From Paracoccaceae bacterium (GTDB lineage: Bacteria > Pseudomonadota > Alphaproteobacteria > Rhodobacterales > Rhodobacteraceae), in contig JAAFAB010000004.1 of the NCBI GenBank assembly GCA_018222585.1, positions 248,001 through 312,000 on the forward strand: 64,000 nt of DNA, in the 5' to 3' direction. Each line of letters starts with the position of its first letter. The stretch's first letter is position 1. Below are positions 1 to 64,000 of this stretch, in pieces. The translations under genes and the position numbers were made by a program. The notes beneath the pieces were generated by a model. The model did not search any database. It saw only the letters and a list, made by a program, of their open reading frames with translations, and was not told the DNA's origin.

Positions 1-82
1 GATCGGCCTCGGAGATCTCGCGGATCTGCGGGGTGGCCTCCTCGGCGCCCTCCGGCTTCTCCATGATCAGTGCCTTGAACAT
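1..82 (-). CDS. N-terminus of an MDR-family oxidoreductase, probably acrylyl-CoA reductase (partial)
   Basis: Only the first 27 codons are in the window; the gene continues past base 1. The start MFKALIMEKPEG resembles the N-terminus of AcuI-type medium-chain reductases, which reduce acryloyl-CoA to propionyl-CoA during DMSP and acrylate breakdown in roseobacters. A good Shine-Dalgarno (AGGGAGAG) lies just upstream of the ATG at 82-80. The catalytic and NADPH-binding domains are outside the window, so the AcuI assignment rests on the N-terminus alone and another quinone oxidoreductase-like MDR protein is possible. Confidence 0.55.
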   Translation of the reverse strand, partial: MFKALIMEKPEGAEEATPQIREISEAD

Positions 83-111
83 CTCTCTCCCTTTCCGGGC
101 CATGACGGCCC

Positions 112-630
112 CTATTTCCAACCGCGCCCGCTCTCCGGCATCAGGAACAGGTCCGTGTCGCCGAGCGTCGCGCCGGCGGCGGTCAGCATGGCGTGGATCT
201 GACCCCGGTGATGGGTCTGATGGTTGAAGAAGTGCATCACCAGCAAGCCTAGCGGCTTGCTTACCTCGCGTCCGGCCGCGCCAGAGTACCAGCGCAGATC
301 GCCCGTCAGATCAAGCGAGCCGAGGTTTTCGGCCCACTCCTGGACATGTCCGTCCAGCCGGAACCGGTCTGCCTGCCACTCGGCGAGGGTGGCGAACATC
401 GCCGGGCTCTCCTTGATCCCGCCCGCCGGTTTCGGCGTGCCCGCGAAGCGCGACAGCCAGATGGAATCGGCCCAGATGAGGTGGTTCGCCGTGCCGAGGA
501 TCGAGCCGAAGAAGGCGCCGCGATCCCGGGTCAGCTCGTCCGGCGACAGGCCGGCCATGGCCTTGCCCATCTGGCGGTTCTGCCAGGCATTGTAGCGCGC
601 CATCCGGCGGCAGTAGTCGGGACTGATCAT
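112..630 (-). CDS. DinB family protein
   Basis: A 172-residue protein of DinB/YfiT four-helix-bundle size. Family proteins bind a divalent metal through three histidines; here candidates are the His in ANHLIWAD (about residue 49) and the cluster FFNHQTHHRGQIHAML (about residues 133-148), which matches the conserved HxxxH region. The biological role of most DinB proteins is unknown; some act as thiol-dependent S-transferases. The start is set by a GGGAGG ribosome-binding site five bases upstream. It is on the same strand as the acuI-like gene and 29 bp upstream of it, so the two may be co-transcribed. Confidence 0.85.
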   Translation of the reverse strand: MISPDYCRRMARYNAWQNRQMGKAMAGLSPDELTRDRGAFFGSILGTANHLIWADSIWLSRFAGTPKPAGGIKESPAMFATLAEWQADRFRLDGHVQEWAENLGSLDLTGDLRWYSGAAGREVSKPLGLLVMHFFNHQTHHRGQIHAMLTAAGATLGDTDLFLMPESGRGWK

Positions 631-700
631 CGCGGCCTCCCGTCAGGTTCCGCCCGGATATCAGCGCGCCCACGCCCCGATTGCAACCCCTCTGCGCGCA

Positions 701-735
701 AAGGAAAAGCGGCGACCCCTGCCCGGAGCCGCCGC
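701..735 (-). terminator. Rho-independent terminator of the ABC transporter operon
   Basis: Read on the minus strand, a GC-rich hairpin with arms GCGGCGGCTCC and GGGGTCGCCGC (two mismatches) is followed by TTTTCCTTT. It lies about 50 bp past the permease stop codon, where the operon should end. Confidence 0.7.
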
Positions 736-736
736 C

Positions 737-769
737 TGTCTTGCCGAAGCTGTCTTGCCGAAGCTGTCT
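737..769. repeat. 14-bp tandem repeat
   Basis: The unit TGTCTTGCCGAAGC occurs twice head to tail (737-750 and 751-764), followed by a partial third unit TGTCT. It sits between the permease stop and the terminator hairpin. No function is apparent; replication slippage is the simplest explanation. Confidence 0.8.
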
Positions 770-786
770 GCCCCAGGCTGAGCCCG

Positions 787-1560
787 TCACATCGACGAGC
801 GATGCGCCCAGCCGGTCATCCGCCGTTCGACCCAGGCCATGATCGCGTACATGACGATCCCCTCGATCGCCAGCATCACCAGCCCGGCAAAGACCAGCGG
901 CACGTTGAAGCGGCTTTGCGCGGCGGCCATCATGTTGCCCAGCCCGGTGTTCGACCCCACCGTTTCCGACAGCACCGAACCGACGAAGGCGAGGGTGATC
1001 GCCACCTTCAGCGAGGCGAAGAAATAGGGCATCGAGCGCGGAATGCCGACCTTGATCATGATGTCCATCTTCTTGGCACCGAGGGCACGCAGGATGTCCT
1101 CGGTCTCGGGCTCGATGGTGGCAAGGCCGGTGGCCACGTTGACCACGATCGGGAAGAACGAGATCAGGAAGGCGGTGATGATCGCCGGGATCGAGCCGAT
1201 GCCGAACCAGATGATCAGGATCGGCACCACGGCCACCTTCGGGATGGCGTTGAAGCCGATCATCAGCGGGTAGAGCCCCGCGTAGATCGAGCGCGACCAG
1301 CCGATCAGCAGCCCGATGGCCAGCCCGCCGACCATTGCCAGCACGAAGCCCAGCAGGGTCGTGTAGAGGGTCTGCAGCGAGTTGGTCCAGATCGGCCCCC
1401 AGTACTGCACGATGGCCTCGGCGATCCGCGTGGGCGCCGGCAGGAAGGTCACCGGCAGGTCGAAAAGCCGCACCGCCCCCTCCCAGAGCAGGAACAGCGC
1501 GGCGGTGTAGATCCAGGGGGCAAGCTGGATGAAGGTCGGCCCCTTGCGCGCGCCGCTCAT
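787..1560 (-). CDS. ABC transporter permease, NitT/TauT/ThiX type
   Basis: The inner-membrane channel subunit of an importer; 257 residues with about six hydrophobic segments, typical of BPD_transp_1 permeases. The cytoplasmic EAA-loop region is recognisable around residues 150-175 (EPETEDILRALGAKKMDI), where the ATPase docks. The start codon overlaps the stop of the ATPase gene upstream (ATGA at 1557-1560), which implies translational coupling. The gene order binding protein, ATPase, permease is standard for taurine, sulfonate or pyrimidine/thiamine-precursor uptake systems. The substrate cannot be read from the sequence; the nearby Rieske oxygenase suggests an organic acid or aromatic compound, which is inference. 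Confidence 0.88.
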   Translation of the reverse strand: MSGARKGPTFIQLAPWIYTAALFLLWEGAVRLFDLPVTFLPAPTRIAEAIVQYWGPIWTNSLQTLYTTLLGFVLAMVGGLAIGLLIGWSRSIYAGLYPLMIGFNAIPKVAVVPILIIWFGIGSIPAIITAFLISFFPIVVNVATGLATIEPETEDILRALGAKKMDIMIKVGIPRSMPYFFASLKVAITLAFVGSVLSETVGSNTGLGNMMAAAQSRFNVPLVFAGLVMLAIEGIVMYAIMAWVERRMTGWAHRSSM

Positions 1561-2342
1561 GCCGCATCCCTCGCCCGTGCGATCTCTGCGTGAAGATCCT
1601 GCACGAGATGATTGAAATCATTGTCGAAAAGAAGATCCAGGTTGCGGGGGCGCTCGAAGGGCACGCGGTGGTCCGCGATGACCCGGCCGGGGCGCGCCGA
1701 GAGCACCAGGATCCGATCCGCCAGGAAGGCGCTTTCCCGCAGGTCGTGGGTGACAAGCATCACCGTCACATCACTTTCGGCGTGCAGATCTCTGATAACG
1801 CACCACAATTCTTCTCGGGTGAAGGCATCCAGCGCGCCAAAGGGCTCGTCCAGCATCAGCAGCTCGGGCTCGTGGATCAGGGCGCGGCAGAGGTTGGCGC
1901 GTTGCTGCATCCCGCCCGACAGCTGCCAGGGATACTTCGGGCCGAAGCCCTTCAGCCCGACCAGTTCCAGCAGGTGCTCGGCGCGCTCGATGTATTCCTT
2001 GCGGTGTGTGCGGATGCGGCGGCGGTGCTTCTCGACGATCTCCAGCGGCAGCAGGATATTGTCGAGCGTGGTGCGCCAGGGCAGCATGATCGGGTTCTGG
2101 AAGGCCATGCCGACGATGGAAATCGGCTTGGTCACTTCCTGCCCCGCCACCACCACGGCGCCCTTCTGCGGCCGTTGCAGGCCCGTCGTCAGCTTCATCA
2201 GCGTGGACTTGCCGCAGCCCGAGGGGCCGACCACGGCGACAAACTCGCCGCGGTCCATTTTCACGTTCAACCCGGAGACCGCCAGGGTGCCCTCTGGCCC
2301 CCCGTACCGCATCTCCACGTCGTCGATATTCACAAGATGCAT
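1557..2342 (-). CDS. ABC transporter ATP-binding protein, NitT/TauT type
   Basis: A 261-residue nucleotide-binding subunit that powers the importer. Visible motifs: Walker A GPSGCGKST (about residues 39-47), Q-loop in FQNPIMLPW (about 82-90), ABC signature LSGGMQQR (about 140-147), Walker B LLMLDEPFGALD (about 160-171) and the switch histidine in VTHDLRE (about 196-202). This places it with the SsuB/TauB/NrtD group. It lies between the binding-protein gene (26 bp upstream) and the permease gene (4-bp overlap), so all three should be one operon. There is no extra regulatory domain after the ATPase core. Confidence 0.92.
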   Translation of the reverse strand: MHLVNIDDVEMRYGGPEGTLAVSGLNVKMDRGEFVAVVGPSGCGKSTLMKLTTGLQRPQKGAVVVAGQEVTKPISIVGMAFQNPIMLPWRTTLDNILLPLEIVEKHRRRIRTHRKEYIERAEHLLELVGLKGFGPKYPWQLSGGMQQRANLCRALIHEPELLMLDEPFGALDAFTREELWCVIRDLHAESDVTVMLVTHDLRESAFLADRILVLSARPGRVIADHRVPFERPRNLDLLFDNDFNHLVQDLHAEIARARDAA

Positions 2343-2368
2343 CGTGCAGTCTTTCCGGGTCGGGAGCC

Positions 2369-3391
2369 TTACGGCAACATGCGGTCTTCGACGGGCGGCA
2401 GGAACGAGGCGTCGAAGACATCTTCCGCGGTGACCTCTCCCGACAGCGACATCGGGCCGGAGAGTGCTTCGAGAGAGGCCTCGAGGCGGGCCGGATCGAT
2501 GTCGCCCATGCCGTTCTCGGCGGCCCAGGGCGTCGCGATGTTCATGTCGATGGCCATCTGCAGGCGCTCCTGCTCGACGGTGATATCCAGCGTGCCATCA
2601 CGCTCGACCACGGCGGCGGCACCCGCGGCGGGGTCCTCGATGGCGGCGGCGAAACCGCGGAAGACGGCGCGCAGGAAGCCGGTGACGGCTTCGGGGTTCT
2701 CGGCGGCGAAGGTCTCGTTCGCCAGGATCGCGTTGCCGTAGAGCTCAAGCCCGTGATCGGCCATCAGGATGTTGACGATGTCCTCGTCCGGCGTGCCCTG
2801 GGCCTTCAGGTTCAGGATCACCGAGAAGGCGAAGCCGAAGACGCCATCCACGTCGCCGTTGGCCAGCATCGGCTCGCGCACCGGGAAGCCGATGGATTCG
2901 ATGGTGACGGTGCTGGCGTCGATGCCCGCGACCTCCTGGAAGATCGGCCATTGCGCGAAGGCGCCATCGGGCGGCGGTGCGCCCAGGGTCTTGCCCTCGA
3001 CCGATTTCGGATCCTCGGTGATGCCCAGGGACTTGCGCCCGATGATGGCAAAGGTCGGCTTGTCGTAGACCATGCCGACGGCGATCACCGGCTGGGCGGG
3101 ATCCTCGTCCAGGAACTTCACCAGGCTGTTGGTGTCGCCGAAGCCCATGTCGTAGAGGCCCGAGGCCACGCGCGGGATGGTGTTCACCGAGCCGGTGCCG
3201 GTGTCGATGGTGACGTTCAGGCCCTCTTCCTCGAAGAAGCCCATGTCCTGTGCCAGCAGGAAGCCCGCGGCGGGGCCTTCGTAGCGCCAGTCGAGGGCGA
3301 AGTTGATGTCGGTGTCTGCCTGGGCGGCAAGGGCGCTGGCGCCCAGGGCCATGGCGGAGATCAGGGGAATGGCTTTGCTGCCCAGATACAT
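2369..3391 (-). CDS. ABC transporter substrate-binding protein (NMT1/THI5-like)
   Basis: A periplasmic binding protein of 340 residues with a clear signal peptide (MYLGSKAIPLISAMALGAS, cleavage near AAQA-DT). The mature start INFALDWRYEGPAAGFLLAQ is the typical opening of NMT1/THI5-like proteins that bind thiamine precursors, formylaminopyrimidines, sulfonates or phthalate-like acids. The start at 3391 was preferred to an upstream in-frame ATG because it places the signal peptide at the N-terminus. It is the first gene of the importer operon. The ligand is not predictable from sequence; candidates are a substrate of the divergent Rieske enzyme or a pyrimidine. Confidence 0.88.
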   Translation of the reverse strand: MYLGSKAIPLISAMALGASALAAQADTDINFALDWRYEGPAAGFLLAQDMGFFEEEGLNVTIDTGTGSVNTIPRVASGLYDMGFGDTNSLVKFLDEDPAQPVIAVGMVYDKPTFAIIGRKSLGITEDPKSVEGKTLGAPPPDGAFAQWPIFQEVAGIDASTVTIESIGFPVREPMLANGDVDGVFGFAFSVILNLKAQGTPDEDIVNILMADHGLELYGNAILANETFAAENPEAVTGFLRAVFRGFAAAIEDPAAGAAAVVERDGTLDITVEQERLQMAIDMNIATPWAAENGMGDIDPARLEASLEALSGPMSLSGEVTAEDVFDASFLPPVEDRMLP

Positions 3392-3548
3392 GAGTTGTCC
3401 CGTCCGTTGCTCTGTTGCGTTCGTGCAGGCACCGGCCTCACCCCTGTCGGGCGGGCCGGTGGTGCGCATGGGTCAAGCAAAGCACCGGGTCCGTATCACA
3501 TCCAGCGCAGAAATTGGGTCGGAGCGTTCTGAAAATCAGTACAGTCCG

Positions 3549-4466
3549 TCAGCCAGCCATCTGCCCCCCGCTCTCGGCCCAGGCCTGCAGGTGGCCGCGC
3601 AGCGCCTGCGAGAAGTTCGCCGCCGCCACCGAGACCGCCGCATCCGCCGCCCCCGCGATCAGCCTTTGCGGACGGATGCCGCTGTCGGTCAGCGGCAGGA
3701 AGACCAGCCGCCCGTCGCGCAGGTGGTCCTCGATGCCGACCGGGGTCATGATGCCGAGCGCCCCACCCCGCGCCGCATGGGCAATCATGTAGGCCACCGA
3801 TGACGAGGTGAACTGTGCCTTCAGCCTCAGATCGCGGGTCTCCAGCACATGATCGATCTCGCGGGCGATGGAGGTGGTTCCGTCGGGCAGCACCAGCTCG
3901 TAGCCCAGCAGGTGATCCAGCTTGGCGGTCTTCCTCTGCGCGATCGGATGGTCCGGCGCCGCGATGACGCCGAGGGGGAAATCGGCCGCCGCCACCTGGC
4001 GCAGCGAGAGGCGCGGCGGCGGGTTGAAGATCAGGCAGAGGTCGGCACGGTCCTCGACCACCTCGCGCACGCATTGATCCATGGGAAACTCGCGCACCAG
4101 GAACTCGACCCTCGGGTAGCGTTGAGAGAAGGCATGGATCGCCGCCGGCAGCAGCCCCCAGAGCGGGCTGGCCACCGAGGCGATGGTCACCTGCCCCCGT
4201 GTCCCGGTCTTCAACTGGCCGATCTCGGACACCGCCCGGTCGTATTCCCGCAGGGTGCCCCGGATGTGCATCAGCAGGATCTCTCCCGCCGCCGTCGGGC
4301 GCATCCCGCGCGGCAGCCGGTCGAACAGCGGCACGCCCAGGTCGGCCTCCAGCTCCAGCACGTAGCGGTTGATGGCAGAGGGCGCGACGTTTACCGCCTC
4401 GGCGGCGGCCCGGATCGAGCCATGCCGGGCAACGGCATCAATGTAGCGCAGGGCGCGGTTGTGCAT
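3549..4466 (-). CDS. LysR-family transcriptional regulator
   Basis: A 305-residue regulator. The N-terminal winged helix-turn-helix (residues 1-60) reads HGSIRAAAEAVNVAPSAINR, a normal LysR recognition helix; residues about 88-300 form the periplasmic-binding-protein-like effector domain. The start at 4466 is fixed by a strong Shine-Dalgarno GGAGGAG. It lies upstream of the importer operon on the same strand and is transcribed divergently from the Rieske oxygenase gene, the usual layout for a LysR activator of an adjacent catabolic gene. Its inducer is probably the oxygenase substrate; this is inferred from position only. Confidence 0.9.
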   Translation of the reverse strand: MHNRALRYIDAVARHGSIRAAAEAVNVAPSAINRYVLELEADLGVPLFDRLPRGMRPTAAGEILLMHIRGTLREYDRAVSEIGQLKTGTRGQVTIASVASPLWGLLPAAIHAFSQRYPRVEFLVREFPMDQCVREVVEDRADLCLIFNPPPRLSLRQVAAADFPLGVIAAPDHPIAQRKTAKLDHLLGYELVLPDGTTSIAREIDHVLETRDLRLKAQFTSSSVAYMIAHAARGGALGIMTPVGIEDHLRDGRLVFLPLTDSGIRPQRLIAGAADAAVSVAAANFSQALRGHLQAWAESGGQMAG

Positions 4467-4590
4467 GGGGATCTCCTCCGGGGCTTGCACCGGACTGTAC
4501 ACATTATTCGAGGCGTCGCAGCGCAAATCGGCAATTTCCCTGAGACCTCCTCGCCGTCATATCCCGGACGTCACATCAAAGGAGAGGCCG

Positions 4591-5640
4591 ATGACCCGCG
4601 CCCAGTTTACCGAAGACCGCCCTGGCGAGGAGGCCATCGCCGGCTTCCGCGCCGGAATGCGCCCGTTCTGGCACCCGGTCATGGCCGCCGATGCCCTGGC
4701 TGACGAGCCTGCCGGGGTCCAGCTGCTCGGTCAGCGGCTGGTTCTGGCGCGTCTCGGAGAGTCGGTGCAGGTCTTTCCCGATACCTGCGCGCATTTCCAG
4801 GCCCGGCTGTCGCTCGGGAAGGTGGTGACGGTGGACGGGCAGCCGGCGCTGCAATGCCCCTACCATGGCTGGGCCTTCGGCGAGGGCGGGCGCTGCGCCC
4901 GCATCCCGCAGCTGCCGGAGGGGCGCAGGATCCCCGCCAGCGCGGACCTGACGGCCTACCGCGCCCGCGAAGCCTACGGGCTGATCTGGGTCTGTCTCGC
5001 CGACGAGGCCACTTTCGACCTGCCCCCCTTTCCGGAATACGACGATCCGACCTTCCGCAAGATCCGCCTGAACGAGGCGGAGGACATGGCGACCGCCTCG
5101 ACCCGGATGATCATGGGCACGCTGGACGACACCCATTTCCCATGGGTGCACGAGGGTATCCTCGGCAGCCAGGACCACCCCGAGCCGCCCGATCACGCGG
5201 TCTGGCGCGAGGACAGCCAGCTGGTGACCGGCTACGAGACCGAGCAGCCGGCCGGGCTGATGACGGGGGGCGGGACCGGCGGCACGGTCCGGCTGCGCTA
5301 CACGAACTACGTCGGAATGCCCAATGTCATCCGACTGGTGAAGGACAGCCCCGGCGGGCGCTACGTGATCTGGCTGGCGACCTGCCCGCTGGACTGGAAC
5401 CGCACCCGCAACTTCTGGGTCTTCGCCCGGGACTACGACACCGCCCCGGAGCGCGACACCACCTATACCGAGATGGCCGCCCATGTGCGCCAGCAGGACA
5501 AGCCGATCATCGAAAGCCAGCGCCCCTGGCTGCTGCCGCCCTTCTGGAGCAAGGTGGAACTGCCGATCCGCCCCGGCGACCTGCCGCTGATCCAGTATCA
5601 GAAGTGGCTGGAGGAGCTGGCGATCGTCACCGCGATCTGA
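4591..5640 (+). CDS. Rieske non-haem iron oxygenase, aromatic ring-hydroxylating/O-demethylase alpha type
   Basis: A 349-residue oxygenase subunit of VanA-like size. The Rieske [2Fe-2S] ligands are visible as CAH (about residue 69) and CPYHGW (about 88-93). The mononuclear iron site is GTLDDTHFPWVHEG, with the D-x2-H-x4-H spacing of the family. The C-terminal half is the substrate-binding helix-grip fold. Such enzymes need a separate reductase, and none is encoded nearby. The start is fixed by AAAGGAGAG seven bases upstream. It is divergent from the LysR gene and close to an importer, so it probably begins catabolism of an imported aromatic or methoxylated compound. Confidence 0.88.
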   Translation: MTRAQFTEDRPGEEAIAGFRAGMRPFWHPVMAADALADEPAGVQLLGQRLVLARLGESVQVFPDTCAHFQARLSLGKVVTVDGQPALQCPYHGWAFGEGGRCARIPQLPEGRRIPASADLTAYRAREAYGLIWVCLADEATFDLPPFPEYDDPTFRKIRLNEAEDMATASTRMIMGTLDDTHFPWVHEGILGSQDHPEPPDHAVWREDSQLVTGYETEQPAGLMTGGGTGGTVRLRYTNYVGMPNVIRLVKDSPGGRYVIWLATCPLDWNRTRNFWVFARDYDTAPERDTTYTEMAAHVRQQDKPIIESQRPWLLPPFWSKVELPIRPGDLPLIQYQKWLEELAIVTAI

Positions 5641-5733
5641 GCGCGGGAGTGGTTCTGCCCCCGCTGCATGTCAACAACGGCACGGTCGGGGTCTCTGCCC
5701 TCCCGTCGCCGGATGGCGACCAATGGATAGGTC

Positions 5734-5869
5734 GGGGGCTCTGCCCCCGTCAGGCTGCGCCTGACTCCCCCGGAGTATTTTCAGCCATCGAATAGAGAAA
5801 GACTTCTTTCCATTCGATGGCCATAAATACTCTGGGGGGAGCGCCGCAGGCGCGGGGGGCAAAGCCCCC
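5734..5869. repeat. Palindromic repeat element, copy 1 (CCCCCGGAGTATTT family)
   Basis: An imperfect inverted repeat of nearly 60 bp per arm fills the gap between two convergent genes. The outer ends are GGGGGCTCTGCCCCC and its partner near GGGGGGCAAAGCCCC; the inner arms are CCCCCGGAGTATTT...CCATCGAAT and the reverse complement. The loop is itself palindromic (GAAAG-ACTT-CTTTC). The transcript could fold as a long hairpin from either side, so it may act as a bidirectional terminator for the Rieske and aroB genes. Related copies lie near 15.9, 23.6 and 27.1 kb. Confidence 0.8.
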
Positions 5870-5877
5870 TTCCCGAC

Positions 5878-6996
5878 CTACGCCAGCGCGTCGTCGAGCA
5901 GCTTGCGCACCGCCTCGCCCGGCACATCGGCGGTCACGAAGGCCTCGCCGATACCGCGCGCCAGGATGAAGCGCAGCTTGCCGTCGACAACTTTCTTGTC
6001 TTGGGCCATCAGCGCCATCAGCGCCTCGGCGCCCGGCAGGTCTCCGGGGATGTCGGACAGGTCGACCTTCATGCCCATGGTGCGCAGGTGCTGGCGCAGC
6101 CGCGAGGGCGCTTCCTGCGCACAGAGGCCGAGGCGGGCCGACAGCTCGAAGGCCAGGGCGCAGCCGATGGCGACGCCTTCGCCATGCAGCAGCCGGTCGC
6201 TGTAGCCGGTGGCGGATTCCAGCGCGTGCCCGAAGGTATGGCCGAGATTCAGCAGCGCGCGGTCACCCTGTTCGGTCTCGTCGCGGGCGACGATCTCGGC
6301 CTTCATCTGGCAGGAGCGTTTGACTGCCGCCACCCGCGCCGCCATGTCGCCCGCGGCCAGCGCCGGGCCGTTCTGTTCCAGCCAGTCGAAGAAGGCGGCA
6401 TCGCCGAGCAGGCCATATTTCACCACTTCACCGTAGCCGGCGATGAAGTCGCGCGGCGTCAGCGTGCCCAGGGCGGCGGTATCGGCCAGAACCAGACTGG
6501 GCTGGTGGAAGGCGCCGACCAGGTTCTTGCCCTGAGGCGCATTGATCCCGGTCTTGCCGCCGACAGAGCTGTCGACCTGCGCCAGCAGCGAGGTCGGGAT
6601 CTGCACGAAGCGCACGCCCCGGCGCAGCACGGCGGCGGCAAAGCCCGCCAGGTCGCCGATCACCCCGCCGCCAAGCGCCACGACCACGTCGGAGCGTTCG
6701 ACCTTCTGCTCCAGCAGCCATTCCACCGCGCGGGTGAACTGCGGCCAGGACTTCGTCGCCTCGCCCGCCGGCAGCGCCAGCGAGACCATCTCGATGCTCT
6801 CTGCCGCGAGGCCCGCGCGCAGGCTTTCCAAGTGCAGCCCGGCCACCGTCTCATCCGTCAGGACGGCGACGCGCGGCCGGCGCAGCAGCAGCGCGATGTG
6901 GCGCCCCGCCTCGGCCAGCAGGCCCGGCCCGATCACGATGTCATAGGCGCGGGCGCCCAGTTCCACGCGCAGGGTTTCGCGCAGCTCGCTGCTCAT
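5878..6996 (-). CDS. aroB: 3-dehydroquinate synthase
   Basis: The second shikimate-pathway enzyme, converting DAHP to 3-dehydroquinate with NAD and a divalent metal. The protein has 372 residues, the normal length. Recognisable blocks are the NAD-binding ALGGGVIGDLAGFAAA, the segment PTSLLAQVDSSVGGKTGIN and the metal-binding NLGHTFGHALE. The start overlaps the aroK stop by four bases (ATGA at 6993-6996), so the pair is translationally coupled as in many bacteria. An in-frame upstream extension lies inside aroK and is not used. Transcription probably ends at the palindromic element just beyond the stop. Confidence 0.97.
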   Translation of the reverse strand: MSSELRETLRVELGARAYDIVIGPGLLAEAGRHIALLLRRPRVAVLTDETVAGLHLESLRAGLAAESIEMVSLALPAGEATKSWPQFTRAVEWLLEQKVERSDVVVALGGGVIGDLAGFAAAVLRRGVRFVQIPTSLLAQVDSSVGGKTGINAPQGKNLVGAFHQPSLVLADTAALGTLTPRDFIAGYGEVVKYGLLGDAAFFDWLEQNGPALAAGDMAARVAAVKRSCQMKAEIVARDETEQGDRALLNLGHTFGHALESATGYSDRLLHGEGVAIGCALAFELSARLGLCAQEAPSRLRQHLRTMGMKVDLSDIPGDLPGAEALMALMAQDKKVVDGKLRFILARGIGEAFVTADVPGEAVRKLLDDALA

Positions 6997-7538
6997 GCCG
7001 CCTCCAGAATATCCGCACGGGTCGAAAGTGCTTCGACCACCTTTTCCGCCATGTCCTGCACCGAGAGGCCGGGCAGGCTCCGCACCGGGATCTCGGCCAG
7101 CCGGTAGACCGGCACCCGCCGCTCGTAGAGATCGCGCAACGTGCCCTTGGGATCGGGCGTGCGCAGCAGAGGCCGGGTGTCGCGGTGGCGCACCCGGCTC
7201 CAGAGCAGATCGAGATCCGCATCCAGCCACAGCGCCGTGCCACGAGCGGAAATCAGCCGCCGGTTCTCTTCCGACATGTAGGCGCCGCCACCGGTCGACA
7301 GGATCGAGGGCGTTTCCTCCAGCAGCCGGGCGAGGACCTGGCGTTCCTTGAGGCGAAAGAAATCCTCTCCGTCGCGGGCAAAGATCTCGGCGATGCTCAT
7401 GTTGGCGGCGGATTCGATCTCGGTATCCGAGTCGCGGAAGGGCACGCCCAGAAGCTGCGCGGTGGCCCGTCCGACGGCGCTCTTTCCGGCGCCCATCATG
7501 CCCACCATCACGACGCTCTTCTTCAGCTTCCAGCCCAT
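6993..7538 (-). CDS. aroK: Shikimate kinase
   Basis: Phosphorylates shikimate at the 3-hydroxyl in the pathway to chorismate. The 181-residue protein carries a P-loop GMMGAGKSAVG (residues 13-23), the shikimate-binding aspartate region DSDTEIE (about 36-42), the Walker-B-like LSTGGGAYM (about 80-88) and the lid arginine region RDTRPLLR. It is the promoter-proximal gene of aroK-aroB; the stop of aroK is shared with the start of aroB. It is divergent from the small membrane protein gene at 7671 across a 132-bp gap that must hold promoters for both directions. Confidence 0.96.
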   Translation of the reverse strand: MGWKLKKSVVMVGMMGAGKSAVGRATAQLLGVPFRDSDTEIESAANMSIAEIFARDGEDFFRLKERQVLARLLEETPSILSTGGGAYMSEENRRLISARGTALWLDADLDLLWSRVRHRDTRPLLRTPDPKGTLRDLYERRVPVYRLAEIPVRSLPGLSVQDMAEKVVEALSTRADILEAA

Positions 7539-7670
7539 ATCACCCCTGATCGGAGCCGACCCTTCGGCACCGCACTGCCATTTGAAAACTTTCGCGCCTG
7601 AATGACGTGATCTTGCGGAAAAGGCCAGTTATAACTTGGCCCAAAGACAGGCAAACAGGACCTAACCCCA

Positions 7671-7820
7671 ATGCTCCGCATCCTCAAATGGCTGCTTTAC
7701 CTCGTGATCCTCGCCGGAATCGCCCTCGTGGCCTATGCCTATGTCGGCCCTTGGCTGGGCGCGGACTTCGCCCCCCCGGTCGAAGAGACCCGCACCCCCC
7801 TGGTGCTGGATGCGAACTAG
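7671..7820 (+). CDS. Small single-pass membrane protein
   Basis: A 49-codon reading frame with one N-terminal hydrophobic helix (LKWLLYLVILAGIALVAYAY) and a short acidic tail ending LVLDAN. The next gene starts inside its last codons (ATG at 7810, 11-bp overlap), which argues that both are translated and coupled. No enzymatic motif is present. It looks like a small inner-membrane protein belonging to the unit with the exported protein and xerD. The ribosome-binding site is weak (AGGAC), so confidence is moderate. Confidence 0.6.
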   Translation: MLRILKWLLYLVILAGIALVAYAYVGPWLGADFAPPVEETRTPLVLDAN

Positions 7821-9501
7821 CGGCACCTGCCTCATTTTCGGCGCGGCGCTGGCGCTGCTGCCCGGCGTGCTCCCGGCGCAGGGCTTCGGGCTGGAGACCA
7901 TGCAGCCCGGCCAGGGGTTCGACATGGATTTCGCCGCCCCGCTGACCCAGCCCGAGCGCCGCGCCGGCCAGGTCGCGCCCGCAACCGGCGCACCTGGGGG
8001 CACCGGCAGCCCGATGGGGGCGATCGACTGGCTGGACGCGCTCAACCGCGTGGGGATCAGTGCCGCCGCCCCGGCGTCCGACGCCTCCGACATCGCCACC
8101 TCGGCCCTTGTGCCCGAGGTCCGCACCGCCGCCCTGGGCGCCTCGACCGCCGGGGCGGTCGGGCTGCTGCCGGCCTCGGTCACCGGGTTGCCGGTCACGC
8201 TCTGGCAGGGGTCCGACAACGCCACGCTGATCCGCCGTATCCGGGCGCTGGATGTCGCCGGGCTGCCCGCCATGCAGGCGCTTCTCTTCACGCTGCTGCT
8301 GGCCGAGGCCGACCCGCCCGAAGAGCCCGCCGAGGCTGCCGCCGGGGATCCGCTCCTGCTGGCGCGGATCGACAAGCTGGCGGAACTGGGCGCGCTCGAT
8401 CCCGGGCTGGCGCTGATCGAACGCGCCGGGCAGACCCGCAGCCCCGAGCTGTTCTCGCGCTGGTTCGACCTGTCGCTGCTGGCCGGGATCGAAACCCAGC
8501 CCTGCCGCCGCGTCGCCGGCGATCCAGAGGTCGCGCCCAGCCAGTCGATCCGCATCTTCTGCCTGGCCCGCAACCGTGACTGGGAAACCGCCGCCCTGCT
8601 GCTGGAGACCGCCAGCGCCCTCGGCACGCTGGAGCCCGCCGAGGAACGTCTGCTGACCCGCTTCCTGCATGTCGACCTGGACGACACGGCGATTTCCCTG
8701 CCCCCGCCCGCCGACCTGTCGCCGCTGCTGTTCCGCCTCTCCGAGGCCATCGGAGAGCCGCTGCCCACCTCGGACCTGCCCCGGGCCTATGCCTATTACG
8801 ACCTGCGCGGCCGCGCCGGCTGGAAGGCCGCGCTGGAGGCCGGGGAACGGCTGGCCCGGTCCGGCGCGCTGCCGGAGAACCGCCTGCTGGGGCTCTACTC
8901 GGGGGGCAAGCCCTCGGCCTCGGGCGGGATCTGGGACCGGGTCGCCGCCGTGCAACGCTTCGATGCCGCCATCGCCGTGCCGCGCCCCGATCCGGGCCGG
9001 GTGATCGAAAGCCTGCCGGAAGCCTTCACGGCGATGTCCGAGGCGGGGCTTCAGACCACTTTCGCCGCGCTCTACGGCGCGCGGCTGGCGCCCTATGCCG
9101 ATGCGCCGGGCGAGGCCGGGCGCATGGCCACCCGCGCCCTGCTTCTCGCGCCCGGGGCCGCCACCCTGTCGCGCGAGATCGAGGCGCGCAATCCGACCGA
9201 GACCTTCCTGCTGGCCCTCGCCCAGGGACAGCCCGCCTCGGTCGAGGCCCCCTCGGACCGCGCCCGCATCGTCGCCCGCGGCTTTGCCGCGCAGACCCGT
9301 CCGCCCGAGCGCATCCAGCAGCTGATCTCTGACGGCCAGCTCGGCGAGGCGATCCTGGAGGCGATGCAGCTCTATGCCTTCGCCATGCAGGGCAACCTGC
9401 CCGATATCGCCCCGGCGCTGGCCACCTTCCGTGCCATCGGCCTGGAAGAGACCGCCCGCGCCGCCGCCCTGCAGCTGCTGCTGCTCGATGACCGGGGCTA
9501 G
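7810..9501 (+). CDS. Exported protein of unknown function
   Basis: A 563-residue protein with a signal peptide (residues 1-23, ending near GVLPAQG) and no later membrane segment, so it should be periplasmic or surface-associated. The rest is Ala/Leu-rich and helical, with repeated short helix pairs resembling a solenoid of tetratricopeptide-like repeats, but no catalytic motif. The start at 7810 was chosen because it puts the signal peptide first. Its stop is only three bases before the xerD start, so it is in the same operon. I do not recognise a named family; a role in envelope or division-related processes is a guess from the xerD linkage. Confidence 0.75.
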   Translation: MRTSGTCLIFGAALALLPGVLPAQGFGLETMQPGQGFDMDFAAPLTQPERRAGQVAPATGAPGGTGSPMGAIDWLDALNRVGISAAAPASDASDIATSALVPEVRTAALGASTAGAVGLLPASVTGLPVTLWQGSDNATLIRRIRALDVAGLPAMQALLFTLLLAEADPPEEPAEAAAGDPLLLARIDKLAELGALDPGLALIERAGQTRSPELFSRWFDLSLLAGIETQPCRRVAGDPEVAPSQSIRIFCLARNRDWETAALLLETASALGTLEPAEERLLTRFLHVDLDDTAISLPPPADLSPLLFRLSEAIGEPLPTSDLPRAYAYYDLRGRAGWKAALEAGERLARSGALPENRLLGLYSGGKPSASGGIWDRVAAVQRFDAAIAVPRPDPGRVIESLPEAFTAMSEAGLQTTFAALYGARLAPYADAPGEAGRMATRALLLAPGAATLSREIEARNPTETFLLALAQGQPASVEAPSDRARIVARGFAAQTRPPERIQQLISDGQLGEAILEAMQLYAFAMQGNLPDIAPALATFRAIGLEETARAAALQLLLLDDRG

Positions 9502-9504
9502 ACC

Positions 9505-10488
9505 ATGGCGACAGGGACGGAAACCGGCGGACCGGCGCGGGATCATGACTGGATTTCGGCCTTCCTCGACGCCCAGGCCGCCGAGGCCGGCGCGGCGCGC
9601 AACACCCTGCTCGCCTACGGTCGCGACCTGAAGGACGCCGCCGGTTGGCTGGCCGGCCAGGGCAAGGGCTTCGCCGCTGCCGAACGCCCGGATATCGAAG
9701 CCTACCTGGTGTTTTGCGACGGCCAGGGCTTTTCGCGCGCCACCCGCGCGCGACGACTCTCGGCGCTGCGCCAGCTCTACCGTTTCGCCTTCGAGGAAGG
9801 CTGGCGCAGCGAGAACCCGGCGATCCAGATCCGCGGCCCGGGACGCGCCAAGACCCTGCCGAAGACGCTTTCCCTGCAAGAGGTGGATGCCCTGCTTACG
9901 GCCGCCCCCCATGTCGGGCGCGGCGCGGCCGAGAAGCTGCGCAACACCTGCCTGATGGAACTGCTCTACGCGACCGGGATGCGGGTCAGCGAGCTGGTCT
10001 CGCTGCCCGTCGCCGCAAGCCGGGGCGATCCGCAGATGCTGCTGATCCTCGGCAAGGGCGGCAAGGAGCGCATGGTGCCTCTGTCGGATCCGGCCCGCGA
10101 AGCCCTGCAGGACTGGCTGGGCGCGCGCGATGCGGCCGAGACCGAGGCGCGGATGAAGGGCCAGCCCGAAAGCCGCTTCCTCTTTCCCTCGCGCAGCGCC
10201 GAGGGCCACCTCACCCGGCATCGCTTCTACGCGCTGATCAAGGAGATCGCCGTCGCCGCCGGGGTGCCGCCCGGGCGCGTCACGCCGCACCGCCTGCGCC
10301 ACGCCTTCGCCACGCATCTGCTGGAGAACGGCGCCGACCTGCGGGCGATCCAGGCCCTGCTGGGCCATGCCGACCTCGCCACCACCGAGATCTACACCCA
10401 CGTCCTCGACGCCCGCCTGCGCGCCCTGGTCGAGGATCACCACCCGCTCAACCGCGCCAGCCGTGCCGGGACCCCGGGCGAGGGCTGA
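9505..10488 (+). CDS. xerD: Tyrosine recombinase XerD
   Basis: A chromosome-dimer-resolution recombinase acting with XerC at dif. The 327-residue protein has an N-terminal SAM-like core-binding domain (about 10-105) and a C-terminal catalytic domain. All active-site residues are visible: R160 in ATGMRVSEL, K in LGKGGKER (about 184-187), H262 and R265 in PHRLRHAF, H288 in LLGHAD, and the nucleophile Y297 in TEIYTHV. Its position in a housekeeping operon, not beside a tRNA or phage genes, supports XerD over a phage integrase. XerC versus XerD cannot be settled fully by eye. Confidence 0.88.
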   Translation: MATGTETGGPARDHDWISAFLDAQAAEAGAARNTLLAYGRDLKDAAGWLAGQGKGFAAAERPDIEAYLVFCDGQGFSRATRARRLSALRQLYRFAFEEGWRSENPAIQIRGPGRAKTLPKTLSLQEVDALLTAAPHVGRGAAEKLRNTCLMELLYATGMRVSELVSLPVAASRGDPQMLLILGKGGKERMVPLSDPAREALQDWLGARDAAETEARMKGQPESRFLFPSRSAEGHLTRHRFYALIKEIAVAAGVPPGRVTPHRLRHAFATHLLENGADLRAIQALLGHADLATTEIYTHVLDARLRALVEDHHPLNRASRAGTPGEG

Positions 10489-10548
10489 GGCCCCCCTTGA
10501 TCCCGCCCCGCGCCGCCCCCATAACCGCCCTGACGGACGGGAGATGAC

Positions 10549-11883
10549 ATGGACGACACCACCACCCTCACGGGACTTGCCGCGATGGACACCGCCTTCT
10601 GGATCACCGCCGGGTCGATCCTGCTGCTGCTGGTGTTCTCGGCCTTCTTCTCGGGCTCGGAAACGGCGCTGACGGCGGCGTCGCGCGGCAAGCTGCGCGC
10701 CCAGGCCGACAAGGGTTCGCGCGGCGCCGAGCGGGCCCTGCAGATCACCGAGGACAACGAACGGCTGATCGGCTCGGTCCTGCTGGGCAACAACCTGGTC
10801 AACATCCTCGCCACCTCGCTGACCACCTCGCTGTTCACCGCGCTCTTCGGCGACAGCGGCGTCGCCATCGCCACGCTGGTGATGACCATGCTGGTGCTGA
10901 TCTTCGCCGAGGTGCTGCCCAAGACCTACGCCATCACCAATGCCGAAACGGCGGCCAGCAAGGTCTCGGCCCCGATCGCGGCGGTGATCGCCATCTTCGC
11001 CCCCGTGGTGTCGCTGGTGCGCCTGCTGGTGCGCGGCGTCCTGCGCATCTTCGGCGTGCGCACCGACCCCGACAGCCAGATCCTCGCCGTGCGCGAGGAG
11101 ATCGCCGGGGCGCTGAACCTCGGCCACTCGGAAGGCGTGGTCGAGAAGGAGGACCGCGACCGGATCCTCGGCGCGCTGGACCTCGGCGACCGCACGGTCG
11201 AGGAGATCATGCTGCACCGCTCGCGCATCGAGATGATCAACGGCGCCGCCGCCCCGCAGGAGATCCTGGCGCAGTGCCTGCAGTCCAGCCATACCCGCCT
11301 GCCGGTCTACGAGGAGGACCCCGAGAACATCGTCGGGATCCTGCATGCCAAGGACCTGTTCCGCGCCACCTACAAGATCGCCACCGAGTCCGAAACCGCC
11401 GGCGAGGCCCTGACCGGCTTCAAGCTGTCGGATGTGATGATGGCCCCCTACTTCATTCCCGACACCACCTCGCTGGACGAACAGATGCGCCAGTTCCTGC
11501 ACATGCGCACCCATTTCGCCCTGGTGGTGGATGAATACGGCGCCCTGCAGGGGCTGATCACCCTCGAGGACATCCTGGAAGAGATCGTCGGCGAGATCAC
11601 CGACGAGTTCGACCCCGCCACCGCCGAGCACACCGTGCGCCGGTCCGAGGACGGGGCCTTCCTGGTCGACGGCGCGATGACCATCCGCGACCTGAACCGG
11701 GCGCTGGACTGGTCGCTGCCCGACGAAGAGGCCAACACCATCGCCGGGCTGGTGATCCACGAGGCACAGATGATCCCCACCGTCGGGCAGGTCTTCTCGT
11801 TCCACGGCTTCCGCTTCGAGGTGACGGCGCGCAAGGAAAACCGCCTGACCCGGCTGAAGATCCGCCCGTTGGTCGCCGCCTAG
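10549..11883 (+). CDS. CorC/HlyC-type CNNM-domain membrane protein
   Basis: A 444-residue protein with an N-terminal DUF21/CNNM transmembrane domain (about residues 15-150, containing FSGSETALTAAS), two CBS domains (about 200-330) and a C-terminal CorC_HlyC domain (about 350-440). Family members are linked to magnesium and cobalt efflux or resistance. The start follows GGGAGATGACATG with suitable spacing. It follows xerD by 60 bp on the same strand and may be co-transcribed. Its stop codon shares the bases CTAG with the stop of the convergent DUF2254 gene. Confidence 0.92.
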   Translation: MDDTTTLTGLAAMDTAFWITAGSILLLLVFSAFFSGSETALTAASRGKLRAQADKGSRGAERALQITEDNERLIGSVLLGNNLVNILATSLTTSLFTALFGDSGVAIATLVMTMLVLIFAEVLPKTYAITNAETAASKVSAPIAAVIAIFAPVVSLVRLLVRGVLRIFGVRTDPDSQILAVREEIAGALNLGHSEGVVEKEDRDRILGALDLGDRTVEEIMLHRSRIEMINGAAAPQEILAQCLQSSHTRLPVYEEDPENIVGILHAKDLFRATYKIATESETAGEALTGFKLSDVMMAPYFIPDTTSLDEQMRQFLHMRTHFALVVDEYGALQGLITLEDILEEIVGEITDEFDPATAEHTVRRSEDGAFLVDGAMTIRDLNRALDWSLPDEEANTIAGLVIHEAQMIPTVGQVFSFHGFRFEVTARKENRLTRLKIRPLVAA

Positions 11884-13049
11884 CGTCGCGTGGCGACCTC
11901 AAGCTGCCGCGCCGCGTCGGACAGCGCCGCATCCTGCTGCCCGGCCAGCGCCTCCAGCGCCCGGGCAAAGGGGCGCGCCAGCTCGGGCCGCTCCGCGCCG
12001 TCCAGCATCAGCGGCAGCAGCGCCTCCTGCACCAGCGCGCCGCGATCCAGTGGCGGCAGATAGAGCCGGTCCAGCCGGACCTCCTCGGGCGCCTCCCCCT
12101 CGGTGTCGAGCGCAATCCGCAGGATACGGTGCAGCACGTCCAGCGCCGTGCCCGGATCGTTGACGCCGGGCGACAGCGCCCGGACCCCGATCTCGGAAAG
12201 GCAGGTCAGGCCGAAGCCCGGATCCTGGTCGAAATTGCGCAGGCTGCCCAGCGCGGCGTTCTCGCGCACCTTGTCGGCCAGCGCCTCGCCGCCGCCCGAG
12301 ATCCGCGCCAGCACCTCGCCGCGATGCACGAAGCCGCCGACCGGGTGCAGCAGCCAGACCTCTGCCTCGTGATCCTTCGCCGCCGCCTGAAGGCGATCCT
12401 GGTAGATCTGCTGCAGGTAGCCGCTGCGCTCGGCCCGCACCTCCTCTGCCTCCTCCGGCACCTTTTCGGGATCGAGCGCATGGGCCCCGAGCGCCGGATG
12501 GCACATCCGCATCCGCATCGCCTGAACCGTGCTGTCCTCGATCCGCTGCGCCGTGTTGATCAGGCTGCCCAGCATCTCGAGGTGCGAGATCCAGCGGATG
12601 ATGGCGATGACGATCAGCGCCACGACCAGCACCGTCATGCCGAACAGCACCACCAGCCCGCGCCCCTGGAAGACCTCGAGGTCGCGCAGGATGATCGCCG
12701 AAAGCGCATAGAGATAGGCGCCGACGAAGGTCGCCAGCACCGTGTGGGTCACCGTGTCCTGCAACAGCATCTGATGCGCGCGCGGTGTCCAGCTGGAGGC
12801 GACCATGCGATGCGCCGCCGCCATCACCGTCAGCGAGAAGGTGGTGACGGTCAGCATGGAATTGGCGATGATCTTCAGGATGTTGTCCACCGCCTCGCCA
12901 CCGACCAGCGGGTCCAGCCCCTCGGGGATGACGCGGGCGCCGACCTTCGACAGGGCCAACGCCAGGAAGGCCAGCGCGGTGATCAGCGCGACGCGCACCA
13001 CCAGGCGGCGGGAAAAGTCGTGCAGGCGGCGCAACATGGATGGCAGCAT
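11880..13049 (-). CDS. DUF2254 family membrane protein
   Basis: A 389-residue predicted inner-membrane protein. The N-terminal half has four hydrophobic helices (about residues 20-45, 75-95, 110-140 and 150-180) and the C-terminal half is soluble, containing GVNDPGTALDVLHRI, a conserved stretch of DUF2254. The function of the family is unknown. The start at 13049 is preferred because AAGGAGAT lies six bases upstream, while the longer frame would begin with a poor leader. Convergent with the CorC gene; the two stop codons overlap in CTAG (11880-11883). Confidence 0.85.
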   Translation of the reverse strand: MLPSMLRRLHDFSRRLVVRVALITALAFLALALSKVGARVIPEGLDPLVGGEAVDNILKIIANSMLTVTTFSLTVMAAAHRMVASSWTPRAHQMLLQDTVTHTVLATFVGAYLYALSAIILRDLEVFQGRGLVVLFGMTVLVVALIVIAIIRWISHLEMLGSLINTAQRIEDSTVQAMRMRMCHPALGAHALDPEKVPEEAEEVRAERSGYLQQIYQDRLQAAAKDHEAEVWLLHPVGGFVHRGEVLARISGGGEALADKVRENAALGSLRNFDQDPGFGLTCLSEIGVRALSPGVNDPGTALDVLHRILRIALDTEGEAPEEVRLDRLYLPPLDRGALVQEALLPLMLDGAERPELARPFARALEALAGQQDAALSDAARQLEVATRR

Positions 13050-13184
13050 CGGGATCTCCTTCGCGCCAAACCTAGCCCGAGGGCCGGCGCGGGAAAGAGC
13101 CGGGGCGGCCTTTGCCTGCAACTGCGGCACCCGGGGCGCAGGGCCGGGCCTCCTGGGCCTCAGGATCCACGCATAATCCCAAAA

Positions 13185-13201
13185 GCGACACCACCTGTCG
13201 C
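13185..13201. promoter_or_regulatory. Palindromic operator candidate upstream of the FAD-GcvT dehydrogenase
   Basis: The perfect inverted repeat GCGACA-CCACC-TGTCGC lies 61 bp upstream of the dehydrogenase start. It is flanked on both sides by the direct repeat GCATAAT (13171-13177 and 13200-13206), the second of which could serve as a -10 element. This resembles a dimeric regulator site over a promoter. No regulator gene is adjacent. Confidence 0.45.
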
Positions 13202-13262
13202 ATAATGACTAGCCGCCTGCCCGGCCCGACCCCAGCATCGGCGCAACAACAGGAGGTTCCCC

Positions 13263-15671
13263 ATGCAAACCACGACCCGAGTCGCGGTCATCGGCGGCGG
13301 CGTTGTCGGCTGCTCGGTGCTCTATCACCTGACCAAGCTGGGCTGGTCCGACGTCATGCTGCTGGAACGCTCCGAGCTGACCTCGGGCTCGTCCTGGCAC
13401 GCGGCGGGGGGCTTCCACACCCTGAACGGCGATACCAACATGGCGGCGCTGCAGGGCTATACCATCAACCTCTACCGCGAGCTGGAAGAGATCACCGGCA
13501 TGTCCTGCGGCCTGCACCAGACCGGCGGCCTGACCCTGGCCGAGACCCGGGACCGTTTCGACATGATGCTGGCCGAGCGCGCCAAGCACCGCCACATGGG
13601 GCTGAACACCGAAATCCTCACCCCCGCCGAGATCAAGGACCGCTGTCCGATCACCAATGTCGACGGCATTGTCGGCGCGCTCTGGGATCCGCTGGACGGT
13701 CACCTCGACCCCTCGGGGACGACCCATGCCTACGCCAAGGCGGCCCGCATGGGCGGCGCCACGATCCACACCCACACCAAGGTGATCGAAACCAATCCCC
13801 GCCCCGACGGCACCTGGGACGTGGTCACCGACAAGGGCACCATCCACGCCGAACACGTCGTCAACGCCGGTGGCCTCTGGGCACGCGAGGTCGCGGCCAT
13901 GGCCGGCCTCTACCTGCCGCTGATGCCGATGGAGCACCATTACATCGTCACCGACGACATCCCCGAGATCTACGAGCGCAGCTCCGAGCATCCTCACGTC
14001 GTCGACCCGGCGGGCGAAAGCTACCTGCGCCAGGAAGGCCGCGGCCTCTGCATCGGCTTCTACGAGAAGAAACCCCGCGCCTGGGCCATCGACGGCACCC
14101 GCTGGGATTTCGGGCATGAGCTGCTGCCCGACGATCTCGACAAGATCGCCGACTCCATCGCCTTTTCCTATGAACGCTTCCCGGTCCTGCAGACCGCCGG
14201 CGTGAAAAGCGTCATCCACGGCCCCTTCACCTTCGCCCCCGATGGCAACCCGCTGGTCGGCCCGGTGCCGGGCCTGCGCAACTACTGGTCCGCCTGCGCC
14301 GTCATGGCCGGTTTCAGCCAGGGCGGTGGCGTCGGGCTGATGCTGGCGCAATGGATGATCGAAGGTGAATGCGAACGCGACACCTCGGCCATGGACGTGG
14401 CGCGCTACGGCTCCTGGACCACGGCGGGCTACACCCTGCCCAAGGTGATGGAGAACTACCGCACCCGCTTCTCGGTCTCCTACCCGAACGAGGAGAAACC
14501 CGCCGCCCGTCCCTTCCGCACCACGCCGATGTACGACATCTTCGACCAGATGGGCGCGGTCTGGGGCCAGCAGTTCGGCCTCGAGGTGCCCAACTACTTC
14601 GCCGAAGGCGATGAACCCCGCTACGAAACCCCCTCCTTCCGCCGCTCCAACGCCTTCGCCGCCACGGCGCGCGAAGTGGCCGCGGTGCGCGAGGGCGTCG
14701 GCATCAACGAGGTGCAGAACTTCGGCAAATACGCCGTGACCGGCCCCGGCGCCCGCGCCTGGCTGGACCGGATCATGGCGGGGCGGGTGCCGAAACCGGG
14801 CCGCATCTCGCTGACGCCGATGCTGGCCCATTCGGGCCGGATCATCGGCGATTTCACCATCTCCTGCCTGGCCGAAGACGACTTCCGCCTGACCGCCTCC
14901 TACGGCGCGCAGGGCTATCACATGCGCTGGTTCCAGGCCCACGCAGAAGAAGGCGTGCGGGTCGAGAACATCTCGGATCGCTCCACCGGCTTCCAGATCG
15001 CCGGACCGAAGGCGGCAGAGCTGCTGCAGTCCTGCACCCGGGCCGACATCTCGGGGATGAAATTCCTCGACGTGGCGCGGCTGACCGTCGGCATGGCGGA
15101 CTGCATCGTGCAGCGGGTCTCCTACACCGGCGACCTCGGGTTCGAGATCTACTGCGATCCCATGGCACAACGCGCCCTCTGGGACGTGCTCTGGACCAAT
15201 GGCCAGCCTCTCGGCCTGAAACCCTTCGGGATGCGGGCGATGATGTCGCTGCGCATGGACCGGCTTTTCGGCTCCTGGCTCAGGGAATACTCCCCTGACT
15301 ACACGCCCGGCGAAACCGGGCTCGACCGATTCATCCAGTGGTCCAAGCCGGTCGATTTCATCGGCCGCGCGGCCGCCGAGGCGGAACGCCGGCAAGGTCC
15401 GAAACGCAAGCTGATCGGTCTGAAGATCGACGCCGAGGACACCGATATCCACGGCGACGAGCCGATCTGGATCGGCGGCAAGGTCGTCGGCTTCTGCACA
15501 TCGGGCGGCTATTCGCACCACCTCGGGCAATCCCTTGCCCATGGCTTCCTGCCGACCGAGGTCGCGCAGGCCGGCACCGAGGTCGAGGTCGAGATCCTCG
15601 GCCAGATGCGGCACGCGGTGGCGATCACGCAAACCGATTTCGATCCCGAGGCGCGGCGCATGAGAGGCTGA
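13263..15671 (+). CDS. FAD-dependent dehydrogenase fused to GcvT domain (dimethylglycine/sarcosine dehydrogenase type)
   Basis: An 802-residue fusion. The N-terminal half is a DAO-type FAD oxidoreductase: dinucleotide-binding VAVIGGGVVGCSVLYHL (residues 7-23) and SGSSWHAAGG, where the histidine is the usual covalent FAD-attachment position in this family. The C-terminal half (about 430-800) is an aminomethyltransferase (GcvT) domain that passes the released one-carbon unit to tetrahydrofolate. Such proteins oxidatively demethylate dimethylglycine or sarcosine; roseobacters use them in glycine betaine breakdown. The start has AGGAGG six bases upstream. Substrate choice between dimethylglycine, sarcosine and related N-methyl compounds is uncertain. 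Confidence 0.85.
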   Translation: MQTTTRVAVIGGGVVGCSVLYHLTKLGWSDVMLLERSELTSGSSWHAAGGFHTLNGDTNMAALQGYTINLYRELEEITGMSCGLHQTGGLTLAETRDRFDMMLAERAKHRHMGLNTEILTPAEIKDRCPITNVDGIVGALWDPLDGHLDPSGTTHAYAKAARMGGATIHTHTKVIETNPRPDGTWDVVTDKGTIHAEHVVNAGGLWAREVAAMAGLYLPLMPMEHHYIVTDDIPEIYERSSEHPHVVDPAGESYLRQEGRGLCIGFYEKKPRAWAIDGTRWDFGHELLPDDLDKIADSIAFSYERFPVLQTAGVKSVIHGPFTFAPDGNPLVGPVPGLRNYWSACAVMAGFSQGGGVGLMLAQWMIEGECERDTSAMDVARYGSWTTAGYTLPKVMENYRTRFSVSYPNEEKPAARPFRTTPMYDIFDQMGAVWGQQFGLEVPNYFAEGDEPRYETPSFRRSNAFAATAREVAAVREGVGINEVQNFGKYAVTGPGARAWLDRIMAGRVPKPGRISLTPMLAHSGRIIGDFTISCLAEDDFRLTASYGAQGYHMRWFQAHAEEGVRVENISDRSTGFQIAGPKAAELLQSCTRADISGMKFLDVARLTVGMADCIVQRVSYTGDLGFEIYCDPMAQRALWDVLWTNGQPLGLKPFGMRAMMSLRMDRLFGSWLREYSPDYTPGETGLDRFIQWSKPVDFIGRAAAEAERRQGPKRKLIGLKIDAEDTDIHGDEPIWIGGKVVGFCTSGGYSHHLGQSLAHGFLPTEVAQAGTEVEVEILGQMRHAVAITQTDFDPEARRMRG

Positions 15672-15988
15672 GCGCGGGGCCCTGCCCGGCCTGCCCCGGC
15701 ACCTCCGCCCCAAGCCTGCCTCGGCATCTTTCCCACCTGCAAAGAAAGGTCGGGCTCCCATCTCCGGGTGCCCTCCTTTCCACCCCCGGGGCCTGCACGC
15801 TCTCGATGGCGCAGGCCGGGCGCCTCTCCGGGCTCCGTCCCGCCTCATCACCGGGCTGAAAATACCTCCGGGGGGAATTGGTCCCGGCACGGGACCAAGG
15901 GGGGCAGAGCCCCCGCCACCGCCGCCGCCCCCGAAACGGCCGGCCATTTGCGCGCACGCCCCCGCGACACAGCGGGGCGCTGCACCAA
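15672..15988. repeat. Convergent intergenic gap with palindromic repeat element, copy 2
   Basis: This 317-bp gap has no convincing gene. From about 15818 to 15914 it matches the right half of the element near 23.6 kb: CATCACC-GGCTG-AAATAC followed by CCGGGGG, with the same upstream GCCTCTCC. The end is a hairpin TTGGTCCCG-GCA-CGGGACCAA next to GGGGGGCAGAGCCCCC. The left half of the palindrome is missing. It lies between two convergent stop codons, so it may terminate either gene. Confidence 0.65.
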
Positions 15989-17347
15989 TCAACTGAGCGG
16001 GGGCCCCGACCTCTCCTCCAGCCGCAACCAGATCCCGGTCCGGCTCCTGACGGTCAGATGGGCCACCGGCTCGGGCATCCGGCCGGCGACGGGCTCCACC
16101 CGGTAGCGGCGCAGGATCTCGGCCAGCAGCAGCACGCCCTCCATCATCGCGAACCCCGCCCCGGTACAGACCCGCGCCCCGGCCGAGAACGGCATATAGG
16201 CCTCGCGCAGGCCATGCCGGCCGTTCTCGCTCTGCCAGCGGGCCGGATCAAAGACGTCCGGCGCCTCCCAGATCCGCTCATGGCGATGCAGGTGCCAGGG
16301 GCTCAGGACGATCTGGCTGCCCTTCGGCACCACACGGTCGCGGAACCGCTCCGCCTGCGCCGCCTCGCGCACCATCATCGGCACGGGCGGATAGAGCCGC
16401 AGCGACTCGCGGAAGACATCCCGGGTCAGGCGCAGCTTCGACAGGTCCGAAAATCCGATCTCGCCAGCCGCCGCGATTTCGCCCGCCAGCCTTTCCTGCC
16501 ACTCCGGATGGGTCGCCAGCAGGTAGAGCGTCCAGCCAAGCGCCGAGGCCGAGGTCTCGTGCCCCGCCAGGAAGAAAATCGCCACCTGATCGACCATCTC
16601 GGCGGCCGTGAAGGTCTCTCCGGTCTCGGGATCGCGGGTGGTCATGATCTTGGTCGCCAGGTCGTCGGGCGCGGTCCCGGCGGCGATCTCGGCCAGCCGT
16701 GCCTCGGTCAGCGCGGTGATCAGCGCACGGATCCGGCGCCCCGCGATCCGGGCCCGGCGCGGCAGGAAGCGGGGCATCCAGCGCGGCAGCGGGATGAGCG
16801 CGGCGAGATTCACGATGGGCTGGGCCTGCTGGTAGGCGCGGAACTGGGCGAAGACCTCTGCCGCCATCTCGTGTTCGATCGGGATCGAGAAGAGCGTGCG
16901 GAAGATCACGTCGGCGGCGGCATGGCTGGCCTCGGCCTCGATCTCGACCTCTCCGGGGGCGAGGCGGTCGGCGCAGGCCAGCGCCGCCGCCTGCATCGCC
17001 CCGAAGGTGTCACGCAGCCGCCCGCCCTCGAAGGCCGGGTCGATGATGCGCCGCTGCCGCTGCCATGTCGCGCCATTGGTGAGGAAGACCGAATTGCCGA
17101 GGATCGGACGCAGCCCCTCGGCCACCCGGTCGCTCTTCGGGAAATCGCCGGGGCGCTTCTTCAGCACCTCGGCCACGAGATCAGGCTGGTTGACCAGGAA
17201 GGAACGGAAGAAGGGCGTGCGGAACTCGGCCATCCAGGCCCGGTAGAGCCGCGCCGGCTGGGCCGAGAGCAGGTCGGCCCGGAACAGCCTGGCATAGCGC
17301 CAGAGCGGCACCCGGTCGGGGCGGGATGGCGGCTTCGGCGGCGTCAT
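15989..17347 (-). CDS. Cytochrome P450
   Basis: A 452-residue haem-thiolate monooxygenase. Diagnostic motifs are the I-helix AGHETSA (about residue 266), the K-helix ESLR (about 315), and the haem-binding FSAGARVCTGAGFAMMEG (about 392-409) with the cysteine ligand. No N-terminal membrane anchor is evident, so it should be soluble and use ferredoxin or another partner; none is encoded here. Its start overlaps the stop of the upstream hydrolase gene (ATGA, 17344-17347), so the two are coupled. The substrate is unknown; hydrolase linkage hints at a lipid or ester-linked compound. Confidence 0.92.
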   Translation of the reverse strand: MTPPKPPSRPDRVPLWRYARLFRADLLSAQPARLYRAWMAEFRTPFFRSFLVNQPDLVAEVLKKRPGDFPKSDRVAEGLRPILGNSVFLTNGATWQRQRRIIDPAFEGGRLRDTFGAMQAAALACADRLAPGEVEIEAEASHAAADVIFRTLFSIPIEHEMAAEVFAQFRAYQQAQPIVNLAALIPLPRWMPRFLPRRARIAGRRIRALITALTEARLAEIAAGTAPDDLATKIMTTRDPETGETFTAAEMVDQVAIFFLAGHETSASALGWTLYLLATHPEWQERLAGEIAAAGEIGFSDLSKLRLTRDVFRESLRLYPPVPMMVREAAQAERFRDRVVPKGSQIVLSPWHLHRHERIWEAPDVFDPARWQSENGRHGLREAYMPFSAGARVCTGAGFAMMEGVLLLAEILRRYRVEPVAGRMPEPVAHLTVRSRTGIWLRLEERSGPPLS

Positions 17348-18603
17348 GAGGTGGTCCGGCAGCGGTTGACCGGCGTCTCGATCCGGCTCTTCGACGGGGT
17401 GCGCCCGGCAAAGCGCTGCGCCAGCGTCAGCGGCCCGGCGGTGATGCGGAAGTAGTCGTAATCCCCGGGCCGGTCGAAGGCACAGAGGTACTGGAAATGC
17501 AGCCGGAAGAAGCGCCGCTTCAGCTGCTGCCAGCGCTCGGGGGAAAGCGTCTGGGTGAAGGCGGCCGAGATCACCAGCGGATGCCGCTTGCCCTCGGGCG
17601 CCACGCCGCTGACGCTGACCGGATCGCAGAGCGCGAAGGCGCAGCCATCCCCGGGCGCGGTGACATCCAGCCAGAACAGTTCGTCCCGCGCCGCGAGGAA
17701 GGCAAGGTCGCCCCGCAGCCGCCGCGCCTCGGGCAGGAAGGACACCATGGGCACCACCTGCCCGAGCGACAAGAACGACAGCGCGGGCCCGGGGCGTGGC
17801 ACCTCTCCGGCGCGGATCAGGTCCGACAGGATCGAGACCGCCAGATGCGCGCCGGAGGAATGGCCGACGACCAGCACCTCATCGACCTCGCTGCGCAGCG
17901 CCTCGGCGATGCGGGCGCGGAATGCGGCCAGGCGATCCTCCAGCGCGGGCGGGTTGGCGCCACGGTGGCGGGCCGAGAAGGCGTAGTCGTGCATCAGGTA
18001 ATAGGCGAAGAACCTGCCGTCGCGGGCCTTGAACCAGGTGAGCACCGCCCAGCCGAGGGTGAGGCCAAGCGCCAGGCCTGCCCCCTGCCCAGCCAGCGCC
18101 GCGCCGAGGCGCGCGCCAATCTGCGAGGCGGCCGTGTAGCCCCCCCAGCCAAGCGCCACCGCCAGCGCCAGTTGCAGCAGCAGGAAGCCCACCGGGTAGA
18201 GCGCCGCGATCACCGGCCCCTTGCGCAGGCGCATCAGCCGGAACAGCGCCCCGGTCGAGATGTAGACCCAGGCCGTGCGCGCCAGCGCCAGGTAGGTGGC
18301 CCCGATCCCGTGGCCCATGGAGTCGCGCACTATGTCGGACCAGACCAGCACCTCGATCCCGGCGCGGGTTTCGGCGCCCTCGATATGCCCTGTGACCTCC
18401 CAGCCATAGGTCTCGCCGCCCTGGCGGCCTTTCAGGTCGATCCCGTAGCCCGAGATTTGCGCCTGCCCGGCCCCCTCGCGGCGGTAGAGCTCGCGGTAGC
18501 GGCGCGGGTGGATCGGGTCATAGCCGGGAATGTAGAAGACATGGCGCCGCCACCCCGCAGGCGGGGGCGATGTCTCTGGTATTTCAGGAGTCTGGCCGCT
18601 CAT
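17344..18603 (-). CDS. Membrane protein with alpha/beta-hydrolase nucleophile elbow
   Basis: A 419-residue protein beginning HVFYIPGYDPIHPRRYRELYRRE, a typical first strand of an alpha/beta-hydrolase. A pair of hydrophobic segments (about residues 125-190) follows, then the elbow VVGHSSGAHLAV (about 243-254) with a candidate catalytic serine. The fold is therefore interrupted by a membrane hairpin. A late His/Asp pair could complete the triad but cannot be assigned by eye. The start has GAGGGGAC close by. It overlaps the P450 start by four bases, and the two genes probably act on the same lipid or hydrophobic substrate. I do not recognise a named family. Confidence 0.7.
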   Translation of the reverse strand: MSGQTPEIPETSPPPAGWRRHVFYIPGYDPIHPRRYRELYRREGAGQAQISGYGIDLKGRQGGETYGWEVTGHIEGAETRAGIEVLVWSDIVRDSMGHGIGATYLALARTAWVYISTGALFRLMRLRKGPVIAALYPVGFLLLQLALAVALGWGGYTAASQIGARLGAALAGQGAGLALGLTLGWAVLTWFKARDGRFFAYYLMHDYAFSARHRGANPPALEDRLAAFRARIAEALRSEVDEVLVVGHSSGAHLAVSILSDLIRAGEVPRPGPALSFLSLGQVVPMVSFLPEARRLRGDLAFLAARDELFWLDVTAPGDGCAFALCDPVSVSGVAPEGKRHPLVISAAFTQTLSPERWQQLKRRFFRLHFQYLCAFDRPGDYDYFRITAGPLTLAQRFAGRTPSKSRIETPVNRCRTTS

Positions 18604-18661
18604 GTCCCCTCGCTTGGCGGCAGGTTAGCGCGCGGCGGCGGGGACGGAAAGCCTGCGCGGC

Positions 18662-19411
18662 TCAGCCGAGGGTCGCCAGCGCCGGGAAGGTCTCCAGCAG
18701 CCAGTAGGAGAAACGCGAAAAGCCCCCGGTCAGCATCAGCAGGCCGATGGTCCAGAGCAGCAGGCCCATGACGCGCTCGATCTGTTCCATGTGGCGTTTC
18801 ATCCAGCCCATCAGGCCGGTGAGGCGCGGCAGGAAGGCGGCGACCAGCAGGAAGGGAATGCCGAGGCCCGCCGCGTAGATCGCCAGCAGCAGGGTGCCCC
18901 GCGCCACCGAGGCTTCCTGCGCGGCCAGCGACAGGATGGCACCGAGCTGCGGGCCGATGCAGGGCGTCCAGCCGAAGGCGAAGGCGAGGCCGAGGACATA
19001 GGCGCCGAAGGCGCTGCCGCCCCGATCGCCGGCATCCAGCCGTGCCTCCCGATCAAGGAAGCCGATGCGGTAGACGCCGACGAAATGCGCGCCGAAGATC
19101 ATCACCACGATGCCGGCGGCGGTGTTGAACCAGTCCTGCCAGCTGAGGAACAGCGTCCCGATGGCCGAGACCGTGAAGCCGAGCAGCAGGAAGACCGTCG
19201 ACAGGCCCAGCACGAAGAACAGCGCTGCCAGGAGAGTGCGCCCGCGCGCGCCGCTGCGCCCCATGTCCGACAGCGAGACGCCGGACATATAGGCCAGGTA
19301 GGGGGGCACGATGGGCAACACGCAGGGGCTGAGGAACGACAGCAGCCCCGCCATCAGCGCAACGGTCAGCGCCGGCAGAAGGGCGGCGTCCATGATCTCG
19401 ATTCCGAACAT
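18662..19411 (-). CDS. ccdA: CcdA-type thiol-disulfide membrane transporter
   Basis: A 249-residue protein with six hydrophobic helices, the size of CcdA. It moves reducing equivalents across the inner membrane for cytochrome c maturation or periplasmic thiol homeostasis. The two conserved redox cysteines appear in LSPCVLPIVPPYLAYM (about residue 29) and GWTPCIGPQLG (about residue 160). The start at 19411 was preferred to much longer frames because it leaves a short N-terminus before the first helix; an ATG at 19393 is also possible. It is divergent from tusA across a repeat-rich gap. Confidence 0.9.
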   Translation of the reverse strand: MFGIEIMDAALLPALTVALMAGLLSFLSPCVLPIVPPYLAYMSGVSLSDMGRSGARGRTLLAALFFVLGLSTVFLLLGFTVSAIGTLFLSWQDWFNTAAGIVVMIFGAHFVGVYRIGFLDREARLDAGDRGGSAFGAYVLGLAFAFGWTPCIGPQLGAILSLAAQEASVARGTLLLAIYAAGLGIPFLLVAAFLPRLTGLMGWMKRHMEQIERVMGLLLWTIGLLMLTGGFSRFSYWLLETFPALATLG

Positions 19412-19553
19412 GGCACCGGAGTAGCGCGGGGCGCGCGGCGCGTCACCTGCCATCTCGTCACAGGGGCGTGTGCGGCTGGCGGCGGAGGACGGAGACGCCC
19501 GCGGGGCTTTGCCCCCCGCCAGTGCCGGGGCTCGATGCCCCTGCACTGGCCCC

Positions 19554-19575
19554 CCAGCACTGGCCCAGCACTGGC
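19554..19575. repeat. Tandem 11-bp repeat CCAGCACTGGC
   Basis: Two head-to-tail copies of CCAGCACTGGC (19554-19564 and 19565-19575) lie in the 225-bp gap between ccdA and tusA, next to a GGGGCTTTGCCCCCC block like the ends of the palindromic repeat family. The unit is nearly self-complementary. It could bind a regulator of tusA or be a decayed repeat element. Confidence 0.5.
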
Positions 19576-19636
19576 GCCCCCCGGCGTCCGGCGCGCGACT
19601 GCTGGACAGTTGCCGGAGCGCAGCCTAGCAAGAGGC

Positions 19637-19864
19637 ATGGAAGAGCTGACCGAGATCGACGCGCGCGGCCTGCGCTGCCCCCTGCCCGTGCTGCGTGCCC
19701 AGAAGGCCCTGCGTGCGCTGCCCCCGGGTGCGCTGCTGCGCCTGCTGGCCGATGATCCCATGGCCCGGATCGACCTGCCGCATTTCTGCGCCGAGGCCGG
19801 TCATGCACTGCTCTCGACCGAAGAGGTCGGCTCGGCGTTTCGCTTCCTGATCCGGCGCGGCTGA
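19637..19864 (+). CDS. tusA: TusA-family sulfurtransferase
   Basis: A 75-residue sulfur-carrier protein. The conserved ARGLRCPLPVLRAQKAL (about residues 9-25) contains the CPxP motif whose cysteine carries the persulfide. TusA-like proteins relay sulfur for tRNA 2-thiouridine, molybdenum cofactor or sulfur oxidation. The start at 19637 has AAGAGG just upstream and gives the normal family length. Its neighbour ccdA also deals with thiols, but no Tus relay partners are nearby, so the exact pathway is open. Confidence 0.88.
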   Translation: MEELTEIDARGLRCPLPVLRAQKALRALPPGALLRLLADDPMARIDLPHFCAEAGHALLSTEEVGSAFRFLIRRG

Positions 19865-20084
19865 TCTGCCGAGCCCGTGCCGCCGTCTGCCGCTCGCCGG
19901 TCCGTAGAGTATGGACCTGTCGTTCTGGCCGCACGCCAAGCGTCTGACCCGAAGCACACCATCCTGCCCCTTGCCCGCCCCCGAGTCCCGCCGCGGGATC
20001 CGTCAAGGCCGAGCGCCGCGTGCTGCTGCGCGAACCGGTGCAATCGGCAAGCCAACCGCCTCCCTGCACCCCGGCCCGCGGCAA

Positions 20085-20118
20085 AGAGAAGGGCCGCCCC
20101 CGAAGGTGCGGCCCGTTG
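20085..20118 (-). terminator. Rho-independent terminator of rne
   Basis: Minus-strand hairpin GGGCCGCACC-TTCG-GGGGCGGCCC followed by TTCTCTTT. It lies just past the RNase E stop codon. The stem is at 20091-20114 and has a stable TTCG-type loop. Confidence 0.85.
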
Positions 20119-20151
20119 TTTCGTCCAGATCCCTGGGGTCGGCGCTTCGGC

Positions 20152-22941
20152 TCAGCTGCCGAGCGACCACCAGCCGCGCTTCTTCGGCTTGGCAGGTTCC
20201 TCCGGCTCGGCGCTTTCCTCGGCCATCACCGGCTCCGGGGACGCCTCCGGCTCGGAGGTCGCCTCGGACGTCGGGGCTTTCTCAGATGTATCGGCGGCCC
20301 CGGTGTCATCCTTGGCCGCCTCATCCTTGGCCGTGTCCTCGCCCGCCGCATCTTCGCGCACCGTCTCCTCGGCAGCCGGTTTCGCGGAAGGCTCCTCTGC
20401 CGGGGCCTCCTTGGCCGGTGCCTCGGCTTCGGAGGTCTCTTCTGCGGCGACCTTTGCAGGCGTGGCGTCTTCGGCAACCGGCCCGGCTTCGGGGGCCGTC
20501 ACCTCGGGGGCCGCCGCCTGGGGACGCTCTTCCGGTGCATCGGCTTCCGTAGGCGCCGCCGCGGGGGCTTCCGCCTGTGCCGCTGCGGTCTCACCGGCGG
20601 CAGTCGGCTCCGCTGTCGCATCCTCGGCGGCATCGGTGCCGGTCGGCCCGGGCTTGACGTCATCGGCCTTCACGGCGCCCTCGGTGCTGTCGTCACCGCT
20701 TACCTGGTCGTCGCCCGAGCCCATGTTGTCATCGCCCGACCCGTCATCGGAACGCGAGCTCTTCCTCCGACGCCGACGACGCCGGCGCTTCTTCTTCGGC
20801 TGCTCCTCGCCCTCGCCCGCCTCTGGGCGCGACTGCCCGCCCGATTGGCCACCGGACTGCGAAGGGCTCTGCTCCTTCTCCTGGGCCTCGTCCTCGCGGG
20901 CTTCATCCTCGCGCGCCTCGGCCTCGACCTCGTCGTCGATATCCTCCATCAGCGAGGTATCGACAGAGACCACCGGCGCCGCCTCGGGTACCTTGCGGGT
21001 AGCGGTCTTGAACTTCTCCATCTCGAAATCGGGCGAAACCAGATGCGGCTGACCCTCGATGCGCACAGACAGGCCATAGCGGCCTTCGATCTGGGCCACA
21101 TGTTCGCGTTTCTGGTTCATCAGGTAGTTGGCGATGCCCACCGGGGCCTTCACCAGCACCTCGCGCGACCGGCGCCGCGTGCCCTCTTCCTCGATCTGGC
21201 GCAGGATCGACAGCGCCATGCTGTCGTCCGAGCGGATCAGGCCGGTGCCGTGGCAGGCGTGGCAGGGCTGGGTCGTCGCCTCGATCATGCCGGGACGCAG
21301 ACGCTGGCGCGACATCTCGAGAAGGCCGAAGCCCGAGATGCGGCCGACCTGGATCCGCGCCCGGTCGGTCTTCAGCTTGTCCTTCAGCTTCTTCTCGACG
21401 GCGGCGTTGTTCTTGCGCTCGTCCATGTCGATGAAGTCGATGACGATCAGGCCGGCGAGGTCCCGCAGACGCAGCTGGCGTGCCACCTCTTCAGCGGCCT
21501 CCAGGTTGGTCTTGGTCGCGGTTTCCTCGATCGAGCCCTCCTTGGTGGCGCGGCCCGAGTTGACGTCGATGGCCACCAGCGCCTCGGTGACGCCGATCAC
21601 GATGTAGCCGCCGGACTTCAGCTGCACGGTCGGGTTGAACATCCCCGCCAGGTAGCTTTCCACCTGGAAGCGCGCGAACAGCGGCAGCTGTTCGTTGTAG
21701 TGCTTCACGTTCTTGGCGTGGGACGGCATGATCATCTTCATGAAGTCCTTGGCGTTGCGGTAACCGCGTTCGCCTTCCACCAGGACCTCGTCGATCTCGC
21801 GCGAGTAGAGGTCGCGGATCGACCGTTTGATCAGATCGCCTTCCTCGTAGATCTTCGCCGGCGCGATCGACTGCAGCGTCAGCTCGCGGATCTGTTCCCA
21901 GAGGCGTTGCAGGTATTCGTAATCGCGCTTGATCTCGGACTTGGTGCGCTTGGCACCGGCGGTCCGCACGATCAGGCCCGCGCCCGAGGGCACGTCGATC
22001 TCGGTGGCGATCTCCTTCAGCTTCTTGCGGTCGGCGGCATTGGTGATCTTGCGCGAGATGCCACCGCCGCGGGCCGTGTTGGGCATCAGGACGCAGTAGC
22101 GACCGGCCAGCGACAGGTAGGTGGTCAGAGCCGCGCCCTTGTTGCCACGCTCTTCCTTGACGACCTGCACCAGCAGGATCTGGCGCACCTTGATGACTTC
22201 CTGGATCTTGTAGCGCTTGGGACGCGGCTTGCGCGGCGGGCGGATGTCCTCGTGATCGTCGTCGTCCGCGACGCTCTCGATCTCGCTATCCTTCTCGCCG
22301 GCAGTGCTGCGGCGGTTGCGGCCCGAGCGCGCATCATCATCGCCGTCATCGTCGCCCGCATCCTCGTCAGAGCCGTCCTCGGAGCGTGCCGCGGTGTCTT
22401 CGCCCGAGGTCTCCTCGGGTTCCTCCACCGGCGTCTCGCGCACGGTCATCATCGGAGAGCTGCCTTCCTCGCCGCCCTCGTCGCCGAGATCGATGGTTTC
22501 CATGCCCTCGATCTGGTCGCTTTCCGCGACCTCCTGGCTGACCGTGGCGTCGCCGCTTTCGGTCTTCTCGGCCTTGGCCGAGGAGCGCGAGCGCGACCGG
22601 GAGCGCTTCTTGGGCTTCTCCTCGTCTTCCTCGCGGGCGCGCTGTGCCTCGGCATAGGCGCGTTCTTCCTCCATCAGGGCCTCACGGTCCGCGACGGGGA
22701 TCTGGTAGTAATCCGGGTGGATCTCCGAGAAGGCCAGGAAGCCGTGGCGGTTGCCGCCGTAATCGACGAAGGCCGCCTGAAGCGACGGTTCGACGCGGGT
22801 TACCTTCGCGAGGTAGATGTTGCCAGCGAGCTGGCGCTTGTTCTCGGATTCGAAGTCGAACTCTTCAACCTTGTTTCCGTCCACCACCACGACGCGGGTT
22901 TCTTCCGCGTGGGTGGCGTCAATGAGCATTTTCTTTGCCAT
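20152..22941 (-). CDS. rne: Ribonuclease E
   Basis: The main endoribonuclease for mRNA decay and rRNA/tRNA processing and the degradosome scaffold; 929 residues. The N-terminal S1 domain (from about residue 35) is interrupted by a long acidic, Arg/Ser-rich insert at about residues 90-240, a feature of many alphaproteobacterial RNase E proteins. Then come the 5'-sensor and DNase-I-like region with catalytic aspartates in VAIDVNSGR and IVIDFIDMD, and the zinc-link PCHACHGTG. The C-terminal 300 residues are disordered, with an arginine-rich block (KKKRRRRRRRRK) and Ala/Glu-rich tail ending KKRGWWSLGS. The start at 22941 gives the canonical MAKKMLIDATHAEETR. Confidence 0.97.
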   Translation of the reverse strand: MAKKMLIDATHAEETRVVVVDGNKVEEFDFESENKRQLAGNIYLAKVTRVEPSLQAAFVDYGGNRHGFLAFSEIHPDYYQIPVADREALMEEERAYAEAQRAREEDEEKPKKRSRSRSRSSAKAEKTESGDATVSQEVAESDQIEGMETIDLGDEGGEEGSSPMMTVRETPVEEPEETSGEDTAARSEDGSDEDAGDDDGDDDARSGRNRRSTAGEKDSEIESVADDDDHEDIRPPRKPRPKRYKIQEVIKVRQILLVQVVKEERGNKGAALTTYLSLAGRYCVLMPNTARGGGISRKITNAADRKKLKEIATEIDVPSGAGLIVRTAGAKRTKSEIKRDYEYLQRLWEQIRELTLQSIAPAKIYEEGDLIKRSIRDLYSREIDEVLVEGERGYRNAKDFMKMIMPSHAKNVKHYNEQLPLFARFQVESYLAGMFNPTVQLKSGGYIVIGVTEALVAIDVNSGRATKEGSIEETATKTNLEAAEEVARQLRLRDLAGLIVIDFIDMDERKNNAAVEKKLKDKLKTDRARIQVGRISGFGLLEMSRQRLRPGMIEATTQPCHACHGTGLIRSDDSMALSILRQIEEEGTRRRSREVLVKAPVGIANYLMNQKREHVAQIEGRYGLSVRIEGQPHLVSPDFEMEKFKTATRKVPEAAPVVSVDTSLMEDIDDEVEAEAREDEAREDEAQEKEQSPSQSGGQSGGQSRPEAGEGEEQPKKKRRRRRRRRKSSRSDDGSGDDNMGSGDDQVSGDDSTEGAVKADDVKPGPTGTDAAEDATAEPTAAGETAAAQAEAPAAAPTEADAPEERPQAAAPEVTAPEAGPVAEDATPAKVAAEETSEAEAPAKEAPAEEPSAKPAAEETVREDAAGEDTAKDEAAKDDTGAADTSEKAPTSEATSEPEASPEPVMAEESAEPEEPAKPKKRGWWSLGS

Positions 22942-23777
22942 GGGGTCCAATTGCGCAGCGCAAGAGCCCCGGTCCCCGGAACGGATCCGGGCGGAGCGGG
23001 GGGACATGCGATACGACTGTCAGGGGCAACTCGGTCGGGGGCGTCGACGGGGCAAGGGCCGCCAGCATGGGCGTGCCTCCTGCCTGTCTCGATCCTCTCG
23101 CGCCTCATCGCGTTTCTTCTCCGACGGCTTCTCTCCGGCCCGGTTAAGCCCTGCCCGGTCTGACCGGTCAGAAGCTTCCTGGTGCCAAGAGGCGCCGCCC
23201 ATTCTGAACCGAAGGCACCCTCGGGCGCTTCGGCAAGTGCAAACCCCCTTGGGGGTCTATCCATCTGGCCCCCGGAGGGAGGTCTCTATCCATCACATCC
23301 GAAGCCAGCGAAACTCTCGAAGGCCAATGCGGTCCTTCCGGGACTGCGCATATGGCCGTTTCATGAACATAAGGTGCAGAGCGGGTCCATGACAATGCCG
23401 AAAATTGCACAACCGACGCGGGAAGCGGCAAAGCGGCGCGCTTTTTGCCTTCCCGCGACCACCGAAAGGCCTGGTGACCTGCCCTGCGCCCCTCTCCGCC
23501 ATCGGACCGAAGCATCCGGCGGGGCATGGGGGCGCTGCCCCCGCCGCTCCTGCGGAGCGACTCCCCCGGAGTATTTCCAGCCTGGTGATGCTATGGGGCC
23601 GGGACAGGAGGCACCCGACTTTTTTCACGGGGCGATTGCACGCCCGCGATCGCAAAAGTCCGGTGCCTCTCCAGGCCCTGTCCCGGATGCATCACCAGGC
23701 TGGAAATACTCCGGGGGTGAATGAAGCCGCAGGCTTCAGAGGGGGCAGCGCCCCCTCCGCCACTTCGATCCGGGCGA
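22942..23777. other. Long gap: rne leader and palindromic repeat copy 3
   Basis: This 836-bp gap has no gene I accept. The half next to rne (22942 to about 23340) must hold its promoter and 5' leader. In enterobacteria the rne leader folds for autoregulation; here only GC-rich inverted segments can be seen and no Shine-Dalgarno precedes the rne ATG. The other half carries the large palindrome at 23528-23755. Confidence 0.6.
23528..23755. repeat. Large palindromic repeat element, copy 3
   Basis: A 228-bp near-palindrome. The outer ends are GGGGGCGCTGCCCCC (23528-23542) and GGGGGCAGCGCCCCC (23741-23755). Inside are perfect 29-bp inverted arms at 23563-23591 and 23689-23717, beginning CCCCCGGAGTATTTCCAGCC. 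The central part pairs further (CCGGGACAGG with CCTGTCCCGG; GGCACCCGACTTTT with AAAAGTCCGGTGCC). It lies just past the 3' end of the DctD-like gene. It is the most complete copy of the family. Confidence 0.85.
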
Positions 23778-25115
23778 TCAGTTCAGGTAGTCGGCGCGCT
23801 GCAGCCCGTACTTGGCCATCTTCTCGTTCAGCGTCCGGCGTGGCAGGCAGAGCTCTTCCATGACGCTGGCAATCGAGCCCTTGTGACGGCGCATGGTGTT
23901 GTCGATCAGCATCCGCTCGAAGGCTTCCACATATTCCTTCAGCGGCTTGCCCTCGGTGGTCATCACCGGCTGCATCTCCTCGTTCTCGCTCATCAGCAGC
24001 GAGGCGATGGTGCCCGAGCCACGGCGCGATTGCAGCACGGCACGCTCGGCGACGTTGATCAGCTGGCGCACGTTGCCGGGCCAGGGGGCCTGCAGCAGCT
24101 GCGCCGCCTCCTGGGCACTGACCTGGGGCGCATCGCAACCATACTCATCCGCGAACTGTTCCGAAAGCCGCGTGAACAGTGCCAGGATGTCCTCGCCACG
24201 CTGGCGCAGCGGCGGCACGGTGATGCGCAGCGCGGCCAGGCGGTAGAACAGGTCCGGGCGCAGCGCGTCCTCGCAGGTGCGGTCCTGTTCCTGCAGGTTC
24301 GAGATCGCCACGATGCGCGTCTCGGCCGGGGTGCCCTGTTCGTTGATCGCCGAGAGCAGGCGCGCCTGCAGGCTCTCGCTCAGCGCCTCGACATCTTCCA
24401 GCACCAGGGTACCGCCCCGGGCCTCCTCGATGGCAGGCAGCTGAATGTCCTCGGGCTGCATCGGGCCGAAAAGCCGCTTCGACAGCTGCTCTTCCTCCAG
24501 CGCCGCGCAGGAGATCAGCACGAACTTCTTGCCGGCCCTGGCGCCAACCGCGTGCAGCGCATGGGCCACCAGGGTCTTGCCGGTGCCCGTCTCGCCGTCG
24601 ATCAGCACATGGCCGTCGGCCTGGCCGAGGTCTAGGATATCCTCGCGAAGCCGCTCCATCACCGGCGAGGTGCCGATCAGCTTCTTCATCAGCTGGCCGC
24701 CGTCCGAAAGTTCCTTGCGCAACTGGCGGTTGTCCATCGTCAGGCGGCGCGCATTGGCGGCCTTCTTGGCCAGCTGGGTCATCTTGTCGGGGTTGAACGG
24801 CTTCTCGAGGAAGTCGAAGGCGCCGAGCCGCATGGCCTCGACCGCCATCGGCACATCACCGTGGCCGGTGATCATGATCACCGGCAGCGAGCTGTCCGAT
24901 CCCATCAGCTTCTTCAGGAAGGCCATGCCGTCCATGCCGGGCATCTTGATGTCGCTGATCACGATGCCGGGATAGTCCGGCCCCAGTTTCTTCAGCGCCT
25001 CTTCGGCGCTCGGGAAGGTCTCGGTGTCATAGCCCGACAGGGCCAGCCACTGGCTGATCGACTGACGCATGTCCTGCTCGTCGTCGACGATCGCGATCTT
25101 CATGGCCTTCTGCAT
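23778..25115 (-). CDS. DctD-like NtrC-family response regulator lacking GAFTGA
   Basis: A 445-residue regulator with receiver domain (phosphoacceptor D55 in ISDIKMPGMDG), AAA+ domain (Walker A GETGTGKT at 174-181, Walker B GGTLVLEDVE at 234-243, arginine-finger region RPDLFYRL at 286-293) and C-terminal Fis-like HTH (SIASVMEELCLPRRTLNEKM). Where sigma-54 activators carry the GAFTGA loop, between LFG and GGTL, there is only PMQPEDIQLPAIEEAR, so the sigma-54 contact is missing. R. capsulatus NtrC, which also lacks the motif, is known to work with sigma-70 holoenzyme. It forms an operon with the kinase upstream; a C4-dicarboxylate role is inferred from family resemblance. GGAG precedes the start. 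Confidence 0.9.
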   Translation of the reverse strand: MQKAMKIAIVDDEQDMRQSISQWLALSGYDTETFPSAEEALKKLGPDYPGIVISDIKMPGMDGMAFLKKLMGSDSSLPVIMITGHGDVPMAVEAMRLGAFDFLEKPFNPDKMTQLAKKAANARRLTMDNRQLRKELSDGGQLMKKLIGTSPVMERLREDILDLGQADGHVLIDGETGTGKTLVAHALHAVGARAGKKFVLISCAALEEEQLSKRLFGPMQPEDIQLPAIEEARGGTLVLEDVEALSESLQARLLSAINEQGTPAETRIVAISNLQEQDRTCEDALRPDLFYRLAALRITVPPLRQRGEDILALFTRLSEQFADEYGCDAPQVSAQEAAQLLQAPWPGNVRQLINVAERAVLQSRRGSGTIASLLMSENEEMQPVMTTEGKPLKEYVEAFERMLIDNTMRRHKGSIASVMEELCLPRRTLNEKMAKYGLQRADYLN

Positions 25116-25138
25116 GTCTTTTCTCCGCTCTTATATCG

Positions 25139-26893
25139 TTACTCGGCTGCCTCGATGTCCTCGGACAAGATAGGGAGCTGCACTTCGAAAACAGCCCCAC
25201 CCGCCTCTGCGTTCCGTGCGGTCAGCCTTCCGCCCAGATCCGCGATGATTCCCGAGGAGATCGCCAGCCCCAGCCCGGTGCCGTCCCCGGGCTGCTTGGT
25301 GGTGTAGAAAGGTTCGAACAGCGCATCGAGATCCTGGATCCCCTCGCCGTTGTCGCGCACCGTCAGCGTGGCGGTCTCGCCCGCCGACAGCATGATGTCG
25401 ATCTGCGCGTTCTCCACGTTCGCCGTGGCATCCAGCGCGTTCTTCAGCAGGTTGATCATCACCTGCTCCAGCCGCACCCGGTCGGCCATGACCAGCACCG
25501 GCTTCTCGGGCAACGCCCGGGTGATGCGGACGCGGCGCTGGCGCAGCTGCGGCTCCATCATCGACAGGGACGAGGCCAGGGCCTCGGCCACGTCGACCAG
25601 GGTGAAGGCATCGCCGCCGGTGCGGGCGTAGCTCTTCAGCTGCCGGGTAATGGCCCCCATGCGCCCGATCAGATCGTCGATGCGGCTGAAGCTGGCCAGG
25701 GCCTCGTCAGGCCGGGCGCGGCGCAGCAGCAACTGCGCGCCGGCAAGATAGGTCTTCATCGCCGCGAGGGGCTGGTTCAGCTCATGCGCCACCGCCGCCG
25801 ACATCTCGCCCAGGGCGGCGAGCTTCTGGCTCTGGGCAATGGTCTGTTCGGCCACCTCCAGGTTCTTCTCCATCCGCTCCCGTTCGGCGATTTCCCGCTG
25901 AAGCCGCTCGTTCAATGCGCGCAGCTCCGCCGATTCCCGCTGGAACAGGGCCAGCCGAAGCATGGTCTTGCGGCTCAGCACGTAGAAGGCCAGCGCCAGC
26001 AGCATGGCAAAGCCCATGATCTCCAGCGCCAGCACCCCGTTCACCCGCTCGCGCACCGACTGGTAGGAGGTGTAGGACACCACCTGCCAGCCCCGGAACG
26101 GGATCCGCGAGGCGACGCGCATCACCGCCTCGCCCTCGAGGTAGCCGTCGACATCGGTGGTCCAGTCCGTCGTGGCGAAGATCGCCCGCTCGATGGCCGA
26201 GGCCGGCGTCTCGCGCGCCACCGCGTCCTCCTCGGTCAGCCCGCGCCACAGCGGTTCGGTGGACAGGATCACCCGCCCCTCGCTGTCCTTGACCGCCAGC
26301 GCGTCCGAGATCCCCGCCCAGGAGCGTTCGAACTTCGCCAGGTCCGCCTCGACCAGGATCACCCCGATCATCTGGCCCTGGTACTCGATGCGCCGCGCAT
26401 AGGTGAAGGCATAGCCCCCGCTTTCGCGTGCGGTGGTCGAAAAGACTGTGCCATTGGAGCGCTGCGCCTCGATGAAATAGGCACTCTGGCGGTGGTTCTC
26501 GCCCAGTCGGGTGCGGTCGGTCGCGGCGACGATCCGCCCGTCCTGATCCAGCAGCACCAGCGAGGCGGCACTGATTTCGTCCAGGAAGGACATCAGGCGC
26601 TGCGTCGAGGTGGTGAAATCGCCCGAGTTCAGCGCCCCGATTAGCTCCTGGTCGCGGGCCAGCAACTGCGGCACGATGGAATTCAGCTGAAGCTCGCTGA
26701 CGATATTGGCCCCGAAGAGCGCCAGCCGCAGCTCCGCCCGGGTTCGGGTCGGCTCGGTATAGCGGCTCATCAGCATGGCATTGGTCACCGCCATTATGGC
26801 GACCACCACGACAAGAAACAGCGCCAGCGCGATACGCGCCCGCCACGAGATCGTGCGACCGGGCAGGCCGCCAGGGGTGGAAGTTGAATCCAT
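25139..26893 (-). CDS. DctB-like sensor histidine kinase
   Basis: A 584-residue inner-membrane kinase. TM1 (about residues 20-42) and TM2 (about 288-308) bracket a periplasmic double-Cache-like domain, as in DctB, which senses C4-dicarboxylates. A cytoplasmic coiled coil leads to the H-box AAVAHELNQPLAAMKTYL (phosphoacceptor His near 370). The ATPase boxes are NLLKNALDA (N), DNGEGI (G1) and GTGLGLAISSGI (G2). It lies 23 bp upstream of the response regulator on the same strand and should phosphorylate it. No dicarboxylate transporter gene is in the window, so the ligand is uncertain. Confidence 0.9.
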   Translation of the reverse strand: MDSTSTPGGLPGRTISWRARIALALFLVVVVAIMAVTNAMLMSRYTEPTRTRAELRLALFGANIVSELQLNSIVPQLLARDQELIGALNSGDFTTSTQRLMSFLDEISAASLVLLDQDGRIVAATDRTRLGENHRQSAYFIEAQRSNGTVFSTTARESGGYAFTYARRIEYQGQMIGVILVEADLAKFERSWAGISDALAVKDSEGRVILSTEPLWRGLTEEDAVARETPASAIERAIFATTDWTTDVDGYLEGEAVMRVASRIPFRGWQVVSYTSYQSVRERVNGVLALEIMGFAMLLALAFYVLSRKTMLRLALFQRESAELRALNERLQREIAERERMEKNLEVAEQTIAQSQKLAALGEMSAAVAHELNQPLAAMKTYLAGAQLLLRRARPDEALASFSRIDDLIGRMGAITRQLKSYARTGGDAFTLVDVAEALASSLSMMEPQLRQRRVRITRALPEKPVLVMADRVRLEQVMINLLKNALDATANVENAQIDIMLSAGETATLTVRDNGEGIQDLDALFEPFYTTKQPGDGTGLGLAISSGIIADLGGRLTARNAEAGGAVFEVQLPILSEDIEAAE

Positions 26894-27249
26894 TGCGTCA
26901 AATTACACTGTCGGCAGGGGGACGCTCAAGGCGGCAGCGCATGGCAGCAGGCGGCAAAGCGCCGATCCGGGCCGGCGCTGACCCGCCTGCCGTCCCGCCG
27001 CGCGTCGGCTCACCAGGGATCGGCGGCAAATCCCGCCCCCTCCCTCTATCCGAGGCCGCAAGTACTGCGGGGGAGTCCGCCTGTAGCGGACGGGTGCAGC
27101 GCCCCCATGACGATCTGCGGCAGGATCACCGCAAGGTGAAAGGGCGCTCCCGTGAAGAAGCGCCCTAACTCAATCCGTGGACCGGAATAATTCCGCGGGA
27201 GTCCTTCTGAAAGACGGGGGCAGAGCCCCCTGCCCGGCAGCGCGCAGGC
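26894..27249. repeat. Gap with two tandem half-copies of the palindromic repeat
   Basis: This 356-bp gap between the kinase start and purQ stop has no gene. Two same-orientation half elements are visible. One is AAGTACTGCGGGGGAGTCC, a CGCC...GGACG hairpin, then GGGTGCAGCGCCCCC (27053-27106). The other is GGAATAATTCCGCGGGAGTCC, a small hairpin, then GGGGGCAGAGCCCCC (about 27183-27230). Both follow the plan of the other copies and lie at the 3' end of purQ. A further hairpin GGGCGCTCCCGTGAAGAAGCGCCC lies between them. Confidence 0.65.
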
Positions 27250-27918
27250 TCAGGCCTCGACCAGCGCGTCGAGGATCCCCTGGAACACGCCGGCGCCATC
27301 GGTGCCGCCGTGGCCGGTATCGGCGGCGCGCTCGGGGTGGGGCATCATGCCCAGCACCCGGCGGTTGGCCGAGAGCACACCGGCGATGTCGCCGGCCGAG
27401 CCATTGGGATTGTCGTCATAGGTGAAGGCCACCCGGTCCTCGCCGCGCAGTTCCGCCAGCAGCTCGGCGTCGGCCTGGTAATTGCCGTCGTGGTGGGCGA
27501 TCGGGATATGCACCGTGGTGCCGGCATTGTACTGGCGGGTGAAGATGCTTTCCGAGGTCTGCACCGTCAGCGGCACGGTCTTGCAGATGTATTTAAGATG
27601 CGCGTTGCGCAGCAGGGCGCCGGGCAGGATGCGGGTTTCGGTCAGCACCTGGAAACCGTTGCAGATGCCGATGGCATAGCCGCCGCGTTCGACATGGGTC
27701 TTCAGCGAGGCGCAGATCGGGCTGTTCGCCGCGATGGCGCCGCAGCGCAGGTAATCCCCGTAGGAGAAGCCCCCCGGCACCCCGACGATATCGACGCCCG
27801 CGGGCAGCTCCGCCTCCTTGTGCCAGACCATCGTGACCTCGGCCCCGGCCCTCTCGAAGGCCACTTGCAGGTCTCGGTCGCAGTTCGATCCGGGGAAGAC
27901 GAGGACGGCGGCTTTCAT
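27250..27918 (-). CDS. purQ: Phosphoribosylformylglycinamidine synthase subunit PurQ
   Basis: The glutaminase subunit of FGAM synthase; supplies ammonia to PurL in purine synthesis. 222 residues, class-I glutamine amidotransferase fold. The catalytic cysteine is in GICNGFQVL (about residues 86-94), and the His/Glu pair is in MMPHPERAAD near residue 197. It opens with AAVLVFPGSNCDRDL, a PurQ hallmark. AAGGGAG precedes the start. It lies downstream of purC-purS on the same strand across a 418-bp gap with a terminator, so it probably also has its own promoter. Confidence 0.97.
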   Translation of the reverse strand: MKAAVLVFPGSNCDRDLQVAFERAGAEVTMVWHKEAELPAGVDIVGVPGGFSYGDYLRCGAIAANSPICASLKTHVERGGYAIGICNGFQVLTETRILPGALLRNAHLKYICKTVPLTVQTSESIFTRQYNAGTTVHIPIAHHDGNYQADAELLAELRGEDRVAFTYDDNPNGSAGDIAGVLSANRRVLGMMPHPERAADTGHGGTDGAGVFQGILDALVEA

Positions 27919-28336
27919 GGAGAGCTCCCTTCGCGGCGCGCAGGTGGTGGGATGTTGCTCCGGCTCTTACGCGCAAGCTCTGTCCGGATCAAGGGCGGCG
28001 CGCGGCTACCGGGATCCCACCCGGCCAAAGGGTCTCCGACCCGCTGCGCGGGTGATCCCCTGCTCAGCCGGCACCGGAACTTCCCCGCCGCAGGCATCGG
28101 CCGCAAGGCCGATCCCGGTGAGCTCCCCGCCCTTCGCCGCCATGCCGCCCGGCAACCGGGGCGCCCCGACGAGTCCATGACGCGCAACGCCCCCAGGCTC
28201 ACCCTGGCCCGAGACCAGGGCGCGATCGACGGGGGGTGCCCGCCGCCCCGGCCTTTGTGCAGCTTTCCACGCAAAAACCCCGCCGGCGGCAGCGCGGCGG
28301 GGTTTCAGATTACCGAACGATCTTCTGACCGGGAGG
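27919..28336. other. Gap between purS and purQ, no gene seen
   Basis: These 418 bp hold the purS terminator at one end and the purQ ribosome-binding site at the other. An open frame through the middle is Arg/Pro-rich, has no ribosome-binding site and looks like a GC artefact. The sequence should contain the purQ promoter, but no clear -35/-10 pair stands out. Confidence 0.55.
28275..28305 (-). terminator. Rho-independent terminator after purS
   Basis: Minus-strand hairpin with perfect arms AAACCCCGCCG and CGGCGGGGTTT, followed by TTGC. The run of T at the 3' arm and its position about 32 bp past the purS stop support a terminator. The arms are symmetrical, so it could act in both directions. 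Confidence 0.85.
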
Positions 28337-28570
28337 TTACGCGCCCATCTCGATCGAGTAGCTCTCGATCACCGTGTTCGCCAGCAGCTTCTCGCACATC
28401 TCGGTCACGGTCGCCTCGGTGGTGCCCTCGGCCAGCTCCAGCTCGATCACCTTGCCCTGGCGGACCCCTTCGACACCGTCGAAGCCCAGACCGCCAAGCG
28501 CGTGGCGCACGGCCTCGCCCTGGGGATCGAGAACGCCGTTCTTCAGCATGACATGGACACGGGCTTTCAT
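28337..28570 (-). CDS. purS: Phosphoribosylformylglycinamidine synthase subunit PurS
   Basis: The small structural subunit of three-part FGAM synthase; it bridges PurQ and PurL for ammonia channelling. 77 residues, normal length, with the family start MKARVHVMLKNGVLDPQGEA and the segment GKVIELELAEG. AAGGAG lies upstream of the ATG. It is 14 bp downstream of purC and co-transcribed with it. PurL is not in the window. Confidence 0.96.
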   Translation of the reverse strand: MKARVHVMLKNGVLDPQGEAVRHALGGLGFDGVEGVRQGKVIELELAEGTTEATVTEMCEKLLANTVIESYSIEMGA

Positions 28571-28584
28571 CTGGCCGGGCTCCT

Positions 28585-29343
28585 TCAGTTGATCAGGGTG
28601 GGCTTGGTGGCGCCGGTGCTGCGCGGCAGCACGCCGAGACGCTGCGCCACCTCGGTGTAGGCATCGGTCAGGCTGCCCAGGTCGCGGCGGAACACGTCCT
28701 TGTCGAGATGCTTGCCGCTCTCGATATCCCAGAGACGGCAGCTGTCGGGGCTGATCTCGTCGGCGACGACGAGACGTTGGAAATCGCCCTCGTAGACGCG
28801 GCCGATCTCGATCTTGAAGTCGACCAGCTTGATGCCGACCGCCATCATGACACCCGACAGGAAGTCGTTCACCCGCAGCGCAAGGTGGACGATATCGTCC
28901 ATGTCCTGCTGGCTGGCCCAGCCGAAGGCGGCGATATGCTCTTCGGTGACCAGCGGGTCGCCCAGTTCGTCGTTCTTGAAGCAGTATTCGACGATCGGGC
29001 GCGGCAACTGGGTGCCCTCCTCGATCCCGAGACGCTTGGACAGCGATCCGGCGGCGACGTTGCGCACGATGACTTCCAGCGGGATGATCTCGCAGGAGCG
29101 GCAAAGCTGCTCGCGCATGTTCAGGCGGCGCAGGAAGTGCGTCGGCACGCCGATGTTGTTCAGCCCGGTCATGAAGAACTCGCTCAGGCGGTTGTTGAGA
29201 ACCCCCTTGCCCTCGATCACGTCCTTTTTCTGGGCGTTGAACGCGGTGGCGTCGTCCTTGAAATATTGCACGATGGTCCCGGGTTCCGGGCCTTCATAGA
29301 GGATCTTGGCCTTGCCTTCGTAGATTTTCTTGCGTCGCGCCAT
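28585..29343 (-). CDS. purC: Phosphoribosylaminoimidazole-succinocarboxamide synthase (SAICAR synthetase)
   Basis: Joins CAIR with aspartate using ATP in purine synthesis. 252 residues, normal for PurC. Typical blocks are [14 protein letters not shown] (residues 5-18), the ATP/aspartate site [17 protein letters not shown] (about 95-111) and [10 protein letters not shown] (about 174-183). The start at 29343 is preferred to an upstream frame because it gives the canonical N-terminus. First gene of the purC-purS unit; it is divergent from the zeta-subunit gene. Confidence 0.97.
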
Positions 29344-29560
29344 GGCACTGGCCTTTCTTGCGGGAAAGCGGGACTCGGCCCGTATCTGCGCCCTCTTAGT
29401 CCAAGCCCGGGCGCGGGGCAAGCGGGCCGCGCCCGCAGGCCGGTCTGGCCCTGCCCCGGAACGGGCCTGCTGCCTGCCGCTGCGGCGAGATGCACCCTAG
29501 GCGCGCCGGGCTTTCGGATGTATCCTGTTGGCATCACAGTGAAAGAGGAGGACCAACGCA

Positions 29561-29872
29561 ATGGCCAGCCTGAAAGACCGTGAAGCCGCCTTCGAAGCCA
29601 AGTTCGCCCATGACAGCGAGATGCTGTTTCGCGCCGAAGTCCGGTGCAACCGGGCGCTCGGGCACTGGGCGGCGGGCCTGCTGGGCCACGAAGGTCCCGC
29701 GCGCGACGAATACCTCGCCGCCCTCCTGCGCGCCGACCTCGGCGAACCGGGGCACGAGGACCTGATCCGCAAGCTGACCGCCGACCTGCAGGGCCGCGCC
29801 GACGAGGCGACGATCCGCGCCCGCCACGCCCAGGCGCTGAGCGAGGCCAAGGCCGAACTCTCCGACACCTGA
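29561..29872 (+). CDS. F1-ATPase inhibitor zeta subunit (DUF1476)
   Basis: A 103-residue soluble protein that matches the alphaproteobacterial DUF1476 family; the Paracoccus denitrificans member, called zeta, binds F1 and blocks ATP hydrolysis. The N-terminal signature DREAAFEAKFAHDSEM is followed by four helices, as in zeta. The start has a strong GAGGAGG site. It is not near the atp operons, which is usual for this gene. The inhibitory N-terminal segment seems complete. Confidence 0.9.
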   Translation: MASLKDREAAFEAKFAHDSEMLFRAEVRCNRALGHWAAGLLGHEGPARDEYLAALLRADLGEPGHEDLIRKLTADLQGRADEATIRARHAQALSEAKAELSDT

Positions 29873-30046
29873 GACAGCCGCGCCTGTCCGGCTCCTCCCC
29901 GTCCTCCCCGTCCTAGTCGCCCCGGCGCGGCGGGTATTGCGACGCAGATCCCCTCGAATGCCACCCAAAGGGGTGGGACTGCGTTAAGGCGCTGGCAAGA
30001 AAGCTTGCCTACCCCTCGTCCCGGGAAGGGTCACGAGGGGTGCGCC

Positions 30047-31912
30047 ATGACGCAGGCACTGCAGATCCCGCAGGGCGGGCAGAAACGCTGGTTGCGCTAC
30101 GTGGCGCCGCTGGTGGTGGGGGGCGTCTGCCTCTGGCTGCTGGCCCGCCGGCTCGGCGGGCTTGACCCGCAGGAGATCCGGCTGGCCCTGGCCGATGTCG
30201 CGCCCGGTGACTGGCTCGTGGCGGCGCTGGCCACGGCGCTCTCGTTCTGGTCGCTCGGGCGGTATGATGGGGTGATCCACCGCCACCTGCGCACCGGGGT
30301 CGAGGACCTGCAGGCACAGCTTTCGGGCATTTCGGCCATCGCCCTGGCGCAGATGCTGGGGCTGGGGGTGCTGACCGGCACCCTGGCGCGCTGGCGCCTG
30401 CTGCCCCGCCTCGGCCCGCTGCGCGCGGCCCAGGTGACGGCGGCGGTCTCGGCCTCCTTCCTTGTTGCCTGGGCGCTGGTGACGGCCGCGGCCTGTCTCT
30501 TCCTGGCGCCCGCGCTGCTGCCGCAGTGGCTGGCCCTGCTGGCGCTGGCGCTCTTCCTCACCCTGCCAGCCATCGCCCTCTTCGTGCCCGAGCTGAAGGT
30601 GGCGCGGTTGCGGTTCCGCTTCCCCTCGCTGCAGGCGATGTCGGCAATCACCTTCTTCGCCGCCGTCGACACCTGCGCCGCCTGCCTCGCGCTCTGGGCC
30701 CTGCTGCCGGACGCGCCGGGCTTCGCCACCGTGCTGCCGGTCTTCCTGCTGGCCCTCGGCGCCGGTCTCTTTGCCGGCACCCCCGGCGGCATCGGCCCCT
30801 TCGAGCTGACGCTGCTGACCCTCCTGCCCGACCTCCCGGAGGGAGAGCTGGTCGCCGGCATCCTGGCCTTCCGCCTGGTCTACTATGTCATCCCGGCGCT
30901 GCTGGCTGCCGCCCATGTCTTCCGTCCCCGCCCGCCGCAACCGGTGCAGGACCGTGCCCGGGTGCCGCGCCTGGTACCCGAGCTGCTGCTCGATCACGCG
31001 CCGCGCGCCGAAAGCGGCGTGGCGCGACAGAACGGCGCCCGGCTGCTCGGCAGCGCGGCGACCGGCGGGCTCTGCGTCGACACGCCCCAGACCCTGACAC
31101 TGCTTTTCGACCCGCTGGCGGGGGCTCTGGCGCCGCTGCTGCCCCGGCTGGAGCGCGCCGCCCGCGCCTCGAACCGGATGCCGGTGGTCTACAAGTGCTC
31201 GGCCCGCCAGGCGGTCGAGGCCCGCCAGGCCGGCTGGCAGCTTCTGCATGTCGCCGACGAGGCGGTGATCGCCCCCGGCGCGTTCACCCTCGAGGGCTCC
31301 TGCCGCCGCCAGTTGCGCCGCAAGTTGCGCAACGCCGAGAAGGCCGGCGTCTCGGTCCGCCATGAGACCACCCTGCCCCTGCCCGAGATGGCCCGCCTGG
31401 ATCGCGAGTGGAAACAGGCCCATGGCCTCGCCCGGGGCCTCTCCACCGGCCGCTTCGCCCCCTCCTACGTCCAGAACCAACGGGTCTACTGCGCCCGGCA
31501 GGGCAACCGCCTGATCGCCTTCGTGACCTTCCACGAGAACCGGAACCAGCTTTGTCTCGACCTGATGCGTCACGGCGCCGGGTTGCCGGACGGCACCATG
31601 CACGCGCTGATCGCGGTCGCGCTGGAAGAGGCGCAGCGCCGCGGCCTGCCCCTGTCGCTGGCCGCCATGCCCGCCCGCCCCGGCACCGAACCGCTCCTGA
31701 TCGCCCGGCTGCGACGCCTCGTCGCCCGCCGCTCGGGCGGCGAGGGGCTGACCCGCTTCAAGGAGAGTTTCGCCCCCCGCCGCCAGCCGCTCTACATGGC
31801 TGCCCCCGGGCGCCTCTCGCTTGCGCTCGGCGCCCTCGATCTGGCCATCGCCATGCGCCGCCCCGCCCGTACGGTGGACGAGCCCCTTTCCTCGCGCGCG
31901 CCCCTTGATTAA
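30047..31912 (+). CDS. Phosphatidylglycerol lysyltransferase-like (MprF-type) membrane protein
   Basis: A 621-residue protein with two parts. Residues about 20-310 form a polytopic flippase-like domain (LPG_synthase_TM) with seven or more helices, including the AGTPGGIGPFELTLL loop typical of that domain. Residues about 330-600 are a soluble DUF2156/GNAT-like catalytic domain that would transfer an aminoacyl group from tRNA to a membrane lipid. MprF proteins alter surface charge and resistance to cationic peptides. GAGGGG lies upstream of the start. Whether lysine or another residue is attached cannot be told. Confidence 0.85.
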   Translation: MTQALQIPQGGQKRWLRYVAPLVVGGVCLWLLARRLGGLDPQEIRLALADVAPGDWLVAALATALSFWSLGRYDGVIHRHLRTGVEDLQAQLSGISAIALAQMLGLGVLTGTLARWRLLPRLGPLRAAQVTAAVSASFLVAWALVTAAACLFLAPALLPQWLALLALALFLTLPAIALFVPELKVARLRFRFPSLQAMSAITFFAAVDTCAACLALWALLPDAPGFATVLPVFLLALGAGLFAGTPGGIGPFELTLLTLLPDLPEGELVAGILAFRLVYYVIPALLAAAHVFRPRPPQPVQDRARVPRLVPELLLDHAPRAESGVARQNGARLLGSAATGGLCVDTPQTLTLLFDPLAGALAPLLPRLERAARASNRMPVVYKCSARQAVEARQAGWQLLHVADEAVIAPGAFTLEGSCRRQLRRKLRNAEKAGVSVRHETTLPLPEMARLDREWKQAHGLARGLSTGRFAPSYVQNQRVYCARQGNRLIAFVTFHENRNQLCLDLMRHGAGLPDGTMHALIAVALEEAQRRGLPLSLAAMPARPGTEPLLIARLRRLVARRSGGEGLTRFKESFAPRRQPLYMAAPGRLSLALGALDLAIAMRRPARTVDEPLSSRAPLD

Positions 31913-31969
31913 GGAGGGATCGACATGCGCGGCGCCAGGGGGCGGCGCGCGCCTTCAAGGAGTGCCGTG

Positions 31970-32977
31970 ATGAGCAACCTGCTGTCCGACCTGCTCGACA
32001 CCCGCGACTGGCTGATGGCCGACGGCGCGACGGGCACCAACCTGTTCAACATGGGCCTGATGTCGGGCGATGCGCCCGAGATGTGGAACGTCGAGCACCC
32101 GGATCGCATCCGCAAGCTCTATTCCATGGCCGTCGAGGCCGGGTCGGACATTTTCCTGACCAACAGCTTCGGCGGCAATGCCTCGCGCCTCAAGCTGCAC
32201 GGGGCCCAGGATCGCGTCCGCGAACTGAACCGCGCCGCCGCCGAACTTGGCCGCGAAGTCGCCGATGCCGCCGGGCGGCCGGTGGTCGTTGCCGGTTCGG
32301 TCGGTCCGACCGGGGACATCATGGCCCCCATGGGCCCGCTCACCCATGCCGTCGCCGTCGAGATGTTCCACGAACAGGCCGAGGGCCTGAAGGAAGGCGG
32401 CGCCGACGTGCTCTGGCTGGAAACCATCTCGGCACCCGAGGAATATGCCGCCGCCGCCGAAGCCTTCAGGCTGGCCGACATGCCCTGGTGCGGCACGATG
32501 AGCTTCGACACCGCCGGGCGCACCATGATGGGCGTCACCTCGGAAGCCATGGTCAAGATGGTGCGCGGGCTTGAAAACCCGCCGCTGGCCTTCGGCGCCA
32601 ACTGCGGTGTCGGTGCCTCGGATCTGCTGCGCACCGTTCTGGGCTTCTCGGCCCATGGAGTCGAACGGCCGATCATCGCCAAGGGCAATGCCGGGATCCC
32701 CAAGTACGAGGATGGCCACATCCACTACGACGGCACGCCCGAGCTGATGGCCGACTATGCCGTGATGGCCCGCGACTGCGGTGCCAAGGTGATCGGCGGC
32801 TGCTGCGGCACCATGGCGGAACATCTTGAAAAGATGCACGAGGCGCTTTCGACCCGCCCCCGTGGCCCGCGCCCGACGCTGGAGCAGATCACGGCCGCGC
32901 TCGGCGGCTTCTCCTCCGCCTCGGACGGGACCGGCGACGACGCGCCCGCGCCCCGCCGCACCCGCCGACGCCGCTGA
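31970..32977 (+). CDS. bmt: Betaine/cobalamin-linked homocysteine S-methyltransferase
   Basis: A 335-residue zinc-dependent homocysteine methyltransferase (pfam S-methyl_trans). Zinc-binding cysteines appear in FGANCGVG (about residue 210) and IGGCCGTM (about 272-280); the N-terminal DGATGTNLF is the substrate loop. The C-terminal tail is basic and disordered. AAGGAG precedes the ATG. The corrinoid protein and DUF1638 genes downstream suggest it is the homocysteine-binding part of a split, B12-dependent methionine synthase, as found genetically in Phaeobacter, although direct betaine use is the usual annotation. Confidence 0.85.
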   Translation: MSNLLSDLLDTRDWLMADGATGTNLFNMGLMSGDAPEMWNVEHPDRIRKLYSMAVEAGSDIFLTNSFGGNASRLKLHGAQDRVRELNRAAAELGREVADAAGRPVVVAGSVGPTGDIMAPMGPLTHAVAVEMFHEQAEGLKEGGADVLWLETISAPEEYAAAAEAFRLADMPWCGTMSFDTAGRTMMGVTSEAMVKMVRGLENPPLAFGANCGVGASDLLRTVLGFSAHGVERPIIAKGNAGIPKYEDGHIHYDGTPELMADYAVMARDCGAKVIGGCCGTMAEHLEKMHEALSTRPRGPRPTLEQITAALGGFSSASDGTGDDAPAPRRTRRRR

Positions 32978-33255
32978 GCTGACCCCGGGCGGGCGGCGTC
33001 CTGTAGGACGCGTCCGTCGCCGGTCCGGGGGCCCCGGCGCTGGCGCGGCCAACCGTCCCTGCATCCCCGGCCGGAGGCATAGCTTGCGGGGCGCCCCGCA
33101 GGGGCGCCAGCCTGCGAAGGGCATCGTCGCAATCGGAGCCACCGGCCGGTCTTCCGCGCGCAGCTGCCGGCCCGCGCAACGCCCGTAGTCGCCGGGCCTT
33201 GGGCCGGCGCCCCCCTCCCTCGTGTAAAACGGCGCCGGCTCTCTTCGCGCCCCCC

Positions 33256-34386
33256 TCAGTCGAAGAGCGATAGTTGCTCGCCCGGCTTCACCGGCACCCG
33301 GAACAGGTCGCAGCGCAGCTCGGGTTGGGCGCTGTCGAGGCCGAGCCGCTTTACCGCACCGCGGAACCGCTGCCCGATCATCGCCGCATAGGGCCCTTCC
33401 CCGCGCATCCGCCTGTGCCAGTCCGAAGCGTAGTCGCGGCCCCCGTGCATCTCTCGCAGCCGGGTCATCACCCGCTTGGCCCGGTCCGGGTAATGTTCCG
33501 CCAGCCACTCCTGGAACAGCGGAGAGACCTCCTGCGGCAGGCGCAGCATGATCCAGCTGGCCGAGGTTGCCCCGGCCCCGGCACAGGCGGTCAGGATCGC
33601 CTCGATCTCGGCATCCGTCAGCCCCGGCACCACCGGCGAGACCATGGCCCGCACCGGGATCCCCGCCCGCGCCAGCGACCGGATCACCTGCAGGCGCTTC
33701 TCGGGTGGCGGCACCCGTGGCTCCAATCGGCGGGCGATCTCGCGATCCAGCGTGGTGACCGAGATGCCGACCCGCACCAGCCCCAGCTTGGCCATCTTCC
33801 GCAGGATATCGACATCGCGCAGGATGCCCGTGCCCTTGGTGACGATGGCCACCGGGTGCCGGTGCTCCCAGAGCACCTCGAGGCAGTCGCGCATGATCCG
33901 GCTGCGATGCTCGATCGGCTGATAGGGGTCGGTATTGGTGCCGATGGCCAGCGGCGCGACCTTGTAGCTGCGCTTGCCCAGTTCCTGCGCCAGCACCTCG
34001 GCGGCGTTCGGACGGGCCACCAGCCGGGTCTCGAAATCCAGCCCCGGCGAGAGACCGAGGTAGGCATGGGTCGGCCTGGCGAAACAGTAGATGCATCCGT
34101 GCTCGCACCCCCGGTAGGGGTTGATCGACCGGTCGAAGGGCAGATCCGGCGACCGGTTGTAGCTGATCATGCTGCGGGCCCGTTCCTGGCGCAGCTCGGT
34201 GCGGATCTGGCCGGGCTCTTCCTCCAGCACCTCCCAGCCGTCATCCTCCGGGACGGCCACGAGTTTTTCGTATCGCCCCGCCTCGTTCGAGGCGGCGGCC
34301 CGGCCCTTCCGGGCCCGCTTGTCGACAGGGTGGTTCGGGTCATGGAACATAGGGCGAACATAGCCTCCCGTCGTGGTGGCTTCCAT
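33256..34386 (-). CDS. PA0069-family radical SAM protein
   Basis: A 376-residue radical SAM protein with the iron-sulfur motif in YRGCEHGCIYCFARP (CxxxCxxC, about residues 92-106). The fold continues with AIGTNTDPYQPIE and a VTKGTG strand, a pattern shared with spore photoproduct lyase-like and PA0069 proteins of unknown function. The start at 34386 is supported by AAAAGGAATC immediately upstream. It is the only minus-strand gene in the split methionine synthase neighbourhood, and a link with it is not evident. Confidence 0.88.
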   Translation of the reverse strand: MEATTTGGYVRPMFHDPNHPVDKRARKGRAAASNEAGRYEKLVAVPEDDGWEVLEEEPGQIRTELRQERARSMISYNRSPDLPFDRSINPYRGCEHGCIYCFARPTHAYLGLSPGLDFETRLVARPNAAEVLAQELGKRSYKVAPLAIGTNTDPYQPIEHRSRIMRDCLEVLWEHRHPVAIVTKGTGILRDVDILRKMAKLGLVRVGISVTTLDREIARRLEPRVPPPEKRLQVIRSLARAGIPVRAMVSPVVPGLTDAEIEAILTACAGAGATSASWIMLRLPQEVSPLFQEWLAEHYPDRAKRVMTRLREMHGGRDYASDWHRRMRGEGPYAAMIGQRFRGAVKRLGLDSAQPELRCDLFRVPVKPGEQLSLFD

Positions 34387-34531
34387 GATTCCTTTTCAGA
34401 ATTTCTTTGCTCCTGCCTGCTACAGGTCGTCCGGGTGCCGCGATCTGTCGCATTCCGCACAGTCAGCCCGTCGCGGTTGCGCCAAGGCTGGGCCATGCCC
34501 CAGGGGCAGCGCGCAGGAACAGGAAAGACCG

Positions 34532-35233
34532 ATGTCCGACGAAGAAGACGAAATCATTCTCGCCGACCTCGATGACGAGGAACTCGTCCAGCAGATGATG
34601 GACGATCTCTACGACGGGATGAAGGAAGAGATCGAGGAAGGGGTGAACATCCTCCTCGAACGCGGCTGGGAACCCTACCGCGTCCTGACCGAGGCCCTGG
34701 TGGGCGGCATGACCATCGTCGGTGCCGATTTCCGCGACGGGATCCTCTTCGTCCCCGAGGTGCTGCTGGCCGCCAATGCGATGAAGGGCGGCATGGCGAT
34801 CCTGAAGCCGCTGCTGGCCGAGACCGGCGCGCGCACCATCGGCAAGATGGTGATCGGTACCGTCAAGGGCGACATCCACGACATCGGCAAGAACCTCGTC
34901 TCGATGATGATGGAAGGCGCGGGTTTCGAGGTCATCGACCTCGGCATCAACAATGCCGTCGAAGCCTACCTGGAGGCGATCGAGAAGGAACAGCCGGACA
35001 TCCTCGGCATGTCGGCCCTGCTGACCACCACCATGCCCTACATGAAGGTCGTGATCGACACGATGAAGGAACAGGGCATCCGCGACGACTACATCGTGCT
35101 GGTCGGCGGCGCGCCGCTGAACGAGGAATTCGGCAAGGCCATCGGCGCCGATGCCTATTGCCGCGATGCCGCCGTGGCGGTGGAAACCGCCAAGACCTTC
35201 ATGGCCCGCAAGCACAACCAGGCACCCGCCTGA
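34532..35233 (+). CDS. Corrinoid (B12)-binding methyltransferase protein, MtbC/MetH-B12 type
   Basis: A 233-residue protein made of the two modules that bind cobalamin in MetH: a helical cap (about residues 25-100) and a Rossmann-like B12 domain. The lower-ligand motif is GDIHDIGKN (DxHxxG, about 116-124), followed by the conserved SALLTTTM and VGGAPL strands. In the three-part methionine synthase of roseobacters such a protein shuttles the methyl group. AGGAAAG precedes the start. The gene is followed by DUF1638 and a YkgJ-like gene on the same strand, so an operon is likely. Confidence 0.92.
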   Translation: MSDEEDEIILADLDDEELVQQMMDDLYDGMKEEIEEGVNILLERGWEPYRVLTEALVGGMTIVGADFRDGILFVPEVLLAANAMKGGMAILKPLLAETGARTIGKMVIGTVKGDIHDIGKNLVSMMMEGAGFEVIDLGINNAVEAYLEAIEKEQPDILGMSALLTTTMPYMKVVIDTMKEQGIRDDYIVLVGGAPLNEEFGKAIGADAYCRDAAVAVETAKTFMARKHNQAPA

Positions 35234-35329
35234 CCTTGCCGGCCTGAGCACCGCCCGCAGGCGCGGACGTCCAGTCCGCGCCCCCCTCTACGTGGCGGGT
35301 TTCACCCGCCCTGCGCCCGGGGTCAGCCG

Positions 35330-35983
35330 ATGCCAGAGATCCCCCCAGACCTTCCCAACGACCAGGTGCTGACCGAGAGCGGCGCCAGTCTCGCCGAAGG
35401 GCACGCCCCGCTGCTGCTGATCGCCTGCGGCGCCCTGGCCCATGAAGTTCTGGCGCTGAAGCGCCTCAACGACTGGCAGCACCTCGACCTGATCTGCCTG
35501 CCGGCGATCCTGCACAATGCTCCCGACAAGATCACCCCGGCGGTCCGCGAGGCGGTCGAAAGACACCGCGCCCGCTATGCCCGCATCATGGTGCTCTACG
35601 GCGATTGCGGCACCGGCGGGCTGCTCGAAGCGGAATGCGCGCGCCTCGGCGTGACCATGCTGCCCGGTGCCCATTGCTACGCCTTCTTCGACGGGGTCGA
35701 GACCTTCGCCGCCCGGGACGAGATCACCGCCTTCTACCTGACCGACTTCCTGGCCCGCCAGTTCGACGCCTTCGTCTGGGAGCCCCTGGGCCTCGACCGT
35801 CACCCGCAGCTGCTGCCGATGTACTTCGGGCACTACGACCGGCTGGTCTACCTGGCCCAGACGGAGGACCCCGCGCTGACCGCGAAGGCCGAGGAGGCCG
35901 CCCGTCGGCTCGGCCTTGCATTCACCCGCCGTTTCACGGGATATGGCGACCTCGCCACCGCCCTGGAACGGACCGCCAAGTGA
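35330..35983 (+). CDS. DUF1638 protein, probable accessory factor of the B12 methyltransferase
   Basis: A 217-residue DUF1638 protein. Conserved elements are LLIACGALAHEV, the central VLYGDCGTGGLLE with a cysteine, and HCYAFFDG, suggesting metal or corrinoid contacts through Cys/His. Fitness data published for Phaeobacter linked a DUF1638 gene to methionine synthesis, and a role in reactivating the corrinoid cofactor was proposed. Here it is 96 bp downstream of the corrinoid gene, which fits. Its stop overlaps the GTG start of the next gene. Confidence 0.85.
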   Translation: MPEIPPDLPNDQVLTESGASLAEGHAPLLLIACGALAHEVLALKRLNDWQHLDLICLPAILHNAPDKITPAVREAVERHRARYARIMVLYGDCGTGGLLEAECARLGVTMLPGAHCYAFFDGVETFAARDEITAFYLTDFLARQFDAFVWEPLGLDRHPQLLPMYFGHYDRLVYLAQTEDPALTAKAEEAARRLGLAFTRRFTGYGDLATALERTAK

Positions 35984-36483
35984 CTACAGACACCCTCGCA
36001 ACCGATTGCTCGCGCTGCGCCGCGCTCTGTTGTCTCGCCCTCGCCTTCGACAAGGGCGACGACTTCGCCTTCGACAAGAACCCGGGCGAGCCCTGCCGCA
36101 ACCTCAGCGGCCACCAGTGTTCGATTCACGACAAGCTGACCAGCGAAGGCTTCCCGGGCTGCGTCGCCTATGACTGCCTCGGCGCCGGCAACCGAGTGGT
36201 CCAGGAGGTCTTCGCCGGCCAGTCCTGGCAGAAGAACCCGCAGCTGACGCGCCCGATGATGGAAGCCTTTTCAGGGATGCGCGAGGTGCACAAACGCATC
36301 GACCTGCTGCGCGCCGCCCGGTCCCTGCCGCTGTCGGACCGCGACGACCAGGCGCGGCGCGACTACCTCGCCCGGCTGGAACAGCACCGCTGGAGCGGGC
36401 CTGAGCTGAACGACTTCGAGGTCGGCCTGGCGCTGGAGATCGACCTCTGGTTCCACACCCTCAGGGGCTACCTGCCGGGCTGA
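35980..36483 (+). CDS. YkgJ-like cysteine-cluster protein
   Basis: A 167-residue protein with a cysteine-rich N-terminus: DCSRCAALCC (residues 9-18), CRNLSGHQCSIHDKL and GFPGCVAYDC. This CxxC...CC...C pattern is that of YkgJ-type zinc or iron-sulfur cluster proteins. The rest is helical. The start is a GTG overlapping the DUF1638 stop (GTGA, 35980-35983), so it is translationally coupled. Its partner role is unknown; it could help handle the metal of the methyltransferase system. Confidence 0.72.
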   Translation: MTTDTLATDCSRCAALCCLALAFDKGDDFAFDKNPGEPCRNLSGHQCSIHDKLTSEGFPGCVAYDCLGAGNRVVQEVFAGQSWQKNPQLTRPMMEAFSGMREVHKRIDLLRAARSLPLSDRDDQARRDYLARLEQHRWSGPELNDFEVGLALEIDLWFHTLRGYLPG

Positions 36484-36501
36484 GGTCCCACCCGATCCCG
36501 C

Positions 36502-36906
36502 CTAGCCCGCCGACTGTTCGCGGATACGCTGGATCATCGCCCGCAGCCCGTTCGACCGCTGTGCCGAGAGGTGATCCTGAAGCTGCAGCCGGGCCAGCTC
36601 GGCCTGGGCGTCGACCTTGGCCAGATCCGCCATCGCCACCCCGTCGTAAAGCGCATGGAGCACGGCGATCAGCCCGCGCACGATCATCGCGTCGCTCTCG
36701 CCGTCGAAGTGGAAGATGCCGCCCTCGGGGCGCATGTGCAGCCAGACCTGGCTGGCGCAGCCCTCGACCTTGGTGGCCGGCACCTTCAGCGCGTCCGGCA
36801 GGGGCGGCATGGCCTTGCCCAGCTCGATCACATGGCGATAGCGGTCTTCCCAATCCTCGAGAAACTCGAAATCGTCGACGATGTCCTCGAATGCCTGCTG
36901 GGCCAT
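36502..36906 (-). CDS. sufE: SufE-family sulfur acceptor
   Basis: A 134-residue SufE protein that accepts persulfide sulfur from the SufS cysteine desulfurase for iron-sulfur cluster assembly. The active-site loop is KVEGCASQVWLHM with the catalytic cysteine near residue 50. The N-terminal FEDIVDDFEFLEDWEDRYRHVIELG is the usual first helix. AAAGGAG precedes the ATG. No other suf gene is in the window. Confidence 0.94.
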   Translation of the reverse strand: MAQQAFEDIVDDFEFLEDWEDRYRHVIELGKAMPPLPDALKVPATKVEGCASQVWLHMRPEGGIFHFDGESDAMIVRGLIAVLHALYDGVAMADLAKVDAQAELARLQLQDHLSAQRSNGLRAMIQRIREQSAG

Positions 36907-37053
36907 GGGGCTCTCCTTTGCGCGTCTCTTCCGGGCCTAGGACAGGCACGGGCGAAGGTCCAGCCCCCGCCCCCTCGCATCTGGCGAAAACCCCCGGCTT
37001 TTCAAGACCTCCGCAACACGCTAGAGGTTCTTGGAACGACAAGGGGATCATCC

Positions 37054-37554
37054 ATGCGCAAGTTTCTTCCCGTCCTCCTCATTGCCGCCATCGGCCTTTC
37101 GGGCTGCGGCTACGTGCGGGACAGCCGCCTGAACCCGTTCAACTGGTTCGGCCGCGCCGAGGCCCGCGAACTGACCGCGCAGGAGGCCGCGCAGGAAACC
37201 AACCCCCTGATCCCGGAGAGATCCCGTTTCGCCCGTCCCGACGAGGTCGACCTGCGCGACCGCGTCGCCGGCCTGGAAAGCCTGGTGGTCGAACGGATCC
37301 CCGGCGGTGCCATCGTCCGCGTCACCGGCATCTCGGCCGCGGCCGGTGCCTATGACGTCGAGCTGCGCGAACTGCCCGGCGAGGCCGGCGTGGCGCGCTA
37401 CGAGATGGTTTCCTACCTGCCCGAGGTGGCGCAGGCCGCGCCGGTCCAGTCCCGCCGGATCACCGCCGCCACCCGGATCTCCGACACCGCCCTGGCACAG
37501 GTGCGCACCATCGAGGTGCTCAGCGCCTCCAACGCCCTGACCTCGCGGCGCTGA
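37054..37554 (+). CDS. Lipoprotein of unknown function
   Basis: A 166-residue protein with a lipoprotein signal peptide: MRKFLPVLLIAAIGLSGC, lipobox LSGC with the lipidated Cys18. The residue after Cys is Gly, so outer-membrane sorting is likely. The mature part is soluble, with a predicted beta-rich domain at about 60-160. AAGGGG precedes the start. Its stop overlaps the start of the GNAT gene (TGATG), so both are co-translated. No named family recognised. Confidence 0.82.
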   Translation: MRKFLPVLLIAAIGLSGCGYVRDSRLNPFNWFGRAEARELTAQEAAQETNPLIPERSRFARPDEVDLRDRVAGLESLVVERIPGGAIVRVTGISAAAGAYDVELRELPGEAGVARYEMVSYLPEVAQAAPVQSRRITAATRISDTALAQVRTIEVLSASNALTSRR

Positions 37555-37991
37555 TGCTGCGCGCCGCCGAGGCCCGCGACGCGGCGGCCATTGCCGCCTG
37601 CGCGGACGCGGCCTATGCGCGTTACATCCCCCTGATCGGCCGCAAGCCGGCCCCGATGCTGGCCGATGTCCCGGCCCAGATCGCCGCCGGGCAAGTCACC
37701 GTCTGGGACGATGGCGGGGTGCTGGCCTACATGGTGGCCTTCCCGCGCGACGGCGCCTTTTTCCTGGAAAGCATCGCCGTAGCGCCCGAGGCGGCTGGCC
37801 GGGGCCTGGGCAAACGCCTGATGCGGCACGTCGAGGACAGAGCCCGGGCGCGGGGCTTTGACCGCGTCACGCTCTATACCAACGCGAAGATGGTCGAGAA
37901 CCTGGCAATCTATCCGCACCTCGGATACAGCGAAACCGCCCGTCGCAGCGAGGGCGGTTTCGATCGTGTCTGGTTCGAGAAGCGGCTCTGA
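37554..37991 (+). CDS. GNAT-family N-acetyltransferase
   Basis: A 145-residue acetyltransferase. The acetyl-CoA binding motif A is VAPEAAGRGLGKRLMRHVE (Q/RxxGxG/A type, about residues 78-96), preceded by the LESIAV strand and followed by the YTNAKMVENLAIYPHLGY motif B region. The acceptor substrate is unknown. It begins inside the stop of the lipoprotein gene. It is convergent with rnd, with three bases between the stops. Confidence 0.88.
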   Translation: MLRAAEARDAAAIAACADAAYARYIPLIGRKPAPMLADVPAQIAAGQVTVWDDGGVLAYMVAFPRDGAFFLESIAVAPEAAGRGLGKRLMRHVEDRARARGFDRVTLYTNAKMVENLAIYPHLGYSETARRSEGGFDRVWFEKRL

Positions 37992-37994
37992 GGC

Positions 37995-39155
37995 TCAGCC
38001 GAGGTCGACGGTGATCACCTTCTGGCCCTTGGTGGCCAGGCCGATCTTGCCTTCGCACAGCCGGATCGCATCCGCCCCGAAGACATCCCGACGCCAGCCG
38101 CTGAGCGAGGGGACATCGCGCTGACCGGCGGCCAGCTCGTCCAGCTCCGACGTGGCGGCGATCAGCTTGGGCGCCACGCCTGCAGTGTCGGACTTGGCCT
38201 TCAGCAGGACGCGCAGCATGTCGGCCAATGCCGGGTTCACCTGCAGCTTTTCCTTGCTCTTGTCGGGCTTCGGGAGATCCGCATCGGGGCAGTCGAGCCC
38301 CGCCTTGACGGCGGCCAGGATGCCCTCGGCGATCTCGCCCTTGCGGGCTTCGCGCAGCAGCAGCCGGGCACGGGACAGGTCCTGCGGGGTCTGCGGCTTG
38401 GTCGAGGCCAGCTCGACCAGCGCGTCGTCCTTGTAGACCCGGTTGCGCGGTACGTTCCGTGTCTGGGCATAGCTTTCGCGGAACTTCGCCAGCTCGCGCA
38501 GCACGCCGAGGAACCGGCCCGAGTTGGTGCGGGTGCGCACCCGCTGCCAGGCGTCCTCGGGGCGCACGATATAGGTTTCGGGGTTGGTCAGGATGCCCAT
38601 CTCCTCGGCCACCCAGGCGGCGCGGCCGTCCTTCTTCAGCTGGGCCGAGAGATATTCGTAGATCTTGCGCAGGTGGGTCACGTCGGCCAGGGCGTATTTC
38701 TTCTGCGCCTCGGTCAGCGGACGGCGCGACCAATCGGTGAAGCGGCTGGACTTGTCCAGGTTTTCCCGGGCGATACGGCGCACCAGCGTCTCGTATCCGA
38801 CCTGTTCGCCAAAGCCGCAGACCATGGCCGCAACCTGGGTATCGAACAGCGGCGCCGGGATCAGGCCCGCATCGACGAAGAAGATTTCCAGGTCCTGCCG
38901 CGCGGCATGGAAGACCTTGACCACGTTCTCGTCACGGAAGAGGTCGTAAAGCGGTTCCAGCGACAGCTCTTCTGACAGCGGATCGACCAGCACCGCGCCC
39001 TCGTCGCCCTCGCCCGGCATGGCAAGCTGCACCAGACAAAGCTGGGAATAGTAGGTGCGTTCGCGCAGGAACTCCGTGTCGACGGTGACGTAGGGATGGC
39101 TCTTCGCTTCGGCGCAAAAGGCCGCCAGCTCGTCGGTACGGGTAATCGTCTGCAT
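37995..39155 (-). CDS. rnd: Ribonuclease D
   Basis: A 3'-5' exoribonuclease for tRNA 3' maturation; 386 residues. DEDDy catalytic motifs are visible: ExoI VDTEFLRERTYY (residues 24-35), ExoII VFHAARQDLEIF (about 81-92) and ExoIII YALADVTHLRKIYEYL (about 154-169) with the tyrosine or aspartate pair. An HRDC domain follows (about 205-290). The protein ends ITVDLG. The ribosome-binding site is weak. It is monocistronic between convergent GNAT and the oxidoreductase gene. Confidence 0.95.
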   Translation of the reverse strand: MQTITRTDELAAFCAEAKSHPYVTVDTEFLRERTYYSQLCLVQLAMPGEGDEGAVLVDPLSEELSLEPLYDLFRDENVVKVFHAARQDLEIFFVDAGLIPAPLFDTQVAAMVCGFGEQVGYETLVRRIARENLDKSSRFTDWSRRPLTEAQKKYALADVTHLRKIYEYLSAQLKKDGRAAWVAEEMGILTNPETYIVRPEDAWQRVRTRTNSGRFLGVLRELAKFRESYAQTRNVPRNRVYKDDALVELASTKPQTPQDLSRARLLLREARKGEIAEGILAAVKAGLDCPDADLPKPDKSKEKLQVNPALADMLRVLLKAKSDTAGVAPKLIAATSELDELAAGQRDVPSLSGWRRDVFGADAIRLCEGKIGLATKGQKVITVDLG

Positions 39156-39223
39156 CTAGGGCTTTCTGCTGATCCTGTTGGGCCTGCCTTCACCCATCCG
39201 TCATACTTGCCTTGTCAGCGGAT

Positions 39224-39252
39224 GGGAAGGGGGCGACAGGCACCCCCTTCCC
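39224..39252 (-). terminator. Hairpin after the Old Yellow Enzyme gene
   Basis: Perfect 10-bp arms GGGAAGGGGG and CCCCCTTCCC are separated by a nine-base loop. It lies 6 bp past the stop codon of the oxidoreductase gene. There is no T-run after it on the minus strand, so it may slow decay of the mRNA end more than terminate. Confidence 0.5.
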
Positions 39253-39257
39253 CGGCA

Positions 39258-40364
39258 TTACACCAGCTCGGCCAGGTCAGCGGCATCGAAGCCGCGCAGC
39301 TGGTCGGTGGCACCGGCACGGACCTTCGAGACCCAATCCGCATCCGACAGCAGGGCGCGACCGACGGCGATCAGGTCGAACTCCTCGTTCTCCATCCGGC
39401 GCACCAGCTGGTCCAGGGGCGTGGCCTGGCTGCCCTGGCCGCCGAAGGCCGCGAGGAATTCGCCGGACAACCCGACAGAGCCTACCGAGATCGTCGGCTG
39501 GCCGGTGACCTTCTTCGCCCATCCGGCAAAGTTCAGGCCCTCTTCGCCGTCGAGCTCGGGGAACTCGGGTTCCCAGAAACGCCGTTGAGAGGCGTGAATG
39601 ATGTCGACACCGGCGTCGACCAGCGGAGCCAGCCATTGCTCCATCTCCTGCGGCGTTTCGGCGAGTCGCGCGGCATAGTCCTGCTGTTTCCATTGCGACA
39701 GGCGCAGAATCAGCGGGAAGTCGGGCCCGACGGCGGCGCGGGCGGCCTTCACCGCCTCGACGGCAAAGCGCGAGCGGTCGGCGATGGTGGCACCGCCCCA
39801 GGCGTCTTCCCGCAGGTTGGTGCCGGACCAGAAGAACTGGTCGATCAGGTAGCCATGGGCCCCGTGCAGTTCGGCCACGTCGAAGCCCAGGCGCTTGGCA
39901 TCGGCGGCGGCCTTGGCAAAGGCCGCAATGGTGGCCTCGATATCGGCCTCGGTCATGGCGGTGCCGCGCGGATCACCGGGGCCGACCAGGCCCGAGGGGC
40001 TCTCGACAGGGGCCTCGGGTTCCCACTCACCGGCGCGGGTCGAGCCGGTGTGCCAGATCTGCGGGCCCATCTTGCCGCCGGCTCCATGGACCGCCTCGAT
40101 GACCTGCTGCCAGCCTTCCAGTGCGGCGCCATGGAAGAAGGGGATCCCCTGCAGGTTGCGAGAGGCCGGGCGGTCGATCACCGTGCCTTCCGACAGGATC
40201 AGCCCCACCTCGCCCTCGGCGCGGCGACGGTAGTATTCGGCATTGGCGGCGCCCGGCAGACCCTCGGGGGCCATGGCGCGGGTCATCGGCGCCATGACGA
40301 TACGGTTCTTCAGCTCCAGCCCCTTGTAGCTGAACGGACGGAACAGGGTTTCGGTGGTGCTCAT
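39258..40364 (-). CDS. NADH:flavin oxidoreductase, Old Yellow Enzyme family
   Basis: A 368-residue FMN-dependent ene-reductase. Family features: LKNRIVMAPMTRAMA (residues 18-32), the active-site ELHGAHGYLIDQFF (about 167-180), and the phosphate-binding GSVG and VGRALLSDADW near the C-terminus. Classical OYEs reduce activated C=C bonds of enones and nitro compounds. AGAGGATA precedes the start. It is divergent from an HxlR regulator, which probably represses it in response to electrophiles; this pairing is common for ene-reductases. Confidence 0.92.
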   Translation of the reverse strand: MSTTETLFRPFSYKGLELKNRIVMAPMTRAMAPEGLPGAANAEYYRRRAEGEVGLILSEGTVIDRPASRNLQGIPFFHGAALEGWQQVIEAVHGAGGKMGPQIWHTGSTRAGEWEPEAPVESPSGLVGPGDPRGTAMTEADIEATIAAFAKAAADAKRLGFDVAELHGAHGYLIDQFFWSGTNLREDAWGGATIADRSRFAVEAVKAARAAVGPDFPLILRLSQWKQQDYAARLAETPQEMEQWLAPLVDAGVDIIHASQRRFWEPEFPELDGEEGLNFAGWAKKVTGQPTISVGSVGLSGEFLAAFGGQGSQATPLDQLVRRMENEEFDLIAVGRALLSDADWVSKVRAGATDQLRGFDAADLAELV

Positions 40365-40413
40365 CTGGTATCCTCTGTGTGCAGGTGCAGAAAATTCTAC
40401 GCTTGCCCCCTAA

Positions 40414-40428
40414 GTATAAATTGGATAC
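40414..40428. promoter_or_regulatory. Candidate HxlR operator GTAT-N7-ATAC
   Basis: The inverted repeat GTAT-AAATTGG-ATAC lies in the 134-bp gap between the divergent oxidoreductase and HxlR genes. The second half-site type GATAC recurs at 40451-40455. HxlR-type regulators bind short GTAT/ATAC-like inverted repeats, so this is a plausible operator; it has not been tested. Confidence 0.35.
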
Positions 40429-40498
40429 CTGGTGTCAATCAGGCACCTGAGATACACTAGGTCACCCTCAGGAAACCCGCTGCCACGGAGGTAACCGC

Positions 40499-40912
40499 AT
40501 GGAAGACATGTCCCCCGAGACGCTTGAGCAGATCGCGCCCATCTCGCCGCCGATGCGTCCGGAGTGCTTTTCGCAGGATTGCCCCAGCCGGGACGTGCTG
40601 GACCAGATCGCCGACAAGTGGTCACTGATGATCCTCAGCGTTCTGTCCGGCGGACCGACCCGCTTCAACGAGATCAAGCGGCGGCTGGAGGGGATTTCCC
40701 AGAAGAGCCTGAGCCAGACCCTGCGCAAGCTGGAGCGCAACGGGTTGGTACGGCGCGAGGTGCTGAACACCGCGCCCGTGGCGGTGCAGTACAGGCTGAA
40801 CCCGCTGGGTCATACCCTGCTGCCGCATTTCCGTGCGCTCTACGCCTGGACCCATTCCTACATCGACCAGATCAATGCCGCACGGCAGGAATTCGACGCC
40901 CGGCAGAAGTAA
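40499..40912 (+). CDS. HxlR-family transcriptional regulator
   Basis: A 137-residue winged-helix regulator. The HxlR core is DQIADKWSLMILSVLSGGPTR followed by FNEIKRRLEGISQKSLSQTLRKLERNGLV (about residues 36-85). A cysteine pair, CFSQDC (about residues 22-27), just before the HTH could sense thiol-reactive compounds, as in QorR/YodB-type members. GGAGG precedes the ATG. It is divergent from the ene-reductase gene, which is its likely target. Confidence 0.9.
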   Translation: MEDMSPETLEQIAPISPPMRPECFSQDCPSRDVLDQIADKWSLMILSVLSGGPTRFNEIKRRLEGISQKSLSQTLRKLERNGLVRREVLNTAPVAVQYRLNPLGHTLLPHFRALYAWTHSYIDQINAARQEFDARQK

Positions 40913-41010
40913 GTATCAGCAATGTGAATGCTGATCGCGACAACCATTCATTTCCTTAAAGTATCGGAGGGGGCTATGCCAAGGTCGCCCTCAACCCGAA
41001 AGGACATGAC

Positions 41011-41187
41011 ATGGCGCATTGCGACGCCCATTCCCCTGCCCCGACCTTTCGACTGCCCGTCAAAGGTCTGACCGCCGCCGCGCTTCTGGTGGTCTTCCTG
41101 CTGCTCACCCTGGTGATGCCGCGGACCGAACTGGATCCCGACATGGCCTGGCGCGGCAACTCCGCCTCGCTGGAGATGATCCGCTAG
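41011..41187 (+). CDS. Small single-pass membrane protein
   Basis: A 58-codon frame. The N-terminus MAHCDAHSPAPTFRLPVKG precedes one strong transmembrane helix (LTAAALLVVFLLLTLVM), then a polar tail ending NSASLEMIR. AAAGGA lies eight bases before the ATG. The stop TAG shares CTAG with the stop of purN on the other strand. Coding support is the ribosome-binding site and clean helix; no function is suggested. Confidence 0.6.
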   Translation: MAHCDAHSPAPTFRLPVKGLTAAALLVVFLLLTLVMPRTELDPDMAWRGNSASLEMIR

Positions 41188-41765
41188 AGCGTTTCGGCGA
41201 ACCGGCGCAGCATGGCAGGATAGAGCCTGTGCTCTTCCACCAGCACCCGCGCCGCCAGGGTCTCGGGTGTGTCGCCCGGGACCACGGGCACCCGGGCCTG
41301 GCCGATGATCGGGCCGTCATCCAGCTCTGCCGTCACCTCGTGCACCGTGCAGCCGGCTTCGGCATCTCCCGCCTCCAGCGCCCGTTCATGGGTGTGCAAC
41401 CCCTTGTATTTCGGCAGCAAGGACGGGTGGATGTTCAGCATCCGGCCCGCGTAGTGGCGGATGAAGCCCGGCGTCAGGATGCGCATGAACCCGGCCAGGC
41501 AAAGGATGTCAGGCTGCGCCGCGTCAAGGTGGCGGATCAGCTCGGCCTCGAAGGCCGCGCGGTCCTTGCCGAAAGGGCGGTGATCGACCGCGAAGGTGTC
41601 CACGCCCAGTGCGGCGGCCTTGACCAGCCCGCCCGCCCCGGGGTCGTTCGAGCCGACCAGTACAGGCCGCGCCGGGTGATCGCCGGTCATGCTCTCGACC
41701 AGCTTCACCATGTTCGAGCCGCCCCCCGAGACCAGGATGGCGACGCGCTTTTGGCCGTCACTCAA
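41184..41765 (-). CDS. purN: Phosphoribosylglycinamide formyltransferase
   Basis: Transfers a formyl group from 10-formyl-THF to GAR in purine synthesis. The protein is about 193 residues. Motifs: VAILVSGGGSNM (near residue 8), LAGFMRILTPGFI (about 88-100), and the catalytic NIHPSLLPKYKGLHTHERAL (Asn/His/...Asp). I chose a TTG start at 41765, just past the purM stop, giving LSDGQKRVAIL; GGAGG lies in the end of purM. A longer frame starts inside purM and is less likely. purM-purN is the usual order. Confidence 0.93.
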   Translation of the reverse strand: MSDGQKRVAILVSGGGSNMVKLVESMTGDHPARPVLVGSNDPGAGGLVKAAALGVDTFAVDHRPFGKDRAAFEAELIRHLDAAQPDILCLAGFMRILTPGFIRHYAGRMLNIHPSLLPKYKGLHTHERALEAGDAEAGCTVHEVTAELDDGPIIGQARVPVVPGDTPETLAARVLVEEHRLYPAMLRRFAETL

Positions 41766-41769
41766 GGGC

Positions 41770-42813
41770 TCAGCCCTCCTGGCCGGTATAGCGGATGCCC
41801 TCTTCGGCGGTGACATGGCCCAGGGTGCAGACGGTCTCGCCCGCCTCGGCCAGCAGCGCCGTCAGCGCCTCGGCCTGATCGGGCGCAACCACCAGCACCA
41901 TGCCGATGCCGTAGTTGAAGGTCTTCAGCATCTCGGCCTCGGCGATGCCGCCCTGGGCCTGCAGCCACTGGAAGACACCGGGCTTTTCCCAGGAGGTCAG
42001 GTCGATCTCGGCGCCCAGACCCTGCAGGACGCGCGGCAGGTTCTCGGTCAACCCGCCGCCGGTGATATGCGCGAGGGCGTGCACGCCCCCTGCCCGCACG
42101 GCCTCGAGGCAGGATTTCACGTAAAGCCGTGTCGGCGTCAGCAGCGCCGCGCCAAGCGTACCCTCGGCCCAGGGGCAATCGGCATCCCAGCCGAGGCCCG
42201 AATTCTCCACGATCTTGCGCACCAGCGAATAGCCGTTGGAATGCACCCCGTCCGAGGCGAGGCCCAGCAGGACATCGCCCGCCGCAACGCCCGCCGGCAG
42301 GTCGCTGCCGCGCTCCATGGCGCCGACGGCAAAGCCCGCCAGGTCGAAATCGCCCTTGGCATACATGCCCGGCATCTCGGCGGTTTCACCGCCGATCAGC
42401 GCCGCGCCCGAGGCCTTGCAGCCCGCGGCGATGCCTTCGACGATGCGCGCGGCGGCGTCGAGTTCCAGCTTGCCGGTGGCGAAATAATCGAGGAAGAACA
42501 GCGGCTCGGCGCCCTGGCAGACCAGGTCGTTGACGCACATGGCCACGAGGTCGATGCCGATGGTGTCGACGTTGCCGGTGTCGATGGCGATCCGCAGCTT
42601 GGTGCCGACGCCGTCGGTGGCCGCGACGAGGATCGGATCCTCGAACCCGGCGGCCTTCAGGTCGAAGAGCGCCCCGAAACCGCCCAGACCGGCCATGGTG
42701 CCGGGCCGTTCGGTGGATTTCGCCGCCGGCTTGATCCGATCGACAAGATCGTTGCCGGCCTGGATATCGACCCCTGCTTCGGCATAGGTGATGCCGTTCT
42801 TGCCCTTTTCCAT
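41770..42813 (-). CDS. purM: Phosphoribosylformylglycinamidine cyclo-ligase (AIR synthetase)
   Basis: Closes the imidazole ring of purines using ATP. 347 residues with PurM hallmarks: [17 protein letters not shown] (residues 7-23), [11 protein letters not shown], the ATP-grasp-like region [17 protein letters not shown] and the glycine-rich [15 protein letters not shown]. The start at 42813 has GGGAGG and removes a doubtful upstream extension. It is the first gene of purM-purN. The stop is directly followed by the purN TTG start. Confidence 0.96.
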
Positions 42814-42999
42814 CGGGACCTCCCGCACGCTGACCTGGATGGTGGTCCGGCTAGCCGATCCCGGGCCGGGGCGCAATCGGAAAGGCGCCTGTCCTGCCCT
42901 CTCGCGCGCGCCCGCCCGCCTGAACACCGCGTGCGCGAGCGGGATCCCGGCCCCGCCCGCTTGACCACCGCCGCCTGCCACCATATCCATGTCAGCGGC

Positions 43000-43075
43000 G
43001 GGCCTGTAGCTCAACGGTTAGAGCAGAGCGCTCATAACGCTTTGGTTGCGGGTTCAAATCCTGCCGGGCCTACCA
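43000..43075 (+). tRNA. tRNA with CAU anticodon, probably tRNA-Ile2 (lysidine type)
   Basis: A complete 76-base tRNA with encoded CCA. Acceptor stem GGGCCTG pairs with CGGGCCT; the anticodon stem-loop is GAGCG-CTCATAA-CGCTT (anticodon 43033-43035); the T arm is GCGGG-TTCAAAT-CCTGC. The anticodon CAU could mean Met or Ile2. The D-arm GGTTAGAGCAG, the loop CTCATAA and the variable loop TGGTT resemble E. coli tRNA-Ile2 more than elongator tRNA-Met, so C34 is probably modified to lysidine by TilS. Its 3' end is the likely phage attachment site. Confidence 0.92.
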
Positions 43076-43111
43076 AGAACCGTCGTTTTCCCAATAAAAT
43101 CAATGGCAATG

Positions 43112-43129
43112 TGGCCCACGCTGGCCCAC
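43112..43129. repeat. Paired TGGCCCAC repeats next to the tRNA (attachment-arm-like)
   Basis: TGGCCCAC occurs at 43112-43119 and 43122-43129, ten bases apart, in the 155-bp gap after the tRNA 3' end. Direct short repeats one helical turn apart are typical arm-type sites for a tyrosine integrase in attL/attP. No integrase gene is next to it. The exact core of the attachment site cannot be defined without the other junction. Confidence 0.45.
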
Positions 43130-43230
43130 AATCCGCCACCACTTTTCAAGGGGTTACAGGGGAAGTGGACCATGGTTTGCGGGGGTTCGATGCCGCCGCC
43201 GGCCACTACTTTCGCAAGAACTCGCCCTAA

Positions 43231-43281
43231 TGTAGCCTAGTCGCTACACATCTTGACCCAATGTAGCGATAACGCTACAAG
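43231..43281 (+). promoter_or_regulatory. Two palindromic operators and promoter of the toxin-antitoxin operon
   Basis: TGTAGC-CTAGTC-GCTACA (43231-43248) and TGTAGC-GATAAC-GCTACA (43262-43279) are perfect inverted repeats with identical 6-bp arms, 31 bp apart centre to centre, about three helical turns. A promoter fits between and over them: TTGACC (43253-43258), 17-bp spacer, TACAAG (43276-43281). The downstream operator would cover the -10. The start codon lies six bases past the -10 with no Shine-Dalgarno, so the transcript may be leaderless. Confidence 0.75.
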
Positions 43282-43287
43282 CACCCC

Positions 43288-43539
43288 ATGAAGTCGATCA
43301 CCTACAAGCCCGCTGCCATCCGCGCCCTGCGCAAGATGCCCAGAACCGATGCCAAGCGGATCACCGGGAAGATCGAGCAATATGCCGAAGACCCCTCTTC
43401 GCTGGCGAACAACGTCAAGGCGCTGAAGGGCCGCGAGGGCATCCGGCTGCGGGTCGGTGACTGGCGGGTGATCATGAACGATCAGGGCGAGGTCCTGGAC
43501 GTGCTGGCAATTGGCCCCCGTGGCGGGGTCTACGACTGA
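43288..43539 (+). CDS. RelE/ParE-superfamily toxin
   Basis: An 83-residue toxin of a type II system. The sequence has the RelE-like plan: N-terminal KPAAIRALRKMPRTDAKRI helix, then the strand pair GREGIRLRVGDWRVIMND, ending LAIGPRGGVYD. Family members cut mRNA on the ribosome (RelE, HigB) or block gyrase (ParE). The basic residues and the RxxxGDWRVI segment favour a RelE-type RNase. It precedes its antitoxin by 11 bp, the toxin-first order of HigBA. It probably stabilises the prophage. Confidence 0.88.
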   Translation: MKSITYKPAAIRALRKMPRTDAKRITGKIEQYAEDPSSLANNVKALKGREGIRLRVGDWRVIMNDQGEVLDVLAIGPRGGVYD

Positions 43540-43550
43540 AGGAGGCGATG

Positions 43551-43880
43551 ATGAACGAGATGGTGACCATTTCCCGCGCAGAGTACGACCGCCTGCGCCA
43601 GGCGGCCGAGGATCTCTCTGACCTGCAGGCCTATGACCGAGCCGTGGAAGCCGGCGGCGAAAGCGTCCCGGCCGAATACGTGAACCGGATCCTGAACGGA
43701 GAGAATCCGGTGCGCGTCTATCGCGACTGGCGCGGCCTGACAGCTGCCGCCTTGGCCGAGGCCTCCGGGGTGAACCGTGTCCAGATCACCCAGCTCGAGA
43801 CCGGCAAGCGCGGCGGCACCGTGGAAACGATGAAGAAGCTCGCGGAGGCCTTGAGTGTCGCGGTCGATGACCTGATCTGA
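43551..43880 (+). CDS. HTH antitoxin (Xre type)
   Basis: A 109-residue DNA-binding antitoxin. Residues about 1-60 form a helical region with the start MNEMVTISRAEYDRLRQAAE, which would bind the toxin. The C-terminal Xre helix-turn-helix is LTAAALAEASGVNRVQITQLETGKR (about 63-87). GGAGG lies five bases before this ATG; an adjacent upstream ATG at 43548 is only two bases from it and less likely. The protein should repress the operon by binding the two palindromes upstream. Confidence 0.87.
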   Translation: MNEMVTISRAEYDRLRQAAEDLSDLQAYDRAVEAGGESVPAEYVNRILNGENPVRVYRDWRGLTAAALAEASGVNRVQITQLETGKRGGTVETMKKLAEALSVAVDDLI

Positions 43881-44224
43881 CGGGGCGGATCATCTGAGCA
43901 GGTGATCTGCGCAACGCCTGCCTGCAGGGTAGTCGGCGTCTGGAAGCCCGCTTCCTCGACTTTCGTGCCACGCGCAGCTTGCCGACAAGCACCGACACAA
44001 AGGGGCGGAGAACTGCCGTTCGCCGCGGTCGCGAAAGCACTTCGACCGCACCCCGGAAGCGGACATTCAGGCGAAAACCAAGGTCGGAGCCCGCTTGATC
44101 GACACCAGGGCGAAATGCTGAAATTCGCTGCGTCGGTCACAAACGGCAGCACAGTGCAGCAAAGGGACATCGCCAACGCTGAAGTTCACTTCTCGACCTA
44201 CAGAGAGTTCTGCTCTTGACTTCA
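43881..44224. other. Gap after the antitoxin gene, no gene seen
   Basis: The 344-bp gap has open frames on both strands, but without ribosome-binding sites and with Cys/Ser/Pro-rich translations that look non-coding. A hairpin GATCATCT-GAGC-AGGTGATC at 43890-43909 may terminate the toxin-antitoxin transcript. The stretch CTGCCGTTCGCCGC (near 44012-44025) recurs in reverse orientation near 46907, hinting that both gaps hold remnants of the same decayed sequence. Confidence 0.5.
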
Positions 44225-45298
44225 TCAAGCAGACATCTCCACCTCAGCTTCCTCTTGGATTATTTTCACAAAATCGATTGGGTCGTTGAAATAGTTTCTA
44301 TAGGCTGACCTCAGCTGCTTCGGGTTGCTCGCTCGAACATAAACAGCGTTCAGGCTTGAACCTGAAGTTTCCAGCTCAGTGGCTTTAGCAATCGCATCGC
44401 CCGAGTTTTTAAACGGAATCACTTCTAGTCCGGCACTTCCATCCGCGTTTTGAAAGACATTTAGGACGGTATGCTCTTGCAGCTTCTCCTCGTCTTCGAA
44501 CTGCTTTAGAGCAGATAGCCGCTGTAGAATTCCAAGCTCATCTTCAAGTCCCTGAAGCTGCTCTTGTAGTTCAGCAGTACTCACCTCCAAAAAGGCTTTA
44601 TCCAGGTGTTCGTGCTTGCGAGCGATGATCTCGCTGGCAATCGCAAAGAACTTACCTCGCTTCGACTGGTCCATTTCGAACTTTGTCCGCTCCCCGTCGA
44701 TTAAGTCCGATATTTCAACAGCCGTGGCCCATGCATGCTGGGCGCGCGTGCGGTATTGAATCTCTACCATCAGCCCATCCCAAGGCTTCTTGGTTTCAGC
44801 TCGATTGCTTCCACGTGGCAGGTGCCGATATACATCATGGATTCCGCGGTATCCCGTGAATTTTGGCGTTTCGATATAGTCGTATTTTTCGCGCGGGTAT
44901 CTCAATGTATGATTGACGTTTTTCATAACAGCCGCGGAATTAAGATACTCCCTAAAGTCATGCAGGTCAGCAAGGTTTTCAAAAATCATCCTGCATCCAG
45001 CAAAGTCGTGCATAGCGGAAACGTCTGCAATGAGAGGACTGCCCACATCATTTTTTCGTTTCAGCTTGTCAATCACCGTGTTACGGCGCTTCAGGCGCTG
45101 CGCAAATTCAACGCTGTATGGCTTGATAGCAATTTTTCGCTTCAGCCAGATCTGAAAAGTGTTAATGACATAACCGTGGGATGAGCGCCACTGATCGACA
45201 AGGTCAAAATCTGCGCTTGTCCCGCTTCCATCCGCGATACGCTTTCCTGCCTGCCTAACTTGGGACTTGCTTTCGGGAGGCGGGGACCAGATCGACAT
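44225..45298 (-). CDS. RelA/SpoT-domain alarmone synthetase (small, no HD domain)
   Basis: A 357-residue protein with the (p)ppGpp synthetase core but no HD hydrolase, TGS or ACT domains. Core motifs: SAMHDFAGCRMIFEN (about residues 95-109), FTGYRGIHDVYRHL (about 147-160), and VEIQYRTRAQHAWATAVE (about 178-195), which match the GTP- and ATP-binding blocks. The C-terminal part is coiled coil plus a small alpha/beta tail. Family members make pppGpp or ppApp, or pyrophosphorylate tRNA, and several are phage-defence toxins. The start at 45298 has GGAAAA upstream. The gene is AT-richer than the phage genes, so it is probably acquired cargo. Confidence 0.85.
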   Translation of the reverse strand: MSIWSPPPESKSQVRQAGKRIADGSGTSADFDLVDQWRSSHGYVINTFQIWLKRKIAIKPYSVEFAQRLKRRNTVIDKLKRKNDVGSPLIADVSAMHDFAGCRMIFENLADLHDFREYLNSAAVMKNVNHTLRYPREKYDYIETPKFTGYRGIHDVYRHLPRGSNRAETKKPWDGLMVEIQYRTRAQHAWATAVEISDLIDGERTKFEMDQSKRGKFFAIASEIIARKHEHLDKAFLEVSTAELQEQLQGLEDELGILQRLSALKQFEDEEKLQEHTVLNVFQNADGSAGLEVIPFKNSGDAIAKATELETSGSSLNAVYVRASNPKQLRSAYRNYFNDPIDFVKIIQEEAEVEMSA

Positions 45299-45765
45299 GT
45301 GTTTTTCCAGAATTTGTTCTTGTTGCGGCCAACTTACTAGCGAAGCGCGCACATGTCACCGGGGATTCCGTTGACGCCGTACTGGGCCCGGCGCAAATCT
45401 AATTGAACGGCGTCGATGTGATTAGAAGTGAACTGTTGAACACAGTGTACAGCGGTTACTTCTTGAGTGATAGCGATCTGCTGAGCCTAGCGAGAGGGTC
45501 TACTTCGGGCTAGGATCGGTCATCCCCCGCGCCCGCAACGAATGGCCCGTTCGGGCCGTCTCTGCCGGGTAGGTCAAATCACTTAGCCGTCCAGCACGCC
45601 GCGCCGCCGTAGGTCCCGTCAGAGCCCATCCTTGACGAAGGCTGCGTCGTGGACCAACGTCTGCTAGGCCGATAGAGGTATAACGTCTGGCGCAACGCTT
45701 TTTGATTGTCAGCTGAGATGGTTAATACCGAGCTGCGTTTCATCAGCCGCATAAGGAAAAATTAG
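45299..45765. other. Divergent gap between alarmone synthetase and HEPN-like genes
   Basis: These 467 bp hold the promoters of two divergent genes. No tight palindrome stands out. The centre (about 45480-45600) is GC-rich, with a CCCGTTCGGGC hairpin and GGCTAGGATCGG-like segments, resembling decayed chromosomal sequence. There is no open frame with a ribosome-binding site. Confidence 0.5.
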
Positions 45766-46758
45766 GTGTTGGTATTTCTTGCCCATGCGATTGAGCAACT
45801 TGACCTTGCTGCTGAGCATATTTCAAAGGGTGATCCGAACAACGCACGATTTGGGCTCATGTTAACAGACAATGTTCTGGAGCTTGTGTTACATCAAATG
45901 GCAAAGGACGAACAGCGTGAGCGAACTAACTTCTTGAACCGCGAGAAGACCTACGCCGACGAGTCGGACTTGAGAGCCGCACTTGGCAGGCATTTTGATG
46001 CCAAAGTCTCATTTTTCAGATCACACAACAAACTGAGTGCCGAAGAAGCAGAAAGTATCACAATCTGCCATAGCTATCGTAACGAGGTCTACCATATCGG
46101 CTTGCACCATCAGGACATCCTACCTGCTCTTGCGCGTTTCTACTTTTATTTGGCTTGCGGCGTTCTTGGCCGCTATAAAGCCAATACGATGAGCTATAGC
46201 CCTTCTATGGTGTTGCCAGAGCGAGCCCTGAAATACCTAGGATCAAAAGCAATTGGTTTTCATGTATTTGACGAGTACCAAAGTGTTTGCCTGACGCTCC
46301 AAGAAGGCATCTCATTTGAATCCTGCAATCTGGTTTCGTCACTGGCGGATCATATGACCGAAATCATAGAACAGCAGGACATTGGTGTTGGGATGATCGC
46401 CACGGCTGGACCGAGACAGATGACACGTGATGAAGCTATCGTTGAAAGCCAAGCATGGCGGTTGGCGTTCAAGGAAGAAGGTAAGAAGTTTGCGACGGGA
46501 AAATGGTCCGGTGGCAGCGTGCTTGATTTTGTCAACTGGATTGGCGCAAACTACCCCTTCAAAAACAGGCGTGACCCTATTCCATCATGGCAAAAGCGCG
46601 AGCAATCTTTGCGCTTGGAAAAGAACCCGCACAAGGCGCTCAAGAAATACAAAGACTTCATGACGCAAACTGAAAATATCCGGGATGTCATCGAAGAAAG
46701 TCACTTGCAGGTCGAGATGTACATTGATGAACAGATCGACAGAATGCGCGGCAAGTAA
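45766..46758 (+). CDS. Unrecognised protein with an RNxxxH (HEPN-like) motif
   Basis: A 330-residue, largely helical protein. The N-terminal 130 residues show the plan of a HEPN domain: an amphipathic helix (residues 3-20), a helix with DNVLELVLHQM, and CHSYRNEVYHIGLHH with R105-N106-xxx-H110, the R-x4-H signature of HEPN RNases. The C-terminal half is charged and has no motif I know. Start: GTG at 45766, with AAGGA eight bases upstream. AT-rich like its neighbour. HEPN proteins are common toxins and abortive-infection effectors, so a defence role is possible; the family assignment rests on one motif and the helix pattern. Confidence 0.65.
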   Translation: MLVFLAHAIEQLDLAAEHISKGDPNNARFGLMLTDNVLELVLHQMAKDEQRERTNFLNREKTYADESDLRAALGRHFDAKVSFFRSHNKLSAEEAESITICHSYRNEVYHIGLHHQDILPALARFYFYLACGVLGRYKANTMSYSPSMVLPERALKYLGSKAIGFHVFDEYQSVCLTLQEGISFESCNLVSSLADHMTEIIEQQDIGVGMIATAGPRQMTRDEAIVESQAWRLAFKEEGKKFATGKWSGGSVLDFVNWIGANYPFKNRRDPIPSWQKREQSLRLEKNPHKALKKYKDFMTQTENIRDVIEESHLQVEMYIDEQIDRMRGK

Positions 46759-47118
46759 TTCGGAGCAGCGACAACCCAAAACCCGTTTAACATCATCGGT
46801 CAGCTTTGGCGGCAAAAAAATAATGAGCTGACATCAAGATCGAATTGTCTAAGGTCAGCTTCGTCCCGCACTGGGGACCTTCGGGCCCCGCCAGGGTTCG
46901 CAAGTGCGGCGAACGGCAGCTTTGACGGGCTGCGATGCGGCATTCTGATCCAAGGCCGAAGGTCGGCTCTGGGCCGGAAACGCGGGAAGCCAAGGCGCCA
47001 CAACTTCAGCCAAGGCAGCGTCCTGCTCGCACCAGACGCCGATGTGGCTCATTGCTGCGGTCTATTTTGGCGACCATAGGAGGCCGGCAGCTCCAGCCAC
47101 CGACCTCGCTACCGCCAC
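46759..47118. other. Gap between HEPN-like and methylase genes, no gene seen
   Basis: The 360-bp gap lies between two convergent stops. It contains AT-rich flank, then GC-rich sequence including GCGGCGAACGGCAG (near 46907-46920), the reverse complement of a segment at about 44012. Open frames through it have no ribosome-binding site. A hairpin GGGGACCTTCGGGCCCC at about 46873-46889 may serve as a terminator. Confidence 0.5.
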
Positions 47119-47934
47119 CTACAGCAACCCGACCCGAGTCTCGCGGTTCGATACGATCAGCTCTTCCGCCTCCGATGCCCCGCTCTTAGCGACAGTGTAC
47201 TTCAGCCGCACCGGCTCGATCTGGAAGCCGGCGAACATGTCGCGGATCTCCGGCCGGTCGTTGATCGACAGGATAAACGCGCCCTTGATGCCGGCCAGCA
47301 GCTCGGCCATCTCGGCGAACTGATCCCGGGCGAACAGCCCCTTGCCGTAGTCGTTTTCCCCGCCCCAGTACGGCGGATCGAGGTAGAACAGCGCCTGCGG
47401 GCTGTCGTAGCGTTGCAGGACCTCCTTCCAGTCCAGGTTCTCGAAGATCACCCCGTCGAGGCGCTCGTGCGCGGCCTCCAGGAGCGGCTCCAGACGCGCC
47501 AGGCTGAACCGCCCTCCCCTGTCGCTCGACACCCCGAAGACGCCGCCGACCTGGCCACCGAAGGCGAGCCGCTGGAGGTACAGAAACCGGGCCGCCCTCT
47601 CCAAGTCCGTCAGCCCGCCCGGGTCCTGGGCGCGCAGGCGCTCGAACTCGCGGCGCGAGGTGATCTGGAAGCGCATGACATCCATGAGCTGCGGATAGTG
47701 CCGCTGCAGGATCCGAAAGAGGTTGGTGATTTCGCCGTTCAGATCGTTGGCGACCTCGCACCTGGGGCGCCAGCTGCGCCGCAGGAAGACGCCACCCATG
47801 CCGACGAACGGCTCGGCATAGGTGGCGTGAGGAATGGCCTCGATCCGGTCGATGATCTTCCGGTGCAGGGCTTTCTTGCCACCAAGCCAGGGCGCCACGG
47901 GGGCCGCCGGTGCGACCTTTGTCGTTGTGTTCAT
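47119..47934 (-). CDS. dam: Dam-like DNA adenine methyltransferase (D12 class)
   Basis: A 271-residue N6-adenine methyltransferase of the phage D12/Dam type. PWLGGKKALHRKI (residues 15-27) and FVGMGGVF (43-50) make up the AdoMet site, and the catalytic motif is YLDPPYWG (184-191, DPPY). The C-terminus has the NDRPEIRDMF region typical of Dam. Phages use such enzymes to protect their DNA from host restriction or to regulate genes. No matching restriction gene is adjacent, so it is an orphan methylase. The specificity (GATC or other) is not predictable. Confidence 0.92.
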   Translation of the reverse strand: MNTTTKVAPAAPVAPWLGGKKALHRKIIDRIEAIPHATYAEPFVGMGGVFLRRSWRPRCEVANDLNGEITNLFRILQRHYPQLMDVMRFQITSRREFERLRAQDPGGLTDLERAARFLYLQRLAFGGQVGGVFGVSSDRGGRFSLARLEPLLEAAHERLDGVIFENLDWKEVLQRYDSPQALFYLDPPYWGGENDYGKGLFARDQFAEMAELLAGIKGAFILSINDRPEIRDMFAGFQIEPVRLKYTVAKSGASEAEELIVSNRETRVGLL

Positions 47935-48140
47935 GATTGGTTCCAGTCACAACCGCCCCACTCTCGCGAGAGTACGGGCGGCGATTCTGGAGTGATCTCG
48001 TCGGCGCAGCTGGTCTGCAAACTGGGCTGCGTGGTGGCGGTGTTGGCGCACCGCTGCCCCCGGTTCCGGGGGCCAGATCCTCCGGCCGGCACGGCGCGGA
48101 GGTAAGGACGGAGTGGATCTCCGTCATGGGCAGCGTGACC

Positions 48141-48392
48141 TCAGCGGCCGCTGCCGCGGCCAGGACATTCCGCCTCCCAGGTCGCATTGGTCTTCAGGTC
48201 CCGCCGCAGGTTCCAGGGCGCATTCGCCGCCCTCCAGTCGATCTCGGTCTGGCTGAAGATCCGCATCTCTTCCACGTCGCAGAAGGCCGGACCGGGCGGC
48301 GGGGCTGCCGGCGCCGGGTCACTCCGCAGGCAGGAGCCAGCGGTCAGGCACAGAACGGCCGAGATCGGAATCGGGAATGCTGTCCACCGCAT
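48141..48392 (-). CDS. Rz1-like outer-membrane spanin lipoprotein
   Basis: An 83-residue small exported protein. The signal sequence MRWTAFPIPISAVLCLTAGSC ends in a lipobox-like LTAGSC (Cys21, with Ala in place of Leu at -3), followed by the proline-rich SDPAPAAPPPGPA typical of Rz1. The gene starts inside the Rz-like frame in a different phase (74-bp overlap), the nested arrangement of lambda Rz/Rz1. It would complete the spanin bridge that fuses the membranes during lysis. Confidence 0.65.
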   Translation of the reverse strand: MRWTAFPIPISAVLCLTAGSCLRSDPAPAAPPPGPAFCDVEEMRIFSQTEIDWRAANAPWNLRRDLKTNATWEAECPGRGSGR

Positions 48393-48576
48393 CGTCGCGC
48401 TCCTTGTCGAGGTGAAGATCCGCCACCCGGCCGTTGCAGCCGGTCAGCATCGTGTCGAGGATCTGCGCCCGCGCCTGCAGGCGGTCGACCTCGGCCGAGA
48501 GGTGCCAGGCCAGCCCGGCGGCGCCGAGGACCGCCGCCACCGCGCCGCCGGCGAGGTATGGCGCCAGGAAGCGCAT
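48319..48576 (-). CDS. Rz-like inner-membrane spanin
   Basis: An 85-residue protein with an N-terminal transmembrane helix (LAGGAVAAVLGAAGLAWHL) and a periplasmic coiled coil (SAEVDRLQARAQILDTML), the features of an i-spanin. Its ATG overlaps the lysozyme stop (TGATG at 48578-48574), so it is translationally coupled. The Rz1-like gene starts within it. Shorter than lambda Rz. Confidence 0.7.
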   Translation of the reverse strand: MRFLAPYLAGGAVAAVLGAAGLAWHLSAEVDRLQARAQILDTMLTGCNGRVADLHLDKERDDAVDSIPDSDLGRSVPDRWLLPAE

Positions 48577-49316
48577 CACGCTCCCAGCCCCTCAAGGCAG
48601 AGCGCCCGCTCGGCCGCGCGGCGGCGGGTCAGCCCGCGCACCGGCTGCAGCACGCCCTTCACCCTGGCCTTGTTCCACATCATCAGCGCCTCGCAGGCGC
48701 CGGCGAGATCACCGGCCATGGCGCGGCGCGACATCGAGGAGCCGCAGAAGGCCCCGGCGCCGATGTTGTAGGCCGCCGAGACGAAGGCGGCGCGCGTCTG
48801 GTCCGGCAGCTCGGCCGGCAGGCAGGGGCGGATCCGGGCTTCGAAGGCGACGACCTCGGCCAGGAAGATCTCTCGGCACTCCTCGGCCGTCGCGGTGTCG
48901 CCGAGGCGCACGCCCTCTGTGTGCCCGGTGCAGATCGTCGGGATGCCGGCGATGTCGATATAGGCCTTCAGCCGGGTGTCCTCCCAGGGCTCGATGAAGG
49001 CGACGGCCAGGATCACCGCTGCAGCTGCGCCGGCGGCGCTGCGGCCGAACCAGCTGCGCGGCAGGCCGATGCCGCCGTCCTCCTCGACCAGGAAGGCCTC
49101 GACCTTCTCCTGGAACAGGATCCGCGCCGGGATCGCCAGCACTGCCAGCAGGCCCGCGAGCAGCGCGAAGACCGGCGCCGGCAGGCCCAGCATCGAGGCA
49201 TCGAGCAGCATCAGCGCCACCGAGGCGAAGATCAGCGCCGCCGAGGCCAGCATCAGCCAGATCGACCAGGCATAGCGCAACACGCTGCGCCAGTTGGAAA
49301 GAAGCCGTGGTTTCAT
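48576..49316 (-). CDS. Holin-like domain fused to a SAR endolysin (GH24 lysozyme)
   Basis: A 246-residue protein. Residues 1-70 hold two transmembrane helices (about 14-38 and 47-68) resembling a small holin. After a hydrophilic linker (VEAFLVEEDGG) comes an Ala/Gly-rich helix (about 93-109) typical of a signal-arrest-release anchor. The T4-type lysozyme domain follows: catalytic triad E112-x8-D121-x5-T127 in EDTRLKAYIDIAGIPT, then GHTEGVRLGD. The start has GGAGGTG upstream. An internal GGAGG precedes codon 83 (ATC), possibly a relic or alternative start of the lysozyme. Normally these are two genes. Confidence 0.82.
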   Translation of the reverse strand: MKPRLLSNWRSVLRYAWSIWLMLASAALIFASVALMLLDASMLGLPAPVFALLAGLLAVLAIPARILFQEKVEAFLVEEDGGIGLPRSWFGRSAAGAAAAVILAVAFIEPWEDTRLKAYIDIAGIPTICTGHTEGVRLGDTATAEECREIFLAEVVAFEARIRPCLPAELPDQTRAAFVSAAYNIGAGAFCGSSMSRRAMAGDLAGACEALMMWNKARVKGVLQPVRGLTRRRAAERALCLEGLGA

Positions 49317-49416
49317 GTTCACCTCCGAGGAAAGAAAAAGGCCCCGCGCGATGCACGGGGCCGGTGACACGAATGTCCGTCTTGAACATCCGCGAGGGGC
49401 GCGCCAGAAGGCGGCC

Positions 49417-49626
49417 ATGAGCACGAATTACTGCAAGATCGACCGCGAGGCCGGCACCTTCACCCTGCAGCTGGCGACCTGGCACAACATCTATCCGCTG
49501 GAGACGCTGGACAGCTGGCTGACCTTCTACCGAGAGCAGCGCCGGCTTTTCCCGAAGTCCCGTGACACCTACGATGAGACCATCGCGCTGCTGGAACAGG
49601 CCGCGGCAGAGCACGACGCGGGCTGA
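49417..49626 (+). CDS. Small protein family, tandem paralogue 1
   Basis: A 69-residue protein on the strand opposite to the phage late genes. The core YPLETLDSWLTFYREQRRLF-PKSRD is shared with two following genes (32 of 69 and 31 of 69 residues identical by hand alignment). AGAAGG lies five bases before the ATG. The protein has beta-like N-terminal strands and a charged C-terminal helix, no membrane segment and no motif I know. Opposite orientation and separate spacing suggest a moron-type gene expressed from the prophage. Confidence 0.72.
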   Translation: MSTNYCKIDREAGTFTLQLATWHNIYPLETLDSWLTFYREQRRLFPKSRDTYDETIALLEQAAAEHDAG

Positions 49627-49721
49627 AAATCTGGGCGTTACGCGCTGACGTGCCTGAAGGCATAGACCGCCCCCTTCAGAAACTCTGGACTTGATCTTGG
49701 TGCGACTTAATTCGCCCAGTC

Positions 49722-49991
49722 ATGACAATAGAGAAGATCGAGATTGACCCCGCCGCCGCGACGCTAACGCTTCACTTCGAGGAGCATTGCCGCTCTTACC
49801 CTTTGGCTGACCTGCAAGACTGGCTGACCTTTCACAGGGAGCAGCGAGACCTCTTCCCGAAGTACCGCGCCAGGCATGAAGAGATCATCACTGCGCTTGA
49901 GACGGTCCTCGCCGAGCACACCGCCAATTTACTTGGTCTTGGTGGCCCCGAAACATGCGCCGACCCGAGTCGAAAGCCTGACGCTGGTTAG
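49722..49991 (+). CDS. Small protein family, tandem paralogue 2
   Basis: An 89-residue member of the same family. It has the same core (YPLADLQDWLTFHREQRDLF then PKYR) and ends the shared region at LAEHTAN, but carries about 20 extra residues at the C-terminus (GLGGPETCADPSRKPDAG), probably a read-on after loss of the original stop. It is 95 bp after the first copy. No strong Shine-Dalgarno is visible. Function unknown. Confidence 0.65.
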   Translation: MTIEKIEIDPAAATLTLHFEEHCRSYPLADLQDWLTFHREQRDLFPKYRARHEEIITALETVLAEHTANLLGLGGPETCADPSRKPDAG

Positions 49992-50130
49992 GGCGCCGGG
50001 TTCAGCACCTATGTGGTCGCTTGAGGTGTCCGATCGGTCGCTCCTAGGCTCAAAGAAGCGTAAGCAGCATCTAGACACTGAACGTGGAGAGCGCGACAGT
50101 CCGGCTGGGACAAAGTAGTTGATTCAGCCA

Positions 50131-50340
50131 ATGACTATTCAAAGTTACACGCTAGATCGTGAAACGGGTGTGTGCTCGGTGGAAATCGCAGCGCACGTGG
50201 TGGAATATCCGTTAGCAGAGCTTGAGGGTTGGATTTGTTTCTATGACAGGCAGCGCGAGCGCTTTCCCAAATCAAGAGACAAATATGACGTCGTCATCAA
50301 CCTTCTTGAGAGCGCCCTTGCCGAGCGTGATTTGAACTAG
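50131..50340 (+). CDS. Small protein family, tandem paralogue 3
   Basis: A 69-residue third copy, the same length as the first. Core YPLAELEGWICFYDRQRERF then PKSRDKYD. It is more AT-rich than the first copy. An upstream TTG in frame at 50119 is possible, but the ATG at 50131 gives the family length and start MTIQ. Its stop shares CTAG with the stop of the convergent membrane protein gene. The gap between copies 2 and 3 (49992-50130) has no gene. Confidence 0.7.
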   Translation: MTIQSYTLDRETGVCSVEIAAHVVEYPLAELEGWICFYDRQRERFPKSRDKYDVVINLLESALAERDLN

Positions 50341-50657
50341 CGAACGGTCTCAATCCTTTCCAGCCGCGCGTCGATGCGCGAGAGCAGGCCGAGGATCGAA
50401 GAGAAGCGCTCATCGGCGCGGGCTTGTTCGCTTTCCAGCGCTCGCACGCGAGCTTCCAGCCGGGTCTGCTCTGCCCGAGCCTCTTTCAGTTCGACTACAC
50501 TGCGGGCGATCTCGACCGAGTTGGTCTCAGTCTGGGTCCGCAGCGCATAGAACGCACCGGCCCCACCCAGCACGATCAGGACGATCTGGACCACGTTCCC
50601 AAAGGAAATCGTGGACGTGAACTCGGGCCGCCGGGGGCGGAAGGTATCTTCAGTCAT
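50337..50657 (-). CDS. Small membrane protein with coiled coil
   Basis: A 106-residue protein with one transmembrane helix (VVQIVLIVLGGAGAFYAL, about residues 22-39) followed by a long coiled coil (VVELKEARAEQTRLEARVRAL and onward) ending ARLERIETVR. The start at 50657 gives MTEDTFRPRRPEFTST; a longer frame has an implausible Cys/Arg leader. It lies between lysis and tail genes, where phages often have spanin- or holin-associated proteins. Function unknown. Confidence 0.65.
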   Translation of the reverse strand: MTEDTFRPRRPEFTSTISFGNVVQIVLIVLGGAGAFYALRTQTETNSVEIARSVVELKEARAEQTRLEARVRALESEQARADERFSSILGLLSRIDARLERIETVR

Positions 50658-50715
50658 GTCTGCCTTCTTGGGAGCTATCCGGTCCCTTTTCATTTCAGAG
50701 TTGCGCCGGCAGTGC

Positions 50716-51195
50716 TCATTGCACGCTCGGCATGGCAATGCTGGCCGGCGCCATCACCGGCGCGCCCTGCGCATCGAGGACGGGCGCCCCGGCCTCGTCC
50801 ACGAGTGGCCGCGCCGGGATCGACGCCACGCTGGACCAGAGCGCCCAGGCCCCGGCATCCTGCCTCACCTGCGCGTAGAGAGCGGCGCCTGTGGTGGCAT
50901 AGCTGTCGCTGCGCTGGCCGGGCATCTCGTAGGGCGTCCGGCCGAGGATGGTGATGCCCAGCTCGGGCACTTCGGCCAGCGCGGTCCATTGCGCCACCTG
51001 CGCCGGCGTGAGGTTGGCATAGAGGCCGGCCGGCCCGTCATTGGCCTGGCCGGGGTTCGGGTAGCTGGCGGTGCGGGCGATCCCGCCCTCGACCCGCGAG
51101 CCGTCCTCGGCGATCACGCCCGGGACATGGGCGGCCAGCCAGGCGATCAGGGCCTGCTCATTGGCGATGTAGATCAGGGCTGCGGTGACGGTCAT
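50716..51195 (-). CDS. Phage protein of unknown function downstream of the tail fibre
   Basis: A 159-residue protein. The N-terminal helix MTVTAALIYIANEQALIAWLAAHVPGV precedes a mixed domain and a C-terminal stretch VLDAQGAPVMAPASIAMPSVQ. Its ATG overlaps the tail-fibre stop (ATGA, 51192-51195), so the two are coupled. Such coupling and position fit a fibre chaperone or attachment factor, but no family is recognised. Confidence 0.65.
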   Translation of the reverse strand: MTVTAALIYIANEQALIAWLAAHVPGVIAEDGSRVEGGIARTASYPNPGQANDGPAGLYANLTPAQVAQWTALAEVPELGITILGRTPYEMPGQRSDSYATTGAALYAQVRQDAGAWALWSSVASIPARPLVDEAGAPVLDAQGAPVMAPASIAMPSVQ

Positions 51196-52388
51196 GCGGT
51201 CAGTGCCTTCATATCGGCGACGGTGTAGGCCGAAGCTGGCGCAATCCAGAGCTTCTCATATGCGGCGCTGACAATATGGCTTGACCCAGCCCCGTCGAGA
51301 TCTGCGAGGTACAGCACATCTGGTGCGGAGAATGGGGACGTGAGGTCAGGTGTCGCCTCTGTCCCCGAGTAGACCAGCCGCAACTCGTTCTCCTTAAATA
51401 GCGCCGCCATCGAAAGCCCGTTGCCGTAGGTATGAGAGGTCTGGACGGTGCTTGTCGTCGCGCTGGCCCGTTGTCTGATCCGCAAGAGGTCCGGCGCGGA
51501 AGATGGGGAGAGAATATCGCAGAAGTCCCCGCCGCTGCCCGCTAGGCGCAACAGGGCCTGATCCTCTCCCGCCTTCACCTGCGCCAAGCACTGCAGAAAG
51601 ACCCAGAAGCCCCCCGACAGATCGAAGCTGGAGAAGTCAGAGGTGAAGAGGTCTGGGGCGCGGGTGGAGTTGACCCCAACGGGCGACGTAGCAGAAAAGC
51701 CGTATTCCACCATTGGGAGGGCGACCAGAACGTCACTGGCGAAGCTGTCGTCGAAATTGTTGAGGTAGACGGCGGTGTTGTCCGTGGCGTCCAGATCAAT
51801 GCGACGCCACTCGGAAATTGCAGTTTCAATCGGGCCTTGCGTGTTGCCGCCCGCCTTGCTGCCGTAGAGGCAGATGTCATTGGTCCCGCTGACGCCGAAC
51901 TCCTTGATGTAGATGCTGATGACCTTGTTGTCGGCGGTCAGGCTTCCCGCGGTTTGGAACTGCACCGAGGAGGACGGTAGTGCAGATAGCCGAACCCGAT
52001 TAACCCCCCCGGTCGCGCCATCAGGGCCGATTTCATCAGGCATCGACGTAACGATGGCATTGGTGGTTGCGTAGTACGAGCCGAATTGGTTCGTCGCCAT
52101 CCCCTCCATCAGCCACCGCCGCGCCCCGGTCGAGTAGTCTGCCAGCCGGGGCTCATCGACGCCACGCGGCACGAGGAGCCCCGAAGCGGCCCGCTCGTAC
52201 CGCATCCCGGCGGAGCTGAAGCCGCCCATCTGGGGAAACCCCCGGGCCAGCCCGTTCCTGGCAAACTGACCGCGCCGGAAATCGGCGTACCAGAGCGCCT
52301 TGCGGGCCACGGCGTTCTGCGCCAGCCAATGCGGCGCCCGCCCGAGGATCGCCGGCAGGCTGAGCCGGTTCGCGAGGGTCAGCGCCAT
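51192..52388 (-). CDS. Phage tail fibre / receptor-binding-like protein
   Basis: A 398-residue protein. The N-terminal 110 residues (ALWYADFRRGQFARNG, GARRWLMEGMATNQ) are compact and resemble conserved virion-attachment modules of alphaproteobacterial phages. The rest (about 110-390) is beta-rich with Ser/Thr/Asn-rich strands, like a concanavalin-type lectin fold, and is less GC-rich, consistent with an exchangeable receptor-binding head. It sits between the small tail gene and a coupled downstream gene. Host-range function is inferred. Confidence 0.6.
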   Translation of the reverse strand: MALTLANRLSLPAILGRAPHWLAQNAVARKALWYADFRRGQFARNGLARGFPQMGGFSSAGMRYERAASGLLVPRGVDEPRLADYSTGARRWLMEGMATNQFGSYYATTNAIVTSMPDEIGPDGATGGVNRVRLSALPSSSVQFQTAGSLTADNKVISIYIKEFGVSGTNDICLYGSKAGGNTQGPIETAISEWRRIDLDATDNTAVYLNNFDDSFASDVLVALPMVEYGFSATSPVGVNSTRAPDLFTSDFSSFDLSGGFWVFLQCLAQVKAGEDQALLRLAGSGGDFCDILSPSSAPDLLRIRQRASATTSTVQTSHTYGNGLSMAALFKENELRLVYSGTEATPDLTSPFSAPDVLYLADLDGAGSSHIVSAAYEKLWIAPASAYTVADMKALTA

Positions 52389-52391
52389 GGC

Positions 52392-52670
52392 TCAGCCATC
52401 CACCGAGGCGACGGTGCAGGTGGTGCCCACGCCGACGCGGCGCACCGCGTGAACGGTAGTGAACCCGACCGAGACCCCCGAATAGGTGAGCCATTTGCCG
52501 TCAGCGTTACCCTTCGGCAGGATCACCAGGTCGGCGCCGGCGGTGGTGTCGAGAACGGTCACCGCCTTGGCGACCGGGTCGAGGTCGGTGTCATCGGCCG
52601 GCACGATCACGGCGCCCTTGGAGCCAAGGCTGGACGAGGTCGGGGTTTCGGTCGCGTAGGGATCGGACAT
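52392..52670 (-). CDS. Small phage structural protein, unknown
   Basis: A 92-residue beta-rich protein (AVIVPADDTDLDPVAKAVTV, then LVILPKGNADGKWLTYSG). Its position between the tail collar and tail fibre genes, with only three bases before the fibre gene, suggests a small tail-tip or spike-associated protein. The sequence lacks membrane segments and known motifs. Confidence 0.65.
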   Translation of the reverse strand: MSDPYATETPTSSSLGSKGAVIVPADDTDLDPVAKAVTVLDTTAGADLVILPKGNADGKWLTYSGVSVGFTTVHAVRRVGVGTTCTVASVDG

Positions 52671-52684
52671 GGTGGTTCCTCCGT

Positions 52685-53413
52685 TCAGGTCTTGATGCAG
52701 ATGAGGACGGCGAGGTTGCGCGGGCGGGCTTCGCTCCCGCCGCTGTCCTCGACCAGCTGGACGCCGGAGTTGCCGGCCTCCTGGTAGCTGCCCGTCCCGA
52801 TGTTGTTGCCGCCGCCGACGCCCGGCGCGTAGCCGCCCGGCCCGAAGCCCCCGACCGAGCCGGAACTCATCGACGCGGTGTAAAGCTTGTGATGGTGCGC
52901 CCTGTTGGCGTCGGTCTGCGCAGTGCCGAGCGCGCGCCCGGCATCCACGCCGCGCCCGTCATCCCAGCCCCGCAGGAACTCGCCCCGCGCATCAGGCAGG
53001 CGGAAGGTGGTGGCCCCGTCGCCGGGGCCGAACTGCGCCACATCGGCGCCGCTCTCGTCCAGCGCGCCGCTGGCCTCTGCGAAGGCCCAGAGCGCCGGAT
53101 AGGCCGCCCGCTCCACCACCTGCCCCCTGAGGGCCAGCCAGCCCGCCGGCGCATCGACCGCATAGAAGGTGCCCACCTGGCCGGTCGGCACCAGGGCCTC
53201 CAGGTCGACCTCATCGCGCAGGGCGGCCACAGCATCGACCAGTGTCTCGGCCTCGCCGACGATACTGTCGAGGAAGCTGGCCATCGCCGCCAGTTGCGGC
53301 GCCCCGGTCTGGGTAAACCAGGCCATCAGGGCCTCGGCGCGGGCCGGGAAGGTGGCCGGGTCGGCCTCGCTGGGCAGCAGGCCCTCGTAGGGCGTGAAGG
53401 AAGGAACAGGCAT
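52685..53413 (-). CDS. Phage tail collar domain protein
   Basis: A 242-residue tail fibre component. The tail-collar signature is GTFYAVDAPAGWLALRGQVV (about residues 80-99), with TTFRLPDARGEFLRGWDDG at about 135-153 and the characteristic end EARPRNLAVLICIKT. The glycine-rich stretch FGPGGYAPGVGGGNN before the end is typical. Its ATG overlaps the preceding gene's stop (TGATG at 53415-53411). It would form part of the distal fibre. Confidence 0.85.
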   Translation of the reverse strand: MPVPSFTPYEGLLPSEADPATFPARAEALMAWFTQTGAPQLAAMASFLDSIVGEAETLVDAVAALRDEVDLEALVPTGQVGTFYAVDAPAGWLALRGQVVERAAYPALWAFAEASGALDESGADVAQFGPGDGATTFRLPDARGEFLRGWDDGRGVDAGRALGTAQTDANRAHHHKLYTASMSSGSVGGFGPGGYAPGVGGGNNIGTGSYQEAGNSGVQLVEDSGGSEARPRNLAVLICIKT

Positions 53414-54366
53414 CAGGCAATCCCCATGATGGTGAAGGTGTATTCGTATTCGTCGGGCAGATCTTCGAGCCAGCGGACCGGGCCGAGGACGCCGAAGTGA
53501 ATGCTGGAGGGGCGCCGCTCGGCGCCGATGGTGGCGACCAGCGAACCGGAGAGCCGGTCGAGCTGCGGCTTGACCTGGCGCCAGAGCGGTTCCGAGGCGA
53601 CCACCGCGTAATCCATTTCAACGCGGGTCGGACCCCGAGCCAGGGTCAGCGTGCCGTAGTCGTTGAAGCTGTAGCGGCTGCCACTGATCGAGCGGCCCTC
53701 GGTCTGCTGCGCCATGCCCTTGCCGACAAACAGCTGATCGCCCAGGAAGACCTCGCCCAGCCTGACCTCGGCGCCGCTGAGCGCGATCAGGATCCGCGCC
53801 GTGGTGCCGGGGACCGAGAGATCGACCAGCTTGTCCTGGAAGCCTTCGAAGGGCTCGGTGAACCATTCCCACCAGTCGCTGACCTGGCGGCCCGAGAGGT
53901 TGGTCTCGGTATCGCGCAGCACCGCATCGGCCACGTCGTAGCAGATCACCCGGGCCGAGGTGGCGACCACCCCGAAGAGGATCATCGTATCGACACCCGA
54001 GATCCCCGCGATGTCGAGGATCACCGGCGCCGTCGCCGGGTCGATGCCCAGCCCCGGATCAAGCCAGGGCACCACGGCGCCCGGATCCTCCTGCGCCACC
54101 GTGGCATTGGTCAGGATCCCGTCGAAGGCCGCGAAGGCATTGGTGAAGCGGTCGAAGACCCAGCGGGCGGCCAGCGCCGACTGGTCCTCCAGTGCCGGGT
54201 CGATGCCGAGGTTATCCTCGATCACCGACTGGAAGATCCGGTGGCCCCGGATCACCCGGTCATTGAGCCCGTAGGCGGTGCCGGCATCCCAGGCCGGCGC
54301 CTCCTCCTCGGCCAGCGAGCTGCGCACCAGATCGAGGTCGGGCGAGAACTCACGCGCGACATGCAT
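53413..54366 (-). CDS. Phage tail protein downstream of tape measure
   Basis: A 317-residue protein, first gene after the tape measure. Opening REFSPDLDLVRSSLAEEEAPAWDAGTAYGLNDRVIRGHRIFQSV is a module seen in virion proteins. Beta-rich thereafter. In siphoviruses this place is taken by distal-tail or tail-tip proteins that attach fibres. It is one base from the tape measure stop and overlaps the collar gene start, so it belongs to the same translational unit. No specific family assigned. Confidence 0.7.
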   Translation of the reverse strand: MHVAREFSPDLDLVRSSLAEEEAPAWDAGTAYGLNDRVIRGHRIFQSVIEDNLGIDPALEDQSALAARWVFDRFTNAFAAFDGILTNATVAQEDPGAVVPWLDPGLGIDPATAPVILDIAGISGVDTMILFGVVATSARVICYDVADAVLRDTETNLSGRQVSDWWEWFTEPFEGFQDKLVDLSVPGTTARILIALSGAEVRLGEVFLGDQLFVGKGMAQQTEGRSISGSRYSFNDYGTLTLARGPTRVEMDYAVVASEPLWRQVKPQLDRLSGSLVATIGAERRPSSIHFGVLGPVRWLEDLPDEYEYTFTIMGIA

Positions 54367-54367
54367 G

Positions 54368-57300
54368 TCAGCCGACCTCCCGATTCTGCGGGGTGCCCCA
54401 GGCGTCCCAGTTTTCCATGAGGGTGACGAGGCGGCGCAGCGCCGAGGTTTGCGCGGTGCCGCCGGCCGAGAGCTGGCGCAGCGTGCCGCCGAGGGTCACG
54501 CCGGCATCGCCCTGCGACCAGATCTCGGCAGTGTAGCCCCGCGCCTCGCCGATGGCCGCGAGGCGGGCGTCGAACTCGCTGGCGTAGTAGCTGCCGAGAT
54601 CCACCGCGCCGGTCAGGCTGTCGATCCCGCCCTCGACCTCGGCGAAGAGATCCGAGAGCGAGAGCAGCGCCGCGTAGGTCTCGCGCCCCGCCTCGGTCAT
54701 CATGTCCTGGCTCATCACCAGCTCGCGGAACTGCCGCGCCGTCTCGGGCACCGCCAGGCCGAGGCCCTCGAACTGCGCCTGCAGCGCATCGCTGGCCATC
54801 TGCATCCGCTCGGCATCGCTGAAGAAGCTGGCCGCGAAGCTGGAGAGGTTGCCGGCCAGGGCATCGACCCCGCCGGCGATCTCGGCCAGATCCTCGGCCG
54901 CCAGGGCCATCTCCTCGAAGGTGCCTCGGAACGCCTGGCCGAGCGGCTCCATCATCGTCTTGAGCGCGGCGAAGATCTCGACCTGCTCGAAGCTGAGCCC
55001 CGAGATCGCCTCGGAGATCGCATCGGCATAGCCCGCGAACCACCCGGCCACGGCCTCCTCGATCTCGGCCTCGGACATGTCGCGCGTATCGATGCGCGTC
55101 ATGGCGACGTCGACGCCCTCGACCATGGCCGCCGTGATCTCCTTGCCGGCCCGCCCGAAGGTCTGCCGCACGGCCTCCTGGACAGAAGCGAGCTGCGCGC
55201 CCAGCACCTCCTGCGCCTCGGCATCGAACGCGGTCAGCCGGGTGCTGGTGCTGGAGATCAGACCCCAGAAGCTCGACTTCTTGATCTTCTCGTAGGTGCC
55301 CCCGGTCAGGTCGCCATCCTCGACCCCGAGCTGCAGCCCGGCACCGACCAGCTTCTTCGAGCTGAAGCCCTTGATCAGCCCGACCACCGCCGAGACCGCG
55401 CCGATGATCGGCAGCGCCGCCGAGACGGCCGAGCCGATGGCGCCGAGACTGGAGACCAGTCCGCCACCGATCCCAGAGATCGCCGAGGTGACGCCGGAGA
55501 AGGCATCTTTCAGGCCCCCCCAAACGCCGCCAAGCCCCTTGCCGTCCTTGCCGAACGAGATCGAGAGCAGCCCGCCGAAGGCATCGCTGGCCGCCGAGGC
55601 AATGCCGGATTTCAGATTCCCGAAGGCGCCGGCCATGTCGCCGCGCGCGAGCGAGGACAGTGCGCTGTCGAAGGCCCGTTGCAGGCCATAGAGGTTCTTG
55701 GCGGTCTCATCCACCTCATCCTGCACTGTCTTCAGCGCAGTGCTGCCGGAGCCGCCGAGGCTGTCGAAGTCATCGCCGAGGTCCTGCACCGCATCGCTGG
55801 CGGTGGTGAGCGCCGTGGTGATCCCCTCAGCGCCGTCCTGGGCGCCCTCGGCCACCTCTTCGCCCGTCTCGCCCGTGTCCGCCAGGGCATCGCCAAGCGC
55901 CTTGACCGAGGCCAGCGGCGCCTCGGCCCCGGCGGCCAGATCATCGGCGGCCGTGCGGAAGTCCTCAGCCGCCTGCAGCGCCTCCTGCCGCGTCCGGTCA
56001 AGGCCCGCGACGGGCGCTGTCAGCGCGGTCTGATCGAAGGCGCCCCCGAAGGCTTCGGCCATCTGGGATCGGGCGACCTCGGCGGCGCCGGCATAGGGGT
56101 TGGCGATACCGCCCAGGCTGACGCTGCCCAGCTCGCCGAAGGTACTGTCGATCCCAACCGCGCGCAGCGCCTCGCCGATCTTCATCGTCCAGGCTTCCAC
56201 CCGCCGGATCGCGCCGTTCAGCATCGCCTCGATGCCTTCGATGATCCGGTTCGCCGTCGAGAAGACGATATCGCCCATGACCCCCGGCAGGCTGGACCAG
56301 AGCACCTTGATCGCGTCGAAGGCCCCCTGGAAGGTGTTCACCGCGCTATTGGCGAAACCGGTGAACCGCTCGACCGTCGCGGCCAGCCAGTCCGCCGCGT
56401 CGGCCTTCAGCTCCTGGAAGGTCGCCGCGATGCTGGCGCCGACCGCCTGCACCCGCATCTCGATCCGGTCCCAGGCCTCGGCCACCACGTCCTTCACCAG
56501 GCGCATCAGCTCGCCGAAGCCGCCGACCGCCTCGGCCATGCCCTTGATCTTCAGCCCGACATAGACCGCGCCCGCCGCCAAGCCGGCCAAGCCCGCAACC
56601 AGCAGGCCGACCGGCGAGGCAATGGCCACCACCACCGGCAACAGCGCCGAAGCGGCCGCCGCCATGCCGCCGAGCGCCAGCAGCGCCGGGCCGACGGCGG
56701 CGGCCACGGCGCCACCGATCACCGCGAACTGCTTCACCTCTGGCGAGAGCGCCTGGAAGGCAAGCGCCATGTCGGAGAGCCCCTCGGCGATATCGGCCAC
56801 CACCGGCAGGAGGATCGCGCCGACCTGTTCCATGGCATCGCCGATGTCCATCATCGCCGCCTCGATCTGCCCCGAGGGCAGATTGCGCAGCGCCTCGGCC
56901 TGGCCGCCGTACTGCTTTTCCAGCTCAGCCAGCATCAGCTCCTGGGCGCCGGCGGCATCGCCGACCTCGACCATGGTCTTGATCAGGTTCTTCTGCTCTT
57001 CGGTGAAGGAAACGCCGACCCGGCTCAGCGCCGTCAGCCCCTTGGCCGGATCGTTCAGCGCCTTGCCCAGCATCACGGTGGAACTCTGCAGGTCCTGGCC
57101 GAGCGCTGCCGACATATCCAGCGCCATCTTCTGCGCCCGGCTGAAGACATCGCCCGTGACATTGCCGAAGGTCAGCAGGTTCGACGTGACCTTGCCGAGG
57201 ATCTCCTCGTCCCCGAAGAGCGAGTTGCCCTGCAGGTCGCTGGCGATCTTCTGCAGCTCGGCCGAGGTGAAGCCCGCCGTGGTCCCCATCGAGGCCAGCG

Positions 57301-57550
57301 CCGCATCCACCTGCGCCACCGCCTGCGCCTGGACCTTCTGCAGTTCCATCGACTGCTTGCCGATGGCCACCAGCGGCGCGGTCAGGGCCAGCGACATGCC
57401 CGCCCCGATGCGGCGGAAGTTCTTCGCGAGACCCGCGAACTCCTTCTGCATCCTGCGCATGTCGCGGGTGGCCTCGGTCATGCCCTTCTGGAAGGCGGCC
57501 GAGTTCATCCCGAGGTCGATGCGCAGCGCGCCGATCAATCCCTTGAACAT
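54368..57550 (-). CDS. Phage tail tape measure protein
   Basis: A 1060-residue protein, by far the longest phage gene here; its length sets tail length. The N-terminus (FKGLIGALRIDLGMNSAAFQ) and segment RIGAGMSLALTAPLVAIG are typical of tape measure proteins, followed by a PhageMin_Tail region (TSAELQKIASDLQGNSLFG), a hydrophobic central segment (about 275-340) and long helical, Ala-rich stretches. It lies directly after the tail chaperone genes, the invariant siphovirus order. Size predicts a tail of roughly 150 nm. Confidence 0.93.
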   Translation of the reverse strand: MFKGLIGALRIDLGMNSAAFQKGMTEATRDMRRMQKEFAGLAKNFRRIGAGMSLALTAPLVAIGKQSMELQKVQAQAVAQVDAALASMGTTAGFTSAELQKIASDLQGNSLFGDEEILGKVTSNLLTFGNVTGDVFSRAQKMALDMSAALGQDLQSSTVMLGKALNDPAKGLTALSRVGVSFTEEQKNLIKTMVEVGDAAGAQELMLAELEKQYGGQAEALRNLPSGQIEAAMMDIGDAMEQVGAILLPVVADIAEGLSDMALAFQALSPEVKQFAVIGGAVAAAVGPALLALGGMAAAASALLPVVVAIASPVGLLVAGLAGLAAGAVYVGLKIKGMAEAVGGFGELMRLVKDVVAEAWDRIEMRVQAVGASIAATFQELKADAADWLAATVERFTGFANSAVNTFQGAFDAIKVLWSSLPGVMGDIVFSTANRIIEGIEAMLNGAIRRVEAWTMKIGEALRAVGIDSTFGELGSVSLGGIANPYAGAAEVARSQMAEAFGGAFDQTALTAPVAGLDRTRQEALQAAEDFRTAADDLAAGAEAPLASVKALGDALADTGETGEEVAEGAQDGAEGITTALTTASDAVQDLGDDFDSLGGSGSTALKTVQDEVDETAKNLYGLQRAFDSALSSLARGDMAGAFGNLKSGIASAASDAFGGLLSISFGKDGKGLGGVWGGLKDAFSGVTSAISGIGGGLVSSLGAIGSAVSAALPIIGAVSAVVGLIKGFSSKKLVGAGLQLGVEDGDLTGGTYEKIKKSSFWGLISSTSTRLTAFDAEAQEVLGAQLASVQEAVRQTFGRAGKEITAAMVEGVDVAMTRIDTRDMSEAEIEEAVAGWFAGYADAISEAISGLSFEQVEIFAALKTMMEPLGQAFRGTFEEMALAAEDLAEIAGGVDALAGNLSSFAASFFSDAERMQMASDALQAQFEGLGLAVPETARQFRELVMSQDMMTEAGRETYAALLSLSDLFAEVEGGIDSLTGAVDLGSYYASEFDARLAAIGEARGYTAEIWSQGDAGVTLGGTLRQLSAGGTAQTSALRRLVTLMENWDAWGTPQNREVG

Positions 57551-57553
57551 CTG

Positions 57554-57859
57554 TCAGCTCTTTCTCTGTGCGGATCTGGCCCGGGTCTGCGCGATCCGGC
57601 CCTGGAAATAGGCGCGGATCTCCATCCCGGAGGAGCCGCGCTTGCGGCGCCCATCGAGGAAGGCATCGGGCCTGGGGAACTTCTTCGGGTCATTGAAGGC
57701 GACCAGCACCAGCTGGCCGAGGCTGTAGATCTCGCCCCGGCGCTGGCGCGCCGCCCGTTCCTGCCCGAGGAGCACCCCGGACAGGACAAGGTCGATCTGG
57801 CGCAGGGTCAGGTGCCCGAAGCGGGCATGATCCTGACCGGCCGCGACCCACTGGCGCAT
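57554..57859 (-). CDS. Tail assembly chaperone, T-like second frame
   Basis: The second tail chaperone reading frame. From its first ATG (overlapping the upstream stop as TGATG) it is 101 residues: LTLRQIDLVLSGVLLGQERAA and VLVAFNDPKKF. The frame is open further upstream and encodes TDWPELMRQW, similar to the DWPxLMR start of gene-transfer-agent tail chaperones, so the product is probably made mainly as a -1 frameshift fusion with the upstream frame, as lambda gpGT. Located between the major chaperone and the tape measure, as expected. Confidence 0.75.
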   Translation of the reverse strand: MRQWVAAGQDHARFGHLTLRQIDLVLSGVLLGQERAARQRRGEIYSLGQLVLVAFNDPKKFPRPDAFLDGRRKRGSSGMEIRAYFQGRIAQTRARSAQRKS

Positions 57860-58251
57860 CAGCTCGGGCCAGTCGGTTCCTTTGCCCTGGCCGGCGCCGC
57901 CTTGCCGGCCTTGCCGCCGTTTCCCGAGGCCTCCTTCGCCTCCGGGAAGGCCAGGCGGATCGCGGACCCGATGGCCTGAAAGGCCGGCGCCATGCCGCAG
58001 GCATCCAGTACCTTGCCCGCATCGCGCAGGGTGGTGCCCTCCTGGTATTCCTGCAGGCCGGCCCAGAGGAGCGTGCGCGTCACGCGCATCGAGACCCGGC
58101 CCTCCTTGGCGCCGTTGAGGGACTCGGCCACCGCCGTGAAGTCCTTCCCGGTCTCCTCCTCGTAGGCACACATCGCGTTGGTGGTGAAGGCAAGTTTCCA
58201 GGCCTCGCCGCCCGTCCTGGGCGCGAGATCCACGTAAGTCTTCAGGGTCAT
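57859..58251 (-). CDS. Tail assembly chaperone, G-like
   Basis: A 130-residue protein with the gene-transfer-agent/phage tail chaperone look: AWKLAFTTNAMCAYEEETGKDF (about residues 17-38), RVTRTLLWAGL and a Lys/Ala-rich end. It helps assemble the tail tube around the tape measure. The stop overlaps the start of the second frame (TGATG). A slippery-like stretch lies about 20 bases before the stop. Confidence 0.82.
   Translation of the reverse strand: MTLKTYVDLAPRTGGEAWKLAFTTNAMCAYEEETGKDFTAVAESLNGAKEGRVSMRVTRTLLWAGLQEYQEGTTLRDAGKVLDACGMAPAFQAIGSAIRLAFPEAKEASGNGGKAGKAAPARAKEPTGPS
57880..57886 (-). other. Candidate -1 ribosomal frameshift site (GGCAAAG)
   Basis: In the zero frame the codons read AGG-GCA-AAG-GAA; slipping back one base after AAG joins the upstream chaperone to the frame that starts KGTDWPELMRQW. 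The A-AAG tetramer is a known slippery type, though GCA would re-pair poorly. Lambda-like phages use a -1 slip at this gene junction to make gpGT. The alternative is reinitiation at TGATG 20 bases downstream. Confidence 0.5.
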
Positions 58252-58277
58252 GTCAGGGTCCTTTCAGGGGCCGCGCC

Positions 58278-58697
58278 TCAGGCGGCGGCGGTGAATTCGG
58301 TTTCGCCGGAGGTCTTGCCGGAGATGGTGAAGGCGGCATCCGCGTCGATGCTGTCCAGGCCGCTGACCTCGACCACCGGGGTGATCATCAGGCAGTCGAA
58401 GGCGTCGCCGTTCTCCAGCGCGATGCGGTAATAGGTGCCGCCCGGGCGCGCCTCATCCGCCTTGGCCGCGACAAAGCCCGCGCGGTCATAGAGGCAGGAA
58501 ATCGACAGATCGCCGGGCTCGGCGAAGCCCTCGCCGTACTCGTGGATCTTCGAGGGGCTATCCAGCGTCGTGCGCTGGCGCGTGGTCTTGGTCAGCGTGG
58601 GCACCGTCACCCCCGTGACCTTGGCGACGGGCGTGAAGGTCACCCCGTCCTCGGAGCGTTCGACGGTCCCGCCGAACAGTTCAGTTTCACCGGCCAT
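58278..58697 (-). CDS. Major tail tube protein
   Basis: A 139-residue protein of the siphovirus tail tube size. Beta-rich: TELFGGTVERSEDGVTFTPV then TVPTLTKTTRQRTTLDSP, and the end DADAAFTISGKTSGETEFTAAA. The residues after T(L)TK resemble lambda gpV-like tube proteins. It lies between the head-tail connector genes and the tail chaperones, the canonical place for the tube gene. Confidence 0.83.
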   Translation of the reverse strand: MAGETELFGGTVERSEDGVTFTPVAKVTGVTVPTLTKTTRQRTTLDSPSKIHEYGEGFAEPGDLSISCLYDRAGFVAAKADEARPGGTYYRIALENGDAFDCLMITPVVEVSGLDSIDADAAFTISGKTSGETEFTAAA

Positions 58698-58716
58698 TGG
58701 ATTTCCTTTCTGCCGT

Positions 58717-59172
58717 TCAGGATTTGCGCGCCTGGCGCGCAGCTTTCCGCCGCGCCCGCGCGACGGCCTTCTCCACCTCGACGCTCATCTCGTCGCGGAT
58801 CTGGTCGAAGATCTCTTGCTGGGTCTGGTCCCAGGCAGGCCGGGCATGGGGCTGGGCCGCGTGCTGCGCGTTGCCGAACTCCTGCTGCTGCCCCGCCGGG
58901 TCGCTGGTGCCCGCGTACATGAAGACATCGTCGCGCCCCTCGCGCCGGGCTGTGCTGGCCTGGCGCTTCGTCAGCCGGGTGCCGACGCCGTAGCTGTCTT
59001 CCAGGTCGCCGGAGGGTCCGCGCGGCGCCAGCGCATTCGCCCGGTCCGCGAAGATCTGCGCCGCCCGCTTCAGGACCCGGCGCACCAGCGACTTGCGCGT
59101 GGTGTGCTTCGGCAGCTCCAGCAGGGCCTTCTCCACATCGTCCCAGCCATGGGTCTTCAGATCGACCTTCAT
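58717..59172 (-). CDS. HK97 gp10-like tail/connector protein
   Basis: A 151-residue HK97-gp10 family protein, a head-tail joining or tail terminator-associated component. Characteristic are ALLELPKHTTRKSLVRRVLKRAAQIF and FMYAGTSDPAGQQQEFGNAQHAAQPHARPAW, where the family has a conserved Glu-Phe-Gly and Pro-rich stretch. The start ATG overlaps the stop of the upstream gene (ATGA, 59169-59172). The C-terminus is basic. Confidence 0.88.
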   Translation of the reverse strand: MKVDLKTHGWDDVEKALLELPKHTTRKSLVRRVLKRAAQIFADRANALAPRGPSGDLEDSYGVGTRLTKRQASTARREGRDDVFMYAGTSDPAGQQQEFGNAQHAAQPHARPAWDQTQQEIFDQIRDEMSVEVEKAVARARRKAARQARKS

Positions 59173-59570
59173 GCCGCGCTCCAGCGGATCGACAGGTCTA
59201 TCGACACCCCGAAGAGCGGCCCGAGATCGCCAAGCCCACGCCCGTCGAGATCCCGTGCGCCCATCACGAAGGCGCCGCGGAAGCGCACCCCGTCCCTCGC
59301 GCCGCGATAGCCCGAGAGCAGGCTGCGCACTTCCCAGCGGAGCGCCTCCGCCTCGCTCGCCGTCTGCGCCCAGGCATCGAGCTGGACAGTGGCGCGCCGC
59401 AGCTCCGCCTCGCCGTCGAGCGTGTAGGTAACCGGCGCGCTGACCATGGTCAGGTTGAGGCAGGGAAAGCCCGCCGCATGGGCCGGCGGCCGCCCCCAGT
59501 GGATCCGGTCCGCGACCCGCGCCTGCAGGTCGGGGTCGGCCAACAGCAGCGCCGTCAGTGCCGCCTTCAT
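59169..59570 (-). CDS. DUF3168 tail completion protein
   Basis: A 133-residue DUF3168 protein. The start MKAALTALLLADPDLQARV and HWGRPPAHAAGFPCLNLTMVS are typical of this family of tail terminators that cap the tail tube and connect it to the head. The start overlaps the upstream gene (ATGA, 59567-59570). The order gp6-like, joining protein, DUF3168, HK97 gp10 matches many siphoviruses, although gp10 often comes before DUF3168. Confidence 0.83.
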   Translation of the reverse strand: MKAALTALLLADPDLQARVADRIHWGRPPAHAAGFPCLNLTMVSAPVTYTLDGEAELRRATVQLDAWAQTASEAEALRWEVRSLLSGYRGARDGVRFRGAFVMGARDLDGRGLGDLGPLFGVSIDLSIRWSAA

Positions 59571-59947
59571 GACGATGCCCCCGGTCTGGCGCGGGCCGCC
59601 GTGAAGGCGAAGACGCCCCGGCGCGCGGCGTGCGGACCCTTGCCGACAAGGTCCCAGGTCTCGCCCAGCACCTGCAGGCGATCCGCCAGCGTGATGGCGC
59701 GGGCCTGCGGCGTGTCCAGCACCAGCACCCGCAGCGCCTCGACAAGCCCCTCGATCTGCAGGGCAACCTGTTCCTGCGCCCCGAGCGGCTCGACCGCCGC
59801 CCAGGAGCGGCCGATCTCGGCCCACTGGTATGTCGGTTCGTTGAGCGCAGTGCGTCCGGCCTCGCTGCGGCCTTCGAAGACCGCCAGCCGGTCGCGCAGG
59901 ATCACCTCGCGGCCGCGCGACAGCGGCGCGCCCTGGGTCTGGGCCAT
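59567..59947 (-). CDS. Head-tail joining protein
   Basis: A 126-residue protein similar in plan to SPP1 gp16/head-closure proteins: LRDRLAVFEGRSEAGRTALN, then QWAEIGRSWAAVEPLGAQEQ, a strand pair that forms the connector ring. It is one base from the gp6-like gene and overlaps the next gene. Beta-strand repeats follow at VLVLDTPQARAITLADRLQVL. The end is Ala/Arg-rich. Confidence 0.78.
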   Translation of the reverse strand: MAQTQGAPLSRGREVILRDRLAVFEGRSEAGRTALNEPTYQWAEIGRSWAAVEPLGAQEQVALQIEGLVEALRVLVLDTPQARAITLADRLQVLGETWDLVGKGPHAARRGVFAFTAARARPGASS

Positions 59948-59948
59948 G

Positions 59949-60515
59949 TCAGAAGTCCTCGGTCACGGCGGGCCGCTGGTAACGGGCCTGCTTCATCAAG
60001 GCGCGGCAGCCGAAGCTGGCGCGGGTGTATTCGGTCTGGTCGATGGCGATGTTCGCCTCCCGCCAGTCCTTCGCGATCAGGATGATGGCCTGCTGCAGCC
60101 GGGCATCGGCCCGGTCCGCGCCCACCACCGCCTCGACCTCGATCACCGCCGGGCCGCCCGACACGGTGCCAAGCGGAAACAGGATCTGCGGTTCGTCCTG
60201 CAGCATCCGCAGCCCCAGGTCCGGCAGGGCGATGATGGTTTCGGCCGCGCCCTGGATCAGTTTCACGCCGGTGACCTCGGCCACCGGCGCGCAGGGGAAC
60301 CACCAGCGCAGCAGGCGAGGCCGCGCGTCAAAGACCAGCCGGACCGAGCGCCGGCCCAGCAGGCGATTGGTGCCCGCCTCGACCACCTCCTGCGCCGCGC
60401 GCAGGTAGCTCTCGATCAGCAGATCCGCCTCGGCATCGGCCTCGATGAAGCCCGTGGCCCTGCGGTAGTCTTCGACGCTCACTGCGAGCGCGGGCGCTTC
60501 CCCGGTCAGTTGCAT
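59949..60515 (-). CDS. Head-tail connector protein, gp6-like
   Basis: A 188-residue protein of the gp6/gp8-like connector family, which binds the portal and starts the neck. The helical N-terminus SVEDYRRATGFIEADAEADLLIESYLRAAQEVVEAGTNR (here shown only by its ends, SVEDYRRATGF and AAQEVVEAGTNR) is the family signature. The C-terminal part has AIILIAKDWREANIAIDQ, the conserved helix that faces the portal. It is nine bases from the coiled-coil gene upstream. Confidence 0.85.
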   Translation of the reverse strand: MQLTGEAPALAVSVEDYRRATGFIEADAEADLLIESYLRAAQEVVEAGTNRLLGRRSVRLVFDARPRLLRWWFPCAPVAEVTGVKLIQGAAETIIALPDLGLRMLQDEPQILFPLGTVSGGPAVIEVEAVVGADRADARLQQAIILIAKDWREANIAIDQTEYTRASFGCRALMKQARYQRPAVTEDF

Positions 60516-60524
60516 CGGCCCGCC

Positions 60525-60866
60525 TTACTTCTTGGCCGGGGTCTTGGCGCCCTGCGCGGGCGGGCTGCCGGCCTCGGAGCTCGTGGCGGGCGCACCGCCG
60601 GCGGCTTCCTTCTCGGCCAGGGCGGCCTCGCGGGCATCCAGCTCGGCGGCGCGCGCCTCCATCTGGGCCTTGAGGGTCTGCGCCTCGGCCAGCGCCTGCG
60701 CGGCCTCGGACGCCTCGGCGACCTTGGCCGAGGTCGTCTTCGGCGCCCGGTAGGCGACCGCCACGCCAGAGGCGATGTACTGGGCGGCACGCTGCGGCAG
60801 GAAGCCGGCGGTTTCGCCGGGATTGTAGCGGCCAACGTGTTTCTTGAACGTCACGGGGGTGAGCAT
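60525..60866 (-). CDS. Small coiled-coil phage protein after the capsid gene
   Basis: A 113-residue protein. The N-terminal part (PVTFKKHVGRYNPGETAGFL, then AAQYIASGVAVAYR) is a compact domain; the rest is an Ala/Glu-rich coiled coil (AEAQTLKAQMEARAAELDAR) with a Pro/Lys tail. The place just after the capsid gene suggests a head fibre, decoration or neck protein. No family confidently assigned. Confidence 0.68.
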   Translation of the reverse strand: MLTPVTFKKHVGRYNPGETAGFLPQRAAQYIASGVAVAYRAPKTTSAKVAEASEAAQALAEAQTLKAQMEARAAELDAREAALAEKEAAGGAPATSSEAGSPPAQGAKTPAKK

Positions 60867-60925
60867 CTCGGGATCTCCGATGTCAGAGGGAAAGGGCTGC
60901 GCCGGGGTCCTCCCGGCGCAGGGGA

Positions 60926-62245
60926 TCAGGCCGCCTGCAGCGACCAGTCGGCCGCGTTGAAGCCGGCGATGGCCTCGTCATGTTCGGGCGCGAAGTCATG
61001 TTCGGCGATGGCCCGGAACAGGGTCAGGTCGCGCTGGAACGCCGACTGGGTGTCGCCGCTGGTATCCACGAAGGAGGCTTCGGTGGATTGCGCCAGGCGG
61101 AGATCGCCGCCCTCGCCGATCATCGTCTCTGCGAAGTCGGCGAAGTAGATCTCGGTCTCGTTGCCGCCGGCGCCGAGGTTGTTGGGCACCTGCGAGGTGG
61201 TGTGCACGGGGAAGCCCTTCAGCGTGCCGGCGCGCTCGATCTCCGGGTAAAGCGGGTTGCCGTTGGCATCGCGCAGGCTCGACAGGAAGGCCTTGGCGCT
61301 GGCGCGCATGATCCAGCCGCCCGAGGTCATCGAGACATTGGCATCCTCGACCAGGGCGATACAGCGGCGCAGCGCGGTATCGGCGGCCATGGCCGTCGCC
61401 GCGACCGGGCCGGCGTCCCAGTTCGCCGCCGGCGCCCAGTAACGCAGGCCCTTCGGCAGATCGCCCGAGCCGTCATTGCGCAGGAAGGCCAGGTCCTCGC
61501 GCAGCGCCATGACCTTGAGCATGTCGTCGCGGATCATCTGCGCCCCGCCGAGCGTCGCGCGCATCAGCAGCGTGTTGGAGACCGGCACCAGCGAGCTGAG
61601 CTTCTTCAGCTTGGTGTCGATCTTGTCGAAGCTGGGCTCGCTCTCGACAATCGGGTCGATCTCGCCGCCGTAGCTGGCGGTCGCGCCGCCGGTCTGCTTG
61701 GCGTGGCGCAGCTCGCCCGCCGACATCGGCACGGTGCGCGCCCCGGCCTTGCGCACCACCACCCGGGGGCGCAGCAGGGTAATGATCTGGCTGGCCAGCG
61801 GACGCGGCACCAGCACGCCGCCGGCGCTTTCGGCGGTGGAGTTGAGGGTGGCGCCGATGCCGGAATGACCCTCGCGCTCCAGCATGGCGACGGCGCGATC
61901 CTTGTCGCCCCGGTTCGCCGCCAGGGCCAGCGCCATGAAGCCGACCTCGACGCCCTGATGTTCGGGGTTCTGCGCCTGCGCCGGCACCGAGGCAACGGCG
62001 GCGGCAGGCTGCTGTGCATCGCCGGTGGCGGCGGCGGACTGGGCGGCCTCGACCGCCTCGGCGCGCTTCACCTTCTTGTCGGCGGCCTGGAACTCGGTAT
62101 CCGCCGCGTCGAACTCGGTCTGGGCAGCGGCCAGGGCGGTCTCGTCAGGGGCCTCGGCCCCGTCCAGCTCGGCCAGCTTGTCGGCCGCCAGCTTCATCTT
62201 GTCAGCCGCGGCCTTCCGGGCGCGGCGCAGGTCGTCGAGGTTCAT
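60926..62245 (-). CDS. HK97-fold major capsid protein
   Basis: A 439-residue major capsid protein. Residues 1-100 form a helical delta/scaffold domain (RRARKAAADKMKLAADKLAEL) cut off by the prohead protease on maturation. The mature part contains the family landmarks TAESAGGVLVPRPLASQII (about 137-155), RVVVRKAGARTVPM, SYGGEIDPIVESEPSF, and the C-terminal TEASFVDTSGDTQSAFQRDL. The order portal, protease, capsid is classical. GC-rich like the rest of the late operon. Confidence 0.94.
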   Translation of the reverse strand: MNLDDLRRARKAAADKMKLAADKLAELDGAEAPDETALAAAQTEFDAADTEFQAADKKVKRAEAVEAAQSAAATGDAQQPAAAVASVPAQAQNPEHQGVEVGFMALALAANRGDKDRAVAMLEREGHSGIGATLNSTAESAGGVLVPRPLASQIITLLRPRVVVRKAGARTVPMSAGELRHAKQTGGATASYGGEIDPIVESEPSFDKIDTKLKKLSSLVPVSNTLLMRATLGGAQMIRDDMLKVMALREDLAFLRNDGSGDLPKGLRYWAPAANWDAGPVAATAMAADTALRRCIALVEDANVSMTSGGWIMRASAKAFLSSLRDANGNPLYPEIERAGTLKGFPVHTTSQVPNNLGAGGNETEIYFADFAETMIGEGGDLRLAQSTEASFVDTSGDTQSAFQRDLTLFRAIAEHDFAPEHDEAIAGFNAADWSLQAA

Positions 62246-62340
62246 GGATCTTGTCCTTTCGTGGGTGCTGCACGCGCGCAGCGGTTCAGCCCCGGCCGCG
62301 ACCTGCGGCGGGGATCTTGGGATTTCCGAGGGTGTCGAGA

Positions 62341-63258
62341 TCAGCTCAGGGCAGTTGCCCGGGCGGCCAGCGCCAGCGCCGAGGCGCTGCGGCTGCCGGC
62401 GCGCGCCGCCTTGCGGGGCGGCGGCGCATAGGTGCCGAGGATGCGGGTGTAGAAGGCGCGCCGGGTCTCGACCTGATCGGCCAGCCCGCGCCGGATCGCC
62501 TCGGCGCCATCGAAGATCGCCCCGCCGTCGCGGGGATCGTCCGAGACGCTGGCCCGGCTGCGCAGATCCTCCACGCTCATGCCCCTGCCCGCTGCCGCCG
62601 CTTCATGGAAGCGCGTCTCGGCCTCGGCCAGGCTGCGCTGCAGCTCGGCCTTGCCCTCTTCGGTCGAAGGGTCGGGCCACTTCGCGCGGGCATGGGGCGA
62701 GGTGAACTCGTAGACCTGGACGCCCGAGGCGCCGGGCTGGACGAAAGCCCCGGTCGCGAGCGCCGCACCGATGCTGCCCAGCTCGGCCCCCGGTGCCACC
62801 GAGATCTCACGCGCCTGGCTGGCGAGCCAGAAGCCGGCGCTGGCAGCCAGCGGATCGACCAGCGCATGGACCGGCTTCACCTTGTTCAGCTCGGCAATGG
62901 CCGCCGCCGCCCCGGCGCACCCCCGTACCGTGCCGCCGGGCGTGTCCAGCTCCAGCACCACGGCCGAGACCGCCTCGTCGCCGGCCAGCTGTTCGCAGGT
63001 CTCGATCAGCCCGCGATAGGTGGCCCAACCCAGCCAGCGTTCCAGCATGGCGGAATTGGGCGTCAGCAGCCCGCGCACCGGCACCACGGCCACGCTGCGC
63101 TCGACCGCGAAGCGCTCGACAGCGGCGGCCACCGGGCCGCGCGCCTCGTCATCGTCCATCGCCTGCGGCATCGGCTGTTCCAGCATCCACCGCGCGGCGG
63201 GTTCATGCAGCGCCATGACGCTGCCGCCCAGCAGGGCGCGAAGGGTCGGTCGGCTCAT
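62341..63258 (-). CDS. S49-family prohead protease
   Basis: A 305-residue SppA/ClpP-fold peptidase that matures the capsid. The oxyanion region is LELDTPGGTVRGCAG (about 102-116) and the catalytic serine is S140 in DPLAASAGFWLAS; the K/other residue cannot be assigned by eye. Phage SppA-like proteases often contain an internal start for a scaffold, but none is evident. The ATG overlaps the stop of the 57-codon gene upstream (ATGA). It is 95 bp before the capsid gene. Confidence 0.88.
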   Translation of the reverse strand: MSRPTLRALLGGSVMALHEPAARWMLEQPMPQAMDDDEARGPVAAAVERFAVERSVAVVPVRGLLTPNSAMLERWLGWATYRGLIETCEQLAGDEAVSAVVLELDTPGGTVRGCAGAAAAIAELNKVKPVHALVDPLAASAGFWLASQAREISVAPGAELGSIGAALATGAFVQPGASGVQVYEFTSPHARAKWPDPSTEEGKAELQRSLAEAETRFHEAAAAGRGMSVEDLRSRASVSDDPRDGGAIFDGAEAIRRGLADQVETRRAFYTRILGTYAPPPRKAARAGSRSASALALAARATALS

Positions 63259-63428
63259 TCCTCGGTCTCCTTGTCCTCGGCCGGGGTCTCGTCCACGGCC
63301 ATTCGCGACGGCACGGGGAGAGCTGCGCCCCTCGGAACCTGGTAGATCTCGGCAAGCCGCCCTCGCATGAAAGACCGGCCCTCCAGCAGAAGCACGTCGG
63401 CTGGGCGCTCACCCATGAAAGCGATCAT
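63255..63428 (-). CDS. 57-codon gene whose tail copies the portal C-terminus
   Basis: A 57-residue frame between portal and protease genes. It begins ATGATCGCTTTCATGGGT, its ATG overlapping the portal stop (ATGA), and ends ...DETPAEDKETEE, identical to the last 12 residues of the portal. The middle (GERPADVLLLEGRSFMRGRL, AEIYQVPRGAALPVPS) is not similar to the portal and resembles no family I know. Its stop overlaps the protease ATG. It fits a 170-bp insertion/duplication at the portal-protease junction that kept both coupling overlaps. Confidence 0.6.
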   Translation of the reverse strand: MIAFMGERPADVLLLEGRSFMRGRLAEIYQVPRGAALPVPSRMAVDETPAEDKETEE

Positions 63429-63464
63429 TCCTCGGTCTCCTTGTCCTCGGCCGGGGTCTCGTCC
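63255..63464. repeat. 40-bp direct repeat at the portal/protease junction
   Basis: The same 40 bases occur at 63255-63294 and 63425-63464, 170 bp apart, with no mismatch. Each copy contains the end of a gene (…DETPAEDKETEE, stop) overlapping the next ATG. Both copies encode the same residues in the same frame relative to their genes. Confidence 0.9.
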
Positions 63465-64000
63465 CGGGTCATGTTCGACGGCGGATAGATCGTGTCCCCG
63501 CCCGCCACGTCGCCCAGGCCCTCTTCCCGGCGCGCCTCGTTCAGCGACATCCAGGGGCCACCCACGGCCTTGTTGAGCGCCTCGTAACGCTCCTTCGTCG
63601 TGGCCCGCAGCAGGGCGTCGAAGTTGTGGCGCAGGAACAGGCCCTGGCGCCGCTCGGCCTCGGTCAGCAGGCCAAGCGCCAGCTGGGTCTCGATGAAGCC
63701 GCCCCAGTGGCTGAGGCAGTCAGAGCGGTAATCGATGGCCTGCTGCTGCCCGTTCGCCTTCACCCCATGCTCCAGCATCTGCAGCTTCGAGGGCGGCATG
63801 CGGTAGGTCGCGGCGATCTGCTCGCGGTCGAACTTGCGGCTTTCCAGCAGCTGCTGATCGGCGGCCGAGAGATCCAGCCGCTTGATGTCGTCATCGGGGC
63901 CGATCACCGGGATGCCGGTGTCGCCCTCGTCGCGCAGCGCCCGCCGCAGGCGTTCCCGCTGGCGCTGGTAGTTCTCTTCATCCGCATCGAAGGCCTGGAT
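63425..64000 (-). CDS. Phage portal protein (C-terminal part, runs off window)
   Basis: The visible 191 residues are the C-terminal part of an HK97-type portal, the ring through which DNA enters the head. RKFDREQIAATYRMPPSKLQML is the conserved region, and FIETQLALGLLTEAERRQGLFLRHNF the following helix. The frame is open to the right edge (IQAFDADEENYQRQRERLRR), so the gene starts beyond 64000. Terminase genes are expected further right. The last 12 residues are duplicated in the small downstream gene. Confidence 0.9.
   Translation of the reverse strand: MQAFDADEENYQRQRERLRRALRDEGDTGIPVIGPDDDIKRLDLSAADQQLLESRKFDREQIAATYRMPPSKLQMLEHGVKANGQQQAIDYRSDCLSHWGGFIETQLALGLLTEAERRQGLFLRHNFDALLRATTKERYEALNKAVGGPWMSLNEARREEGLGDVAGGDTIYPPSNMTRDETPAEDKETEE

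Follow-up and report, generated by a model that had tools for sequence, protein, structure and literature searches.

The window, a 64,000-nucleotide stretch of the genome of a marine Paracoccaceae bacterium, carries three small, intact, homologous open reading frames on its + strand: copy 1 (49417-49626, 69 amino acids), copy 2 (49722-49991, 89 amino acids, made up of 69 aligned residues and a 20-residue tail) and copy 3 (50131-50340, 69 amino acids), separated by gaps of 95 and 139 bp. The initial annotation had reported related frames of 69, 89 and 69 codons with these boundaries and this spacing, all of which holds. Its figure of about 45% identity for every pair stands for copies 1 and 2 (47% over the aligned part, E 6e-19) and copies 1 and 3 (46%, E 9e-21), but is too high for copies 2 and 3 (36%, E 1e-17; all single-comparison BLASTP). 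Chance likeness is excluded by these E-values, and also because copy 1 alone as query finds relatives in phages (E 8e-10 to 1e-5). The copies differ in GC content, as had been noted, with 63, 58 and 50% in copies 1, 2 and 3, lower than the approximately 70% of the adjacent endolysin gene. This endolysin (48576-49316, - strand) consists of a holin-like N-terminal part and a phage lysozyme (Phage_lysozyme 3.8e-33, phrog_7 4.6e-51). On the other side of the array, the late-strand neighbour g_w (50337-50657, - strand, 106 amino acids) shares 4 bp with the end of copy 3; from reading of its sequence it appears to contain a membrane segment and a coiled coil, and it has no match above the curated cut-off in the family libraries. 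Genes for tail fibre, tape measure, head-tail adaptor, major head protein and protease follow further along the - strand, and the array therefore faces the late operon, in the orientation originally described.

Just upstream of the endolysin gene, an intrinsic-terminator-like hairpin followed by a T run (49340-49362, - strand) faces late transcription. Late transcripts would have to pass this hairpin to reach the endolysin, which suggests antitermination. The terminator search found two sites like this hairpin, compared with a mean of 1.4 in shuffled sequence, and no terminator-like site on the + strand within 48500-51000, so that read-through into copies 2 and 3 is possible. A downstream terminator of its own is a common, although not strict, feature of a moron.

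The three copies belong to an unnamed family of small proteins found in mobile elements of Rhodobacterales, in phages, on plasmids and in chromosomes. A tblastn search with copy 1 detected one copy in each of the Paracoccus phages Psul1, Pben1, Pthi1 and Pyei1. These belong to a set of five phages that, according to the accessible part of PMC6536676, were obtained by inducing lysogens with mitomycin C; the remaining one, Pkon1, did not appear among the matches. Profile searches gave matches in 7 of the 22 genomes from the window's genus (E 0.001, own genome counted), in 7 of 394 genomes of the taxonomic family (1e-4) and 10 of 390 of the order (1e-6), own genome and weak matches being counted in both, in 36 of 125 Paracoccus genomes (1e-6) and in 10 viral contigs. 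Five plasmid records match at E 0.1, one of which holds the Pben1 prophage and one a partial Mesorhizobium match. The window's genus is here the one holding Pseudooceanicola marinus, where G009:C18 (NZ_PGTC01000018.1) carries the same protein, and genus g24 was taken as Paracoccus because it contains the Pthi1 region at 100% (L095) and the Psul1 protein (L058). The initial annotation had looked to homologues in other prophages as support for the genes, and these are present; it would have been troubled by their lack or by disrupted frames, and here some family copies are indeed disrupted, since 5 of the 59 Paracoccus matches have an internal stop. No other close array was found in the match tables of the own genus, family, order and Paracoccus, in which no two matches lie less than 30 kb apart on one contig except the window's three. 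Among 29 members there was no significant match in Pfam, NCBIfam, PHROGs or PADLOC (best E 0.047, 0.039, 0.0093 for one member, and 0.031, respectively). Relatives range from 60 to at least 83 amino acids, with C-termini of variable length. Copy 2 does have 20 additional residues, but the loss of an original stop codon, as first proposed, is not demonstrable from one sequence in a family whose C-terminal length varies. Both structure models have the order beta-beta-beta-alpha-alpha (pLDDT 89.2 and 94.9), and structure comparison gave no convincing match. P27 and L59 (copy 1 numbering) are invariant, and T16, Y26, L31, W34, Y38, Y52 and E60 almost invariant; copy 2 departs at positions 38 and 52, both of which are H.

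In phages, the family gene is typically found beside lysis genes. Of 20 distinct phage-type loci, 17 have a gene of endolysin type no more than 1.8 kb away and on the strand opposite to the family gene, a count that is descriptive, as our queries were drawn from such neighbours and the endolysin label at L033 is our own reading. We classed these loci (the window, L001-L004, L028-L030, L032-L034, L036-L039, L098, L103, L105, L107 and L108) by queries with endolysin, tail and neighbour proteins, counting near-identical loci once. The exceptions are L001, where the gene sits in the early region, L034 and L105; including the phage-like loci L102, L104 and L111, which do not fit, gives 17 of 23. 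The late-strand neighbour of the family gene differs among prophages, and hence no constant counter-defence partner is seen. In four loci the gene immediately upstream, in the same orientation, encodes a 139-amino-acid protein without a Pfam or PHROG match (L003 3362-3781, L002 2836-3255, L032 3524-3940 and L103 7371-7799), and in three of these four the family gene's -35 element is CTGG.

In another prophage of the window's genome (L038) and at a locus in a congener (L039), a single copy is present in the place of copy 1. Their homology to the window stops at 49624 and 49620, and copies 2 and 3 are therefore an extra segment absent from both. Recent tandem duplication as the origin of the array was ruled out: copy 1 is 83% identical to the single copy in the other prophage of its own genome, and 46% and 45% identical to copies 2 and 3 in the same comparison. 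Homologues of g_w at L115-L117 (G016:C81, G000:C20 and G010:C9) have no family gene beside them, and the next gene after each is a different one, which we take to be an endolysin; since it is not homologous to that of the window, these loci offer no exact empty site. One of them, L117 (G000:C20:370030), is a further g_w homologue in the window's own genome, and for this reason probably marks a third prophage with a different endolysin.

Several other genes of the window's prophage and its surroundings can be recorded here. A D12-class N6-adenine DNA methyltransferase is encoded downstream of the lysis genes (47119-47934, - strand; PF02086 4.7e-20). Towards the prophage edge lie a gene for a RelA/SpoT-domain protein (44225-45310, - strand; PF04607 8.6e-14, phrog_4773 1.6e-60) and, beside it, a pair that reads as RelE-like plus HTH (43288-43880, + strand), adjoined by tRNA-Met (43000-43075); judged by their sequences, these genes possibly represent a toxin-antitoxin or alarmone-based defence. 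Homology to the congener G004 ends at 43092, just past the tRNA-Met, and G004 has another family member approximately 5 kb beyond the same place (L043 4200-9404), with a terminator-like remnant upstream and neighbours that are presumably an AraC regulator and rsgA.

Ungapped alignment of upstream sequences, numbered back from the ATG, revealed two shared elements: TTG, occupying -35 to -33, and a hexamer resembling CAAAAC, occupying -12 to -7. An exact rule (TTG at exactly -35, with A at -11 and -8), tested on loci fetched later, was matched by 19 of 33 later-fetched family genes compared with 3 among the 3471 remaining ATGs of those loci, L090 having been dropped because it has no ATG. Removal of five near-repeats, whose upstream sequence was at least 80% like or identical to ones seen before, left 16 of 28. 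Of 60 distinct family genes, one has no ATG and was set aside; a looser rule was matched by 37 of the remaining 59. In the retrieved regions of the four phages, none of 60 other annotated genes matched it, and a count over the ATGs of 17 loci, those of family genes too, gave 34 matches in 7395. As the rows are related, P values for these counts would come out too small. Shine-Dalgarno cores precede 8 of the 59 family genes, in contrast to 38 of 60 other annotated phage genes. With a 17-bp spacer and a 6-bp discriminator, the predicted +1 is the A of the ATG itself, and from this arrangement it is quite probable that the family message is leaderless. Most alphaproteobacterial sigma-70 promoters analysed in the accessible part of PMC8407463 are without T at -7, and so is the hexamer of the family promoter. 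Copy 1 fits the pattern, with TTGAAC (49382-49387), a 17-bp spacer, CAGAAG (49405-49410) and 6 bp before the ATG at 49417, so that a promoter of its own is predicted for it at 49382-49410 (+ strand), which agrees with its initial description as a moron. The pattern was found at lysis, early-region and chromosomal sites and at one of three plasmid copies. It is lacking in 22 of the 59 family genes, namely copies 2 and 3, L016 and 19 others; among the 22 are two of the three plasmid copies and the chromosomal-locus copy L079.

Homology between copy 1 and two P. marinus copies extends over 49380-49626, starting with the -35 element and ending with the stop codon. The family promoter and gene also occur together outside phages. 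In Paracoccus, a chromosomal copy (eight such loci were examined) is divergent from a gene that we take to be aspartate kinase, after which comes a presumed ptsP; on the other side, five of the eight loci have what are presumably DUF192, cold-shock and pdxH genes, and L099, L101 and L106 have other genes, phage-like in L106, all these names being our readings of the sequences. The family gene lies beside this kinase in 11 (G582, G726, G686, G712, G708, G681, G585, G731, G724, G675 and G722) of the 122 Paracoccus genomes that have it. In G696 the flanks of this locus meet with approximately 10 bp between them, where G675 has 251 bp that contain both the promoter and the gene and G674 has approximately 180 bp of other sequence, a comparison compatible with either gain or loss. 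The family is very probably an accessory, moron-type cassette of promoter plus open reading frame of temperate Rhodobacterales phages, which is also found on plasmids and chromosomes.

Selection on the family is purifying. The initial annotation had seen diverging paralogues under diversifying pressure, and dN/dS values (Nei-Gojobori) argue against this: for copy 1, they are 0.24 against L038, 0.24 against P. marinus and 0.56 against L039, while the median is 0.24 for 36 pairs from the chromosomal locus and 0.15 for 28 pairs from a phage clade. In the tree (60 rows, 65 columns, midpoint root; 18 of 57 inner branches well supported), nine chromosomal-locus rows have support of 89/74 and are not firmly one group, and with the Pben1-type phage clade (98/91) the chromosomal-locus rows form a 98/94 group; L066 is one of the nine rows, though labelled 'other' on the tree. 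Copies 2 and 3 have branch lengths of 1.04 and 1.35, compared with 0.10 for copy 1, to be read with caution as long branches meet there. These branches, the missing promoter pattern and the lack of a Shine-Dalgarno core upstream, as read by eye, are consistent with copies 2 and 3 being relics that have lost their promoter and are drifting, leaving copy 1 alone to work, and we give this about an even chance. Against it, both frames are open, and in comparison with copy 1 their pN (0.37 and 0.40) is smaller than pS (0.62 and 0.87, near saturation) and codon positions 1 and 2 are more conserved than position 3, although this may reflect older constraint. That copies 2 and 3 are made as protein we consider rather less likely than not.

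The best explanation as a whole, to which we assign a probability of roughly 0.45, is that copy 1 is a moron cassette that is on in the lysogen and confers an anti-phage benefit. The unit would comprise a promoter with its start on the A of the ATG, a leaderless mRNA and a protein of approximately 60-70 amino acids, predicted to fold into three strands followed by two helices. As long as the late operon is silent in the prophage, this promoter would drive copy 1, and the product would benefit the lysogen, most likely by shielding it from other phages. After induction, late transcripts running antisense across the cassette would damp its expression. Copies 2 and 3 would have been acquired or have diverged earlier and, lacking the promoter, could at most be expressed by read-through. 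The roles initially suggested, which were superinfection immunity, anti-defence and modification of the host, are all candidates. Anti-phage protection of the lysogen is favoured among roles, although by analogy and with more doubt than belief, because the layout resembles that of Tab and Tai. The tail assembly blocker Tab of Pseudomonas phage JBD26 is an 83-amino-acid anti-phage moron, encoded on the minus strand inside the late operon and expressed from the prophage by its own promoter, according to the accessible part of PMC10884400. The family shares with it a small moron protein, the opposite-strand position inside the late operon and, as predicted for copy 1, an own promoter. Tab differs in lying between terminase genes with an anti-Tab partner, and neither a leaderless mRNA nor chromosomal copies are mentioned for it in that part of PMC10884400. 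Alignment of the family with Tab gave no homology (hhalign probability 0.1, 18 columns, E 0.58), and with PADLOC likewise without a significant match, these comparisons yielded no sequence link to a defence protein. Further points against the best explanation are the family genes lacking the promoter pattern, the absence of a + strand terminator-like site in 48500-51000, the changing late-strand neighbour and the Paracoccus matches with internal stops. The tail-assembly-inhibition family Tai, as described in the accessible part of PMC11364771, is similarly divergent and mostly at phage moron loci, and the phi80 Tai protein fell when Q drove late expression. The Tai genes of phages differ from our family in that most of them precede the packaging module and are accompanied by an inhibitor gene, ati. 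A related antisense layout is that of the noncontiguous tha/ith operon of S. aureus prophages, where, in the accessible part of PMC11087260, the antisense gene is an inhibitor rather than a defence and belongs to the cI (lysogeny) operon.

A more specific reading, which we consider unlikely, would make the approximately 250 bp of leaderless promoter and open reading frame a minimal transferable defence cassette moving among lysis operons, plasmids and a chromosomal site; its message, all coding and antisense to late transcripts, would be on in the lysogen and off on induction with no regulator. An anti-defence protein, neutralising a host defence on entry of the phage or plasmid and leaving chromosomal copies as leftovers of mobile elements, would suit the early-region phage copy and the plasmid copies, which lie near genes annotated as ParB, DUF932, DUF1173, DUF3560 and methyltransferase. 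It has equally little probability in our view, since most phage copies are near lysis genes and the chromosomal-locus dN/dS indicates more constraint than leftovers should show. Neighbouring genes or matches of Y-family DNA polymerases (near L003, L029, L095, L103, L104 and L109, with a further one next to L054, a plasmid copy) may indicate a different role and so weigh against the anti-phage explanation. Like the copies at the chromosomal locus, they would be expected of a host stress or DNA-damage factor that travels on mobile elements without anti-phage effects. This we hold to be rather improbable: the polymerase of L003 is matched at 78-100% by those of L029, L095, L103 and L104, so that these neighbours are not independent, and LexA-type boxes (GTTCN7GTTC) are present in just 2 of 28 upstream stretches of 160 bp and at none of the window copies. 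The two boxes, at L029 and L033, are both more than 100 bp upstream of the family ATG. One gene near the family locus in L104 reads as YedK. Control of lysis, in which endolysin expression would be tuned by the protein, by its antisense transcript or by the terminator close to it, is improbable. In its favour are the adjoining endolysin and a terminator-like hairpin that 11 of 16 phage-located members, compared with 1 of 6 chromosomal-locus members, have on the minus strand upstream of the cassette, on the endolysin side. Against it, family genes are also found on plasmids, at the chromosomal locus and in the early region of a phage, without lysis genes, and the endolysins near the family differ in type (lysozyme, amidase).

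The analysis delimits an unnamed family of small proteins in Rhodobacterales mobile elements, with a simple sequence rule for its promoter. Material for testing its role is at hand in the inducible Paracoccus phages with one copy each, the natural chromosomal copies and the one prophage with three. If the family gene is a defence gene, it would extend the theme of Tab and Tai to the Alphaproteobacteria with a new promoter design.
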